A stretch of DNA of 64,000 bases from Nocardiopsis eucommiae (GTDB lineage: Bacteria > Actinomycetota > Actinomycetes > Streptosporangiales > Streptosporangiaceae). Both the position numbers and the translations under genes were made by a program. The stretch spans positions 2,108,001-2,172,000 of the forward strand of contig CP074402.1 of assembly GCA_018388625.1 (NCBI GenBank), written 5' to 3'. Positions 1 through 64,000 of the stretch are shown one piece after another (the first letter of the stretch is position 1; each line of letters opens with the position of its first letter). Below the pieces are notes generated by a model. It made no database searches. It was not told the origin of the DNA and was given only the letters and a program-made list of their open reading frames with translations.

Positions 1-489
1 TTCTGGCCGGTGACCAAGGACTACCACGGCGCCAAGCTGACCGTGAAGCTCGACGGCCGCCGCCACGTGACCCCGATGCTGCTGGTGATCGTCGCGATCG
101 GCGTCATCGACCTCGTCTTCGCCGTCGACTCCATCCCGGCCATCTTCGGCCTGACGCAGGACGCCTACATCGTCTTCACCGCCAACGCCTTCGCCCTCAT
201 GGGCCTGCGCCAGCTGTACTTCCTGCTGGCCGGACTGATGGACCGCCTGGCCTACATCAGCTGGGGCCTGTCCGCGATCATGGTGTTCATCGGCGTGAAG
301 ATGATCCTGCACGCGCTCCACGAGAACGGCGTGCACGTCATCGACATCGGCATCGGCACCTCGCTCACCGTGATCCTGGGCATCATGACCATCACCATCG
401 TCGGCAGTCTGATCAAGTCCGGCGTCGACCAGCGCCGCGAGGCCGAGGTCGAGGGCAAGGACGAGGACGCCACGGCCGACCGCTCCTGA
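1..489 (+). CDS. TerC family integral membrane protein (5' end outside window)
   Basis: The frame is open from base 1 and stops at 487-489, so only the C-terminal half (about 162 residues) of a family that is usually 300-350 residues long is present. The segment FAVDSIPAIFG (bases 118-150) is the TerC hallmark with its membrane-embedded acidic residue, followed by ANAFALMGLRQLYFLLAGL and two more hydrophobic helices. TerC proteins are multi-pass membrane proteins linked to tellurium resistance and, in other bacteria, to manganese export and metal loading of exoenzymes. The tail is hydrophilic and acidic. The GTG at base 10 is internal, not a start. Family call is firm; the transported ion cannot be read from the sequence. 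Confidence 0.9.
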   Translation, partial: FWPVTKDYHGAKLTVKLDGRRHVTPMLLVIVAIGVIDLVFAVDSIPAIFGLTQDAYIVFTANAFALMGLRQLYFLLAGLMDRLAYISWGLSAIMVFIGVKMILHALHENGVHVIDIGIGTSLTVILGIMTITIVGSLIKSGVDQRREAEVEGKDEDATADRS

Positions 490-557
490 CCCCGAACCGC
501 CCCGTTCCCGGACGTTTCCGGAGTCCGCTCCGGGCAACCGCGGAAACCCACCTCGTT

Positions 558-579
558 CGAACGGTTGTTCGTTTATAGT
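558..579 (+). promoter_or_regulatory. LexA (SOS) box overlapping the uvrA promoter
   Basis: CGAAC-ggtt-GTTCG at 558-571 is a perfect inverted repeat matching the Gram-positive/actinobacterial LexA box (CGAAC-N4-GTTCG). A TATAGT -10 element lies directly downstream at 574-579, so LexA bound here would cover the promoter. The next gene is uvrA, a classic SOS gene. Seen: repeat and -10. Inferred: LexA repression. Confidence 0.8.
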
Positions 580-616
580 GGTGGTGTCCCGACGCACACG
601 CGTCGGGGCACCACCA
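579..616 (+). other. Strong hairpin at the start of the uvrA leader
   Basis: Bases 580-595 pair with 600-615 (16 bp with one G-T wobble, loop ACAC), extended by T579-A616, and are followed by ATTTTCG. It lies immediately after the predicted -10, so the uvrA transcript would begin within the left arm. It could be the terminator of the upstream TerC gene or a 5' leader structure. The rest of 617-824 shows no other feature. Confidence 0.55.
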
Positions 617-824
617 TTTTCGCGTGGCGGAAGAAACCGCCCCGGGTGATCGTTACTGTGGTCGGGCGGGGTGTCGCGTCACCATTCCCCGACATCCCCT
701 GAGCGGCCCGGTTCCGGAGCCGCGGCGGCCCCGCGGGGTCCGCGACCGCCTCAACGCGAAGCCATACACGGGTCCACCGACGTCACTTCGACGTGGTCCG
801 CGTCCTGTGCGTCAGAGCCGAAGG

Positions 825-3671
<2,847 letters not shown>

Positions 3672-3681
3672 CCCGCGTTCC

Positions 3682-3710
3682 GGCGCCCGCACGGTCTCCG
3701 TGCGGGCGCC
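3682..3710 (+). terminator. Hairpin terminator after uvrA
   Basis: A 13-bp perfect G+C stem (3682-3694 with 3698-3710, loop TCT) starts 10 bases after the uvrA stop. There is no U tract, as is usual in actinomycetes. Confidence 0.7.
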
Positions 3711-3849
3711 GTGTCGTGTGCGGGAACGGGTCCCAGTGTGAGCGCCGGTCTTCGTGCTCCGGCTCCGTGGGCCACGGGAGACGCCGCCCCTCCCGACGGC
3801 CCGCGAACGGCCCACGCGCGGGCCCTGCCATCGCTGCCCGGTCCTCGGG

Positions 3850-3987
3850 GCGACGCGTTCTCCCTTGCGCTCTCCGCCAACTCCACGAAGTTCGCGACAG
3901 TCACGGGTGCGTGGTCGGGCAGCAGTTCCACCTGATCACGCCGTGGTTGGTGGTGAGCTCGGCCGTTACGGTCTCGGTGGTGGTCAT
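3850..3987 (-). pseudogene. Remnant of a cyclophilin-type peptidyl-prolyl isomerase gene
   Basis: On the minus strand an ATG at 3987 with AAGGA upstream begins MTTTETVTAELTTNHGVI and, after one missing base near 3935, continues VELLPDHAPVTVANFVELAE. This is the conserved N-terminus of actinobacterial cyclophilin A (PpiA/PpiB, about 165-180 residues). After about 45 residues the similarity ends abruptly, and none of the catalytic core (FHRVI, GGDP, NGSQFFI) follows. Unlike the other frame breaks here, the loss of three quarters of the gene cannot be repaired by adding a base, so this is a true relic or a deletion scar. The rest of 3711-4098 shows nothing else recognisable. Confidence 0.75.
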
Positions 3988-4098
3988 GGCGATTCCTTGA
4001 GGTGATCGACTCGGGTGGGGGTGGAGTGGGGAACGCGGACACGACTCTCGGTGCCGTCAAGGCGGGGCCGTCCCCTTCCCGTCTGACAGGCTGTCCCC

Positions 4099-4467
4099 AT
4101 GCTTGGACGACTGCGCGCCGTGACCGTCGACTGCCCCGATCCCGGGGTCCTGGCCGACTTCTACTCCGAACTCCTGGGGCTCCCGGTCACCAGGCGTGAC
4201 CGCGACTGGGCGGGGATCGGTGACGGGACCCGGCCCGTGATCGACTTCCAACGGGTGGAGGACCACCGGGCCCCGGCCTGGCCGGATCCCGAGCGCCCCC
4301 AACAGATGCACTTCGAGATCATGGTCGAGGACATCGGGGCGGCCCACGCCCGGGTGCTGGAGTTGGGCGCGCGTCTGCTCGCCGTGTCCGAGGAGCGGCC
4401 CGAGAACCTGTACCGGGTCTACGCCGACCCGGCCGGTCACCCCTTCTGCCTGGAGTTCAGGGCGTGA
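4099..4467 (+). CDS. VOC (glyoxalase/bleomycin-resistance fold) protein
   Basis: The 122-residue product starts with the typical VOC strand-helix pattern (AVTVDCPDPGVLADFYSELL), has a central HFEIMVEDI strand and ends with the second repeat YADPAGHPFCLEF. The metal-binding positions are plausible (His in MHFEI, Glu in LEF), but the substrate is unknown. It stands alone between the cyclophilin relic and the Rieske gene. Proteins of this size are common in actinomycetes and range from dioxygenases to antibiotic-binding proteins. Confidence 0.85.
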   Translation: MLGRLRAVTVDCPDPGVLADFYSELLGLPVTRRDRDWAGIGDGTRPVIDFQRVEDHRAPAWPDPERPQQMHFEIMVEDIGAAHARVLELGARLLAVSEERPENLYRVYADPAGHPFCLEFRA

Positions 4468-4660
4468 CCGCCGTAGGTCACCGGTGTGCGCCCCCTCCGT
4501 TCGGTCGACTGGCTGAGGGCACCGACCGGTGCTCCTCAGCCCTGGGAAGCCTGCGGCGGGGAGGACCGCCGACCGCGCGAGCAGGGGCCGGTGCGGGGCA
4601 CCCGAGCCGACCTACTACGATTCGTAGTGGAATTCAGGCGCAGGTGAGGAGCGGTCGGTC

Positions 4661-5077
4661 GTGGCTGGAACGAGGACATGCGGGTGCGGGGTGAGCAGGC
4701 GTCGTCTGCTCGGAACGGCGGGGGCGGCGGCCGCCGTGACCGCCGTGAGCGCCTGCGGTCAGCCCCCGGACCCCCAGGAGGTGCGCCGGGGCCACGTGGT
4801 CGGTCAGACCACGGACGTTCCGGAGGGCGGCGGGGCGGTCTTCAGCCACAGCAAGCTGGTGGTGACCCAGCCCGAGGAGGGCGAGTACCGGGCCTTCAGC
4901 GCCGCCTGCACCCACGGCGGCTGCACGGTCCAGGAGGTCGAGGACGAGGTCATCCGTTGCCTCTGCCACGGGAGCGAGTTCGACATCGTCTCCGGCGAGG
5001 TCGTCACGGGCCCGGCGGAGGAGCCCTTGGAGAAGTTCACCGTCACCATCGACGGGACCGACATCATCCTCGACTGA
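4661..5077 (+). CDS. Tat-exported Rieske [2Fe-2S] lipoprotein
   Basis: The 138-residue product starts at GTG 4661 with GAGGAG upstream. The N-terminus carries a twin-arginine signal (SRRRLLGTAG) followed by a short hydrophobic stretch and a lipobox-like VSAC, so it is probably exported folded and lipid-anchored. Rieske box 1 is CTHGGC (C83, H85 ligands; C88) and box 2 is CLCHGS (C100, H103 ligands; C102), with C88/C102 able to form the usual disulfide. It is far smaller than cytochrome bc1 Rieske subunits and lacks their transmembrane helices, so it is a standalone periplasmic electron carrier of unknown partner. Confidence 0.9.
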   Translation: MAGTRTCGCGVSRRRLLGTAGAAAAVTAVSACGQPPDPQEVRRGHVVGQTTDVPEGGGAVFSHSKLVVTQPEEGEYRAFSAACTHGGCTVQEVEDEVIRCLCHGSEFDIVSGEVVTGPAEEPLEKFTVTIDGTDIILD

Positions 5078-5093
5078 CCCGGCCCACGCACGA

Positions 5094-5125
5094 CGGAGCC
5101 CCACCGAACTCTCGGTGGGGCTCCG
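5094..5125. terminator. Bidirectional hairpin terminator between convergent genes
   Basis: A 14-bp perfect stem (5094-5107 with 5112-5125, loop ACTC) sits between the Rieske gene and the MscS gene, which converge. It can serve both. Confidence 0.8.
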
Positions 5126-5152
5126 CGTGCGTACGGGGCGGGGTACGGGGCG

Positions 5153-6309
5153 TCAGACCTCTTCGGGGTTGCCCGACTGCGCCGAACCCTCGCTGTCGTC
5201 GTGGGCCGCGACCGGGGCGGGAGAGGCCCGGCGGAACGCCGAGGTCGGGAACCGCGCCGCGTAGTCGGACTCGTCGTCCCCGGCGCTGATGAACTCCGTG
5301 CGGTTGCGCGGCAGGGACTCGGGGTAGTTGGTGGCCAACCAGGTGACCAGGTGCTCGCGGATCTCGCACGCGATGTTCCACTGGTTGCCGGTGTCGGAGG
5401 CGGTGGCCACCACCCGGACCATGACCTCACCGGAGTCGGTGATGTCCACGACCTGGCAGGACCAGCTGCGCCCGTCCCAGAACCTGCTGGCGGTGATCAG
5501 CCGCCCGGTCTCCTCGCGCAGGTCCGCGATGGGCACCTCCCAGTCGAGGGGAGCTGGACCTTGGCGGTGATGTTGGTCCCGGCCTTGGTCCAGTTCTCGA
5601 AGCTGGTGGTGGTGAAGTTGGCGACCGGGACGACCAGTCGGCGCTCGTCCCAGATCTTGATGGTGACGTTGACCAGGCTGAGCTCCTCGACCCGGCCCCA
5701 CTCGCCCTCGACCACGACGACGTCCCCGATGCGCAGGGCGTCGCTGAAGGCCAGCTGGAGTCCCGCGAACAGGTTTCCGAGGGTCGACTGGGCCGCGACA
5801 CCGGCGACGATACCGATGACACCGGCGGAGGCCAGGAGCCCGGCGCCGAGCGCCTGGACCTCGGGGAAGGTGAAGAGGATGGAGGCGATGGCCAGGACCA
5901 CGATGACCGAGGTGATGACCCTGCGCAGCAGCCGTACCTGGGTCTGGAGTCGGCGGGCCCGGCGGTCGGCGTCGCCGTTGCGCGCGGAGAGGCGCTCCAG
6001 CACCATGTCGGTGGCCGCGTAGGCCAGGCTGATCCCGAGCGCGGTCAGGGTGCCGATCATCAGGATCGTCATCGCGTGGTCGATGGTCTGGAAGGTGCTC
6101 CAGGCCACGTCCCCCCGACTGGGGAGCGCGAGGTTGGCCCCGGCGACCGCCGCGGCGGTGTACGCGGTGATCGCCGAACGCGCGACCACGTAGCGGGCCA
6201 TCGGCCAGACCTTGCCCAACTTGTGGTTGAGCAGCCACTGGAGGATGAAGACCAGGGCCATCGAGACCGAGACGGCGATGCCGATCGCGATCCACTGGGA
6301 GACGGACAC
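5153..6309 (-). CDS. Small-conductance mechanosensitive channel (MscS family), frame broken once
   Basis: Starting at 6309, the product has an N-terminal membrane region with about four to five hydrophobic helices, then the pore helix and beta domain: [20 protein letters not shown] and [20 protein letters not shown], the MscS signature. MscS-type channels release solutes on hypo-osmotic shock. The frame breaks at about 5550 within [12 protein letters not shown] and resumes as [13 protein letters not shown]; one missing base in the GGGG run there explains it and gives about 385 residues. The tail is a hydrophilic cytoplasmic extension. Confidence 0.88.
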
Positions 6310-6488
6310 GTCGAAGCGCCCCCTTGTCGTTCATGTCGGGAAGTTCAGCTGTACCCGCCCAACCTAGACCATGCAGATATCCAATCGTGACGTTTGCTTG
6401 TACTGATTCCTCCGGAGTGACCCGCTCCACGGGGGCGCGTCGCGCGGACCGGTGGCCGTCTGTCCCCGGGAGCGACCAGAATGGGGGT

Positions 6489-8497
6489 ATGGCTGCGACT
6501 CCTCACCTGCGCCCCGCCCCCGGGTCCATCCCGACCGAGCCGGGCGTCTACCGATTCCGGGACGCCTCCGGCCGGGTCATCTACGTGGGCAAGGCCAAGA
6601 ACCTGCGGTCGAGGCTGTCCTCCTACTTCCGGGACTTCGCCGGACTGCACCCCCGTACCCAGCAGATGGTCTCCACCGCCGCCGACGTCGACTGGACGAT
6701 CGTCGGCACCGAGGTCGAGGCCCTCCAGCTGGAGTACTCCTGGATCAAGCAGTACGACCCGCGCTTCAACGTCAAGTACCGCGACGACAAGAGCTACCCC
6801 TACCTGGCGGTGACCCTCAACGAGGAGTTCCCCCGAGTCCAGGTGATGCGGGGCGCCAAGCGCCGTGGCGTGCGCTACTTCGGCCCCTACTCGCACGCCT
6901 GGGCGATCCGCGAGACCGTCGACCTGCTGCTGCGGGTCTTCCCCGTGCGCACCTGCTCGCCGGGGGTGTTCCGGGGCGCGCGCAACAGCGGCCGCCCCTG
7001 CCTCCTCGGTTACATCGGCAAGTGCGTGGCGCCCTGCGTGGGCCGGGCCAGCCCCGAGGAGCACCGCGAACTGGCGGAGGACTTCTGTTCGTTCCTGGCC
7101 GGGGACACCGGGCGCTTCATTCGTCAGCTGGAGGCGCGGATGACCGAGGCGGCCCAGGAGATGGAGTACGAACGGGCCGCACGGATCCGCGACGACATCG
7201 AGGCCCTGCGCGCCGCCCTGGAGAAGCAGGCCGTGGTCCTGCCCGACTCCACCGACTGCGACGTCATCGCCATGTCCGACGACCCGCTGGAGGCGGCGGT
7301 CCAGATCTTCCACGTGCGGGGCGGCCGGATCCGCGGTCAGCGCGGCTACGTGGTGGACAAGGTGACCGACGCCAGCCCCGGGGAGCTCATGCAGAACTTC
7401 CTGCGCCAGCTCTACGGCTCCCTGGACGGGTCCGAGGAGACCGAGGGCACCGGTACGTCGATCCCGCGCGAGGTCCTGGTCTCCCACGAGCCGGACGACC
7501 CCGACGCCGTGGCGAGCTGGCTGGCCGAGCACCGGGGCGCGGCGGTGGACCTGCGCGTGCCCCAGCGCGGCGACAAGAAGTCCCTCATGGAGACCGTGGA
7601 CAAGAACGCCCGCGAGGCACTGGCCCGGCACAAGACGCACCGCGCCGGGGACCTCAGCACCCGGGGCCGCGCTCTGAACGAGATCCAGGAGGCGCTGGAC
7701 CTGCCCGAGGCGCCGCTGCGCATCGAGTGCTTCGACATCTCCAACCTCCAGGGCGAGCACGTGGTGGCCTCGATGGTGGTCTTCGAGGACGGCCTGGCCC
7801 GCAAGTCCGAGTACCGGAGGTTCTCCGTGCGCGGCAGCGGGGCCGGAGGAGCGGAGCAGCACGACGTGGCCGCCATGTACGAGGTGGTCAGGCGCCGGTT
7901 CCGCCGCTACCTGGAGGAGAGCGCGCGCGCCGGTGAGGTGGCCCGCATGGGCGGCACCGACGACCACGCGGACACCGACGGGCACGGGCTCACGGGCGGG
8001 AGCGGCACCTCCGAGGAGCCCGCGCCCGGCAAGTTCGCCTATCCGCCTAACCTGGTGGTGGTGGACGGCGCCCGCCCGCAGGCGGAGGCGGCGCGGCGCG
8101 CGTTGGACGAACTCGGCATCGAGGACGTGGCCGTCTGCGGTCTGGCCAAGCGCCTGGAGGAGGTGTGGCTGCCCGACGACGAGGATCCGGTGATCCTTCC
8201 GCGCGCGGGCGAGGGCCTCTACCTCCTCCAGCGGGTCCGCGACGAGGCCCACCGATTCGCCATCCAGTACCACCGGCAGAAGCGCGCCAAGGCGCTCACC
8301 GGGAGCAGCCTGGACGAACTGCCGGGTCTGGGTCCGGCGCGCAGGACCGCCCTCATCAAGGAGTTCGGTTCGGTGCGCAGACTCGCCTCGGCGAGTACCG
8401 AGGAGATCGCGGCGGTACCCGGGATCGGCCCCAAACTGGCCGAGTCCGTGCACGCACATCTGTCCGGTGGCCCCGGCCGGAGGGACGCGGAGGGTGA
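6489..8497 (+). CDS. uvrC: Excinuclease ABC subunit C
   Basis: UvrC makes both incisions around a lesion after UvrA/UvrB. ATG 6489 starts [15 protein letters not shown], followed by the GIY-YIG nuclease ([20 protein letters not shown]), the UVR motif ([20 protein letters not shown]), the RNase-H-like domain ([18 protein letters not shown]) and C-terminal helix-hairpin-helices ([20 protein letters not shown]). The uncorrected frame runs on to 8843, 300 bases into rapZ, which is not credible. One missing base just after HAHLSGG (about 8470-8490) would place the stop at 8495-8497, giving about 669 residues, a normal length, 41 bases before rapZ. The 3' end is therefore inferred. Confidence 0.93.
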
Positions 8498-8538
8498 CGG
8501 GGCGACGGCAAGGCAAGGCACAGACGGGGAGGAGACAC

Positions 8539-9422
8539 ATGACGGTCGAACTGGGCGGGGAGCTACCGCCGGACGTGGTCATCGTCACCGGGATGTCCGG
8601 TGCGGGTCGGAGTACGGCGGCCAGGGCCCTGGAGGACCTGGACTGGTTCGTGGTGGACAACCTGCCACCCGGGCTGCTGCCCACGATGATCGAGCTCGCG
8701 GGCCGCACCCACGGGGCGGTTCCCCGGGTGGCGGTGGTGGTGGACGTGCGTTCACTCGCCTTCACGGAGGACCTGCTGTCCACGGTGGAGGAACTGCGCA
8801 AGCGCGACATCACCGCGCGGGTGCTGTACCTGGAGGCGGGTGACGACGCCCTGGTGCGCCGCTTCGAGGGGGTCCGCCGCCCCCACCCCTCCAGGGTGAC
8901 GGTCGCCTGACCGACGGCATCGACCGTGAGCGGGAGACGCTGCGCGCGATCCGTGGCGAGGCCGACCTGGTCATCGACACCTCCCAGCTCAACGTGCACC
9001 AGCTCAAGGCGCGGGTGATCGGGTTCTTCGGGGAGAGCGACGAGGTGCGCCCGCGCGCCAACGTGGTCTCCTTCGGGTTCAAGCACGGCCTGCCGGTCGA
9101 CGCCGACCTGGTCCTGGACTGCCGGTTCCTGCCCAACCCGCACTGGGTGCCGGACCTGCGGCCGATGAACGGCCGTGACGAGCCGGTCCGGGACTACGTG
9201 CTCTCCCAGGACGGCGCCAAGGAGATGCTGGAGGCGTACTCGGAGGTCCTGAAGCTGACCATCGCCGGGTACCAGCGCGAGGGCAAGCACTACATGACGC
9301 TGGCGGTGGGCTGTACCGGCGGCAAGCACCGCAGTGTGGCCATGGCGGAGCAGTTCGGTGAGCGGCTGCGGGCGCAGGGCGTGGACGTGCACGTGGTCCA
9401 CCGGGACGTGGGCCGGGAGTGA
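8539..9422 (+). CDS. rapZ: RNase adapter RapZ (YvcJ family nucleotide-binding protein), frame broken once
   Basis: ATG 8539 with GGAGGAGA upstream gives a P-loop protein: Walker [10 protein letters not shown] from residue 18, [19 protein letters not shown] and, after the break, [23 protein letters not shown] and [11 protein letters not shown]. The family binds nucleotides; in enterobacteria RapZ governs GlmZ sRNA decay, while in Gram-positive bacteria the role is less clear. The frame shifts at about 8885 (GVRRPHP to [16 protein letters not shown]) and one restored base gives 294 residues. It lies in the conserved uvrC-rapZ-yvcK-whiA order. Confidence 0.93.
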
Positions 9423-9503
9423 CGCGCGTTCCGGCGAGCACGGGGTCGGCGGCGGCACGGTCGCCCGGACGTCCGTGACCTGGTGGTGAACGCACCGGAC
9501 CCA

Positions 9504-9529
9504 CCCCGGGGGACTCGTGTCCCCCGGGG
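9504..9529 (+). terminator. Hairpin terminator after rapZ
   Basis: An 11-bp perfect stem (9504-9514 with 9519-9529, loop TCGT) lies 80 bases after rapZ. It implies that yvcK has its own promoter in 9530-9813, a stretch in which I see no clear -35/-10 pair and no gene. Confidence 0.65.
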
Positions 9530-9813
9530 CCGCCTGAGACGGTTTGTCGCACTGGTGTGACGGCCTCGTGACGCTCACGGCCGATCGCCCGTACCTCTGA
9601 CATCCTGGTGCTCGCGGACACGCGCCAGGCCCGTGGGTGAACCGAATCGCCAATAATGGCGTCTTCCCTTACATTGGCCCGGTCATTGTTGGTGCCGGTC
9701 CGCCAAGGGACCGGGACACGGCGGGCCGGGGGCGTGGGTCGGCCGTTCGCACGCCCCTTCCGGGGCGGGCCGACGCGTCCACCGGACACGGGACGAGGGG
9801 GCAGGCCAAAGGC

Positions 9814-10787
9814 ATGTCGAACAGCACCGCTCCGGACGGGGACGACGCCTCACGGCCACCCCGGGTGGTCGCGCTGGGGGCGGGCACGGCCTGCACGCCT
9901 CACTGTCGGCGCTGCGCAGGGTGACCACGGACGTCACCGCGATCGTGACGGTCGCCGACGACGGCGGCTCCAGCGGCCGACTGCGCGAGGAACTGGGCGT
10001 GCTGCCGCCCGGTGACCTCAGGATGGCCCTGGCCGCGCTCTGCGGGGACGACGAGTGGGGCCACACCTGGAGCCAGGTGCTCCAGCACCGGTTCCGCTCG
10101 GAGGGGACCTGCACGGTCACGCGGTCGGCAACCTGCTGATCGTCGCCCTGTGGGAACTGCTCGGTGACTCGGTGGCCGGGCTGGACTGGGTGGGACAGCT
10201 GCTGGGCGCCCACGGCCGGGTCCTGCCGATGTCGTCGGTGCCGTTGGAGATCTCGGCGGAGGTGTCCGGGATCGATCCGGAGAAACCGGAGGCGCTCACC
10301 ACGGTGCGCGGACAGGTGGCGTGCGCGAGCACCAGCGGCCGCGTACGTTCCATCTCGCTGATCCCCGAGGACCCCCGGCCAGCCCGCAGGCGGTCAAGGC
10401 CGTGCGGGAGGCCGACTGGGTGGTCTTCGGCCCGGGTTCCTGGTTCACGAGCGTGCTGCCGCACCTGCTGGTCCCGGAGCTGGCCCACGCCCTGGTCACC
10501 ACGCGGGCGAAGCGGCTGGTGGTGTTGAACCTGTCGCCCCAGCAGGGGAGACCGACGACTTCCGCCCCGAGACCTACCTCGAGGTGCTCCACGAGCACGC
10601 GCCCAAGCTGGGGGTGGACGTGGTGCTGGCCGACTCCGGCACGGTGGACGAGGTCGGGCCGCTCCTGTCCGTCACGAACCAGCTCGGCGGGCGGCTCGAA
10701 CTGGCCGACCTGAGCCGGGGGGACGGGACCCCGCGCCATGACGCGGACAAACTGGCCGCCGCCCTGGAGCACGTCCTGGAGGACTGA
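9814..10787 (+). CDS. yvcK: Gluconeogenesis factor YvcK / CofD-like protein, frame broken four times
   Basis: The product starts at ATG 9814 (MSNSTAPDGDDASRPPRVVAL). Reading across the breaks gives the family's conserved blocks in order: VTAIVTVADDGGSSGRLREE, PPGDLRMALAAL, GHAVGNLLIVALWE, PLEISAEVSG, ADWVVFGPGSWFTSVLPHLL, LVVLNLSPQQGETDDF. YvcK binds UDP-sugars and is needed for growth on gluconeogenic carbon and for cell-wall metabolism in Gram-positives. Breaks fall at about 9880, 10108, 10372 and 10548, each beside a run of four or five G or C and each consistent with one missing base; repair gives 325 residues. Four breaks in a gene whose every motif survives argue for sequence error rather than decay. 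Confidence 0.9.
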
Positions 10788-10853
10788 ACCCGCCTTCCCG
10801 GTGTTGGTGCCGGCCTGGGGTGCCCGTGACCAGGGTCGGGGAAGGGTGGGTTC

Positions 10854-11269
10854 ATGGCTGATCACCGCATCCACCTGGAACGCGTCTACGACGAGGTCCG
10901 CGCCGAGAAGCACCCCGGGCAGGGGAGGAACCCCCGCCCGGGCCCCGGTTCCTGGTGGACCGGCTCTGGCCCCGAGGCGTGAGCAAGAGCGCGGTCGACG
11001 GGGACGAGTGGGTCAAGGACGCCGCACCCAGTCCCACGCTCCGCACCTGGTTCGGGCACGACCCGAGCCGCTTCGACGAGTTCGCGCGCCGCTACCGGGC
11101 CGAACTGGAGCGCCGCCCGGAGGTCCTCGACCCCCTCCTCGAAGCGGCCCGTGAGGGACCCATCACGCTCCTGTACGCGGCCAGGGACACCGAGCACAAC
11201 CACGCCATCGTGTTGAGGGACCACCTGGAGTCCCTCCTGGACCCCTCCCCGGGGTCGGGGAGCAATTGA
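10854..11269 (+). CDS. DUF488 family protein, frame broken once
   Basis: ATG 10854 starts MADHRIHLERVYDEVRAEKH; after a break at about 10930-10955 the frame continues FLVDRLWPRGVSKSAVDGDE, TWFGHDPSRFDEFARRYRAEL and ITLLYAARDTEHNHA, all hallmarks of DUF488 (YeaO-like). One restored base gives about 138 residues. The biochemical role of DUF488 is unknown. It sits between yvcK and whiA, which are adjacent in most actinomycetes, so it looks like an insertion into the conserved block. Confidence 0.88.
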
Positions 11270-11468
11270 CCGCACACCGACACGAAGGGCGACACGCCGC
11301 CTGTGAGCTGGGCTTGAGGAATCGCGACACGCCGTGCGGGGGTCGGCGTAAAGGCGCGCGTCACGTAGTCTGCACCGAGAAAGCCGCCCAGGGAACAGCC
11401 CGTGGCGGCACCCGGTGCCCTGGTGTGCGGTGCCGGTGTTCTGCCAGTTCAAGGGGAGGATCGCGGCG

Positions 11469-12449
11469 ATGGCGATGACCGGCGTGGTGAAGGATGAGCT
11501 GAGCCGACTGGCGATCCTCAAGCCATGCTGCCGCAAGGCGGAGGTGTCCACCATCCTGCGGTTCACCGGTGGTCTGCACCTCGTGGGCGGCCGGATCGTG
11601 ATCGAGGCCGAGCTCGACACGGGCGCGGCCGCGCGGAGGCTGCGCAAGGACATTTCGGAGGTCTTCGGACACGAGTCCGAGGTGGTGGTGCTCTCCCCGA
11701 GCGGACTGCGCAAGGGCAACCGGTACGTGGTGCGGGTGATCAAGGACGGCGAGTCCCTGGCCCGCCAGACCGGCCTGGTCGACAACAACGGGCGCCCCGT
11801 GCGCGGCCTGCCCCGCCACGTGGTGGCGGGCGGGGCCTGCGACTCCGAGTCCGCCTGGCGCGGTGCCTTCATCGCGCACGGCTCCCTGACGGAACCGGGC
11901 CGTTCCATGTCCCTGGAGGTCACCTGCCCCGGCCCGGAGGCCGCGCTGGCCCTGGTCGGTGCGGCCCGGCGCCTGAAGGTGCACGCCAAGGCCCGCGAGG
12001 TGCGCGGCGTGGACCGGGTGGTGGTGCGCGACGGCGACTCCATCGGCGCGTTGCTGACCCTGTTGGGAGCCCACCAGAGCGTCCTGGCCTGGGAGGAGCG
12101 CCGGATGCGCCGGGAGGTGCGGGCCACCGCGAACCGGCTCGCCAACTTCGACGACGCCAACCTGCGGCGCAGCGCCCGGGCCGCGGTCGCGGCGGGGGCG
12201 CGGGTCGAGCGGGCCCTGGAGATCCTGGGGGAGGAAGCCCCCAAGCACCTGGTGGCCGCCGGGCAGCTGCGCCTGGCCCACAAGCAGGCGTCCCTGGAGG
12301 AGCTGGGTCAGCTCTCGGTCCCGCCGCTGACCAAGGACGCCATCGCCGGGCGTATCCGCAGGCTGCTGGCGATGGCCGACAAGCGGGCCAGTGACCTGGG
12401 CATCGAGGGAACAGAGGCGAACCTCACTCCCGACATGCTCGTGCCCTGA
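11469..12449 (+). CDS. whiA: Sporulation/cell-division regulator WhiA
   Basis: The 326-residue product starts at ATG 11469 ([14 protein letters not shown]) with AGGGGAGGA upstream; ATG 11475 is an alternative. It has the N-terminal LAGLIDADG-homing-endonuclease-derived domain ([40 protein letters not shown]) and the C-terminal helix-turn-helix ([32 protein letters not shown]). WhiA works with WhiB to switch aerial hyphae of sporulating actinomycetes to septation, so the organism is probably filamentous. The frame is intact. Confidence 0.96.
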
Positions 12450-13782
<1,333 letters not shown>

Positions 13783-13783
13783 C

Positions 13784-13854
13784 CCACGGGTCCCGACCCG
13801 TGGCAGCGCACGCGTGACCCGGCACCCCTTCCGCCTCCGCGCGGTGGGGGTGCC
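13784..13854 (+). other. Two hairpins between gap and pgk
   Basis: Stem 13784-13791/13796-13803 (8 bp, loop CCCG) begins at the gap stop and is followed by stem 13821-13828/13847-13854 (8 bp). They may attenuate or process the gap-pgk transcript; neither has a U tract. Confidence 0.45.
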
Positions 13855-13904
13855 GTCGCGTGCGCGCCCCTCCCAGACTTCGACACCCCAACGAGGAGAC
13901 CAGT

Positions 13905-15089
13905 ATGCGGACGATCGACGACCTTGACGTCTCCGGCAAGCGCGTGTTCGTCCGGGCCGACCTGAACGTGCCCCTGGACGGTGACCGCATCACCGACGAC
14001 GGGCGCATCCGCGCGGCCCTGCCGACCATCGAGAAGCTTCGAGAGCGCGGCGCGCGCGTCATCGTCGCCGCCCACCTGGGCCGCCCCAAGGGCGCCCCGG
14101 ACCCCCAGTACTCCCTGCGCCCCGTCGCCGCCCGCCTCGGTGAGCTGCTCGGCACCGAGGTCGCCTTCGCCGCCGACACCGCCGGTGAGTCCGCCCGCGC
14201 CACCTCCGCCGCCCTCGCGGACGGAGAGGTCGCGCTGCTGGAGAACGTGCGTTTCGAGCCCGGCGAGACCAGCAAGGACGAGACCGAGCGCGGCGAGCTC
14301 GCGGACCGCTTCGCCCAGCTCGCGGACCTGTACGTGGGTGACGCCTTCGGCGCCGTGCACCGCAGGCACGCCAGTGTCTACGACCTGCCCGGCAAGCTTC
14401 CGCACGCCGTCGGTGGCCTGGTGCTGACCGAGGTCGAAGTGCTCAAGCGGCTCACCGAGGACCCCGAGCGCCCCTACGTGGTGGCGCTGGGCGGCTCCAA
14501 GGTCTCCGACAAGCTCGCCGTGATCGACAACCTCCTGGGCACCGCCGACCGCCTGTTGATCGGGGGCGGCATGGTGTTCACCTTCCTCAAGGCCAAGGGG
14601 TACGAGGTCGGCTCCAGCCTCCTGGAGAACGACCAGCTCGACACGGTGCGCGGGTACCTGGAGCGCGCCGAGCGCGAGGGCGTGGAGATCGTCCTGCCCG
14701 TGGACGTCGTCGCCGCCGAGAAGTTCGCCGCCGACGCCCCGCACGCCGCCGTGAACGTCGACGCCATCCCGGCCGACCGGATGGGACTGGACATCGGCCC
14801 GAAGAGCCAGGAGCTGTTCGCCGAGAAGCTGGCCGACGCCCGGACCGTGTTCTGGAACGGCCCGATGGGCGTGTTCGAGATGGCCCCCTACGCGGGCGGC
14901 ACGCGCGCCCTGGCCCAGGCCCTCATCGACTCCGACGCCTTCACCGTCGTCGGCGGCGGTGACTCCGCCGCGGCCGTGCGCTCCCTGGGCTTCGACGAGG
15001 CGGCCTTCGGCCACATCTCCACCGGCGGCGGTGCCAGCCTGGAGTACCTGGAGGGCAAGGACCTCCCCGGTATCGACGCTCTGGCCTGA
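13905..15089 (+). CDS. pgk: Phosphoglycerate kinase
   Basis: The 394-residue kinase transfers phosphate from 1,3-bisphosphoglycerate to ADP. ATG 13905 follows ACGAGGAGAC. Visible motifs are [12 protein letters not shown], the substrate-binding [13 protein letters not shown], the ADP-binding GGSKVSDKL and the nucleotide loop [11 protein letters not shown] near the C-terminus. It lies between gap and tpiA and is intact. Confidence 0.98.
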
Positions 15090-15167
15090 GCGGAGTGTCG
15101 ACCCGCGCCTCCGCCCGGCGGTGGCGCACACGCAAGCCCTCTCCCACGATTGTGAAGTGAGTCAAGG

Positions 15168-15947
15168 ATGACCAAGCGCCAGCCGCTCATCGCGGGCAAC
15201 TGGAAGATGAACAACAACCACTTCGAGGCGATCGCGCTCGTCCAGAAGCTGGCCTTCGCCCTGAACGACAAGGACTACGACAACGCGGAGGTCGTCGTCC
15301 TGCCGCCGTTCACCGACCTCCGCAGCGTGCAGACGCTGGTGGACGGGGACAAGCTGCGCATCCGCTTCGGCGCGCAGGACATCTCCGCCCACGACAAGGG
15401 CGCGTACACCGGCGAGATCTCCGGCGCGATGCTCGCCAAGCTGGAGTGCTCCTACGTCCTGGTGGGCCACTCCGAGCGCCGTGAGTACCACAACGAGGAC
15501 GACGCCCTGGTGAACGCCAAGGTCAAGGCCGCCTACAAGAACGACATCGTCCCGCTGCTGTGCGTGGGCGAGGGCCTGGAGGTGCGCAAGGCCGGGCAGC
15601 AGGTCGAGCACGTCCTGGCCCAGCTGGACGGCGCCCTCAAGGAGATCCCGGCCGAGCAGGCCGAGCGGATCGTCATCGCCTACGAGCCCGTGTGGGCCAT
15701 CGGCACCGGCGAGGTCGCCACCCCCGAGGACGCCCAGGAAGTGTGCGCGGCGATCCGCGTCCGTCTGGCCGAGCTGTACTCCGCCGAGGTGGCCGACGCC
15801 GTCCGCGTGCTGTACGGCGGTTCGGTCAAGGGCGACAACGCTCCCGGCATCATGGCCAAGGAGGACGTCGACGGCGCCCTCGTCGGCGGTGCCTGCCTGA
15901 AGGCCGACGAGTTCACCAAGGTGATCCGTTTCGGCGAGAACGGCTGA
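15168..15947 (+). CDS. tpiA: Triose-phosphate isomerase
   Basis: The 259-residue TIM barrel interconverts dihydroxyacetone phosphate and glyceraldehyde-3-phosphate. Catalytic residues are visible: K13 in GNWKMN, H101 in VGHSERR and E173 in [11 protein letters not shown], with the phosphate loop [11 protein letters not shown] near the end. It starts at ATG 15168, 78 bases after pgk, and the frame is intact. Confidence 0.98.
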
Positions 15948-15963
15948 CCAAACGTCTCGCGGA

Positions 15964-16004
15964 CCGGGCCCGTCACTCTCTGACGTCCAGGGGTGACGGC
16001 CCGG
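15964..16004 (+). terminator. Probable terminator after tpiA
   Basis: Bases 15964-15976 pair with 15993-16004 with one bulged C (12 bp, 16-base loop). TAGACT at 16034-16039 downstream could be the -10 of a secG promoter, but the -35 is unclear. Confidence 0.4.
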
Positions 16005-16233
16005 GTGCCCGACAGGTGCCCCGTTCGGGCTAGACTTCGCTGTGGGGAATTCCCTGCCTTGGGGTTTTCCCGCGCGTGCCTTCACCGGCACGGTAAAATC
16101 CGAAAACGTCCCCGGTCTCCTCCTTCCGTGGCCCGCTCCGGACCGACACCTCCTGTCGGCCCTGGTACGGGTGGGAAAAGGGGGATCGAGGTGTCCATTC
16201 CCCCTGCTGCGGGGTCGAGCTACGGGTGAGCGT

Positions 16234-16470
16234 GTGATCCTCGGTCTGTCCATCTTCGTGATGCTTCTCAGTGTGCTGTTGGTCCTCCTCGTGCTGATGC
16301 ACAAGGGCAAGGGCGGTGGCCTGTCCGACATGTTCGGCGGCGGTGTCACGTCCTCGCTCGGCGGCTCCTCCGTGGTCGAGCGCAACCTCGACCGGATGAC
16401 CATCGGGATCGCGATCACGTGGATCGTGACGATCGTCATCCTCGGTCTGCTCATCAACCGGGGAATGTAG
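16234..16470 (+). CDS. secG: Preprotein translocase subunit SecG
   Basis: The 78-residue product has two transmembrane helices (ILGLSIFVMLLSVLLVLLVL and IGIAITWIVTIVILGLLI) joined by the conserved loop HKGKGGGLSDMFGGG, which is diagnostic for SecG, the accessory subunit of the SecYEG channel. GTG 16234 fits the family length; the frame is open much further upstream (to 16042) but shows no similarity there. SecG follows tpiA in most actinomycetes. Confidence 0.95.
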   Translation: MILGLSIFVMLLSVLLVLLVLMHKGKGGGLSDMFGGGVTSSLGGSSVVERNLDRMTIGIAITWIVTIVILGLLINRGM

Positions 16471-16548
16471 CGCGCCGATCGGCCGCGGCCCCCTCGTCCA
16501 AGACAATCTCGCCCGAGTCAGGCAGCGAGTTCGCTGAAGGAGTTTTTC

Positions 16549-16919
16549 GTGGGTAGTGGCAGCGCCATTCGTGGCAGCCGAGTCGGAGCTGGCCCTATGG
16601 GCGAGGCGGAGCGGGGCGAGGCCGCTCCCCGCGTCCGGGTCCCGTTCTACTGTGCGAACCTGCACGAGGTCATTCCCAGCTTCGCCAGCGAGGCCGCCGT
16701 TCCCGACGAGTGGGACTGCCCGCGCTGCGGCTTCCCGCGGGCAAGGACAAGGCCAACCCGCCGTCGCCGCCGCGCACCGAGCCGTACAAGACCCACCTGG
16801 CGTACGTGAAGGAGCGGCGCAGCGAGGAGGAGGGCAAGCTCATCCTCGACGAGGCGCTGGCCAAGCTCCGCGCCGACCGCGCCGCGGTCGAGGCCCACAT
16901 GAGGGCCTCCCAGAACTAG
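16549..16919 (+). CDS. rbpA: RNA polymerase-binding protein RbpA, frame broken once
   Basis: RbpA is an actinobacteria-only protein that binds the principal sigma factor and stabilises the open complex. GTG 16549 with AAGGAG upstream starts MGSGSAIRGSRVGAGPMGEA; the core has FYCANLHEVIPSFASEA and the zinc-ribbon-like CPRCGFP. At about 16735 one base is missing (FP to AGKDKANPPSPPRTEPYKTH), and repair gives 123 residues ending in the sigma-interacting C-terminal helices. Because RbpA is essential or nearly so, this break is strong evidence for a sequence error. Confidence 0.95.
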
Positions 16920-16924
16920 GGCTT

Positions 16925-16970
16925 CGCAGGGGCCCGCGACCGGTCACCGGACCGGACGCGGGCCCCTGCG
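16925..16970 (+). terminator. Terminator after rbpA
   Basis: A 14-bp perfect stem (16925-16938 with 16957-16970) with an 18-base loop begins a few bases after the rbpA stop. Confidence 0.8.
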
Positions 16971-17098
16971 CGTGCCCGGCGACACCACGTCGGACATGAG
17001 GGATCCAGGTATCTTCTCATTCCCGAGACTGGTGTGGCTGGTGGGAAATACGATGACCGACACACCCCCGAAGCCCCCTTCCTGAGGAGTTGGTGTCG

Positions 17099-17200
17099 AT
17101 GTCAGCGTGCCCCACCGGCGGAGACCACGACTGGATTCTCGGTGACGACCGCAAGTTCCAGTGCGCCAAGTGCGGTGCTCAGAGCGCCAGGCGGTTCTGA
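17099..17200 (+). CDS. Small zinc-ribbon-like protein
   Basis: ATG 17099 (or GTG 17093) follows GAGGAG and encodes 33 residues with C4, CPTGGDHDW and CAKCG, so four possible metal ligands (C, H, C, C) in a very short chain. It is preceded by a 10-codon ORF (17053-17085) whose stop overlaps the ribosome binding site, suggesting coupling. I do not know a function. The pattern resembles small single-ribbon proteins conserved in actinomycetes, but that is from memory and unverified. Confidence 0.55.
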   Translation: MSACPTGGDHDWILGDDRKFQCAKCGAQSARRF

Positions 17201-17439
17201 AGCACCTCCCCGGGCCGCGCGGTGCCCCGGGCCTCGGGTTCGTTCTTGGCCTCCGCCCTCCAGGTCACGGGCCTGCCCAGGCTCTCGGCCACGGTCGTGG
17301 CCCAACGCTCCAGGGGTGCGAACCGCTCCGCCCCCTCCTCGTCGAGCATGGTCCGCCCCCGGTAGACGATCCCCTCGATGACCAGGACCTCCCCGTCCAC
17401 CAGGAGTGCGGTCTCGTACTCTCGCGTGCTGCGCCTCAT
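17179..17439 (-). CDS. Hypothetical protein (86 residues)
   Basis: ATG 17439 on the minus strand starts MRRSTREYETALLVDGEVLV. The product is 86 residues, hydrophilic, with no membrane segment and a typical codon-position G/C pattern. Its last codons overlap the convergent small zinc-ribbon ORF by 22 bases. The frame is open upstream to 17592, but the chain there looks non-native. No ribosome binding site of note and no family recognised. Confidence 0.5.
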   Translation of the reverse strand: MRRSTREYETALLVDGEVLVIEGIVYRGRTMLDEEGAERFAPLERWATTVAESLGRPVTWRAEAKNEPEARGTARPGEVLQNRLAL

Positions 17440-17630
17440 GTGAAAGGACTGTAGCGCCGGAGAGGTGCGGACATCAGGCGTTCGCCGGGATTGACCGCAC
17501 ATGGCCGGGAAGGAGGGGCACCAAGCACCTCGGAAGCTTGGAAGAATGGAGGTATGGCCTCCCCGAAGCATCGGACGTCCCCCCTGAGACACGGGGTGTC
17601 CCCTCGGACCTGACCCAGCGACCCGCGAGC

Positions 17631-18245
17631 GTGTCCCATCTGCGCCGCTACGTCAGTCTGCGCGGCCCCAACACGCGCATGTGGATGACGGCCGCCTACT
17701 TCTCCGGCGGCCTCACCCTGGGGTTCGTGGTGGTGGTGGGATCCATGCTCTGGCACGTCATGCGTGAGGACACCACGGTCGGCTCCGTCTCCCTGTGGGC
17801 GTTCGCGGCGCTGGTCATGTTCTTCATCGGCCCCGGCAGCAACGTCTTCCTCGTGCGGGGGCTGCCCCAGCGCATCACCCGCCAGGGCATCAGCGCCGAC
17901 AGCGACGGCGTCACCGTGCTCCAGGAACGCAAGTGGTGGTTCCCCGGCGAGGGCACCTTCATCGCCTGGTCCGAGATCCGCCGCATCCGCGAGGTCCACA
18001 CCGGTGGCCGCAGGATCACGTACTTCATCGAGTTCGCGCTGGACACCCACCGCACCGACCCCGAACTGCCCAGCTGGGCCGAGACCCCGGAGAGCCTGGA
18101 CCTGGAGGTCGACCCCGAGGCGGCCACGCAGTTCTACGTACAGGTGCCGCGCGACATCAAGGAGCACATCCTGAAGATGGTGGAGCGCACCGCGCCCCTG
18201 CCCTCGGTCGTGGAGCGGACCCCGCCGCTGCGCCAGCGCCGCTAG
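17631..18245 (+). CDS. Membrane protein with PH-like cytoplasmic domain
   Basis: With GTG 17631 the product is 204 residues: two transmembrane helices at about residues 18-40 and 50-72, then a soluble part with ISADSDGVTVLQERKWW and FIAWSEIRRIREVHTGGRR, a pattern of bacterial PH (bPH2-like) domains, followed by an amphipathic C-terminal helix. The frame is open further upstream without similarity; a start at ATG 17554 with GGAGG is possible only if a base is missing. The function is unknown. The last codons and the stop lie in the first copy of a 27-bp tandem repeat. Confidence 0.6.
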   Translation: MSHLRRYVSLRGPNTRMWMTAAYFSGGLTLGFVVVVGSMLWHVMREDTTVGSVSLWAFAALVMFFIGPGSNVFLVRGLPQRITRQGISADSDGVTVLQERKWWFPGEGTFIAWSEIRRIREVHTGGRRITYFIEFALDTHRTDPELPSWAETPESLDLEVDPEAATQFYVQVPRDIKEHILKMVERTAPLPSVVERTPPLRQRR

Positions 18246-18277
18246 GACCGGCCGCTGCGCCAGCGCCGCTAGGACCG
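18224..18277. repeat. 27-bp tandem duplication covering two convergent stop codons
   Basis: Bases 18224-18250 are repeated exactly at 18251-18277, and a third partial copy begins at 18278. Each copy holds GCTAG, which gives the stop TAG of the plus-strand membrane protein in copy 1 and the stop of the minus-strand IclR gene in copy 2. The duplication separates the two 3' ends by one unit. Confidence 0.9.
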
Positions 18278-19023
18278 GCCGCTGAGTCTGCGCGTGAGTT
18301 CACCGGCGGCGTCCCGCACCCGTCCGGCCAGGGCCCGGGGGTGACCGGACGCGCGACCGGCACGGTCAGGCTGATCGCCGCGGCCGGGCGCCCGTTGTGG
18401 TCCGAGGCGGCCGCCGCCACCGAGAGGAACCCCTCGGTGACCTGCCCGCTCTCGATCGACCACCCCTGCTGGCGCTCCTGGGTCAGCAGGTCCCGCAGTT
18501 CCCCGGGCGTGGTGGGCCCGCGCCCGGTGCGGTCGGTGAAGGCACCCGTGTCCGGGTAGAGCGCCCGCACCTGGGCGCGGGGGAGCCGGGCCAGCATGGC
18601 CCGCCCCGACGCGGTCAGGTGCGCGGGCAGGCGCACGCCCACCCCGGTGATCAGCGTGGGCGCGTGCGGCGGCTGTTCCTTGAGCAGGTACAGCGTGTCC
18701 GCGCCATGGAGCACCCCCAGGTGCGCGGTGGCCCCGGTGGTCTCGGTGAGCTGGTGCAACAGGGGACGGGCCAGCCGCTCGATGCCGTCGTGGCGCAGGT
18801 AGGCCGAACCGATCTCGAAGGCCGCGACGCCCAGGCCCCACCGCCGCTCCTCGGGCAGGTGGGTCACGAACCCCTCCTCGGCCATCGCCTCCAACAGCTG
18901 GTAGACGCTGGAGCGGGGCAGGCCGAGCCCGTTGGCGATGGCCGAGGCCGAGACCGGCCCCGGCCGCGAGGCCAGGAAGCGCAGCAGCCGCAGCGCGCGC
19001 GTGGCGGCCGGAACAACACTCAT
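18269..19023 (-). CDS. IclR family transcriptional regulator, frame broken once
   Basis: Starting at 19023 the product has the N-terminal winged helix (ALRLLRFLASRPGPVSASAI, LGLPRSSVYQLLEAM) and the C-terminal effector domain (TGATAHLGVLHGADTLYLL, LPAHLTASGRAMLA, GFLSVAAAASDHNGRPAAA). IclR proteins control carbon and aromatic catabolism in response to small acids. The frame shifts at about 18340; one restored base gives [17 protein letters not shown] and about 251 residues, the usual length. It is divergent from the toxin-antitoxin pair and close to the hut operon, so it is a candidate hut regulator. Confidence 0.88.
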
Positions 19024-19035
19024 GCCCCCAAGGGT

Positions 19036-19073
19036 GCCACGACATGCGACATTACCTTATGTGGTGCTAGAAT
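19036..19073 (+). promoter_or_regulatory. Promoter of the toxin-antitoxin pair with overlapping inverted repeat
   Basis: TGCGAC (19045-19050), a 17-base spacer and TAGAAT (19068-19073) form a reasonable promoter in an unusually A+T-rich patch. Imperfect arms GCCACGACAT (19036) and ATGTGGTGC (19059) flank the -35 and may be an operator for the divergent IclR. Confidence 0.45.
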
Positions 19074-19098
19074 ACATATGTTATGGCGCCAAAGTGCA

Positions 19099-19119
19099 CA
19101 CAATTGCGGGAAGATTGTG
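19099..19119 (+). promoter_or_regulatory. Possible autoregulatory operator of the antitoxin
   Basis: CACAAT (19099-19104) and ATTGTG (19114-19119) form a perfect inverted repeat 15 bases upstream of the antitoxin ATG. FitA/VapB antitoxins repress their own operons through such repeats. Confidence 0.45.
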
Positions 19120-19133
19120 GGTACGATGTAGTC

Positions 19134-19387
19134 ATGGCTGCTATTCAGATCAAGGACGTGCCGGACGAGGTCAGAGACATCCTGGCGGCGGAGGCCAGGA
19201 GGTCGGGTAAGTCCCTCCAAGCCCACCTGCTCGGTCTCTTGGAGAAGGAGGCACGGTTCGCGCGCAACCGGGAGATCGTTGCGCAGACCCCTTGCCCGGG
19301 GCGAAGCTGACTGTGGAAGAAATCGTCGCCGTGGTGCGTGAGGCCCGAGGCGATGGTGGTGACAAACCGGAAAGTGAAGTCGCGTGA
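19134..19387 (+). CDS. FitA/VapB-type antitoxin, frame broken once
   Basis: ATG 19134 starts MAAIQIKDVPDEVRDILAAE, followed by ARRSGKSLQAHLLGLLEKEA, a FitA-like ribbon-helix-helix DNA-binding domain. A base is missing in the CCGGGG run at about 19300; repair gives a C-terminal tail KLTVEEIVAVVREARG and a stop at 19385-19387, about 84 residues, which overlaps the toxin start by 4 bases. The tail would wrap the PIN toxin. Uncorrected, the frame ends early at 19310. Confidence 0.8.
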
Positions 19388-19785
19388 TCGTCGTTGACAC
19401 GTCCGCGCTGGTCGACCTCTACCTCGGCGTGACCGGCCACGGTGCCGGGGTGGCACAGAGAGTCCTGGGCAGTGATCCGGAGTGGTACGCGCCGAGTCAC
19501 CAACCGGCCGAGTTCCTCAGCTCCATGCGTGGCCTCGTGCTGGGGAGGAAGTTTCCCCAGGCTGACGCGGAAGCGGCACTGAAGCTCTATGAAATGCAGG
19601 CCATCAGTTATGTGGACGCCACGGGGCCGGTCTATCACCGGGCGTGGGAGCTCCGCCACAATCTGAGCGCCTATGACGCGGTGTACGTGGCTGTCGCTGA
19701 AGAGCTGGACTGTGCCCTGGTCACAGCGGACGCGCGGCTGGCCGCCGCCCCGGGCCTCAGGTGCGAGGTGCGGGTGATCCGCTAG
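19384..19785 (+). CDS. PIN-domain ribonuclease toxin (VapC/FitB type)
   Basis: The 133-residue product starts at GTG 19384. It has the PIN acidic residues in VVDTSALVD, in HQPAEFLSSM, in LSAYDAVYVAVAEE and in VTADARLAA, the four-acid active site that binds Mg2+ and cuts RNA. The 4-base overlap with the antitoxin is typical of such pairs. The pair sits between the IclR gene and hutH, so hutH may be partly read through from the toxin-antitoxin promoter. Confidence 0.9.
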   Translation: MIVVDTSALVDLYLGVTGHGAGVAQRVLGSDPEWYAPSHQPAEFLSSMRGLVLGRKFPQADAEAALKLYEMQAISYVDATGPVYHRAWELRHNLSAYDAVYVAVAEELDCALVTADARLAAAPGLRCEVRVIR

Positions 19786-19874
19786 CCCCTGGTCGAACCC
19801 GGGTGTCTGGTATCTCGGACGGTTCCGCCGTGTTGGCTCTTCCGGCGGGGTCGCGGACAGGGTCGAATGGGGGC

Positions 19875-21422
19875 ATGTCCACAGCAGTTCCTTCCGTTGC
19901 CGTCGGCGGTGCTCCGCTCACCCCGGCCCAGGTCCTCTCCGTCGCCCGCGAGGGCGCCCACGTCGTCCTCAGCGAGGACACCCGCAAGGCCGTGCGCCAC
20001 GGCCGTGAGCAGGTCGAGGCGCTCGCCCGGGGCGAGGTGCCCGCCTACGGCGTCAGCACGGGGTTCGGCGCGCTGGCCACCCGGCACATCGCCCCCGATC
20101 TGCGCGCCCGCCTCCAGCGCTCCCTCATCCGCTCGCACGCCGCCGGGGCCGGCCCCGAGGTGGAGCGGGAGGTCGTGCGCGCCCTGATGCTGCTGCGCCT
20201 GCGCACTCTGGCCTCGGGCAACACCGGGGTCCAGGTCGTCACCGTCGAGACCCTGGCCGCCCTGCTCAACGCCGGGATCACCCCCGTCGTCCACGAGTAC
20301 GGCAGCCTGGGCTGCTCGGGTGACCTGGCCCCGCTGTCCCACGTCGCCCTGGCCCTCATGGGAGAGGGGCGGGTCCGTGACGCCGCCGGTGAGCTCAGGG
20401 ACGCCGGGGAGGCCCTGGCCTCGGCGGGAATCACGCCCGTGGAGCTCGGAGCCAAGGAGGGCCTGGCCCTCATCAACGGCACGGACGGCATGCTCGGCAT
20501 GCTCGCCATCGCCTGCATGGACCTGGAGCGCCTGCTCAAGGTCGCCGACATCACCGCCGCCATGAGCGTCGAGGCGCTGCTCGGCACCGACCGGGTCTTC
20601 GCGGAGGAGCTCCAGAGGCTGCGCCCGCACCCGGGTCAGGCCGCCTCCGCCTCGAACCTGCGCGCGATGCTCGCGGACTCACCGATCGTCGCCTCCCACC
20701 GGGGGCCGGACTGCAACCGGGTCCAGGACGCCTACTCGCTGCGCTGCGCCCCGCAGGTGGCCGGTGCCGCACGCGACACCCTCACCCACGCCCTGCTCGT
20801 GGCCGGGCGCGAGCTGGACAGCGTCATCGACAACCCGGTCGTGCTCGACGACGGCCGCGTGGAGTCCAACGGCAACTTCCACGGTGCGCCGGTCGCCTAC
20901 GTTCTGGACTTCCTGGCCGTGGCCGTGGCCGACACGGCGTCGATCGCTGAACGCCGCACGGACCGCATGCTCGACGTCGCCCGTTCGCACGGCCTTCCGG
21001 CCTTCCTCGCGGACGACCCCGGCGTGGACTCGGGCCACATGATCGCCCAGTACACCCAGGCCGCCATCGTCTCCGAGCTCAAGCGCCTGGCCGTTCCCGC
21101 CAGCGTCGACTCCATCCCGAGCTCGGCCATGCAGGAGGACCACGTCTCCATGGGCTGGGCCGCCGCCCGCAAGCTGCGCCGCGCGGTGGACGGACTCACC
21201 ACCGTGCTGGCCGTCGAGCTGCTGACCGCCGCCCGTGCCCTGGACCTGCGTTCCCCGCTGGAGCCCGGCCCCGCCACCGGAGCGGTCCTGCGCACCGTGC
21301 GCGAACGGGTCGCCGGTCCCGGCCCCGACCGCTACCTGGCCCCGGAGATCGCCGCCGTGGCCGCCCTGGTCGCGGACGGCTCGGTCGTCGAGGCCGCCGA
21401 GACCGTCACCCCGCTCGCCTAG
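19875..21422 (+). CDS. hutH: Histidine ammonia-lyase
   Basis: HutH deaminates histidine to urocanate. The 515-residue product starts at ATG 19875 ([12 protein letters not shown]). The MIO cofactor arises from C147-S148-G149 in [14 protein letters not shown]; the first residue is Cys rather than the Ala found in Pseudomonas, as in streptomycete enzymes. Other family blocks are [19 protein letters not shown] and [18 protein letters not shown]. It opens the five-gene hut operon, 17 bases before hutU, and the frame is intact. Confidence 0.97.
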
Positions 21423-21439
21423 CCCCCAAGGAGACCACG

Positions 21440-23094
<1,655 letters not shown>

Positions 23095-23098
<4 letters not shown>

Positions 23099-24332
23099 GC
23101 TTCGACCAGCTCTGGGCCGACCTGGCTCCGGTGGGGCGCTCCGCCGACAGCGGCGGCTACCACCGCCACACCTGGGCGGGCGCCGACACCGACGCCCGCG
23201 CCTGGTTCACCGAGGCGGCCGCCGCCCGGGACCTGGACGTGCGCACAGACCGCAACGGCAACCTCTGGGCCTGGTGGGGCACGCCCGGTCCGGGCGCCGT
23301 GGCCACCGGCTCCCACCTGGACTCCGTGCCGGATGGCGGAGCCTTCGACGGTCCCCTCGGGGTGGCCAGCGCCCTGGCCGCCGTGGACGAGCTGCGCGCC
23401 CGCGGGTTCACCCCGCGCGGCCGCTGGTCCTGGGCGTGTTCGTCGAGGAGGAGGGCGGCCGGTTCGGGGTGCCCTGCCTGGGCAGTCGCCTGAGCACCGG
23501 GGAGATCGACCCGGCACGCGCGCGGTCCCTCACCGACGCCTCCGGTGTCACCTGGGAGCGGGCCATGGCGGGGGCGGGGCTGGACCCCGAGGCGATCGGA
23601 CCCGACCCCGCGCTCCTCTCCTGGCTGGACGTGTTCGTCGAGCTGCACGTGGAGCAGGGGCGTGCCCTGGAGGACACCGACCACGCCGTGGGTGTGGCCA
23701 GCGCGATCTGGCCGCACGGCCGGTGGCGGATGGACTTCCGGGGCCGGGCCGACCACGCGGGCACCACCCGCCTGGAGGACCGCGCGGACCCCATGCTCCC
23801 GTTCGCCCACACGATCCTGGCCGCCCGCGCCCTGGCCGAGCGGCACGAGGCCCGGGCCACCGTGGCCAAGGGCCTCATCACCCCCAACGGCACCAACGCG
23901 ATCCCCTCACTGGTCAGTGCCTGGCTGGACGCCCGCGCCGCCGACCGCGCCGCCCTGGAGTCGGTGGTGGAGGGCGTACGGGAGGCCGCCGACCGGGCCG
24001 CCCGCGACCACGGGGTCTCGCTCGCGATGACCGCCGAGTCCACCACGCCCCTCGTGGAGTTCTCCCACGACCTCCGCGACCGGCTCGCGGGGATCGTGGG
24101 CGGCCGCGCCGCCGAGTCCGCGGGCCCGGTCCCCGTGCTGCCCACCGGGGCCGGGCACGACGCCGGTGTGCTCTCCGCTCACGTGCCCACGGCGATGCTG
24201 TACGTGCGCAACCCGACCGGGATCTCCCACTCCCCGCAGGAGTGGGCCCGCCCCGAGGACTCCCACGCCGGGGTCCTCGCCCTGGCGGACGTTCTGGCCG
24301 ACCTGCTCGCCGTGCCCGGAGGGACGCGGTGA
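23095..24332 (+). CDS. M20-family amidohydrolase (allantoate amidohydrolase-like) of the hut operon, frame broken once
   Basis: GTG 23095 starts [20 protein letters not shown]. The zinc-site blocks of the allantoate/carbamoyl amidohydrolase subgroup are present: [74 protein letters not shown]. One base is missing near 23430; repair gives 412 residues. Streptomycete hut clusters have the same gene between hutU and hutF, and because no canonical HutG is visible, I infer that this enzyme removes the formyl group from N-formylglutamate. Annotated names such as allantoate amidohydrolase reflect similarity only. Confidence 0.85.
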
Positions 24333-25688
24333 CGGGGCCGCGCCGGTACTGGTGCGAGTGGGCGTGGCTCGGCGGCGCGGCACCCGAACCGGGGTGCTCC
24401 TCACCGTGGACGGCGCCGGACGGCTGGCCTCGGTCGTGGCGGGGTCCGCCCCGGACGGCGCCGAACGCCTGCCCGGCCTCACCCTGCCCGGTCTGGCCAA
24501 CGCCCACTCGCACGCCTTCCACCGGGCGCTGCGCGGCCGCACCCACACGGACGGCGGCTCCTTCTGGACCTGGCGCGAGGTGATGTACCGGGCGGCCGCG
24601 CGCCTCGACCCGGACTCCTACCTCCGCCTGGCCCGGGCCGCCTACGCCGAGATGGCCCTGGCCGGGGTCGCCTGTGTGGGCGAGTTCCACTACCTGCACC
24701 ACGGTCCCGGGGGCGGCCCTACGCCGACCCCAACGCGATGGGAGAGGCCCTGGTCGAGGCCGCCGCCGACGCCGGGGTACGGATCACGCTGCTGGACGTG
24801 TGCTACCTGTCCGGCGGGTTCGCGGAGGACGGCACCCACCTGCCCCTGACCGGTCCGCAGCTGCGCTTCGGTGACGGCACCGCCGACGCCTGGGCCGCGC
24901 GGGTCGGCGCCTTCGCCCCCTCGGGGAGGCACGCCCGGGTGGGCGCCGCCGCGCACTCGGTCCGGGCGGTCCCCGCCGCCGACCTGTCCACCGTCGCCGG
25001 GTTCGCGGACGCGGGCGGGCTGCCCCTGCACGTCCACGTCTCCGAGCAGCCCGCCGAGAACGCCGCCTGCCTGGCCGCCCACGGAACCACCCCGGTTCGT
25101 GTGCTGGCCGATGCGGGGGCGCTCACCGAACGCACCACCCTGGTGCACGCCACCCACCTCACCGACGCCGACGTGCACACCGTCCGTGACCACGGGTCCG
25201 CCGTGTGCCTGTGCCCGACCACCGAGCGCGACCTGGCCGACGGTCTGCCGCGCACCGGTGACCTCGTGGCCGCCCCACACCCGATCCCGCTCAGTCTGGG
25301 AACCGACCAGCACGCCCAGCTGGATCTGTTCGAGGAGGCCCGTGCCGTGGAGCTGCACGAACGCCTGCGCACGCACCGCCGGGGCACCCTGGGCAGCGGA
25401 GAGCTGCTGCGCGCCGCCACCGTCGACGGCCACGCCGGACTCGGCTGGCACGACGCCGGGACCCTGGTCCCCGGCGCCCGCGCCGACCTGGTCAACGTGT
25501 CCCTGGACCACGTGCGTCTGGCCGGGGCCGACCCCGCGCGCGCCACCGACGCCGTGGTCTTCGCCGCCACCGCCGCCGACGTGCGGCACGTGATGGTGGA
25601 CGGGGAGTGGACCGTCCGCGACGGCGTGCACGTCCGCCTGCCCGACACCGCCCGAGAACTCGACGCCGCCATCAAGGAGCTGCTGTGA
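24329..25688 (+). CDS. hutF: Formimidoylglutamate deiminase, frame broken twice
   Basis: HutF deiminates N-formimidoylglutamate to N-formylglutamate and ammonia. GTG 24329 overlaps the previous stop by 4 bases. The amidohydrolase-fold metal ligands are visible: [40 protein letters not shown] and [20 protein letters not shown]. Breaks at about 24385 and 24715 are each explained by one missing base; repair gives 453 residues, normal for the family. Its presence with hutI shows that this operon uses the formylglutamate branch of histidine breakdown. Confidence 0.92.
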
Positions 25689-26913
25689 CCCCGACCGGCC
25701 CCGACGCCACGCCCGCGACCCCCGGCACGATCCTCGTCGACGCGATCGGCACCCTGGTCACCAACGACCCGGAGGTGGGGGAGGGGCCGCTGGGTGAGAT
25801 CGGCGACGCCGCCCTCGTGATCGAGGACGGCCGCGTGGTCTGGGCGGGACCGCGCGCGCAGGCGCCCGCCGCGGACGCCCGGGTGGACGCCGCCGGGCGC
25901 TGCGTCCTGCCGGGGTTCGTGGACAGCCACTCCCACATCGTGTTCGCGGGGGACCGCAGCCGCGAGTTCGCCGCCCGGATGAGTGGCACCCCGTACTCGG
26001 CGGGCGGTATCCGTACCACGGTGGCGGCCACCCGCGCCGCCACGGACGCCGAACTCCTGGCCGGGGCCCGACGGTTCGTCCGTGAGGCGCAGGCCCAGGG
26101 CACCACGACCCTGGAGGTCAAGTCCGGATACGGGCTCACCGTGGAGGACGAGCGCCGCTCCCTGGAGGTGGCCGGTCGGGTCACCGACGAGGTCACCTTC
26201 CTGGGCGCCCACGTGGTCGCCCCCGAGTACGCTGACGACCCGACCGCCTACGTGGACCTGGTCACCGGTCCCATGCTGGACGCCTGTGCCCCGCACGCCC
26301 GCTGGGTGGACGTGTTCTGCGAGCGCGGGGCCTTCGACGAGGGGCCTCCCGCCGGGTGCTCACTGCGGGGATGGCCCGTGGGCTCCTGCCCCGCGTCCAC
26401 GGCAACCAGCTGGGTGAGGGGCCCGGGGTCCGCCTGGCGGTGGAGCTGGGGGCCGCCTCCGTCGACCACTGCACCTACCTGTCCGGTGAGGACGTGGACG
26501 CCCTCGCGCAGGCCGCCAAGCGTCCCGAGCCCACGGTGGCCACGCTGCTGCCCGGGGTGGACTTCTCCACCCGCCAGCCCTACCCGGACGCCCGTTCCCT
26601 CATCGACGCGGGCGCGGTCGTGGCCCTGGCCAGCGACTGCAACCCGGGTTCGTGCTTCACGTCCAGCCTGGCCTTCTGTATCGCGGTGGGCGTGCGGGAC
26701 ATGGGTATGACCCCGGACGAGGCCGTGTGGGCGGCCACCATGGGTGGGGCGCTGGCGCTGCGCCGCGACGACGTCGGACGCCTCTCACCGGGGGCCCGCG
26801 CCGACCTCACGCTGCTCGACGCCCCGAACCACCTCTACCTGGCCTACCGTCCCGGTGTGCCCCAGGTGGCGGCGGTCTGGAAGGACGGCGCCCTGGTCTC
26901 CGGCCAGCCGTAG
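25685..26913 (+). CDS. hutI: Imidazolonepropionase, frame broken once
   Basis: HutI opens the imidazolone ring to N-formimidoylglutamate. GTG 25685 overlaps the hutF stop by 4 bases. Metal-site and substrate motifs are present: [58 protein letters not shown] and [11 protein letters not shown] base is missing in the GGGG run at about 26343 ([10 protein letters not shown]); repair gives 409 residues. It closes the operon and is followed by a small convergent hairpin. Confidence 0.94.
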
Positions 26914-26991
26914 CCCACGCACGCCCGCCCGCGAACCGGCCGGTCGTGCCCACGGCCCGGCCGCGCAACGCTCCGGGCACGGGGAGGTGAC

Positions 26992-27008
26992 GCCCGCGCA
27001 CTGCGGGC
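26992..27008. terminator. Convergent hairpin after hutI
   Basis: GCCCGC/GCGGGC with loop GCACT, flanked by complementary GGAGG/CCTCC, lies between hutI and the convergent SRPBCC/DUF2867 gene. Confidence 0.45.
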
Positions 27009-27013
27009 CTCCC

Positions 27014-28011
27014 TCATCCCTCGTGCCCGACGGGCGTCCCGAGGCGGGCGGTCCACGCCCGGTGCGCCAGGCGGTGCGCGGCGCGTCCGAGCATGGCGCG
27101 CACCACCAGGGGGTGCAGCGGGCGGACCACCGCCCAGTACAGGCGCCCGCGCCGGTTGTGCAGCCGTACCACCGTGGTGAGGGTGACCGTCTCCCGCCCG
27201 TCGTCGGTGTCCACCAGGACGGAGGCGCGGAAGTCCAGGTGCCCGGAGTCGGTGCCCAGGAGTACCTCGCCGGGCCGGGACCGCACGGTGTCGAAGGCCT
27301 TGCGGCCGGCGCGTTCGACACCGATCAGCCCCACCAGGGCCTCGCGCAGCAGGAGCAGGCCGAGCACCCACCGGGGCGGGTCGCGGAAGACCGCGTCCGC
27401 CCACTCCTGGGGCCCGGCCCCGGTGCCGGGCCGGGCCCGCACCGCGACGGCGTCGAGGGGGCGAACCCCGTCGAGGGCGTCGTGCGCGAGCCGCGCGGCC
27501 TCCGGGACGGGGCACGCGGAGGCCACGGGGCGGGTCCGGAGCCGCAGCACGCGGACCCAGGGTGACCAGCGTGCCGGCCGGGGGAGCGCGCGGACACGGC
27601 GCGTTCGGCGTTGTCGAACAGGTCCTCGATCAGGGCGTCGTGCAGCGGGCGCACCGCGAGGGGCCACAGGAGGCGCATGAGGCCGCGCGGTCGGCCCGTG
27701 ACGGTGTGGCGCAGCAGGGCCCGGTCCTCGCCGAGGGGCCGGACCTCGAACGCGTGGGTGCCGTCGAACCGCGTCGGGGGCCGGAAGGCGAACCGGACCC
27801 GGCGACCCGGCTCGTACGCGCTCACCCGGTAGCGGATGGGGCCGTGGCCGCCGTCGGCGCCGACGCCCAGGGGTCGGTCCAGGCGCATCGGCATCCACGC
27901 CGGGCTCGGCCACAGGAGGTCCTCCGCACCTCCCAGCGTGCCGAGGAGACCGGCCACGGCCTCGGCGGGCGCGTGGATCTCACGTTGGTGGGTGTTGTGG
28001 ACCAGTCCCAT
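27014..28011 (-). CDS. SRPBCC-DUF2867 fusion protein, frame broken once
   Basis: From ATG 28011 (GGAGG upstream) the product begins MGLVHNTHQREIHAPAEAVA, an SRPBCC/polyketide-cyclase-like lipid-binding fold. After a break at about 27555 the C-terminal half reads RLAHDALDGVRPLDAVAVRA, DSGHLDFRASVLVD and RLYWAVVRPLHPLVVRAMLG, the DUF2867 pattern. One restored base gives 332 residues. The role is unknown. It is divergent from a TetR gene and shares its two operators, so it is the likely target of that repressor. Confidence 0.75.
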
Positions 28012-28030
28012 GACGACCTCCGTCGTGCCT

Positions 28031-28074
28031 TCCATACGCCACCGTATGGAAGTCTCCATACGGTACCGTACGGA
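28031..28074. promoter_or_regulatory. Twin palindromic operators between divergent genes
   Basis: TCCATAC-GCCACC-GTATGGA (28031-28050) is a 20-bp palindrome with perfect 7-bp arms, and TCCATAC-GGTACC-GTACGGA (28055-28074) is a second copy with one arm mismatch, 24 bp away centre to centre. They fill the 64-base gap between the SRPBCC/DUF2867 gene and the TetR gene, the expected position for TetR-family repressor binding to both promoters. Confidence 0.85.
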
Positions 28075-28075
28075 C

Positions 28076-28695
28076 ATGGCCAGCGAGAAGACCCGGGGAC
28101 GCCTCTCCGCGACCGACTGGGCCCGCGCGGCCCTCACCGCGATGGGCGAGGGGGACTCGCCGCCGTCTCCGTCGAACCGATCGCCGCGCGGCTGGGCACC
28201 ACCAAGGGCAGCTTCTACTGGCACTTCGCCAACCGCGACGCACTGGTCGCGGCGGCGCTGGACCTGTGGGAGCGCGAGCACACCGAGGCCGTGGTCCGCA
28301 GGGTCGAGTCCGAGCCGGACGCCCGCGCCCGGCTCCGGCGCCTGTTCACCGACGTCACCCTCGGCGTCGCCCGGACACCGGAGAACCGGATCGAGGTGGC
28401 GCTGCTCGCCACCGCCTCGCACCCGCTCGTGGCCGCCACCGTCTCGCGCGTCACCGAACGCCGGATCGCCTACGTGGCGGCCCTCTACGAGGAACTGGGT
28501 GCCACACCCGACCGCGCGCGGCAGCGGGCCCTGCTGGCCTTCTCCACCTGGCTCGGCTACACACAGCTCGTCCACGCGACCCCCGAGGCTCTGCCGCACG
28601 GCCCGGACGCCGAGGCCTACGTGGAGTTCGTCCTGGACCAGACCGTCACCCCCGAGGGGATCGACGACGGGGGCGGTCCCGCGAACGCTCAGTGA
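28076..28695 (+). CDS. TetR/AcrR family repressor, frame broken once
   Basis: ATG 28076 starts MASEKTRGRLSATDWARAAL; after a missing base in the GGGGG run at about 28150 the helix-turn-helix reads VSVEPIAARLGTTKGSFYWH followed by FANRDALVAAALDLWERE. The C-terminal ligand domain is all-helical. Repair gives 206 residues. It is leaderless or nearly so: the second operator ends two bases before the ATG. It probably represses itself and the divergent SRPBCC/DUF2867 gene. Confidence 0.88.
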
Positions 28696-28751
28696 GTCCC
28701 CCGACCCCCGCGCCCGACCCCCGCCGGGCGTACCTCGCCGGGAGCCGGTGC

Positions 28752-30069
28752 TCAGGCTCCCGGCTCCCGGGTTCCCGGGCCCTCGGGGGCGGCGAACAGG
28801 ACCAGGGCCAGGGCGGCCTCGCGGGGGACGGTCGGATCCAGGCCGGTCGCCTCGCGGAAGGCCTGGAGCCGGTTGACCACCGTGTTGCGGTGGCAGTAGA
28901 GCGAGGTCGCCGTCTCCTTGACCGATCCCGTCGCCGCGTAGTGGGACAGCGTCTCCACGAGCCGCGCGCGGTGCTCGGGGTCGAGTCGTTCCATGCCGCG
29001 CAGGTGCTCCCGGCCGAAACCGGGCAGCGCCTCACGGATCCGGTCGCGCGCCAGGGCCGACCACGCACGCGACTCCTGGACCAGCTCACCAGGGCGGGCG
29101 TAGCGGGCCAGCACCCGGGCGGCCTCCACCGCGGCCGGAACCGACGCCAGGCCGTCCGCCCCGGACACCCGCCCGCCGTTCACCTCCCGGGGAGGGGCGG
29201 CCACCCCGCCCCGCCGCTCTCCCGGACCAGCGCGGTGCCCTCGTCGAACTCCCAGGTGAGGCACGGGTCGTGCTCGCGGTCCCGGACCAGGCGCCGCCAG
29301 GCCTCGGCCCTGGGCAGGCCGGTCACGAAGGCCACCTCGAACCGGCCCCGCTCGGGCAGGCCGAGGGTGCCCGCCACCTCGGAGGCCACCTCGGCGGCCC
29401 GGTCCCCGGCGTTCAGCAGACGGGAGAGGGCCTGCGCGGTGAGCGCGCGGGAGTCCCGCAGCAGTACGGCCTGTTCCTCCAGGAAGGCCACCTGCACGTC
29501 ACCGATGTAGCGCTCCACGATGGTGAGGATCTCCTCGGCGTGCTGCACGAGGACGTCCGCCGAGCCCGCCCCTCCGGCGCGCGCCAGTCCGGCCCACAGC
29601 ACGCGGAAGTCGAGCCGGACCGCCTCCAGCAGCCGTTCGCGCGCGACCCCTGGCGGGCCCGGCGCCTGCCGAGCCGTACGGGCAGCCCGACCAGGTGGGC
29701 GGGGAGCGGCTGGCCCGCGATCTGGCGGATGAGCATGTCGAGGGTGTCGCTCGCGGTCGCGCGCAGGTCGGTGTCGGGCACCGTCCGTTCCCGGTACCCG
29801 CCGAGGCCGTCCAACCGCCGCAGGAAGTCGTCCACCAGGGCCTCACGGTCGGCGGCCAGCAGCGCGAGCGTGCGGGCCCAGGCTTCGGCGTCGGCACCGT
29901 CGGGCACCGGCTCGTGCTCGGAAACGTTACGCCCCGGCGACATGGCGGAAACACCAGTCTCCGGGGTCGGGCGCGGGGCGGCCTCGGCGTCCGAATCCGC
30001 CTCCACCAGGGAGTTCCGGGGGCGTTCGGGGTCCCGGTCGGGTCCGTCCGGTGACATGGCACTGTGCAT
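28752..30069 (-). CDS. PucR-family transcriptional regulator, frame broken twice
   Basis: From 30069 (MHSAMSPDG; 30057 is an alternative) the product has a variable N-terminal part, a GGDEF-like central region (RFEVAFVTGLPRAEAWRRLV) and the C-terminal PucR/CdaR helix-turn-helix LSHYAATGSVKETATSLYCH, RNTVVNRLQAFREATGLD. Missing bases at about 29640 and 29200 explain two frame shifts; repair gives 439 residues. PucR-type regulators activate purine, amine or aromatic catabolism with an intracellular inducer. It is divergent from the transporter operon at 30185 and is its likely regulator. Confidence 0.88.
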
Positions 30070-30184
30070 TCGCACAGGGTAGCGGCGCAGAGCGTGGATG
30101 AATGCCGATTGATCCCCACCCACCACACCAGCACCATGAAGGCGAGACAAACGCGCTGTTTCCACAGCTCAAACGGAGACCCTC

Positions 30185-31551
30185 ATGACCGCAAGCCCCA
30201 GCACCCCCACCGGTGTCGACCCCTCCTCGGGCCCGGCCCGACTCGAACCGGCGAAGATGCGGAAGATCGCCACCGCCAGCGTCATCGGCACCACCGTCGA
30301 GTGGTACGACCTCTTCCTCGTCGGCACCGCCTCCGCCCTCGTCTTCAACCAGGTCTTCTTCCCCGACCTCGACGGCGCCGTCGGCACCATCCTGGCCTTC
30401 CTGACCTTCGCGTCGGCCTACGTGGCACGAACCGCGGGCGCGGTCCTGTTCGGGCACTTCGGCGACCGCCTGGGCCGCAAGTCCATGCTGCTCATCTCCC
30501 TGATCACCATGGGCGTGGCCACCGTCGCCATCGGCCTGGTCCCCGACTACCGCGCGATCGGCGTCGCGGCCCCGCTCCTGCTGCTCACCCTGAGGCTCAT
30601 CCAGGGCCTGGCCCTGGGAGGCGAGTGGGGCGGCGCGGTCCTCATGACCGTGGAGCACGCCCCGGTCCAGCGGCGCGGCTGGTACGGCTCGCTGGTGCAG
30701 GTCGGCGTGCCCGTCGGCACGCTCCTGGCCAACCTCGCCTTCCTCGGCGTCCTGGCCTCGGTCGACCACGAGGCCTTCCTGAACTGGGGCTGGCGCGTGC
30801 CGTTCCTGATGTCCGCGCTGCTCGTGGGCGTGGGCATCTACATCCGCCTGCACATCGAGGAGACCCCCAGCTTCCAGCAGGTCAAGGACCAGGGCGCCAA
30901 GGCCAAGCTCCCGTTCGCCCACCTGATGCGCAACTACTGGAAGCAGGTCCTGCTCGGCGGCGTCGCGACCCTGTCGACCGGGTCCACGTTCACGCTCCTG
31001 GTCACCTCCGGAGTCAACTACGGGACCACCGAGCTGGGCCACTCCGAGAACCTCATGCTGTGGGCCGTGCTGGTCGCCTGTTCCCTGGCGTTCGTGGCCA
31101 TCCCCTTCTTCGGCCGCCTCTCCGACAGCCTGGGCCGCAGGCCCGTGATCCTGGCCGGAGTGGCCGCCGAGGCGCTGCTGGCCTTCCCGTTCTTCTGGAT
31201 GCTCGACTCCGGGTCGGTGCCGCTGCTCTTCGTCGCCTACGCGATGATGATGCTGGCCTTCTCCGCGAACTACGGCCCCATCGCGACCTTCCTCGCCGAA
31301 CAGTTCGGATCCAAGATCCGCTACTCCGGGCTGTCCGTGGCCTACATGCTCTCCGGCCTCCTGGGCTCCGCCGCCACCCCCGCCGCCACGGTGTGGCTGC
31401 TGTCCGTGTCCGGGCAGAGCTCCTCGATCGCCTGGTACATCGTCGCCGCGTCGCTGCTCTCGCTCGGCGCGCTGCTCCTGCTGCGCTCCTCGCGGGCGGC
31501 AGCAGGTTCGACGAGGCCGAGGTGGACGCCGACGTCCGGAAGGCGGTGTGA
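30185..31551 (+). CDS. MFS transporter, metabolite:H+ symporter (MHS) family, frame broken once
   Basis: ATG 30185 follows ACGGAGACC. The 12-helix protein has the MHS signature near the N-terminus (IGTTVEWYDLFLVGTASALV), the loop GHFGDRLGRKSML and RLIQGLALGGEWGGAVLM. MHS proteins take up organic acids, betaines or aromatics with protons. The frame shifts near 31490 and ends as GSRFDEAEVDADVRKAV at 31551, giving about 455 residues; the uncorrected frame runs through two more genes. It heads a six-gene catabolic operon and presumably imports the substrate. Confidence 0.9.
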
Positions 31552-31949
31552 CGATGACCCCCGTCCGTATCGAAGCGGTCGACGGCCTCGCCGCACCCGT
31601 GGGCGCGTTCTCCCACGCGGTGGTCGCCCACGGCTTCGTGTACACCTCCGGGCAGCTCCCGGTGGACGCCACCGGAAGCGCCCCGGACACCTTCGCGGAA
31701 CAGCTCACCCGCACCCTCGGCAACCTCCGCACCGTCCTGGAGGCGGCGGGCAGCTCGCTCGACCACGTGGTCAAGGTCAACGGCTACCTCACCGACCCCG
31801 ACCACCTCGACACCTACAACCGGGTCTACCGCGAGGTGTTCGGGCACACCCTCCCGGCCCGCACCACGGTGTGCGTCTCCCTGTGGGGCGTCGCCCTGGA
31901 GATCGACTGCGTGGCGGTCCTCGCGCACCGCGGGAGGGGAGCCCCGTGA
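31548..31949 (+). CDS. RidA (YjgF/YER057c/UK114) family protein
   Basis: GTG 31548 overlaps the transporter stop by 4 bases; ATG 31554 is an alternative. The 133-residue product has the conserved blocks GFVYTSGQLPVDATG, LRTVLEAAGSSLDHVVKVNG and the C-terminal PARTTVCVSL with the substrate-binding Arg. RidA proteins hydrolyse enamines/imines to keto acids; some members act as dedicated steps of catabolic routes. The frame is intact. Confidence 0.93.
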   Translation: MTMTPVRIEAVDGLAAPVGAFSHAVVAHGFVYTSGQLPVDATGSAPDTFAEQLTRTLGNLRTVLEAAGSSLDHVVKVNGYLTDPDHLDTYNRVYREVFGHTLPARTTVCVSLWGVALEIDCVAVLAHRGRGAP

Positions 31950-32578
31950 CTGAACCCGGCTCCGACACGCGGACGGCCGCGCTCCTGGCCGCCTTGGCGG
32001 ACGTCGAGATCCCCACCCTCGGCCACGTGCTGGAGGAGGGGTTCTGCGACTCCGGCATCCGCCGCCTGACCCCGGTGCCCAGGATGGCCGGGGTGGCGCA
32101 CACCGTCCGCCTGGCCACTCCCGACGCCCTCGCGGTCAACCGTGCCCTGGTCGGCCTCGCCCCGGGCGGGGTCCTGGTGGTCGAGGTGGTCGGCGGGGCG
32201 CACGCGCCCGTCGGGGCGGTCACCGTCGCCGCCGTGGTCGCCCGGGCCGGTGCGGGCGTGGTCGTGGACGGTCCCGTCACCGACCACTCCGCCCTGGCGG
32301 AGAGCGGACTGCCCGTCTACGCCCGGGGCACCACCTGCCGCACCACCAAGCGCCTGGGCACCGCCCTCGACGGGGTCGGCGCGCCCGTCACCGTGGGCGG
32401 CGTCCGGGTGCGCGGCGGGGACGTCGTCCTCGGTGACGAGAACGGGCTGCTGGTCCTGGACCCGCACACGTTCGACCCCGTCCTGGCCGAGGACGCCCGC
32501 CGCTCGGACCGGGCCGAACCGGAACTCCTCGCCCGCATCCGCGCCGGGGAACCGCTCGAAGGCCTCCTCGCCCTCTGA
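31946..32578 (+). CDS. RraA-like protein (HMG aldolase / oxaloacetate decarboxylase fold)
   Basis: GTG 31946 overlaps the RidA stop by 4 bases. The 210-residue product carries DVEIPTLGHVLEEG, PGGVLVVEVVGGAHAPVGAV, VVVDGPVTDHSALAESGLPV and VLGDENGLLVL, a RraA/MenG-type core. Members of this family act on 4-hydroxy-4-methyl-2-oxoglutarate, oxaloacetate or related acids; the usual G-x-R-D motif reads DGPVTD here (normally DGxxRD), so the position of the conserved Arg is altered and the reaction is uncertain. The frame is intact. Confidence 0.82.
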   Translation: MTEPGSDTRTAALLAALADVEIPTLGHVLEEGFCDSGIRRLTPVPRMAGVAHTVRLATPDALAVNRALVGLAPGGVLVVEVVGGAHAPVGAVTVAAVVARAGAGVVVDGPVTDHSALAESGLPVYARGTTCRTTKRLGTALDGVGAPVTVGGVRVRGGDVVLGDENGLLVLDPHTFDPVLAEDARRSDRAEPELLARIRAGEPLEGLLAL

Positions 32579-32637
32579 CCCGCCGGCACCCGCGCCACCG
32601 CCCCCGCCCCGACACCACAAGGAAGGCCCCACCCACG

Positions 32638-34310
32638 ATGTCCACCACAGGCCCCGCGCCGACGGACGCCGCCCGCTCCGCCGGTCACCTCATCGTCGCC
32701 CAGCTCGAACACGAGGGAGTCCGGCGCGTCTACGGGGTGCCCGGGGAGTCCTACCTCGACGTCCTCGACGGGCTGTACGACTCCGCCGTCACCACCGTGG
32801 TCACCCGCCACGAGGGCGGCGCCGGGTTCATGGCGCTGGCGGAGGGGCGGCTCACGGGTCTGCCGGGCGTGGCCATGGTCACCCGGGGGCCCGGCGCGGC
32901 CAACGCCTTCGTCGCGGTGCACACCGCGTACCAGGACGCCACCCCGCTCCTGCTGTTCGTCGGGCTGATCCCCGTCGCGGACCGGGGCAGGGAGGCGTTC
33001 CAGGAGTTCGACCTGACCGGGTGGTTCGGCAGCACGGCCAAGAAGGTCGTCACGCTCGACGACCCGGCGTCCGCCGCGCGGGTGGTCTCCGAGGCGGTCC
33101 ACACGGCGCGCTCCGGCCGCCCCGGTCCCGTCGTGATCGGTCTGCCCGAGGACGTCATCCGGGTCCGGGTGCCCGGTGGAACCGTGGTGGAGCCGCGCAC
33201 CGCCACGACCGGCCGCCCCTCCGCCGAGGCCGTGGCCGAGGTCGTCGCGCGGGTCGACCGCGCCGAGCGGCCCGTCATCGTGGTGGGTGGCGAGTCCTGG
33301 ACCGACGCGACCGGCGCCGCGCTCACGGCCTGGGCCCGCGAGCGCCGGATCCCGGTGCTCGCGGACTTCCGCGCCTACGACGCCGTGCCCCACCGGGTAC
33401 CGGGGGAACCGAGCCCCTACGCGGGCTCCCTCGGTTACGGCCGCGCCGACGCTGCGGCCGCCCTCTTCGACGGCGCCGACCTGGCCCTGTTCGTGGGCAC
33501 GGCCCGCACCGACGTGCTCAGCGACGGCTACACCCTGGGCGGCGACGCCGAGACGATCCTCGTGCTTCCCGGTGACCCCTCGGCCACAGCGGACGCGTCG
33601 ACCAGCACCTGGCCGCCGCCCCCGCCGGGTTCGTCGCCGCGCTCACCGAGCACGGCGACGAGGCCGTCCGGCACGACGCCGACCGGATGGAGCGGGCCCG
33701 CGCCTCCCACGAGGCCTTCTCCACTCCCGAACCCGAGGGGACCGCCGACACGGAGGACGGTTTCGTCGACCTCACCGCCGTCATGGCGGTGCTGCGGGAG
33801 GAGCTCGACGGCGACGCCGTCGTCACCTACGGCGCGGGCAACCACGCGCTCTGGCCCGCCCGGTACCTGGAGCACCGCTCCAGCGGCTCCCTCCTCGCCC
33901 CACGCAACGGCGCCATGGGCATGGGCGTCCCGGCCGCCGTCGCCGCCTCCCTCGTCCACCCCGGGCGCCAGGTGGTCTCCGTGGCCGGGGACGGCTGCTT
34001 CCTCATGAACGGCCAGGAGATCGCGACGGCGGTCGGCTACGGCGCGTCCTTCGTCGTGATCGTCGTGGACAACGGCGTCTACGCCACCATCCGCGAACAC
34101 CAGGAACACCACTACCCGGGGCGTCCCTCCGGCACCCACCTCACCAACCCCGACTTCGCCGCGTTGGCCCGATCCTTCGGCGGGTACGGAGAGACGGTGT
34201 CCACCACCGCCGACTTCCGCGCGGCCCTGCTCCGCGCGCGCGAGAGCGGCGGCCCCGCCGTCCTGCACCTGAGACAGGATCCCGCGGTCCGGTCTCCCTC
34301 CGCGTCCTGA
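32638..34310 (+). CDS. ThDP-dependent 2-oxoacid decarboxylase/acetolactate synthase-like enzyme, frame broken once
   Basis: ATG 32638 starts the product. The N-terminal PYR domain has VYGVPGESYLDVLDGLYDS, VVTRHEGGAGFMALAEGRLT with the cofactor-activating Glu, and MVTRGPGAANA. The C-terminal PP domain has SVAGDGCFLMNGQEIATAV and VDNGVYATIREHQE, the Mg-ThDP motif. One missing base at about 33590 explains the shift; repair gives 557 residues. The family includes benzoylformate decarboxylase, acetolactate synthase and glyoxylate carboligase. Next to an aldehyde dehydrogenase, a decarboxylase producing an aldehyde from a 2-oxo acid is the best guess. Confidence 0.85.
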
Positions 34311-34351
34311 CCGCCCGCAGCCGACACCACCGTACGAACAGGGGACGACCC

Positions 34352-35660
34352 ATGCCCACCAGCCGACCGACCACCGAGCCGACCCCGGCGCGGGACGAGG
34401 CCGACCAGCGCTTCCTGGACGACTTCGCGACCATGAGCACCTTCGGGGCCACCCCCGAGGGGGCGTGGACCGCCAGGCCGCCACCGAACCCGACAACGCC
34501 CAGCGCCGGTGGTTCGCCTCCCTCATGGAGGAGAACGGCCTGCGTGTGGTCTACGACCGGATCGGCAACCAGTTCGGGCTGCTGGAGCGCGTCCCCGGTG
34601 CCCCCTACGTCGTCGTCGGCTCCCACATGGACTCCCAGCCCACCGCCGGTCGCTTCGACGGGGCCTACGGCGTGCTCGCGGCGGCGCACGCCGTGTTCCG
34701 CGTCGCTGCCGAGGAGCCCGCCCCGGCAGCCCCACCCGCGCACAACCTGGCCGTGGTCAACTGGTTCAACGAGGAGGGCTCCCGGTTCGAGCCCTCCATG
34801 ATGGGCAGCGCCGTGTACACGGGCAGGCTCGACCTGGAGACCGCGCTGGCCACCCGCGACCGGGCCGGGATCACCGTGGCCGAGGCGCTGGAGCCCACCG
34901 GGTTCCTGGGTGACGGCGACGGCCCCCAGCCGTCTTCTGCGCCGAGATCCACATCGAGCAGGGCCGGGTCCTGGAGGACTCCGGTTCCACGATCGGTCTG
35001 GTCAGCGCGTCCTGGGCGGCCAGCAAGTACGAGATCACCGTGCACGGGGAGCAGTCACACTCCGGGGCGACCGTCATGGCGGACCGTCGTGACGCGCTCC
35101 TGGGCGCCTCCCGCCTGGTCGTCGCCGCGCGGGAACTGGCGGACGCCTTCCCCGGCACCCTGCACACCGCCGTGGGAAAACTGGACGTCTACCCGAACTC
35201 ACCGGTCGTGGTGGCCTCCCGGGTCACGCTCCTGCTGGACCTGCGCTCACCCGACGAGGACGTGCTGGCGCGGGCCAACGCCCTGCTGCTGGAGCGCGTG
35301 GCCGGGATCGAGGCGGAGAGCGGGGTGACCGTGGAGCGGCACCTGTCCCACTCCTGGGGTGTCAACCCCTACCAGCCCTCCGGCGTGGAGCTCGCCCGCA
35401 CCAGCGCCGAACGCCTCGGGTTGAGCAGCGAGCCCATCATGACCGTGGCCGGGCACGACTCCATCAACATGAAGGAGCACGTCCCCACCGTGATGCTCTT
35501 CGTGCCCTCCGTCAGCGGCGTCTCGCACAACGTCGGAGAGTTCACCGAGGACGCCGACCTGCTCGCCGGGCTGGAACTGTTCACCGACGTGACCCGCCGC
35601 CTGGGCGCGGGCGAGCTCGGCCCCGCCACCACCTACGTCCCCGGAGAGGACCGTTCGTGA
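34352..35660 (+). CDS. M20-family N-carbamoyl/allantoate-type amidohydrolase, frame broken twice
   Basis: ATG 34352 starts MPTSRPTTEPTPARDEADQR. Zinc-site motifs are VVVGSHMDSQPTAGRFDGAY, NWFNEEGSRFEPSMMGS, EIHIEQGRVLEDSG, HGEQSHSGATVMADRRDALL and MTVAGHDSINMKEHVP. Missing bases at about 34470 and 34940 explain the two shifts, giving 436 residues. The enzyme should hydrolyse an N-carbamoyl, ureido or similar amide and release an amine for the RidA step. It is a distant paralogue of the hut-operon M20 enzyme at 23095. Confidence 0.87.
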
Positions 35661-37023
35661 CCGACTACGCCGTCACCGACCCGACCACCGGCCGTGTGGT
35701 CCGGCGCTTCCCCACCGCCACGGAGGCCGAGGTCGACGCCGCCGTCGCCGGGGCCGCCGCCTCCTTCCGGGACTGGCGCCGCCGCCCGGTGGCCGAGCGC
35801 GCCCGCTTCCTGGCGGCCGCGGCCGAGCTCCACCGCGAGCGGCGCGACCATCTCGCGGCGATCATCACCCGGGAGATGGGAAAGACCACCGCCGAGGCGC
35901 TGGGTGAGGTCGACCTGTGCGCCGACATCCACGACTACTACGCCCGCAACGCCGCCGCGTTCACCGCCGACCGCGCCCTGGACGTGGCCGAGGGGTCCGC
36001 GATCGTGCGGACCGAACCGATCGGCGTCCTGATCGGCATCATGCCCTGGAACTACCCGTACTACCAGGTGGCGCGGTTCGCGGCCCCCAACATCGCGCTC
36101 GGCAACACCGTGCTGCTCAAGCACGCGCCGAGCTGCCCCGAGTCGGCGGCGGCGATCGTCGACCTGTACGCCGACGCCGGACTGCCCGAGGGCGTGTACA
36201 CCAACCTGTACGCCACCGAGGAGCAGGTGGCGCGCATCATCGAGCACCCGGCGGTGCAGGGGGTCTCGCTCACCGGGTCGGAGCGGGCGGGCCGGGCCGT
36301 CGGCGCGCTCGCCGGACGCGCGATGAAGCGGACCGTCCTGGAACTGGGCGGGTCCGACCCCTTCATCGTGCTGGCCGACGCCGACCTCGACCGGGCGGTG
36401 GACGCCGCCGTGGCAGGCCGCATGGGCAACGCCGGACAGGCCTGCACGGCCGCCAAGCGGATCATCGTGCTGGACGAGGTCCACGACGCCTTCGTGGCGG
36501 CCTTCGTGGACCGGGTCGCGGCCCTGCGGGTCGGCGACCCCGCCGAGGAGGGGAACGACCTGGGGCCGCTCTCCTCGGAGACGGCCGCGCGCCAGGTGAT
36601 CGGGCAGGTGGAGGACGCCGTGGCCCACGGGGCGACCGTGCTGACCGGCGGCGACCGGCCGGACCGCGACGGGGCGTTCGTGCGGCCCACGGTCCTCACC
36701 GGAGTGGCTCCCGGAACGCGTGCCTACCGGGAGGAGATCTTCGGACCGGTCGCCGTGGTGCACCGGGTCGGGTCCGTCGACGAGGCGGTCGAGCTGGCCA
36801 ACGACACCCCGTACGGGCTGGGCAGCGTGGTCTTCGGCGCGGACGAGAAGGCGGCGCTGGCCGTCGCCGACCGGCTCGACGTGGGCATGGTGTCGGTGAA
36901 CGCCCCTCACGCACCCAGGCCGACCTGCCGTTCGGCGGGGTGAAGGCCTCCGGGATCGGCCGGGAGCTGGGGGAATACGGCATGGCGGAGTTCGTGAACC
37001 GCAAGCTCCTGCGCGTGCCGTAG
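35657..37023 (+). CDS. NAD(P)-dependent aldehyde dehydrogenase (succinate-semialdehyde type), frame broken once
   Basis: GTG 35657 overlaps the previous stop by 4 bases. Visible motifs are [20 protein letters not shown], the Rossmann loop [13 protein letters not shown], the general-base motif [13 protein letters not shown] and the catalytic cysteine in [10 protein letters not shown], plus [10 protein letters not shown]. One base is missing at about 36910 (VSVNAPH to [14 protein letters not shown]); repair gives 455 residues. It most resembles short succinate-semialdehyde dehydrogenases. It closes the operon and oxidises the aldehyde presumably made by the ThDP enzyme. Confidence 0.92.
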
Positions 37024-37031
37024 GGCGCGCA

Positions 37032-37083
37032 CGCGAACGGGGGTCGGCGGGCACCAGCGTGCCCACCGACCCCCGTTTCGCGG
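37032..37083 (+). terminator. Strong terminator at the end of the catabolic operon
   Basis: Bases 37037-37054 pair with 37059-37076 (18 bp, one mismatch, loop CAGC), and the flanks CGCGA/TCGCG extend the stem with one bulge. A short TTT run follows the main stem. Confidence 0.85.
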
Positions 37084-37173
37084 TTGACGCGATGAGGCCG
37101 CCCGGACGTTCCCAGGGGACCGCCCGGTGAACTCGGGGAGTGGTCCGGGGACGAACCCCGGTGCGTCGACGAC

Positions 37174-37449
37174 CTAGTCGTCGTCGCCGTCCGCGTCGCT
37201 GTCGGAGCCCTCGGGCTTGTCGGTGGAGGCAGCGGCGGCCTTCTTGGTGACGCGGCGCTTCTTCACCGGACGCGAGTAGTCGACGAGGGGCTCGTAGCGG
37301 GTCTCGTGCTCCTTGAAGCACTCCTCGCAGGAGTCGACCTCACGGACGGCACCCTCCCAGGCGAACTGGATGACCTCAGTCGCCTCGACCTTCTCCTCGC
37401 GGACGGCGTGGGGATCGCAGTACTTGCGCGTGAAGACCTCGGTGACCAC
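37174..37449 (-). CDS. Lsr2-like small protein with possible zinc site
   Basis: GTG 37449 is chosen because AAGGGA lies upstream and because the ATG at 37500 is part of a TATGAT promoter element. The 91-residue product reads EVIQFAWEGAVREVDSCEEC and PLVDYSRPVKKRRVTKK, which resembles the Lsr2 N-terminal dimerisation domain (TVRF..DG..YEIDL) but adds C-x2-H (KYCDPH) and C-x2-C (CEEC), a plausible metal site. The C-terminal 25 residues are basic then strongly acidic (DSDADGDDD), and the AT-hook domain of true Lsr2 is missing. Whether it binds DNA is unknown. Confidence 0.6.
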   Translation of the reverse strand: MVTEVFTRKYCDPHAVREEKVEATEVIQFAWEGAVREVDSCEECFKEHETRYEPLVDYSRPVKKRRVTKKAAAASTDKPEGSDSDADGDDD

Positions 37450-37495
37450 GGCGGGGATTTCCCTTCGGTATCGCGTGAACTGTGCGGACCCTGTA

Positions 37496-37501
37496 ATCAT
37501 A
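37496..37501 (-). promoter_or_regulatory. -10 element of the Lsr2-like gene
   Basis: TATGAT on the minus strand lies 47 bases upstream of the chosen GTG, beside the palindrome ACACGTGT (37501-37508). No good -35 is seen at 17 bases. Confidence 0.45.
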
Positions 37502-37508
37502 CACGTGT

Positions 37509-37985
37509 ACGAACGCGGAAACGGGTGATGAGACCGGTTTCCGTGATGGGTCGGGGTCGCCCCGAAGCCTAGCGAAGTCGGAGGGGTCATCGCGCCGTCC
37601 GGTGGCGCGTGTGGCCCGGATGACCAGGCGGTCCATTCGGGTGACGATCCGTGATCCCGGTCTCCGTCGCGGGGCGCGGGCCTTCCGGGAACCGTTTCGC
37701 TACGCCGTTCCGTCCTTTCGTGTTCCGGTCCCGTATTCGTTCCAGCCGATTTGTGTATTTGGTGAACACGGCGCGGGGTCCGTGGTTAGTGTGAGTCCCA
37801 TTCAGGGGTGAGGGGACGTCCGGTGACGGAGACGGGCCGCCCCGGGAAACCGGCCGTCGCGCCCCGTGCGGCGCGCGCCGAGGGAAAGGCCGGGTCCGTG
37901 GGGGAACGGATTCGGCGGCACACACAAGGGCCCCGCGTGCGCGGGGTGGATTCTCCGTGTTCGGGGGACACTCGTGGTCGAGTAC
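37509..37985. other. Intergenic region between divergent Lsr2-like and DUF485 genes
   Basis: About 480 bases with no supported gene. The stretch 37680-37800 is poorer in G+C than its surroundings and ends in GTTAGTGTG, a possible -10 region for the symporter operon. A short G+C hairpin (CCCCGCG/CGCGGGG) occurs at about 37931-37947. Confidence 0.35.
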
Positions 37986-38408
37986 ATGGAAGGCACGTCC
38001 AGAGGCCGTGGTGGTGACGCTGGGGAACCGCTCCGCGCCGGAGGCGGACCGGCGCGCGGTCGGGGCGGTGCGGAGAGGGCGCACGCGTGTGAACGCGTCT
38101 CCGTCGACCCGCGATTCGTGAAACTCCGAAGGAGATTCGCACTTCTGTCCTGGGCGGTGGTCGCCATCTTCCTGCTGAGTTACCTTTCCTATCTCCTCCT
38201 TTCCGCCTACGCGCGCGATTTCATGAGTGTGCGGATCACCGAGTCCGTCAACGTCGCCATGGCGATGGGGGTCGGGCAGTTCGCGCTCACCTTCGCGCTC
38301 GCCTGGGCGTACGGCCGTTTCTCCGCCCGCGCCATCGACCCCCTCGCGGAGGAGATCCGCGACCGTGCCCGGGCCGAGGAGACCCTCGACGGACGGGTGG
38401 CCGCCTGA
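37986..38408 (+). CDS. DUF485 membrane protein, partner of the SSS symporter
   Basis: With ATG 37986 the product is 140 residues; similarity begins near DPRFVKLRRRFALLSWAVVA and continues LSYLLLSAYARDFMSVRI and FALTFALAWAYGRFSARAID, the two-helix DUF485 pattern (YjcH). The first 45 residues are low in similarity and rich in Gly/Arg, so a later start is possible. DUF485 genes precede actP-type acetate/cation symporters; the stop here overlaps the symporter start by one base (TGATG). Confidence 0.85.
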   Translation: MEGTSRGRGGDAGEPLRAGGGPARGRGGAERAHACERVSVDPRFVKLRRRFALLSWAVVAIFLLSYLSYLLLSAYARDFMSVRITESVNVAMAMGVGQFALTFALAWAYGRFSARAIDPLAEEIRDRARAEETLDGRVAA

Positions 38409-40119
38409 TGGACACCGTCCTGCTTCCGTTCACCACCGCGCTCGACGGCCGGATCGAGGCCGCGCACGCCTGGACCATCGGCCTGTGCGCGGTGTTCGTC
38501 CTGGTCACCCTCGCCATCACGATCCGCGCGCGGCGCACCACCAGGGGCGCCGTCGACTTCTACGCCGGGGGCGCGGCTTCTCCAGCACCCAGAACGGCCT
38601 CGCGCTGACCGGCGACTACCTCTCCGCCGCGTCCTTCCTGGGTATCGCCGGGATGATCGCCCTCCAGGGCTACGACGGCTTCCTGTACTCCATCGGCTTC
38701 CTGGTGGCCTGGCTGCTCGTGCTGCCCATGGCCCAGCTCACACGCAACACCGGCCGCTTCACCATGGCCGACCTCCCCGCCTTCCGCATGCGCCGGATGC
38801 GGGTGCGCCTGGCGTGCACGGTGTCGACGGTCACCGTGTGCGTGTTCTACCTGGTGGCGCAGATGGTGGGGGCGGGCGCCCTGGTCTCGGTCCTGCTCGG
38901 CCTGCACGACGGCGGCACCGTCCTGGGCCTGGACGCGGGCCGGGTCCGCACCGGCGCCATCGTGCTCGTGGGCGTGCTGATGATCGTCTACGTGATGTAC
39001 GGCGGGATGAAGGCGGCCACCTGGCTCCAGATCATCAAGGCCGTGGTGTTGCTCACCGCGACCGGACTGCTCACCGTCCTCGTCCTGGCCCTGTTCTCCT
39101 TCGACCCGCGCGCGCTGCTCAGCGGGGCGGCCGAGGCCAGCGGCCACGGACAGGCCTTCCTGGAACCCGGACTGCGGTTCGGCGTCGAGGTCCCCGGAGA
39201 CGCGGCCCGGACGCTCTTCAACAAGATGGACCTGGTCAGCCTGGGTCTGGCACTGGTGCTGGGCACCGTGGCCCTGCCGCACATCCTCATCCGCTTCTAC
39301 ACGGTGACCGACGGGCGCGCCGCCCGCTCCTCGGTCAACCGCACCATCGCCCTGGTGGGCGCCTTCTACCTGATGACCCTCGCCCTGGGGTTCGGCGCCG
39401 CCGCCCTGGTGGGGTCCGAGCGCATCACGGCCCTGGACCCCTCGGGCAACTCCGCCGTCCCCCTGCTCGCGGAGGAGGTGGGCCGCAGGGCCGCAGGGCC
39501 GGTGGGCGCGGCCGTGCTGCTCGCGCTGATCTCCGCCGTGGCGCTGGCCACCATCCTCGCGGTGATCGCCAGCCTCACCCTGGCCTCGTCCTCCTCGATC
39601 GCGCACGACCTGTTCGGCCACATCCTCATGTGGGGGCGTCCGCGCGAGTCCCAGGAGATGGGGGTGGCCCGCTTCTCCGCGTGTGTGATCGGCGCTGTCT
39701 CCATCGCCCTGGCGGTGGGCGCTCAGGGTCAGAACGTGGCCTTCCTGGTGGGGCTGGCCTTCGCGATCGCGGCCGCCGCCAACCTGCCGGTCATCGTCCT
39801 CACCATGTTCTGGCGCCGCTTCAACACACGGGGCGTGGAGTGGGGGATCTACGGCGGCCTCTCCGCGACCCTGCTGCTGATGCTGTTCTCCCCGGTGGTG
39901 TCCGGCAACACCGACCCCGTGACCGGAGAGAACCTGTCGATCCTGCCCGCCTGGATCGACATCCAGGTCTTCCCCATGGAGAACCCGGCCCTGGTGGCCG
40001 TGCCGATCGGCTTCGCCTGCGCGATCGTCGGCAGCCTGCTCTCACGGGAACGCGACAGCGCGCGCTTCACCGAGCTGCGGGTGCGCTCGCTCACCGGGTG
40101 GGGCGCCGACCGCGACTGA
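38408..40119 (+). CDS. Solute:sodium symporter, ActP-like (acetate/monocarboxylate), frame broken once
   Basis: ATG 38408 starts MDTVLLPFTTALDGRIEAAH. One base is missing in the GGGGG run at about 38570, inside the family motif that should read GRGFSSTQNGLALTGDYLSA; repair gives 570 residues. About 13 transmembrane helices follow, with LVGVLMIVYVMYGGMKAATW and SASFLGIAGMIALQGYDG-type blocks of the SSS family. With the DUF485 gene it forms the usual yjcH-actP pair, probably importing acetate or a similar short acid. Confidence 0.9.
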
Positions 40120-40141
40120 CCGGCGGGGCCGGACGGCACCC

Positions 40142-41196
40142 TCAGCGGTGGTCGCCGGGGCCGGCGTCGGCGAAGGTGGCGGCCACGTCGTCGAGGAGGT
40201 CCGGGAGCCCCGGCAGGGCCCGGGCGAGGTCGTCCCACCCCTGCTGGAACGACGCGGCACCGGACTCCAGGGACCACTGCTCGGAGCGGCGCAGGGAGCG
40301 GCGCAGCGCCCACGCGGCCACCGCCACGATCGGGCGCGACAGGCCGACACCGTGCACATCCAACCGTCCCGTGACCGTCCACGTCCCGTCGGTTCCGGGC
40401 GAGGGGAGGCCTCGCCGCGCGCCCGGACCAGCGGGTGCTCCACCTCCAGGGTCACCGGGGAGGGTCGCCGTGCCGGCGGCGGACGCGAACCAGCCGGGCA
40501 GGTCCAGCCGGACCCGTACCCGGGCGCGCAGCAGGTGCGAACCCCAGCGTGCCAGGGCACTCCGTACCGGGAAGCGCAGTTCCGCGTCGACGGCCAGGGT
40601 CTCCCGGGCGCGGTCGTGCACCACCCCGCCGGTGGTGGAGGGGCCTCGCCGTCGTCCTCGGCGGAGGCCCCACCGGTCCCGGCCTCCTCACGCATGGCGA
40701 AGTCGACCGCGCACACCCCGCTCTCGTCCCACGAGGCCACGGTGAGGTCGGTGCCCACCCACCCCTCGCCGTCCGACACGAAGACCGGCCGCCCCTCGGG
40801 ATCGACCTCGGTGACCAGGTAGGTGCTGCCGGGTGCGAGGTGCTCCCCGGAGAGCAGTCGCAGGGAGGGTTCGGCCGCCTCGATCGCCGCCTCGTCCGCC
40901 AGGTCCTGGGCGGCGATCTCGCGCTCGGTGGAACCCGGCTCCCCGGTCCGCACGGACTCCTCCCACGGGTCCGGCGTCCCGTGCTCGTGGGCGGTCCGCT
41001 CCCCCTGGTCGAGCGTGAGGCCCAGCTCCTCGGCCCGGAGCTCCAGGCGCCGCAGCTCCTTCTCCGACGGCAGGACCAGCAGGCCATCCTCCCCGAAGCG
41101 CGCGCCGCGCAGGACCCCGTAGGCCGAGGACACCGTCCGTGCGAGGTCCGCGCGCCCCAGGGGTGTCAGGGCGAGGCTGTGGCTCAGACGGGGCAT
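40142..41196 (-). CDS. Hypothetical protein, frame broken at least three times
   Basis: From ATG 41196 the product reads MPRLSHSLALTPLGRADLAR and contains FVSDGEGWVGTDLTVASWDE, then after breaks at about 40640, 40450 and 40400 RSALARWGSHLLRARVRVRL, VTLEVEHPLVRARGEA and GTWTVTGRLDVHGVGLSRPI. The tail is helical (WDDLARALPGLPDLLDDVAA). The approximate repaired length is 350 residues. It is cytoplasmic, with no membrane segments. I do not recognise the family; it could be a regulator or a scaffold of an actinobacterial secretion system, but nothing here proves that. Confidence 0.55.
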
Positions 41197-41293
41197 GGGC
41201 CCTCCGCTTCGAGTGGGTCGACAGTGGCCAGCCCATTGTGGTCCCCGCGTGTGGGGCCGGACAACCGTGGATCCGTCGTCGGCGTGGGGCACC

Positions 41294-41834
41294 ATGACCG
41301 GTATGACCAGACACATCGTGCTGCTGCGCGGTATCAACGTCGGGGGACACCGCAAGGTGCCCATGGCCGACCTGCGCGCGCTGCTCACCGGGCTCGGGTA
41401 CACGGACGTGGCCACCTACATCCAGAGCGGCAACGCCGTCCTCACCGCCTCGGAGTCCGACCCCGGGGTGGTGGAGGCGGCCGTGCGCTCGGCGCTGCGC
41501 GACCGTCTCGGTCTGGACGTGCCGGTGATGGCGCGCACCCTCGACCAGCTCCGCGCGGCGGTGGCGGCCAACCCCTGACCGTGGAGAACCCCTCCGCGTT
41601 CATGGTGCTGTTCTGCTCGGAGCCGGTGGACACCGCCGCGCTCGCCGCGATCGACCCCGCCACCCACCCGCGCGAGCGCATCGCCGTCACCCCCACCGAG
41701 GTGTTCACCCACCACGAGCTCGGCGTGCGTGAGGCACGACTACCCGCCGTGGTCGCCCGGAACTGCCCGGGGAGGTCACCGCGCGCAACTGGCGTACCGT
41801 CCTACGTCTGGTGGAGATGGCCGAGGACGCCTGA
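41294..41834 (+). CDS. DUF1697 family protein, frame broken twice
   Basis: ATG 41294 (or 41303) begins TRHIVLLRGINVGGHRKVPM followed by LRALLTGLGYTDVATYIQSG, diagnostic of DUF1697. Missing bases at about 41575 and 41768 explain the two shifts (LTVENPSAFMVLFCSEPVD; GEVTARNWRTVLRLVEMAED); repair gives 180 residues, the family length. The function is unknown. It ends 100 bases before cas6. Confidence 0.9.
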
Positions 41835-41934
41835 GGCGCCCGGATCCACGGGTGCGCGGCGACTGTCCGAGAGTAGTCATGGCAGGACGAGGACGGCGGC
41901 GGCGCCGTCACGACGAGGCGAGGGGTGGTGTCCG

Positions 41935-42883
41935 GTGCCCAGACGGTGGACCGTGATCCTGGGGGAGCGGGCGGACGCGGCGCGGCCGATCCGGCCCGAG
42001 GACTGCCACGGACTCCTGAACCGCTGGTGGCCGCAGCCGGAGTCCAAGCACGCGGCGGCCAAGCGCTGGGCGATGAACGGGTGGCCGACCCCCTGGGCGA
42101 CCGGCTCCATCACTGGACGCTCACCTGGCTGGACGACGACGCCCCGGCGCCCGTGGACCCCGAGGAGCTGGTCGGCCGGGTCCAGCGCGTCGGAGACCAC
42201 CTGTTCGAACCCCTCTCGGTCACGCGGACCTTCGACACCCCGTACACCGCGATGCTCACCGCCGCGGACCGCCCGGTCGCCGTGCGCGCGGCCGAGGTAC
42301 ACACCCTCACCCCGGTGGTGACCACCACGCGCGACACCACGGGGGAGCGCGTCCCGCACGTGTGGCCCAACCCCCGGCGGCTCTTCGGGGCCGTGCACCG
42401 CTCCGGCGGCGGGATCGTCGGCGGCAGCGGCGCGGTGGGCGCGGTGGCTCGTTTCGCGCCGCCCGAACTCGCCACCCCTGGCTGGAGGAGGCCCTGGCCG
42501 GACTGGACCGGGTCAGGCGCTCGGCGCTGCCGGGCGAGGAGGTGGGGCTGACCGAGCACCAGCAGGCGGAGAACCGGACCGCGCTGGGCTGGCGGGGCGG
42601 CCTGCGCCTGGACGTGGCCGACGGCCCGCTCAGCGAGGGCACCGCCTTCGCGGTCCTCCTGGAGCTCCTGGAACTGGCCGGGATCGGCAAACACACCGCA
42701 CAGGGTTTCGGGGCGGTGCGGGTGGACACGGTCACCCGGGGCGGGGCGGCCGCGCGGGTCCCCGCCCCGCGTTCGGGCCGCCGCGTCGCGCACCGGATTC
42801 GACACAGCCGCCCGCGGCCGCTCGACAGCCGTGCCCGTGCGGCGTCCGAGGCGGAGGAGTTCGGGGGAACGCTGTTCGACTGA
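41935..42883 (+). CDS. cas6: CRISPR precursor-RNA endoribonuclease Cas6, frame broken twice
   Basis: Cas6 cuts the CRISPR transcript within repeats to make crRNAs. GTG 41935 starts MPRRWTVILGERADAARPIR. The second ferredoxin-like half is clear: EVHTLTPVVTTTRDTTGERV, PNPRRLFGAV, GWRGGLRLDV and the glycine-rich C-terminal motif LLELAGIGKHTAQGFGAVRV. A His-rich stretch (ESKHAAAKRWAMNG, LHHWTLTW) could supply the catalytic histidine. Missing bases at about 42080 and 42475 explain the shifts; repair gives 316 residues. A terminator hairpin follows, so cas6 is transcribed apart from the cas10 operon. Confidence 0.88.
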
Positions 42884-42964
42884 CCCACAGACCGCCGGTT
42901 CCCGCCCGAGGACGGCGGGCGGGGACCGGTGCCCCACCCCGGCGGCCCCACGGCCGCCCTTCGC

Positions 42965-42994
42965 GGCTCCCACCCGGTGGACGGGGTGGGAGCC
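42965..42994 (+). terminator. Terminator after cas6
   Basis: Bases 42965-42975 pair perfectly with 42984-42994 (11 bp, 8-base loop) and are followed by CCTTCT. Confidence 0.75.
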
Positions 42995-43046
42995 CCTTCT
43001 CGTCCCCGCCCGTGTCCCGACCCGGATGGTCACCCGGGTCGGAGAG

Positions 43047-43235
43047 TCAGGACGTGTGCTCGTGGGGTATCGGGCCCGGCGGGGTCCGCCCGTCACCCTC
43101 ACGGAGGGTCCGGGCCAGCCCGAGCAGGTGCGGTACGAGGTCCTCCGGGGTCAGGGCGGGACCGGTCCGCTTGCCCGCCGAGGGGCGGTCGCGTTCGGAT
43201 CGGGAGAGCCGGTCGTGTCTGCTCGGGGTCGCCAT
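43047..43235 (-). CDS. Possible small antisense ORF between cas6 and cas10
   Basis: ATG 43235 with GAGAGG six bases upstream gives 62 residues, MATPSRHDRLSRSERDRPSA onward, with a short helix LTPEDLVPHLLGLARTLREG. It is the only plausible coding frame in the 607-base gap 42884-43490. It has no recognised family, and the composition makes chance ORFs common, so this is a weak call. No direct repeats of CRISPR type are present in the gap. Confidence 0.25.
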   Translation of the reverse strand: MATPSRHDRLSRSERDRPSAGKRTGPALTPEDLVPHLLGLARTLREGDGRTPPGPIPHEHTS

Positions 43236-43490
43236 GGGGGCCTCTCTGCTGTCGGGCGGGGGACGGTCCATGCACTGAGCTCTCTCGGACAGGGAACGGT
43301 GCCCTCCTGTCCCGGAGTGCGTGCGGGGGAAGGTGTGACCGGAAGGGGCCAACGGGGTGACGCGGGGCGGTGGCTGCTGGTATCGGTGGTGACGACGGCG
43401 TCACCGTCCGAGAGAGGTCAGCAGGACACCCGTTCCCGTGCGGCGCCCGCGCCGTTCCCGCCGTCCCCCGGCCACGAGGAGTCCGTCGCG

Positions 43491-45245
43491 GTGACCCAGG
43501 CCCCCGACCGCCGACCGACCGAACCCCACGACGACGCCCCGGACACCGGGGTGCTCGTCGGCGTCGACCTGCGCGGAATCCAGGCCTTCGTCTACAGCGG
43601 CCGACGCATCCTGGACGCCGTGGGCCGCGCGGCCCTGGTGGCCGAACTCACCGACACCTCCGACCCCGTCCACGGGGTCGGCGACCTCGTCCCCGAGGGC
43701 TGCCTGGTCCTGCGGGACGCGGGTGGGGCCCTGACCCTGGTGCTGCCCGACCTGGCGGCGGCCCGCCTCCTCACGGGGCGGTACACGCGCAGGCTCCGGG
43801 ACCGGGCCGGGGGTTGACCCCGGTGGTCGCGTTCGTCCCCTACGGGCGCGGGGCCGTCCCCGTCCCCGGGGAGCCGGTCGTACCGGACCTGGACGCGGCG
43901 CTGGCCGAGCTGCCCGTCCGGCTGCGCCGCGCCCGCCGCCACATGTCCGCGCTGCACACCCCCGCGCCGGGGTACGGGATCACCGCCGTGTGCTCGGTCA
44001 GCGGTGACCCGGCCGAGTCCGTGGACGGCAGCAGGCCCCTGGAGGACCCCTCAGGAACGGGCCGACGCCTGCACGAGCGGGTGACCGCCGACGTCGCCCG
44101 GGCACGGGGCATCGGCCGTCGCTGGCACCGCGCCCACAGCGACTCCTGGCTCGCGGGACTCGACGCGGACCTGGCCCTGCCGATGGAGGTGGACCGGCTC
44201 GGCCGCGATCACGGCGAGGTGAGCCGGGTCGCGGTGGTGCACGTGGACGTCAACGGTCTGGGGAGCTCCTGGGGGAGTACCGCGAGAGGGCGGGCGTCCC
44301 CGGTGCGCCCGGATCCGGTGCGCTGGCCCAGCGGGAGCTGTCCACCCACATCGCCGGACTCACCGAGGGGCTGGCGCGGGCCCTCGTGCGCGCCGTGGCC
44401 GCCACGGTCCGGACCGCACCGGGGCGCCCGCCCGTGGTTCCCGGCGTCGGGACCGGCGGGGAACTCACCCTGGACCACCAGCCCCCGGCCCGATCCTGCT
44501 GCCCGTACGGCCCATCGTCGTCGCCGGGGACGACCTCACGGTCCTCTGCGACGCGCGGCTGGCGCTGAGTCTCGTGAGGTACGCCCTGGAGTGGCTGGAC
44601 ACCGACCCGGAGCGGATCGGTGACCCCGGGGATCCCCGGGTGGCGCTGCACCGGGCGCTGTCCCGGGTCCGCCTGCCGGGCCGCACGGTGGTGGGCGCCG
44701 ACGCACGCGCCCACGTCACGTGCGTGCCCACCGTGGGGGCGGGGATCGCGGTGCAACCCGTGGGCGCCCCGCTCTCGCTCGGCTACGACCTGTGCGAGGC
44801 CATGTGCGCCCTGGCCAAGGCGGGGCGGCGTACGGCGGTCGTCGCCGACCCCACCGCCGCCGAGGAGCACGCCGTGGCGTGGACCACCCGCTTCGACGGG
44901 GTCGACCGGGTCCTCGCTCGCACGGAGGCCGCCCGGGCCGCCGTGCCCGCGCGTACCGCGCTGCCGATGACGGGGTCCGCCTTCACCCGATTCCTGGACC
45001 GCTACCTCTCCCCGAGCGGCGGGCTGTTCTCGGACGGGGACTCCCACCACCGGGGCTGGCTGGTCTCGGCCCTGGTCCCCCTGCTGGAGTCCGGCGCCGA
45101 CCCCGGCCCCGAGCTGGACCGCCGCTCCCGCGCGACCGGCCAGCCCGTGACGCTGCCCGAGGGGTGGACCCACGGTGAGCTCCTGGACGCGGTCGACGTG
45201 CGGGACCTGTACCTGGATCCGGGACTGACGGAGGGAACCCGATGA
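43491..45245 (+). CDS. cas10: Cas10-like large subunit of a type III-D CRISPR complex, frame broken three times
   Basis: Cas10 is the signature subunit of type III interference and makes cyclic oligoadenylates (cOA) when target RNA is bound. GTG 43491 has GAGGAG upstream. The chain opens directly with the palm-associated block VLVGVDLRGIQAFVYSGRRI and has no N-terminal HD nuclease, as in subtype III-D. The first palm strand is VVHVDVNGLG (44235-44264), and the second palm has the catalytic motif as AGDD (44523-44534) instead of GGDD, followed by LTVLCDARLAL. Missing bases at about 43810, 44265 and 44490; repair gives 585 residues. Both metal-binding Asp of the motif remain, so cyclase activity is plausible but unproved. 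Confidence 0.8.
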
Positions 45246-45973
45246 ACGAGCCGGACCGGATCGTGGTGCGCCTGCACTCCCCGGCGCTGTTCGCGGGGGC
45301 CAGCGCGGACGGCACCGGTGCCGACACCGACGTGGTCACCGACGCGCACGGGCTCCCCTTCTGCCCCGGCACCGGCTCGCCGCGCGTCTGCGCGTGGCGG
45401 CGGTCGGCGCCGCGACGGTCGCGCCCGACCTGTCGGGGGCGGTGGAACGGGTGTTCGGCAGGGAGGGCTCGCACGACGCGGACCGTGCGCTGCGCGTGGG
45501 GCACGCGCGCCCCGGGGACGCGGTGCGCGCCGCCGTCGCCCACGCCCTCGCGGGCCGTTCCGAGCCCGCGCGCGCCGCGCTTCGCAGGGCCGTCACCGAC
45601 GCGCACACCACCCTGGAGTCGGGGGTGGAGATCGGACCGGACGGCGCGCCGGAGCCGGGCCGTCTGCGTACCCATCGCGTGCTCCTGCCAGGCCTGGTGC
45701 TCACCGCGCAGCTGACGTGGTCGGTACGCCCACGGGCGGTGGACTGGCGCTGTCTGGCCCGTGCCTGCCTGGCCACGGACCAGATCGGTCTGCGCTCCAC
45801 CCGCGGGCGGGGGCGGGTCGACGTGTACCTGTCCGGGCCCCACGACCCCGACCCCCGCGCCACCACGCTCGCCCTGGCACGGCCCCCGGACGACGCCCCC
45901 ACCCGGAGGACCCGGGCGCGACCACCGGGCGCGGGACGCGGGCACCCGAGGCAGTACGGGGGCCGGGACGTGA
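45242..45973 (+). CDS. Cas7-like RAMP protein, frame broken
   Basis: ATG 45242 overlaps the cas10 stop by 4 bases (ATGA). The N-terminus RIVVRLHSPALFAGASADGT and LPFCPGTALAARLR match the RAMP pattern (strand, then PG-x-LR). The middle is GVEIGPDGAPEPGRLRTHRV, and the glycine-rich loop is LRSTRGRGRVDVYL. One break at about 45385 is clear; two more near the end are needed if the gene stops at 45971-45973, where the stop would overlap the next GTG. About 244 residues after repair. It likely forms part of the crRNA-binding backbone (Csm3/Csm5-like). The exact 3' end is uncertain. Confidence 0.65.
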
Positions 45974-47750
45974 ACACCGACCCGTACCAGGACCCGGCCG
46001 AACCCGTCAGCGCCTACCTGCCCCTGCGGTACGTGCTCACCGACTCCGTCGCGGTGCGGACCGGCTTCGACCCCCTGCGCGTCGACACCGAGACCACGGT
46101 GAGCGGGCGCGCCCAGCGCGGCATGCTCGCGGCGGCGCTTCGGCGCGCGGGCCTGGAGGAGGAGCTGCGCACGTGGGTCGCCCGTGGCGACCTGATCCGC
46201 TTCGCACCCGCGCACCCCCGGTTGGAGCAGCACGCCCGCCCCGGCGTTCCGGTGGTCGCGTATCCCCCGCCCGCGTACCTGTACTCCCCGGGCAAGGACG
46301 GCGACGCCCTCGTGGACCTGTTCGCCGAGGGAACCGACCGACCGGGGGTGCCCCACCGCGCGGTCCGGGACCCGCTCACCCCCGACCGCTCCCTGCGCGC
46401 GGCCGTGCGCACCACCGCCGAGCGCTACCTGGGCCGGGGCGCCCCCTTCTTCACGACCAGCATGGACCCGGGCCAGGTCTTCGAGGCCCGCTGGCAGCTG
46501 CGCGGCCCCGACCACGCGTACCTGCGCGGGCTCGCGGCACGCGTCATCGAGGTCCTCACCGCCGCTGAGGGCACCCTGACCCTGGGGTCCGGTGGAACGC
46601 GCGCCCACGGCGGGGTCACCGTCGAACCGGTGTGCCCGGACCGTCCGCTGTCCCCCGACCGCGTGGAGCGGACCGGCCCCGGCCGGTCCCCGCGCTCGGG
46701 CCAGGACGTGGACCTGGTCCTGCTCTCCCCGGCGCTCCTGGTGGGCGAGCAGGGTCAGGACCGCCCGCACGCCCTGGTCCCGGCCGTACGCGAACTCCTC
46801 GCCCGGCGCCTGCCGCACACCCCGGTCACGGTGGTCGCGGCGCATGTCGAACCGGTCCTGGTCGGGGCGTACCACCGGGGCTACCGGGGTCCGATGACCC
46901 AGCGCTGGGCGGCGGCCCCGGGGTCGGTGGTGCGGCTGCGTCCGGGCGGGGGACTGACGACCGCCGACGTTCGCGACCTGGAGGCCCACCCCTGGGCGAG
47001 CGCCTGGTGGACGGCCACGGCCAGTTCGCCCTGCTGGAGCCGCCCCCGCCACGCCCCGTCGCGCTCGTACCGACCTCCGCGCCCCTCCCCGCGCGCCGGG
47101 CGGGCACCGTCACCCTCTCCGACGGGCGGGTCCTGCCCGACCCCACGCCCCTTGATCCGGGGCGGGACGCGGAGCTGGACTCCCTGTACGACGAACTCCT
47201 GTGGAACGCCGCCGCCGCCTCCGTGCGCGCCCACGCCCGTGCCCTCGCCTCCTCGGGCACACTGGCGCCGCTCACCCCCAGCCTCCTCGGGCGGCTGCGC
47301 GAGGTCCTGGTCCGCCCGCACGACACCCCCGACGAGGCGCTGACCGCGCTCGGCCACACCCTGGAGGGCTCGGACGAGGAGAGCGACACCGTCCACAAGG
47401 TGCTCAGGGAGAGGGCCGTGCGCGCCCTCCAGCGCGCCCGGGTGGCGCGCCCCGGACCGGGCCGTCCGCTCACCGTCCACACGTGGCTGACGGGGCTCTC
47501 CGCGGGACCCGCCGCCTGGTGGCGGGAGAACCGTCCCCGATTCGATCACGACTCCGCCTACGCCAGGGCGCTGGCCGCCGTGGACCTGGCCACCCCGGAC
47601 GGACTGCCGTCCGGAACCCGGGAGAGCGGTCTCTCGGCTCGGGCCGAACACTGGGAGCGCCGCGCCTCGGCACGGCTGTCCCTGCTGCTGGTGTCGTCCT
47701 GGCTGGCCGAGGCGGCCCGGACGCTGCGCGCGGAACAGGACCGGACGTGA
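45970..47750 (+). CDS. Csx10-like (Cas5-type) RAMP protein of type III-D, frame broken once
   Basis: GTG 45970 starts MNTDPYQDPAEPVSAYLPLR. The block TTVSGRAQRGMLAAALRR takes the place of the Csx10 pattern PGSALRGALA, and GDLIRFAPAHPRLEQHARPG and LGSGGTRAHGGVTVEPV fit the family's later strands and glycine-rich loop. A base is missing at about 47000; repair gives 593 residues with a helical C-terminal part (LSARAEHWERRASARLSLLL). Csx10 is the signature Cas5-like subunit of subtype III-D and would hold the crRNA 5' tag. The assignment rests on pattern and context. Confidence 0.65.
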
Positions 47751-49390
47751 CCGCCGACCACGACCCGCACGGGCCCGGCCCCACCGGAGTGGTCTGGGAG
47801 TGCGCGGTCCGGCTCCGCCTGCTCACCGACTCCCACGTCGGCGCGGCCCGGGCCGGGACCGGGCAGGTCGCGGAGAGTGACGTGGACCTGCGACTGGACC
47901 GGGATCCACGGGGCGGGGCGCCCCGACTGCGGGCCACCACCCTCGCGGGACTGCTCCGCCACGAACTCCTCGCGCGCACGGCCGATCCGGAGGGTGCCGC
48001 CGCGCTGCTGGGATCGGGGGACGCCCCGGGGGCGGGCGCCCGCTCCAGTGCGCTGGACCTGGACGACGCGTACGCGGTCCTTCCCGGGGGCGGGGCGGTG
48101 TCGGTTCGGGTGGGGACCCGCGTGGACCCGGCCACCGGCAGCGTGCACCCCGGGCGCATGTGGCAGTGGGAGGTCCTGCCCGCCGGAACCGAGTTCACCG
48201 CGCACCTCAGACTGAGAGCGGCCGATCCCGCCGGGGAGGCCCGACTGCTCACCCTGCTGGCCCTCGCCGCGCGGGGGCTGGCGGACGAGGGACCGGGCAT
48301 CCGGATCGGGGGCGCACGGGGCGAGGCCTCGGCGCGGTCCGTGCCACTCGCTGGGCCGTCCGCCGACACGACCTCACCGACGAGGAGGGGTGGTTCTCCT
48401 ACCACGCGCGTGACTGGCCGACCCGCTGGCGTGAGGCCGACCGGGCCCTGGACGCCGCCGACCCCGACGCGGACCTGGTCGGGGGACTCCGCGCGGAGCT
48501 GAACGGGCACGGGCAGTGGGCCACGGCCGCCCTGTTGTCCGAGGCGGTGGTCGTGGACCGACGGCGCCGGGCCGAACTGCGCCTGGAACTGCACGTGGCC
48601 GAACGCCTCGATCCCGTGCCCTCGGGGCGGGACCCACGTCCCGCGACCCTGCTCATCGCGGACACCCCGACGGACACCCTCGCGGGCGAGCGCACGACCC
48701 CGGCCGACCGCGTCCACCGGCGGCGCCCGGCGGTCACCGGGGACGGCGAGGCGACACCGCTCCCCGTCCTCGGGGACACCGCCCTGTTCGCCCTGTTCAA
48801 ACGGATCGGGGAACGGCTGGTACGGGACGCGGCCGAACACCTGTCGGGGAGGGGACCCGCTGGCCGGAGTGGCACGCCCACTGGTGGGGCGGCGACACCG
48901 GCCGCTGGCCCGACTCCCGGCCCGCCCCCTCACGGATCCGTCTCCGCGCCACCCCGACCCTCACCGGCGGCGCCCCGGTGACCACCACACGCCTGACCGT
49001 CGACTCCCTCTTCGGGGACGCCGTGGACGGGCACCTGTTCACCACCGAGCTCCACAGCGGGGTTCGGCCCCGGTCGTGCTGGACGTCACCGCCCCCGACG
49101 ACGCCGTGCTGGGGCTGCTCGCCCTGGTCGTGCGCGAGCTGGCCACGGTGCCTTTGGACACCCTCGGGGCGGGCGCGGGCAGCGGCAGCGGACGCCTGGT
49201 CGCCACCCGGGCGGTTCTCGCCACCCACGAGGGGGACGGTTCACCACCCCACGAGGTGGACCTGGTCCGCGCCCTCACCGAACCGGACGGCCCGGACGCC
49301 GCCACCGCCCGTGGATGGCTCCCCGAACTGCACCGACAGATCACCCGTGCCCCAGAACCCGGGCCCGACGACGAGGGGGACCCCTCATGA
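47747..49390 (+). CDS. Double Cas7-like RAMP fusion, frame broken three times
   Basis: GTG 47747 overlaps the previous stop by 4 bases. First RAMP unit: VRLRLLTDSHVGAARAGTGQ, LRATTLAGLLRHELLAR and the loop GIRIGGARGEAS. Second unit: RAELRLELHVAERLDPVPSG, PLPVLGDTALFALFKRIGER, WPEWHAHWWGGDTGRWPD and TVDSLFGDAVDGHLFTTEL, ending in a glycine-rich loop LDTLGAGAGSGSGRLVAT. Missing bases at about 48350, 48860 and 49065; repair gives 548 residues. Two Cas7-type units in one chain would place two backbone subunits at a fixed position along the crRNA. Confidence 0.7.
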
Positions 49391-50126
49391 ACCCGCACTC
49401 CCACGAACCCCCGGCCCCGGTCGGAGTCGACGTGCGCCCGCTCTCCGAGGACGAGGTCGACGGGGTCCTCGACGACGTGTTCGTCCGGGGGCGGCGCTGC
49501 CGTGCCCTCGACGCCGCGGGTCCCCGGACGGCCCGCAGTGGCTGCTGGCCGAACTCGGGGACGGGCGGATCACCGGTGCCTGTCCCGAGTGGCGGTGGCG
49601 GAGGTCGGACGCCCCGCCCACCGAGCACCTGTCGGCACCGTCGCTGGACCCCGGCGCCGACCGGTGGCGGGTCCTGGAGGTGCTGGTGTTCGGCCCGCAC
49701 GCGCAGATCCGCCTGGGTGAGGGCGCGGAGGAGGGCTGGGTCGGCACCGACGCTCCGGAGCGGCCCCCGGAGTGGCTGCGCCCCCGCGACCGCTCCTTCC
49801 TGCTCCAGGGATGGGGCGGTCCCGAGTTCAGCCGCACCCTGGAGGGGCGGGTGCCGCTCGCGGTCACGCGGGAGCCCTCCGGGACCGAGGCGGTGCTCCC
49901 GGTGGCCTGGACCGACTTCTCGGGGCTGATCCGACCGCAAGGGGCGCTGGAGAGCACGGGCACCTGGCTGACGGTCCGGGAGTACTGGGCCGCCGACCCC
50001 GTGACCGGCGCGGTGGGTGTGGCCTACCACCGGCTGACCGGACTGACGTCCGGATCCAAACCCACCGGCCCGGAGTTCGACGTCGGTACCGGGACCCTGG
50101 TCGAACCCCGGGGCGGGGAGCACTGA
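49387..50126 (+). CDS. Csx19-like (TIGR03984/all1473-type) type III-D protein, frame broken once
   Basis: ATG 49387 overlaps the RAMP stop by 4 bases. After a missing base at about 49510 the chain reads PQWLLAELGDGRITGACPEW, RWRVLEVLVFGPHAQIRLGE and EEGWVGTDAPERP, a pattern I associate with Csx19 (an all1473-type protein typical of III-D loci). The second half has strands LAVTREPSGTEAVLPVAWTD and WLTVREYWAADPVTGAVGVA. Repair gives 246 residues. The role of Csx19 is not established; small-subunit or tag-binding functions are possible. The call depends partly on its position. Confidence 0.6.
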
Positions 50127-52263
50127 TGGCGGGCCCCCGCCGCGCCACGGCCCCCTACGGTCTGGTCCGGTTGGCCGAGACCCCCGTCCCCGCCGCCGCC
50201 CTGCACCCGGACCACGACACCGCGTCCCTGCTCCGCTCGCACGACCGCACCGTCGAGGGGACCCACTCGGGCTGGATCGACCTCACCCTGACCACGCTCA
50301 CCCCCACGTTCGTCGGCCAGGCCCCGGGCCGGGAGCGGGCGGCCTCCTCCGCCCGTCTCCCGCACGGGGACCGCTCCCTCCCCCTGATCCCCGGATCCAC
50401 CCTGCGCGGACTGGTCCGCAACACGCTGCGCATGCTCACCAGCGGGGAGAGCGGCCCGGTCAACACGCCCATGCTGTTCTTCCGGGCACCGGTGCGCGTG
50501 GACTCCGGCGGTGCTGACGGCTCCCCTCGACCCGCGCCCGCCAGGTCATGGCCCGGCAGCACGACCACTACCGCAGGCGCCGCGCCGGGCACCGCACCCG
50601 ACAGGGCTTCCTGTACCGGGACCCCGACGACGGGGGCTGGTACGCCCTGGAGGTCCCCGCCACCGCGCTGGAACCCGAACCCGGCCGCGGCCTCAAGGTG
50701 TCCTTCGACGTGCTCCGGGAGAGCCTGCGCACCTGGGACTTCGGAGTGGCCGAGTTCCCCGACCCACCCCGGGACGGCACCTACGTCCCCACCACCCACG
50801 AACACCACGGGCGCCTCCAGCACCGCTGGGTGTACGCGGTCCACCTCCGGGGACGGCGCGGGGTCGCCGCCGTGGCCCCCGACGAACCCGGGGCGCGCGC
50901 CCACCTCGCCGCGCACGGCGGTTCCGGCGGGGTGATCCCGGCCCTGCTGGTCCTCACGGGAAGCGCGGCGCAGGAGCGGCGCAACGCCTACCTGTTCCCC
51001 CGCCCGGACGACCCGCGCGCCGGGCGCCTGCCCGTCCCTGAGTCCCTGGTGGAACTGTTCGAGTCGGCGGCGCAGGTGACCGGGTACCAGCGGGCCGCCT
51101 TCCCCGACACTCTGGGCACCACCGGCGAACGGCCCGACCGCCCTCCGGTCGGTGGGAGCACGGGCGGCGGACTGCCCCGGAGCGGCCTGGAACCCGTCTG
51201 GTTCGACCTCGACCCCTCCGGCCGGGTGGTCTCCTTCGGGAGGTCCGGCGGTTACCGGGTCGCGGTCAGCGACGACGACCCGATTCGCCGTGCCCTCCCT
51301 GCGGACGTGCTCGGGCCCCAGCACGGTGATCCCGACCGGCCGGACCGGGCCGGGCGGACGGTGGACGTGTGCCGAGCCCTGTTCGGTGACACCGACGTGT
51401 TCGCGGGGGAGGCCGGGGCGCTCAAGGGCCGGGTGTCCTTCGGAGACGCGCTGGGGGACGACGGCGACCCCGACTACCCCGACGGCGCCGCGCTCCGGGT
51501 GCGGCTCCTGTCCCCGCAGCGCGGCTGCTTCGCCAACTACCTCGTCCAGGGCCCCGAGACCCCGGGGGAGCGGTCGGACGTCATCACGTGGTCGCACGAG
51601 GGCCGCATCCGCCTGGGCGGGTACAAGACCTACCTGCACCGGCACGACCCCCGCCTGGGCTCGCCGGTGCGCTACGACGAACGCGCCCAGTCCGACCTCG
51701 GGCTCACGGTGCTGCCCCGGGGCTCCGACGTTGAACCGCCCCAGGACACCCAGCGCGACATCGTCCCCCTGCGCGACGGCCTCGCCCTGCGCTCACGCGT
51801 CCTCTTCACCAACCTGACCGACGCCGAACTCGGCGCCCTCCTGCGGGCCCTGTACCTGGGCAACCCCGTGGACGGGGGCGACCCGCGCGACCCCGAGCAC
51901 GCGCACCGGATCGGGATGGGAAAGTCCCTCGGCATGGGTAGCGTCCACGTGCTCCCCGAACTCCACCTGGTGGACCGCCGGGCCCGCGCCGCCGACCTCT
52001 CCCTGGCCCCGACGTCCGGGGTGACCCGCGCCGCTCCCGCTCGGGTGGCCGCGTTCCTGGACGCCTTCTCCACGGCCCTCGCCCGCGACCGTTCCGCCGA
52101 CGACTGGCGCGCGGTGGACCAGGTGGTGGACGTGCTCCTGGCCAGCCGGTGGCGGGGACGGCTGCCGTTCGAGGAGACCGCAGTGATGTCCCTGCGCCAG
52201 TTCGCCGAGTACCCCGTGCTGCCACCGCTCACCGAGCGGTTCGGGGTGCCGGGCACGCGGTGA
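50126..52263 (+). CDS. Large RAMP protein (TIGR03986-like), frame broken once
   Basis: ATG 50126 overlaps the previous stop by one base (TGATG). The N-terminal unit has GWIDLTLTTLTPTFVGQAPG and LPLIPGSTLRGLVRNTLRML, a textbook RAMP PG-x-x-LRG motif. After a missing base at about 50520, later blocks are CRALFGDTDVFAGEAGALKG, RVSFGDAL, IRLGGYKTYLHRHDPRLGSP and AHRIGMGKSLGMGSVHVLPE, which fit the TIGR03986 family of long type III-associated RAMPs. Repair gives 712 residues. It ends the cas10 operon. Confidence 0.8.
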
Positions 52264-52393
52264 GCCGACCCCCGCCCGTGGGCGCGCGGGGACCACGATG
52301 CCCCGGTCCTCGCCCGGAGGTCGAACAGGGTCCCGGACCTCGGAGACCGGTACCGGTCCGCACGCTCCTCGGGTGCGCCGGGCCCGAGCGTGC

Positions 52394-52413
52394 CGCCGGA
52401 CGCCGGTCCGGCG
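52394..52413. terminator. Weak hairpin between convergent genes
   Basis: CGCCGGAC (52394-52401) pairs with GTCCGGCG (52406-52413), loop GCCG, between the TIGR03986-like gene and the convergent cysteine-rich gene. No other feature is seen in 52264-52462. Confidence 0.4.
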
Positions 52414-52462
52414 AGCGCCGGTGCCGCGCCCGGCCGATGCCCCCTGGCTCGGTCCGCCCGGG

Positions 52463-53734
52463 TCAGCCGCTCACGTCGGCCAGGGCCTCCAGCAGGTCGG
52501 CCCGGCGGTCCGGGTCGTCCTGGGCGCCCCGCCACAGCATCGGCGCCTGGGGTCCCTCGTCCAGCAGACGGCACAGCAGGGCGTCCAGGGAGCCGCGCGG
52601 GTCGGCGTCGAAGGCGGCCCGGTGGGCCTGCGCCTCGGCGGCCAGCTCGCGGGCGAGCCAGACCAGCCACGCCCGCTCGGTCTGGCGCAGTACCTCGCGC
52701 CGGGGCCCGTACGGGTCCGGGTCCCCGTCACCGTAGGAGTCGCCGCCCTCCTCGTCGGGCAGGTCGGGGATGGGCGTGTAGGGGGCGCTGCGGGCCCGTC
52801 CACGGGCACGCTGCACCAGCTCGAAGTGGCCGGGCATCGCCACGGCCATCCGTCCCAGTACTCCGGTGAGCCGCCGGGCCAGGTCCTCGCCGCTCAGGCC
52901 CGGGAGAAGGGTGCGCAGGTGCAGGCGGCGTCGCTGGTCCGGGGTGCGTCCCGGGTCGGCGTCACGGCCCGCGGCCAGTTCGGAGAGCTTGCGCAGCAGG
53001 TAGTCACCGGTGGCGGTGGAGACCATCGGGGGCTCCCTGACCGCCGTGAGGGGCCGCCCGTGCAGGTCAGCGACGGGGACGGCGCTGCCGTCCTCGGTGA
53101 AGGACACCGACTCCCCGGGGTGGACGTCCTCCGGCAGGTCGGCGGCGGGGTTGCCCCATCCCGCGGTGAGCACCAGCAGGGCCAGTGCCTCCTGTTCCAC
53201 CACGTCGGTGGCGACCCGCGCGACGTCGCGGCGCTGGGCCCAGCGCCGGGGACGCTCGGAGAAGGCGCAGCGGACCTTGCCGTTGGGCGCGGGCTGCGGG
53301 TAGACGCGGCGCAGGTTCTTGTACGAGCGGTCCCGGCGAACGTCGTCCAGGGCGTCCCGCAGTCGGTGCGCGGCGGTACGGTCCACGGACGCGCGCACGC
53401 CGGAGGCCTCCCTGGCCGTGCGCCCGCTCTCGGGCACGGCCTTGGCGCCGACGGCGTCCGCGTCCGGAAGGACGCTCCGGCCCCGCGTGGCCGCTCCGCC
53501 CGTGACGGTGGCCATGCGTGTGGCGATGACGCTGGTCGGCTCTCCCCGGTGCCTCGCGCACGGGCAGTGCTCGAAGCACAGGTCGACGTAGTCGAAGAAC
53601 TGCTCGGAGTGACCGGCGCAGCCCTGCGCTGTTCCGTCCGAGGAGCAGGGCCCACACCCCAACACACGCGTGAACACGCGCAGGAAGGCGGCCGAACCGA
53701 ACAGTTCCACGGCGGAGCAGTGGTGCTTGCTCAC
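52463..53734 (-). CDS. Cysteine-rich protein of unknown function at the CRISPR locus
   Basis: GTG 53734 is chosen for the GGGAGAAGAG ribosome site seven bases upstream; the frame stays open further. The 423-residue product has an uninterrupted frame, unlike its neighbours. The first 65 residues carry C6, then CGPC, C, C and CPC with His (FEHCPCARHR), a likely metal-binding module. The rest is helical and charged (YKNLRRVYPQPAPNGKVRCA, EQEALALLVLTAGWGNPAAD, DYLLRKLSELAAGRDADPGR), with a long C-terminal helix rich in Ala/Arg. No family recognised. It faces the cas10 operon and shares a promoter region with the effector genes at 54095. Confidence 0.7.
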   Translation of the reverse strand: MSKHHCSAVELFGSAAFLRVFTRVLGCGPCSSDGTAQGCAGHSEQFFDYVDLCFEHCPCARHRGEPTSVIATRMATVTGGAATRGRSVLPDADAVGAKAVPESGRTAREASGVRASVDRTAAHRLRDALDDVRRDRSYKNLRRVYPQPAPNGKVRCAFSERPRRWAQRRDVARVATDVVEQEALALLVLTAGWGNPAADLPEDVHPGESVSFTEDGSAVPVADLHGRPLTAVREPPMVSTATGDYLLRKLSELAAGRDADPGRTPDQRRRLHLRTLLPGLSGEDLARRLTGVLGRMAVAMPGHFELVQRARGRARSAPYTPIPDLPDEEGGDSYGDGDPDPYGPRREVLRQTERAWLVWLARELAAEAQAHRAAFDADPRGSLDALLCRLLDEGPQAPMLWRGAQDDPDRRADLLEALADVSG

Positions 53735-53851
53735 GAACTCTTCTCCCCGGGTGTGCCGGGGCCGGGACGCTCCCCCAGCCCTTCCGGGGAAACGCGTGGC
53801 GAGTCGTGAGCCTGCGGGTGACACTCCTGCGTGAACGGGAGGTCATGCAAC

Positions 53852-53881
53852 AAAATATTGCCTTCGGGCACGCACTGTCAA
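53852..53881 (-). promoter_or_regulatory. Promoter of the cysteine-rich gene
   Basis: On the minus strand a perfect TTGACA (53881-53876), an 18-base spacer and TATTTT (53857-53852) form a good housekeeping promoter with a leader of about 110 nt. The whole stretch 53840-53960 is unusually A+T-rich and probably also drives the divergent gene at 54095. Confidence 0.6.
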
Positions 53882-54094
53882 TTGTCGGTATGGGCTCTGA
53901 ATGAGAAAGTGATTCGGTGTTATCCATAAAACGGTCACGAGTAACAGCGGCCCCAGAATTCACTGATCCGGTGTTCACCGGGCGAGCGGCAGGTGTCCGA
54001 GAGATGGCGGTGAGGGCCTCGGAGCGGGGTGCGTCGCGCCCGTCCCGGTGAAGCGGGCGGCCGACAGGGAACGAGTGGTACGGGAGGTCGCTGG

Positions 54095-54480
54095 ATGTCC
54101 GTGGTCAATCTGACGCCGCACGAGGTGACGGTTGTCGACGAGCACGCCCGCGTGATCCGCACGTGGCGGGGATCGAGCGAACCGGCGCGGGTCGAGGCGG
54201 TGCGGGTCCCCCTCAGCGAGGTGGAGGGGTGCCGCTGCTCGCGGAGGAACGCACCCGGGCGCGACTGCCCGCCCCGGCCGAGGGGGTCTGGTTCATCGTC
54301 TCCTCCGTGGTGAGTTCCGCCCATCCGGAAAGGGACGACCTGCTGGTCCCCTCCGACCTCGTGCGCGACGACAAAGGGGTGGTCACCGGGTGCCGTTCCT
54401 TCGTGCTCACCTCGGTTCCGGTGCGTGCCCACGGTTACCAGTGCGGGCCCGCGTGCAGGGTGGGAAAACCGGTTACCTGA
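54095..54480 (+). CDS. Small conserved protein upstream of the CARF effector, frame broken once
   Basis: ATG 54095 follows GGGAGG. The chain reads MSVVNLTPHEVTVVDEHARV and, after a missing base in the GGGG run at about 54230, VWFIVSSVVSSAHPERDDLL, VPSDLVRDDKGVVTGCRSFV. Repair gives 128 residues. The NLTPH start and the VRDxxGxVxGCR end match a family of small actinobacterial and phage/plasmid proteins without known function. It is followed after 83 bases by the CARF gene and is probably co-transcribed with it. Confidence 0.65.
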
Positions 54481-54563
54481 GCCATTCTCGGAACGGGTGA
54501 GTACTGTGGTCCCGTTCCTGTCGTCGGGGGACGGCCGACATCGGTGCGTCCGGAAGGGAAACC

Positions 54564-56736
54564 GTGGACGCACCCCGAGTCGCCGTCGTCCTCGTGGGCC
54601 AGAACCCCACCCCCGCCCTCCTCTCCTCGCTGACCCTCCCGGTCGACCAACTGCTCCTGGTCTGTAGCGAGGGAACCCTGCCCGTGGCCCGCCGTGTCGC
54701 CGACGCGGTCGGCCGCATCGCCCGGGAACGGTCCGTGCGCGTCCTCAGCGTGGGCCCGGACCCGCACGACCCCGCCTCCGTCACCGGTCTCCTGGACACC
54801 GTCAGCCGTGCGCTCGGCCAGCGCCCCTGGTACCTCGACTACACGGGCGGCACCAAGGTGATGAGCGTGGCCGCCGCGCTGCACCACGAACGGTCGCTCC
54901 CGCCGCACGCCCGCGCCTGGCGGTTCTACCTGGACTCCCACAGCGACCTGCTCCGCAGCGCCGACTCCGCCCGCCCGGACCATCCGGTGAGCTGTCAGGG
55001 GGTCGACCTGCGGACCCTGGCCGGGGTGCACGGCGCCCAGTGGGTGAGCGACCGCGACCCCGCGCCGCTGCGCCGCTTCCTGCGCGGAGGGGACGCCGCC
55101 CTCGCGGACGCCCATCCGAACCTGCCCGAGAGCGAACGCAACGGGATCGCGGCCGAGGCGCGTGTCCTCTCCCACCTGCGCGGCCTGCTGGGCGGGCGGC
55201 CCGACAGCGAGGTGCTCGGCTCCCGTCGCGTGGCCGACCCCTACCGCCCCGGCGGGTCCGTCGCGGACTTCGACATCCTGGTACGCCACCGTCACCGGGT
55301 GCTGTGCGTGGAGGCCAAGACCCGGGCCGAGGACGTGGTGGCCCGCGCGGGCTGGACCGTGGCCAAGGCCCGCCGGGTCTTCGGCGGGGCCACCCTCGTC
55401 CTCTTCGTCTACTCCGGCCCCGTCGTCGAGGACCTGCGCGAACGTGTCACCGCGTACAACCCGGCGCTCACCGGCCGCAACGTCCACGTCTGGAACCTGG
55501 ACGACCTGACCGAACGCGTCAGCACCTTCGCTGCCCTACGGGACGCCTTCTTCCCGAGCCTGGCCGACGCGCCCCCACCGCCCGCGGTCCCCGCCGTGCT
55601 CCCGAAGGCCGTCCCGCCCGCCACCGCCGAGGGTGACGGCCCGGACCGCCCCGACCCGCCCGAACCCCCGCCCGGCACCCCGGCCCCAGGGACGGGCCAC
55701 TCCTGGTCACACCCCTGGGCGGCAGCCGACTGGGCGCCCTCGCCGCACTGCACGCGCACCGCCCCTCCCGCGCCCTGGTCCTCCCCTCGCGCCAGAGCCT
55801 GCGGGCCCGGGTACGGGAGGCCGCCGCCGGGCGCTGCGCGCCGCCGAACGCCCGGACGCGGCCCCGGCCGACGCGGACACACTGCGCTCCGAGGGCTACC
55901 GCGACCGGGTCCGGCTGCCCGCCCACCCGGTGGACGGCTACGACTCGGGAGCGGTCCAGCGGGCCGTCCAGGAGTGGATCGCACGCGAACGGGAGGGCGA
56001 CCAACCGGTGGTCGTCGACATCACCACGGGGACCAAGGCGATGAGCCTCGGACTGGCCAGGGCCGCCCGGCACGGCGGCGCCTGCGCGACCTACCAACTG
56101 CCCCGGGACCGGGCCGTGGTGTGCCTGACCCACGGCCGGCGGGAGCTGGAGGGCCGTGCCCGGATCGACTGGTCGCTGGTGCTGTCCGGGTACGCGCCCC
56201 TCACCGTGCCCCTGGCGGAGGTGGTCACCGGTCCCGCCCGCGACCAGGTGGACGTGGAACTGCTCGACCTGGCCGCCACGGCGCTCGGGGCGGCCGCCTC
56301 GGGCACGACCGGCGTCTGGTGGGACGTCTCCCTGGCCGACGAGGAGGGGTTCCTCACCGCGCAGGAACGGCCCGGCCTGGTCCTGACCTTCGACGACCGC
56401 GCCGTCGGACTGGCCGCACCGGCGCGCAGGCGGCGGCGCACGGCCGACGGCCCCCTGCGCGACGTGAGCCCGGGGGCGTGGGCCCAGAGCGTGTTCGCGG
56501 CCACCACCCACCTGAACGTGCGCTGTGACGTCGCGGGCACCGTGGTGGCCCTGACCCGGCCCGGCCGGGACGTGAGCCGGGCCGGTGAACTGGTGGACTG
56601 GATCGCCCAGCCCGCACCGGACCGGGCCCCGGGCCTGCGCTTCGGGGATCCCCTGTACCCGCTCGTCGTCGAGGTCGACCCGGAGAACGGAGCCGACTCG
56701 TCCGGAACCCTCACCACGGACGCGAGCAGGCTCTGA
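54564..56736 (+). CDS. CARF-PD-(D/E)xK nuclease-CARF protein, Can1-like cOA effector; frame broken twice
   Basis: GTG 54564 (GGAAGGGA upstream) starts a first CARF domain (VAVVLVGQNPTPALLSSLTL, WYLDYTGGTKVMSVAAALHH; TGGTK at residues 94-98). A restriction-like nuclease follows: VADFDILVRHRHRVLCVEAK with D237, E250 and K252 as the D-ExK triad, then ARRVFGGATLVLFVYSGPVV. A Pro-rich linker (about residues 335-375) leads to a second CARF: GPLLVTPLGGSRLGALAALH and VVVDITTGTKAMSLGLARAA near residue 490, then about 200 residues without an evident second D-ExK site. Breaks at about 55695 and 55845 each fit one missing base; repair gives 724 residues. CARF domains bind cyclic oligoadenylates made by Cas10. 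Two separate genes are possible, but would need an inserted base. Confidence 0.75.
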
Positions 56737-56860
56737 GACCGGAGTGATCCACGTCCCTTTCCGGAACCGGTGCCCCGTTCGCGGTGTCCCAACCGGTGCC
56801 CCAGGATGGGGTCGCGGCCGTCCGGCCGCGCGTGGAGCGGAACGGCGGGGCGGGCGAGGC

Positions 56861-58456
56861 ATGGGGATCACCAGGGGTCGTGTTCGGGGAGTGCGCTGGG
56901 AGGCGTGCTCGTCCTCCTGCTCGCCGGGTGCACCGCACCGGACGACGGGGAGCCCCGGCGGCCGGGCCGGAGGGCGTCGACTGGGCGCCCTGCCTGAGCC
57001 AGGAGGAGCTGGAGGAGGCGCCCGAGTGGGACGGTGACCCCGAGTGGCTGGAGACCCTGGAGTGCGGGACCCTCACCGTGCCCCTCGACCACGCCGACCC
57101 CGACGGTGACACCGTGGACCTCGCCCTCGCCCGGCGGCCCGCCAGCGGCGACGCGGACCAGCGGATCGGCTCTCTGGTGGTCAACCCCGGCGGCCCGGGC
57201 GAGTCCGGGGTCACGATGCTCGACCACCCCTCTTCGACGACGAGGTCCAGGACGCCTTCGACCTGGTCGGCTTCGACCCGCGCGGAGTGGGCGACAGCGA
57301 GGGCTTCGCCTGCGGCGACTGGTTCGCGATGGACGACGCCCGCCAGGCCGTGGCCGACGCTGGGGACGTCACCGACGCCGACCTGACCGGCCTGGAGGAG
57401 TCCGCCCGCGCCTACGCCGACTCCTGCGCGGAGACCGTGGGAGAGGAGTTCCTCGCCAACATGGGGACGGTGAACGTGGTCCGGGACCTCGACCTGATCC
57501 GGGACGCCCTGGGTGACGAGCGGCTCAGCTATGTGGGCTTCTCCTACGGCACCTACATCGGGGCCCTGTACGCGGAGATGTTCCCTGAGAACACCCGCGC
57601 CCTCGTGCTGGACGGAGCCGTCGAGACCGAGCGTCCCAACGTGGAGGTCGCCGCCGACCAGGCCGAGGCCTTCCAGGGCGCCTGGGACCTGTTCGTGGAC
57701 GAGTGCGCCTACGCCGCCCGTTGCCCGTTCGACGGCACGGCCACCGCCGACGCCCGCATGGGTGAGCTCCTCGAGCGCCTCGACGCGGACCCGCCCATGG
57801 TCCGGGGGTGGACCGTGGACGGTGACACCCTGCTGACCATGGTGAGCCTCCAGCTCTATGACGAGGGCACCTGGCCCGAGCTGGCGGAGGTCCTCGCCGC
57901 GCTCGACGAGGACGTCGACGGCGCCGGACCCCAGTTGGAACGGCTCTACGACGACACCTTCGGCCAGGAAGAGGAGGGGACCGACGACCCCGAGTCCTCC
58001 GACGACCCGGAGTCCGCCGAGGAGCCGGGGGTCTTCGAGGACGCCGAGGCCGCCCTGACCGCCGTCAACTGCGCGGACCGCGCCGACCCGACCGACGCCG
58101 ACGTCTACCGGGACGCGGCCCAGCGCGCGTCGGCGGCCTCCCCGTACTTCGGTGCCGACCTCGTCTGGGAACAGCTGCCGTGCGCCTACTGGGTCGACAC
58201 CGAGGAGGCGCCCACCGGCTTCTCCGCCCCCGACGCCCCGCCGATCATCGTGGTCGGCACGCTCGGTGACCCGGCCACCCCCTACACCTGGGCCGAGGAA
58301 CTGACCGACCAGTTGGACACCGCGACCCTGGTCACCTACGAGGGCGCGGGCCACACCGCCTACGGCTACGGCATGGAGTGCGTGGACGGCCCGGTGGACG
58401 CCTACCTGCTGGACGGGGTGGTCCCGGAGCCGGGGCTGTCCTGCCCCGCCTGGTAA
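56861..58456 (+). CDS. Tripeptidyl-aminopeptidase-like alpha/beta hydrolase lipoprotein (copy 1), frame broken three times
   Basis: ATG 56861 starts MGITRGRVRG; after one missing base the signal LGGVLVLLLAGCTAP shows a lipobox (LAGC), so the enzyme is a membrane-anchored lipoprotein. Core motifs: SLVVNPGGPGESGVTML (oxyanion loop), FDLVGFDPRGVGDSEGFACG, the nucleophile elbow GFSYGTYIG, and the C-terminal TAP domain with IIVVGTLGDPATPYTWAEEL (acid) and YEGAGHTAYG (His). Breaks at about 56895, 56965 and 57230; repair gives 532 residues, equal to its neighbour. Streptomycete homologues cut tripeptides from secreted proteins. A low-complexity acidic insert (EEEGTDDPESSDDPESAEE) lies before the TAP domain. 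Confidence 0.88.
57449..57615 (+). repeat. 167-bp tract shared with the next gene (copy A)
   Basis: This tract encodes FLANMGTVNVVRDLDLIRDA through the nucleophile elbow and VLDG. It matches 59173-59339 with only three substitutions, all synonymous, although the two genes are otherwise strongly diverged. Confidence 0.9.
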
Positions 58457-58528
58457 AACCCGACAGGACGGACTGTTTACCCGCCCTCCGGGATGTTCTG
58501 CCCGGATCCACCACCGAACGCTCGGAGG

Positions 58529-60123
58529 ATGGAGCCCGGTGGCGGAGGACTCTGTGCGGGGGCGGGTGTTCGGGTGCGCGGCACGGGCGGGCGGGCTCTG
58601 AGGGTCGCGGGAGCGGCGTTGGCACTGGTCGTGACGGCGGGCTTCGCCCCCTCGACGAGCAGGACCACGCACGCTCCTTCTACGGTCAGCACGTCGACTG
58701 GCGGCCGTGCCTGTCCCCTGAGGAACTGGCCGAGGCCGAACCGGTCGAGGGCGACCCCGACTGGAGGGCGCGGCTGGAGTGCGGCACCGTCACCGTCCCC
58801 GTCGACCACGGTGACCCCGGCGGAGCGACCATCGAGACCGCCGTGGTGCGGCACCCCGCCCAGGGTCCGGCCGACCAGTACCGGGGTTCCCTGGTGTTCA
58901 ACTTCGGCGGCCCCGGCCGCGCGGGCGTGGCCCGGTTCGAGTCCGGGCCCCTCGCGCTCAGCAGGCGGGTCCGTGACTCCTTCGACCTCGTCTCCTTCGA
59001 CCCGCGCGGCGTGGGGGAGAGCGCCGGGTTCACCTGTCCGGCGTGGGACGCCATGGAACGGCCGTTGGAGGAGGTCGCGGCTGCCGACGCGGTGGACCAC
59101 GACCTGCTCAGGGACCTCGAACGGGCCGCGCGGAGGTTCACGTGGAGCTGCGAGGAGGAGGTCGGGACGGACTTCCTCGCCAACATGGGGACGGTGAACG
59201 TGGTCCGGGACCTCGACCTGATCCGGGACGCCCTGGGTGACGAGCGGCTCAGCTACGTGGGTTTCTCCTACGGCACCTACATCGGGGCCCTGTACGCGGA
59301 GATGTTCCCCGAGAACACCCGCGCCCTCGTGCTGGACGGGGCCCTCCAGACCCAGCGCGGCGTGATCGCGGACGGCGTGGAGCAGGGTCAGGGAGCGCAG
59401 ACCGCCTGGGAGTCCTTCGTGTCCTACTGCCTGGACCGGGCCCCGGAGTGCCCGTTCACCGGTGCGGAGGAGGCCCCGTCGGAGGCCGAGGCCCTCCTGA
59501 CCGGGCTCGACGCCGAACCGGTCGTTGTCCGGGGCCACAGTGTCGGCCGCCCCGAAATGCTGGCGCTGCTCCGGGACTCCCTGAAGACCGAGCGGCAGTG
59601 GGAGAGCGTCGCACGCCTGCTGGCCCGGCTCGGACCCGGCGAGCAGGACCCCTTCGTCCAGGCCTACCTGGGGAGCCACGTCACCCGGCGGGACGACTCG
59701 GGCGCGACGGAGTCCGCCTTCACGGCGGTGCAGTGCGCCGACCACACCCGCCCCGGAGACGTCCACGCGTTCCAGGAGGGCGCCCGGCGCGCGGCGAAGG
59801 TGTCGCCGTTCTTCGGCGGTGACGAGGTCTGGTCCTTCCTGCCCTGCGCCTCCTGGCCGGACACCGAACTCGCGCCCGGCCACCTGAGCGCTCCCCTGGC
59901 ACCACCGATCCTGGTCGTCGGCACCCGCCACGACCCCGCCACCCCGTACGTGTGGGCCGAGGAGCTGGCCGACCAGCTGGCCACCGCCACCCTGTTCACC
60001 TACGAGGGAGGCGGCCACACCGCCTACACGGGTGGACGCCCCTGCGTGGACGGCGTCGTGGACGCCTACCTCCTGGACGGTGTGGTCCCCGCCGACGGCG
60101 CCTCCTGCCCCGGGGAACTCTGA
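58529..60123 (+). CDS. Tripeptidyl-aminopeptidase-like secreted hydrolase (copy 2), frame broken once
   Basis: ATG 58529 starts a signal sequence (RALRVAGAALALVVTAGFAP) without a lipobox, so it is probably secreted. After one missing base at about 58660 the chain reads YGQHVDWRPCLSPEELAEAE, LVFNFGGPGRAGVARFES, FDPRGVGESAGFTCPAWD, GFSYGTYIG, ILVVGTRHDPATPYVWAEEL and YEGGGHTAYTGG, with the same Ser-Asp-His layout as copy 1. Note GGPG is followed by RAG instead of ESG. Repair gives 531 residues. It arose by tandem duplication of the upstream gene, 72 bases away. Confidence 0.87.
59173..59339 (+). repeat. 167-bp tract shared with the previous gene (copy B)
   Basis: Partner of 57449-57615, three synonymous differences. 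The near identity is limited to this tract, which spans the catalytic nucleophile. Confidence 0.9.
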
Positions 60124-60236
60124 ACGGACCTCTCCCTCCCGGGGAGGACCCGGTTCCCCCGAGTGGGGGAGGTGGGGCCGTGCCGAGCCGAGCAGACTCG
60201 TGTCACGAGGACGTCGGTGCGGAAGAGGGAGCGGTC

Positions 60237-60712
60237 ATGGTGGAGCGGACGGAGAGTGGGTCGGCCCGGGCCCGGAACGGCGCGGTGAGGGCCGAACGCG
60301 GTCCGGAGCGGTCCGCACCGGCGTGGCTCGGCCGTGCGGCCGCCGGTGCGCTCCTGGTGCTCGGGGTCGCGCACCTCGTGGTCACCGGCTGGCTGGCGGC
60401 CGACGCCGACCGAGCGATCGGGCCCGGCTACCTGGTCTGGATGGTCGGACCGCTGGTGGTCACGCTGGGCACGGCCGTCGCGGCGCTGGCCCTCGTGCGC
60501 CCCGGAGCGCCGCGCTGGCTGGGCTGGGTCACCGGAACGGCGGCGGTGCTGTGCTTCCTGCTCACCCTGCTCGGGTTCTCGTCCCTGGCCTTCGGCGCCA
60601 GTCCGGTATCCCTCTTCCTGGGCCCCGGGCCGTACGCGCTCCCCGGCACGGTGTTCCTCACCGCCCTCACTCTCAGGGCGTGGGGGCACGGCGGGCACCT
60701 GCGACTCCGTGA
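60237..60712 (+). CDS. Four-helix membrane protein (DUF-type), probably frame broken near the end
   Basis: ATG 60237 follows GAGGGAG. After a charged 30-residue N-terminus there are four transmembrane helices: AAGALLVLGVAHLVVTGWLA, YLVWMVGPLVVTLGTAVAAL, WLGWVTGTAAVLCFLLTLLG and ALPGTVFLTALTL. The uncorrected frame continues to 60797, antisense to the end of the AraC gene; one missing base at about 60650-60690 would stop it at 60710-60712 (about 158 residues), which I prefer. The family is unknown. Confidence 0.6.
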
Positions 60713-61718
60713 GGTCCCGCGCGGCCTCGCGGTACCGGCCGGGGACCAGCCGAACTCGCGCTTGAACGCGTTGGCGAAGGCGAACTGGGACGAGTAGCCC
60801 ACGCGGGTCGCCACCGAACTGATCGGTGCGTCCTCCTCACGCAGCAGCCGGGCGGCCGTGGTCAGCCGCCACCACGTGACGTAGGCCAGCGGAGACTGGT
60901 TCACCAGGGACGTGAACCTGCGGGAGAAGGCGGCGCGGGAGAGCCCTGCGCGTTCGCCCAGTTCCGCAACGCTCCAGGGGTGGGCGGGGTCGCGGTGCAC
61001 GGCCTGGATCGCGGCGTGCACCCCGGGGTCGCGCAGCGCGCCCGCGAAACCGCAGCCCGCGCCCTCGTGCCCCTGCCAGAGCTCCTCCACGTAGGTGCGC
61101 AGGATGTACACGACCAGCATGTCCAACAGGTGCGGGATCAGCGTGTCGCCACCGGGCCGGTTCGCGCCCAGCTCCCGGCCCAACAGCCCCACGGCCAGGG
61201 GAGCTCGGACCCGCGGCCGACCTTCGCGGGCACGTGCACCACGGAGGGGAGCTCGGCCAACAGCGGATGCGGAGTCGACGCGCTGGCGTCGTAGGAGCCG
61301 CCCACCGTGACGCAACTGGGTTCGCCGTCTCCGTCCCCGACCGTGGTGGCCCCGAACGCGGGTCCGGGCGGCATCTCCTTGGGGCGTGCCCATCCCCGCG
61401 AACACACCAGGGTGGGCACGGGGTCCGCGCCCGTCACCGCGTCACGCAGGGCGCGGGAGCAGTCCACACCGCCCTCGGCCGCGGGGAGCTGCTCAGCAGG
61501 TGCTCTCGGCCGCGCGGCAGGAAGAGGACGTCGCCCAGGCCCAGCTGCAGGGGCTCCGCGCCCTCCGTCAGGAGCCACGTGGACCCCTGCAGCACCACCA
61601 TGAACTTGGCGCCGGGAATCTCCGGGAACCGCGTGGCGTAGGGGGCGTGCCATTCGATCCGCGCCGAACGGGGCTGACCGGTGCGAACGGTCGAGATGAC
61701 GTCGCTCAGTACATCCAT
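60673..61718 (-). CDS. AraC-family regulator with cupin N-terminus, frame broken at least three times
   Basis: From 61718 the product starts MDVLSDVISTVRTGQPRSAR with the cupin_6 ligand domain (FPEIPGAKFMVVLQGSTWLL, LQLGLGDVLFLPRGREHLL). After breaks at about 61480 and 61190 come CGFAGALRDPGVHAAIQAVH and the double helix-turn-helix WSVAELGERAGLSRAAFSRR and PISSVATRVGYSSQFAFANA. A third break near 60735 (SPGRYREAARDL) sets the C-terminus; the exact stop is uncertain (60673 if a fourth base is missing). Such cupin-AraC genes are often divergent from DUF6069 or reductase genes, as here. Confidence 0.85.
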
Positions 61719-61736
61719 GGCGTCATCGTACCCAGC

Positions 61737-61776
61737 AGTGGACGATCGCGTATAGATCAGAGTGGATCACGCATAG
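61737..61776. promoter_or_regulatory. Direct repeats between the AraC and DUF6069 genes
   Basis: AGTGGAcgATCgCGtATAG (61737) and AGTGGATCACGCATAG (61761) are imperfect direct repeats 24 bp apart in the divergent intergenic region. AraC proteins bind direct repeats, so this is the likely operator. Confidence 0.5.
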
Positions 61777-61835
61777 GAAGTCTCGCTCTCCCTGCGTAGG
61801 TTCGACACGTACCCCATCGCACCAGGGAAAGAGCC

Positions 61836-62255
61836 ATGACCCGGAACCTGACCGAAACCCGAACCCCCGTCCGTCCGACCTGGAAGCCGCGCCTGACGGC
61901 CGTGCTCGTGGTCACCGCCGTCAACACCCTCCTCGCCCTCGCCGCGCCGCTGCTGGGCGCGGACCTGGTGGTCGCGCCCAGGGGGCAGGAGCCCGGGGCC
62001 CTCGCGTGGCCCGCCTTCACGCTCTTCACGGCCGTGTTCGCCCTGCTCGGATGGGGCGTGCTCGCCCTGGCCGAGCGCTTCCTGGGCCGACGCGGCCTCC
62101 TCGTGTGGACGGTCGTCGCGGTCCTCGTCACCGTGGCGATGTTCCTGCCGCCGCTCACCGTGGGGGCGACCGTCGCGACCGTCGTCGTCCTGCAGCTCTC
62201 GCACCTGGTGGTCGCCGCCGTCATCCCGGTGTACTGGCGGACCTCGCGGACCTGA
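61836..62255 (+). CDS. DUF6069 family membrane protein
   Basis: ATG 61836 starts MTRNLTETRTPVRPTWKPRL. The 139-residue product has four transmembrane helices (LTAVLVVTAVNTLLALAAPL, WPAFTLFTAVFALLGWGVLA, LLVWTVVAVLVTVAMFLPPL, VATVVVLQLSHLVVAAVIPV), the layout of DUF6069. The function is unknown. It is divergent from and probably controlled by the AraC gene. The frame is intact, and a hairpin follows 40 bases after the stop. Confidence 0.8.
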   Translation: MTRNLTETRTPVRPTWKPRLTAVLVVTAVNTLLALAAPLLGADLVVAPRGQEPGALAWPAFTLFTAVFALLGWGVLALAERFLGRRGLLVWTVVAVLVTVAMFLPPLTVGATVATVVVLQLSHLVVAAVIPVYWRTSRT

Positions 62256-62295
62256 CGCTCGCGTCGACACGACCACGCCTCCTCTGATGAGGTCA

Positions 62296-62322
62296 GCCCC
62301 GCCTCATCAGGGGAGGCGGGGC
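62296..62322 (+). terminator. Terminator after the DUF6069 gene
   Basis: GCCCCGCCTC (62296-62305) pairs with GAGGCGGGGC (62313-62322), 7-base loop. Confidence 0.7.
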
Positions 62323-62344
62323 CTGTCCGACGAGCGACCCGAGA

Positions 62345-63020
62345 TCGCATCTCCCGCACTGGGTGACGGACGTGCCCGCCGCGGTGCGCCGGTACACGGA
62401 AGCGGGGTTCCCCGCGTACGCCAACGAGCCCTTCGACGGGTCCGCAACGGCGCCTGGCGGCAGGACGAGCGCTACGTCGAGATCCTCACCGTCTTCGACG
62501 AGGCCGCCTACGACACCGGGGTCTTCAGCCGCGCCCTGAGGGTGTTGCGCCCCGTCATCGAGGACGTCGCTGCCCGTGGACGCGGGGCCGTGACCTTCGC
62601 GGTCAACGTCACCGACGTCGCCTCGGCCGAACGCCTCCAGGGACACCGCGTGGAGGAGGTGGTGGCCGCCCCGAGGGCCACGACGTGAGCTTCCGCGAGG
62701 TCTTCCTTCCCGACGCCCCCTTCTGGGCGCCCTTCCTCATCACCTATGACCCGCCCCGCGAGCAGATCTTCACCGAGTACGTCCGGGGTCGCCTCACCCC
62801 GGGGCCCCACGACCTCCGGGCGATCGTCATCCAGACCGCCGACCCCGAGTTCTCAGCCCGCTGGTTGGGCACCCCTCTGGGTCTCCCGACCCAGGGCACC
62901 GAGGTCCCGCTCCTCGGCGGCCACCTCCGCTTCGAGGAGGGTCCCGAGGACCGCATCGTCGCCGTCGTCACCACGGGCCCCGAAGCCCAGATCGAGGGCC
63001 TGCAGTTCCGCAGTACCTGA
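62345..63020 (+). CDS. Glyoxalase-like domain protein (PF13468 type), frame broken twice and start lost
   Basis: Similarity begins at SHLPHWVTDVPAAVRRYTEA (62345), where the family normally has a start such as M-x-x-DHLVHWV. No start codon is in frame after the terminator hairpin at 62322 except GTG 62363, so the first ~10 codons look lost or altered. After missing bases at about 62438 and 62672 the chain reads VRNGAWRQDERYVEILTVFD and VSFREVFLPDAPFWAPFLIT, ending HLRFEEGPEDRIVAVVTTGP. About 225 residues after repair. It may be a real pseudogene because of the damaged 5' end. Confidence 0.65.
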
Positions 63021-63033
63021 AGCGCCCGTCTTC

Positions 63034-63065
63034 CGGAGGCTCCAGAACCCCTCGGGGAGCCTCCG
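63034..63065 (+). terminator. Terminator after the glyoxalase-like gene
   Basis: CGGAGGCTCC (63034-63043) pairs with GGAGCCTCCG (63056-63065), 12-base loop. Confidence 0.7.
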
Positions 63066-63429
63066 TATGGGATGTGAGCGCCGCCGACAGTGCCGCTCAC
63101 ACCGAGTCTGTTCGGTGGTCGGGCCCCGGGTTGCGTGACCCTATTGACTCCTACGTTCCGTTGGTAAGCCCTGACCAGGCGTGACGGAAGCGAGGTCGCG
63201 GCGTGTGCAGTCTCCGCGAAAATCGCGGTGTGAAGCGTTCTCGGGTTTGGTTTACCGGTTTCGTGGCCGGATGCGGCCAGATCTGATTGCCGCATGTCAA
63301 AGCTGGTTCCCGGTTCCACATTCTCGTGGTGGGGGCTCCGAACGATTGTGGATCGATGTAAGCGCTGGTTAAAGTCCTGCCTTGATTCCAGGTGCGAGGG
63401 TTGTCCCCGGGTTCTCACATCCCCTTGAC
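63066..63429 (+). promoter_or_regulatory. Upstream region of the RHS-like gene
   Basis: About 360 bases without a supported gene and clearly poorer in G+C than the rest of the window. TTGTGG (63349-63354) with TAAAGT (63369-63374) is a weak promoter candidate because the spacer is short; TTGACT at 63144 is another possible -35. Confidence 0.3.
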
Positions 63430-64000
63430 ATGAACGGCCATCCCATGCGTCGCCCCTGGACCCGTGCGACGGCGGTCTCGACCGCCACGGCTCTGCTCCT
63501 CACCCTGACCATCGCGCCTCCTGTGGCGGCGCAGCCGCGATCACCGGACCCCGCCAGTTCCGAGGAGCAACAGGAGTTGGCTTCGACAGCGCCAAACTCA
63601 GAGCCCCTCCGTCGGTGGCGGGCGCCTGATCAGTGACCTACTGCACGACTCACGTGGACTCGCGGTGCAGACTCGTGCCGCCTATCCCAACGAGGAGGCA
63701 CCCAGTGGAGATCTCTTCGGTGTCAACAACACCGACGAGATCCCGCGTTACACGCTCGCCGTCTACGACGGAGCGGAAAGGTCCCTCGAGCAGATCCACA
63801 TGTCACGAGGGCAAGAGCAATACCGGACGTCGACCGAGTATGTGGGCGAACAGAAGCGGATGACTCCTCCAGAGGGGGAACGGGCACCACCACGGTCACC
63901 GATCAGCGGGGAACACGGTGGAGTTGCGTCATCACCACGGGCGCCAGCCCACTGGGGACTACGACGCGATCCACTACACATACACCCCCAGTCAAGAGCT
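63430..64000 (+). CDS. N-terminus of a secreted RHS-like protein (cut by window end, frame broken)
   Basis: ATG 63430 (or 63445, MRRPWTRATAVSTATALLLT) gives a clear Sec signal peptide ending VAAQP. The frame then shifts between 63580 and 63620 (two bases missing) and continues GGRLISDLLHDSRGLAVQTR, AAYPNEEAPSGDLFGVNNTD and LEQIHMSRGQEQYRTSTEYV. After a further missing base near 63930 it reads TVTDQRGNTVELRHHHGRQP, GDYDAIHYTYTPSQE, which has RHS/YD-repeat character (Y-T-P-x-x-E-L). RHS proteins build shells around toxins or wall-associated proteins; the C-terminal part lies outside the window. Base composition is lower in G+C than upstream, hinting at a different origin. Confidence 0.55.

Follow-up and report, generated by a model that had tools for sequence, protein, structure and literature searches.

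An accessory operon of Nocardiopsis eucommiae with an M20 carbamoylase-type hydrolase, possibly for the conversion of a ureido-substituted 2-oxo acid to GABA

Which compound is degraded by an operon that places a transporter, a RidA-family protein, an RraA-like protein, a ThDP-dependent enzyme, an M20 amidohydrolase, and an aldehyde dehydrogenase (ALDH) one after another? The question is raised by a locus of Nocardiopsis eucommiae at 28752–37023 of the window, that is, of the whole stretch of 64,000 nt that was analyzed (GCA_018388625.1, contig CP074402.1, positions 2,108,001–2,172,000, forward strand); all coordinates below are in window numbering. The operon is real, with a PucR gene divergent from MFS-RidA-RraA-ThDP-M20-ALDH. 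This content and order, read from the letters alone in an earlier note, were backed by Pfam and NCBIfam models on the window pieces, and the order is identical in five relatives (L009, L010, L011, L044, and L111).

The PucR-family transcription regulator occupies 28752–30140 on the minus strand, with an uncertain start. It was recognized by Pfam HTH_30 (6.6e-15 on 28755–29261), and tblastn pieces over 29844–28824 match the L111 PucR in three frames, with 67% identity to the PucR beside the L111 operon; a search for PucR in L044 yielded nothing convincing. On the plus strand, the operon begins with an MFS transporter of the metabolite/H+ symporter type (30185 to about 31551), 94% identical to L044 over 30185–31444. 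Its best model, TIGR00883, scored below the cut-off (396 bits against 443), as did a shikimate transporter model (322 against 538). Then follow the RidA-family enamine/imine deaminase (31548–31949; PF01042, 1.1e-27), the RraA-like protein (31946–32578; PF03737, 1.9e-24), the ThDP-dependent enzyme (32638–34310), the M20 amidohydrolase (34352–35660), and a GabD/Sad-like ALDH (35657–37023; PF00171, 1.8e-135). As predicted functions, import, a carbamoylase-type M20, a ThDP enzyme beside an ALDH, and control by PucR all found support.

The genes had been described as coupled by four-base overlaps and as ending at a strong terminator. GTGA overlaps were indeed found at three of the five junctions (MFS/RidA, RidA/RraA, and M20/ALDH), but RraA and ThDP are 59 nt apart, and ThDP and M20 41 nt. 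A hairpin folding at -38.8 kcal/mol stands at 37036–37077 on the plus strand and is a probable terminator; because just TTT follows it, it is absent from the list of the T-rich consensus scan. Rfam returned no match. Hut-like genes, named by eye and BLAST, lie nearby at 23.1–26.9 kb; a histidine link via these genes was set aside, since no HutI or HutF was seen by eye in L111.

The window copy is interrupted by frame breaks in the MFS gene after about 31444, in the ThDP gene at about 33577, in the M20 gene at about 34455 and 34929, and in the ALDH gene at about 36905, so that ThDP, M20, and ALDH each lack a single spanning reading frame; the PucR frame is broken at least twice. With the regulator and four of the six genes affected, one might see in the operon a decayed relic, pseudogenized in this strain. 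We consider this improbable. The operon pieces are still 83%–94% identical to L044, the copies in the relatives look intact, and other host genes, such as GabT and further RraA-like genes, are split as well, so that errors in the sequence account for the breaks better than decay does; the listed completeness of the genome is 84%. For the M20 enzyme, and for the PRK08199 and PRK07524 models of the ThDP enzyme, scores were taken from the intact L044 copy.

The operon is accessory. It is present in 3 of 40 genomes of the genus, and the full six-gene set was found in 7 of 81 loci, five of which keep the window's order. Among plasmid records, listed in sets of 36 and 136, 13 regions were examined. 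In one of them (L090, Arthrobacter) the family itself is present, including YtcJ and M20, and another (L099) has an M20 match and no ThDP gene annotated nearby. In the other plasmid ThDP regions, ThDP genes accompany HyuA/HyuB, dihydrodipicolinate-synthase-like genes, an ALDH alone, or others, and only in L088 does the ThDP gene adjoin an M20. This arrangement of P. phenoliruptrix, built from other subfamilies, includes a Lys/Arg/Orn ABC binding protein over its cut-off, an FAD oxidoreductase, RidA, ThDP, M20, and ALDH, with CtlX about 11 kb further on.

The M20 protein scored over the cut-offs of NF006772 (429.5 bits against 424) and of the hydantoinase/carbamoylase family TIGR01879 (283 against 204). 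The label of the subfamily model, allantoate amidohydrolase, would together with the PucR gene suit purine (allantoin) catabolism, in which the M20 would be an allantoate/ureidoglycolate amidohydrolase and the ThDP enzyme a glyoxylate carboligase under PucR control. This is barely credible, since the M20 reached 184 bits against the 598 of the AllC equivalog for allantoate amidohydrolase, and the ThDP enzyme 116 against the 791 of the glyoxylate carboligase equivalog PRK11269, over the N-terminal half only. Moreover, the catalytic Glu is retained in the operon enzyme, while Gcl has Val at that position.

The M20 of the window (motif GHDSINMK) belongs to a distinct clade with the signature GHD[SA]xN[MLV]K. 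In the tree, 79 rows fall on one side of a branch supported at 99/93, and 77 of them carry the signature (the exceptions being L050, with NMN, and L039, with NLR), against none of the 15 rows outside. The L088 M20 reads GHDAVHM; because it lacks the signature, this locus was rejected as an orthologue and is treated as an analogue. An M20-led search of 396 genomes, in which all 59 places were fetched, gave 48 loci with the signature and 11 without. In the former, a PRK08199-like ThDP gene was found in 29, a YtcJ-type amidohydrolase in 22, either one in 41, PucR in 35, and MFS in 36, many of these loci coming from one genus, so that the counts are not independent. Of the 11 loci without the signature, one of them a contig of 4.7 kb, three had MFS and none had a ThDP, YtcJ, or PucR gene. 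RidA-RraA lay within reach in a single one of the 48 signature loci.

The ThDP enzyme had NF006052/PRK08199 as its best NCBIfam model (564 bits, cut-off 539), the window pieces being 90% and 83% identical to the L044 copy, and is a probable 2-oxo-acid decarboxylase. The mandelate-type acids once suggested as substrates lose ground here, as no benzoylformate-decarboxylase model appears among the 25 NCBIfam models listed for it. PRK07524, the model for 5-guanidino-2-oxopentanoate decarboxylase, gave 205 bits against a cut-off of 500.

The nearest solved chain to the ALDH is 3vz0, followed by succinate-semialdehyde dehydrogenases (SSADHs), which make up most of its nearest solved relatives. In four loci with more distant ThDP relatives (L061, L062, L068, and L084), an SSADH-like gene comes directly after the ThDP gene, which would suit 2-oxoglutarate. 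Both observations favor an alternative in which the ThDP enzyme takes 2-oxoglutarate or a close relative such as 2-oxoglutaramate to succinate semialdehyde, the ALDH is an SSADH, and a glutamate-type compound bearing an N-carbamoyl or N-formyl group is hydrolyzed by the M20 to release the amino acid. We think this quite unlikely. In the ThDP-led set, M20 was found in 0 of the 39 loci whose ThDP is below 50% identity, although the divide at 50% is not clean, as ThDPs of 44%–49% do adjoin M20 in the M20-led set (L146, L165, and L176). Furthermore, locus L184 has an ALDH of the operon subfamily (51% identical) and, together with GabT, a second ALDH of the SSADH type, which is 39% identical to that of the operon (model score 536, below 646), and the guanidine-deiminase-like partners described next would be left without a role.

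Seven signature loci lack both the PRK08199-like ThDP and YtcJ, and four of these (L156, L184, L186, and L189) carry an arginine-deiminase/dimethylargininase-like gene. Three were tested with Pfam PF02274/PF19420 and the one in L189 was recognized by 61% identity; the Glu, His, and Cys columns are conserved. The gene overlaps that of the M20 in L184 and is its direct neighbor in L189, while the two are separated by 3.8 kb in L186 and by 6.6 kb in L156, and the four M20s occupy four separate positions in the tree (four changes). A reverse search in the same 396-genome draw gave five deiminase-like places, namely these four and one at a contig edge, whose genome also has the M20. This evidence amounts to four loci in three genomes, with none in 396 phylum genomes. 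In L184, where the M20 is 56% identical to ours and PucR is present, there are also a GABA transaminase (688 bits, above the cut-off of 639) and an AruI-type ThDP enzyme, with 5-guanidino-2-oxopentanoate decarboxylase as best NCBIfam model (448 bits, below 500); the AruI-type enzyme of L189 is over that cut-off (541). Because the operon ThDP shares 28% identity with the L189 enzyme along most of its length, and 34% with the L184 enzyme across about 160 aa, homology does not establish a shared substrate. The guanidine-deiminase-like, AruI-type, and GABA-transaminase neighbors are a good fit to the ureido-type substrate proposed at the outset.

From gene content, conservation, linkage, and motifs, we infer every substrate and the order of the steps. 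Our leading reading, held with a little less than even confidence, is an accessory and probably PucR-controlled module that would degrade a C5 2-oxo acid with an omega-ureido group to GABA, with the ThDP enzyme acting first, then the ALDH, then the M20. The most likely substrate appears to be 2-oxo-5-ureidopentanoate, the 2-oxo acid of citrulline; relatives may use the guanidino form, 2-ketoarginine, instead. RidA would clear an imine or enamine that arises before the 2-oxo acid. The ThDP enzyme would decarboxylate 2-oxo-5-ureidopentanoate to 4-ureidobutanal, the ALDH would oxidize this to 4-ureidobutyrate (N-carbamoyl-GABA), and decarbamoylation by the M20 would yield GABA, CO2, and ammonia. 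GABA would then enter the ordinary GabT/SSADH route; in line with this, a GabT-like gene is present in the host, though split (62% and 53% identity to the GabT of L184). In relatives, guanidino would be converted to ureido beforehand by the dimethylargininase/arginine-deiminase-like enzyme or, perhaps, by the YtcJ-type amidohydrolase. The order implied earlier, with M20 first and ThDP and ALDH later, is probably reversed.

Two known systems resemble this scheme. In the arginine transaminase route of Pseudomonas (AruH-AruI, KauB, and GbuA), an ALS-like ThDP enzyme decarboxylates a 2-oxo acid, an ALDH follows, and the route leads to a C4 acid and GABA; AruI-type ThDP genes lie near the same M20 clade in L184 and L189. 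The Nocardiopsis ThDP, however, is of another subfamily, as its PRK08199 and PRK07524 scores indicate, and an M20 carbamoylase would occupy the place of guanidinobutyrase; no aminotransferase, and so no arginine transaminase, is among the six genes, nor is a guanidinobutyrase, all PF00491 matches of the genome being outside the operon. AguA-AguB, agmatine deiminase and N-carbamoylputrescine amidohydrolase, remove a guanidino group in two steps, deimination and then decarbamoylation, mirrored by the loci with deiminase-like and M20 genes. Here an M20 would replace the nitrilase-family AguB, a carboxylic acid takes the place of an amine as the proposed substrate, and the Nocardiopsis operon has no deiminase-like gene. 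It counts against the scheme that transaminase, oxidase, YtcJ, and deiminase-like genes are all absent from the Nocardiopsis set; elsewhere in the host genome are only weak deiminase-like relatives (33% over 119 aa; 23%) and a weak YtcJ relative (31%). In its favor are the Brevibacterium loci, where class III aminotransferases and ABC genes for amino acids are added, and the analogous locus L088.

The RidA and RraA-like proteins fit the scheme less easily. RidA keeps the active-site arginine, Arg105 of TdcF/RidA (PARTTV aligned to PARSCV of 1xrg); it scored 88 bits with TIGR00004, below the cut-off of 106, and 46 against 169 with the RutC equivalog of the Rut pyrimidine pathway. PMC5619798 reports activity on iminoarginine for Rid2/Rid3 and not for RidA or Rid1, which may count against the scheme, depending on the subfamily of the operon protein. 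The scheme also leaves the RraA-like protein without a role, which is a further point against it, as are the single signature locus with RidA-RraA within reach and the ArgE-like PRK06837 genes that accompany part of the family. RraA-type aldolases have an Arg-Asp pair in their motif. This pair is missing from the operon protein, which shares the family PF03737 with 4-carboxy-4-hydroxy-2-oxoadipate aldolase/RraA but reads VDGPVTD for the VDAGVRD of 3noj; because Thr replaces the motif Arg, as it does in all 22 other loci read, it is not a normal RraA-type aldolase.

In 12 YtcJ-M20 loci (L148, L151, L167, L171, L175, L177–L179, L181–L183, and L190), a ThDP gene of either type is missing from the fetched stretch, and ThDP is therefore not an obligate partner, which counts against the leading reading. 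This, and the place of the M20 in the hydantoinase/carbamoylase family, would agree with a pathway, in the order of the earlier note, for an alpha-amino acid that bears an N-carbamoyl or N-formyl group and perhaps derives from a hydantoin-like ring: the M20 would free the amino acid first (after YtcJ as ring opener), an oxidase encoded elsewhere and RidA would give the 2-oxo acid, and ThDP and ALDH an acid one carbon shorter. Such a pathway is unlikely, as it leaves the deiminase-like partners and the GABA genes unaccounted for, and the six-gene set has no hydantoinase, which also speaks against the hydantoins suggested as growth substrates.

Beyond the module itself, it is possible, though doubtful, that these loci represent an undescribed GABA-forming route, in which 2-ketocitrulline or 2-ketoarginine would be decarboxylated and oxidized and an M20 N-carbamoyl-GABA hydrolase would remove the urea-type group. 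In some lineages a YtcJ-type amidohydrolase, or a guanidinobutyrate deiminase with the arginine-deiminase fold, would act before it, replacing guanidinobutyrase, and the Nocardiopsis RraA-like protein, lacking the aldolase Arg, would serve in a new way to form or open the 2-oxo acid. The leading reading is favored by PMC10952681, where an M20 N-carbamoyl-beta-alanine amidohydrolase is reported to act on N-carbamoyl-gamma-aminobutyric acid; it shares the M20 carbamoylase family with the operon enzyme, which differs in belonging to the GHD[SA]xN[MLV]K clade and in its linkage to ThDP, YtcJ, or deiminase-like genes. The earlier note knew no named pathway with this set. Likewise, we found neither this gene set nor a 4-ureidobutyrate route of bacteria described in the open-licence literature, including PMC5619798, PMC10952681, and PMC10741476, which does not imply absence from print. 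If the proposal is true, it would give a function together to several poorly assigned families, namely the M20 clade that is at present scored as allantoate amidohydrolase, the PRK08199 ThDP enzymes, and the YtcJ-type amidohydrolase, and a guanidine/ureido-to-GABA route would be added in several actinobacterial genera. Because of the link between M20 and the deiminase-like genes, a few compounds would be enough to test the substrate.

Pfam and NCBIfam bore out the gene identities that the earlier note had named for the operon at 30185–37023 (forward strand), which are, in order, an MFS transporter, RidA, an RraA-like protein, a ThDP enzyme, an M20 hydrolase and an aldehyde dehydrogenase (ALDH), with a divergent PucR gene. 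The 4-base coupling described there holds for three of the five junctions, each with a GTGA overlap, while the other two are without overlap. A hairpin (37036–37077; −38.8 kcal/mol) with the tail TTT follows the last gene. The consensus scan listed no promoter and a single terminator-like site, located elsewhere, at a level about equal to that of shuffled sequences, and the Rfam search returned no RNA family.

The window occupies positions 2,108,001–2,172,000 of contig 1 in a genome of 6.1 Mb, and the closest named relative among the searches was Nocardiopsis ganjiahuensis (ThDP, 90%). By tblastn with relatives, frame breaks were located in the MFS, ThDP, ALDH and PucR genes, and two more in the M20 gene. 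GabT and other RraA-like genes are likewise split elsewhere in the host genome, and these recurring splits, along with a listed completeness of 84%, suggest an indel-prone assembly. The breaks were read as sequence error and the copies of relatives were used for analysis. A PucR with 67% identity to the C-terminal part of the window PucR lies beside the operon in the related locus L111, and none was found beside that of L044, the intact reference. At 23100–26913 are M20-hydrolase-, HutF- and HutI-like genes, frame-broken as the operon is (by eye and BLAST); by the same means, a HutI-like gene (90%) was seen upstream in L044 (10–1089). Downstream, at 37866–40119, a small membrane protein and a sodium:solute symporter of the acetate-permease type were recognized by eye. 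Elsewhere in the host genome (C1:3512374–3513318), a YtcJ-like amidohydrolase gene (31–33%) adjoins an MFS gene 44% identical to that of the operon; the two may form another module of this family.

The operon is accessory. ThDP relatives at E 1e-60 or better were present in 35 of the 40 genus genomes (own included), and the close type, at least 84% identical to the L044 copy, in only three of the 40 (own, G012 and G038), the rest showing 38–42%. In a phylum-wide draw, 4 of 396 genomes passed E 1e-120, one being the host's own and the other three having 46–49% identity. The gene group is conserved as a set. The ThDP-led collection comprised 81 loci (80 from the search less L066, plus L090 and L111), in 42 of which the ThDP piece was at least 50% identical to the intact copy. 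Among these 42 were found M20 (34), MFS (35), PucR (33), RidA (22), RraA (22) and YtcJ (25). All six genes occur in seven, with the same order in L009, L010, L011, L044 and L111 and rearranged in L008 and L050. None of the other 39 loci had M20, RidA or RraA, while YtcJ occurred in five of them and ALDH in two. Among more distant ThDP relatives, a SSADH-like ALDH follows in L061, L062, L068 and L084; PucR- and glutaminase-like genes precede in L073, L077–L079 and L083 (by eye), with an amino-acid-permease-like gene in all of these except L073 (by eye). These relatives are perhaps 2-oxoglutarate or 2-oxoglutaramate decarboxylases. Plasmid clusters from Pseudochrobactrum, Paracoccus and Rhizobium (L092, L096, L098) combine ThDP with HyuA, HyuB, a PLP aminotransferase and NAD(P) and FAD oxidoreductases.

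Against the bias of a ThDP-led search, an M20-led search was run on 396 genomes of one order; 52 had a match, and all 59 listed places were fetched. The motif GHD[SA]xN[MLV]K was present in 48, which are not independent events, as many belong to one genus and some were already in the ThDP-led set. ThDP accompanied it in 29 (identity down to 44%), YtcJ in 22 and either in 41, with PucR in 35, MFS in 36, our ALDH type in 12 and an ArgE-like gene in 4; only one had RidA and RraA in reach. In the 11 loci lacking the motif, one of them (L191) merely 4.7 kb, there was no ThDP, YtcJ or PucR, and MFS occurred in three. In the M20 tree, a clade of 79 rows forms one side of the starred branch (99/93), and 77 of them carry the strict motif, versus none of the 15 rows outside. 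In the sister clade (mostly GHDSVAMN; L110, L112, L192–L201), the loci read held no ThDP or YtcJ; in L110 and L112 the M20 has an amidase and a LysR gene as neighbours (by eye).

Three modules can be told apart: M20 with ThDP, often plus ALDH; MFS-RidA-RraA, divergent in Arthrobacter (L013–L017, L021, L022, L090); and a YtcJ-type amidohydrolase, often plus MFS. The window carries the first two. A PRK06837 ArgE-like deacylase is found with some of the loci. Brevibacterium clusters (L033, L035–L037, L043, L046) hold ThDP, a YtcJ-type amidohydrolase and a class III aminotransferase, some also having an Orn/Lys/Arg-decarboxylase-like gene (L033, L035–L037), amino-acid-type ABC genes or a proline-racemase-family gene (L035, L037). 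In twelve M20 loci YtcJ is present and the fetched stretch contains no ThDP of either type, which would also suit a rival reading, with the order implied by the earlier note, in which M20 acts early and ThDP and ALDH later.

The loci that depart from this pattern are informative. Seven of the 48 motif loci have neither YtcJ nor a PRK08199-like ThDP, and four of these (L156, L184, L186, L189) encode an arginine-deiminase/dimethylargininase-family protein, assigned by Pfam scan in three and in L189 by 61% identity; the three scanned all scored well below NCBIfam curated cut-offs. In alignment, all four conserve columns resembling the Glu, His and Cys of the superfamily active site. The gene overlaps the M20 in L184 and is adjacent to it in L189; the distance is 3.8 kb in L186, where the two are on opposite strands, and 6.6 kb in L156, where they share a strand. 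Of the remaining exceptions, L168 and L180 are near contig ends and L154 is without a recognisable ThDP. The reverse search on the same order draw gave five such proteins in 4 of 396 genomes, namely the four above, which come from three genomes, plus one more that a contig edge truncates and whose genome also has the M20; the phylum-wide draw of 396 genomes gave none. The associated M20s fall at four separate places of the tree (four changes, gains and losses possibly mixed), several on long rows, so that exact positions are unsure.

L184 reads like a pathway, with ALDH (51% to the window ALDH) and an AruI-type ThDP (2-ketoarginine decarboxylase type) on one strand, the M20, the overlapping deiminase-like gene and a small HTH/cupin gene on the opposite strand, and further on PucR, a GABA transaminase and an SSADH-type ALDH. 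On a single strand, L189 has ABC genes (recognized by eye; their binding protein is 28% identical to the L156 one), an AruI-type ThDP scoring above its curated threshold, the deiminase-like gene, M20 and a 2-hydroxyacid dehydrogenase; L156, likewise on one strand, has the deiminase-like gene, ThDP, ABC genes, a 2-hydroxyacid dehydrogenase and M20, the best transport model for its binding protein being Lys/Arg/Orn (110 bits, below the cut-off of 256).

If a guanidine-modifying enzyme has joined the M20 repeatedly, the latter would be expected to act on a ureido group, and if it keeps company with a 2-ketoarginine-type decarboxylase, the ALDH type of the window and GABA genes, its ureido substrate would be 4-ureidobutyrate. 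Such chemistry is one the family can perform, since activity of an M20 N-carbamoyl-beta-alanine amidohydrolase on N-carbamoyl-gamma-aminobutyric acid is reported (PMC10952681). The ThDP enzyme retains the Glu of RHEGG in alignment and adjoins ALDH in several more distant relatives, which favours a predicted decarboxylase over a carboligase. The Nocardiopsis form would start from a substrate already bearing the ureido group, the 2-oxo acid of citrulline; this is the simplest choice because the operon lacks a deiminase and YtcJ, yet it is the weakest step of the reading.

Other features fit the scheme less well. RidA hints at an imine, and the set holds neither oxidase nor transaminase; according to PMC5619798, archetypal RidA is inactive on iminoarginine, Rid2 and Rid3 being active. 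The RraA-like proteins have V[DE]Gx[VA]TD in place of the VDAGVRD of the CHA aldolase of solved structure, and are for this reason unlikely, judging from the motif, to be normal aldolases. The MFS type would fit an organic acid but is not diagnostic, and the ALDH on its own would pass as SSADH. We hold the ureido-acid scheme as a whole to be plausible but slightly more doubtful than probable, and GABA as its specific end point to be distinctly more tentative. The class of chemistry proposed in the earlier note is judged right, and the operon is a real, uncharacterised and conserved catabolic one.
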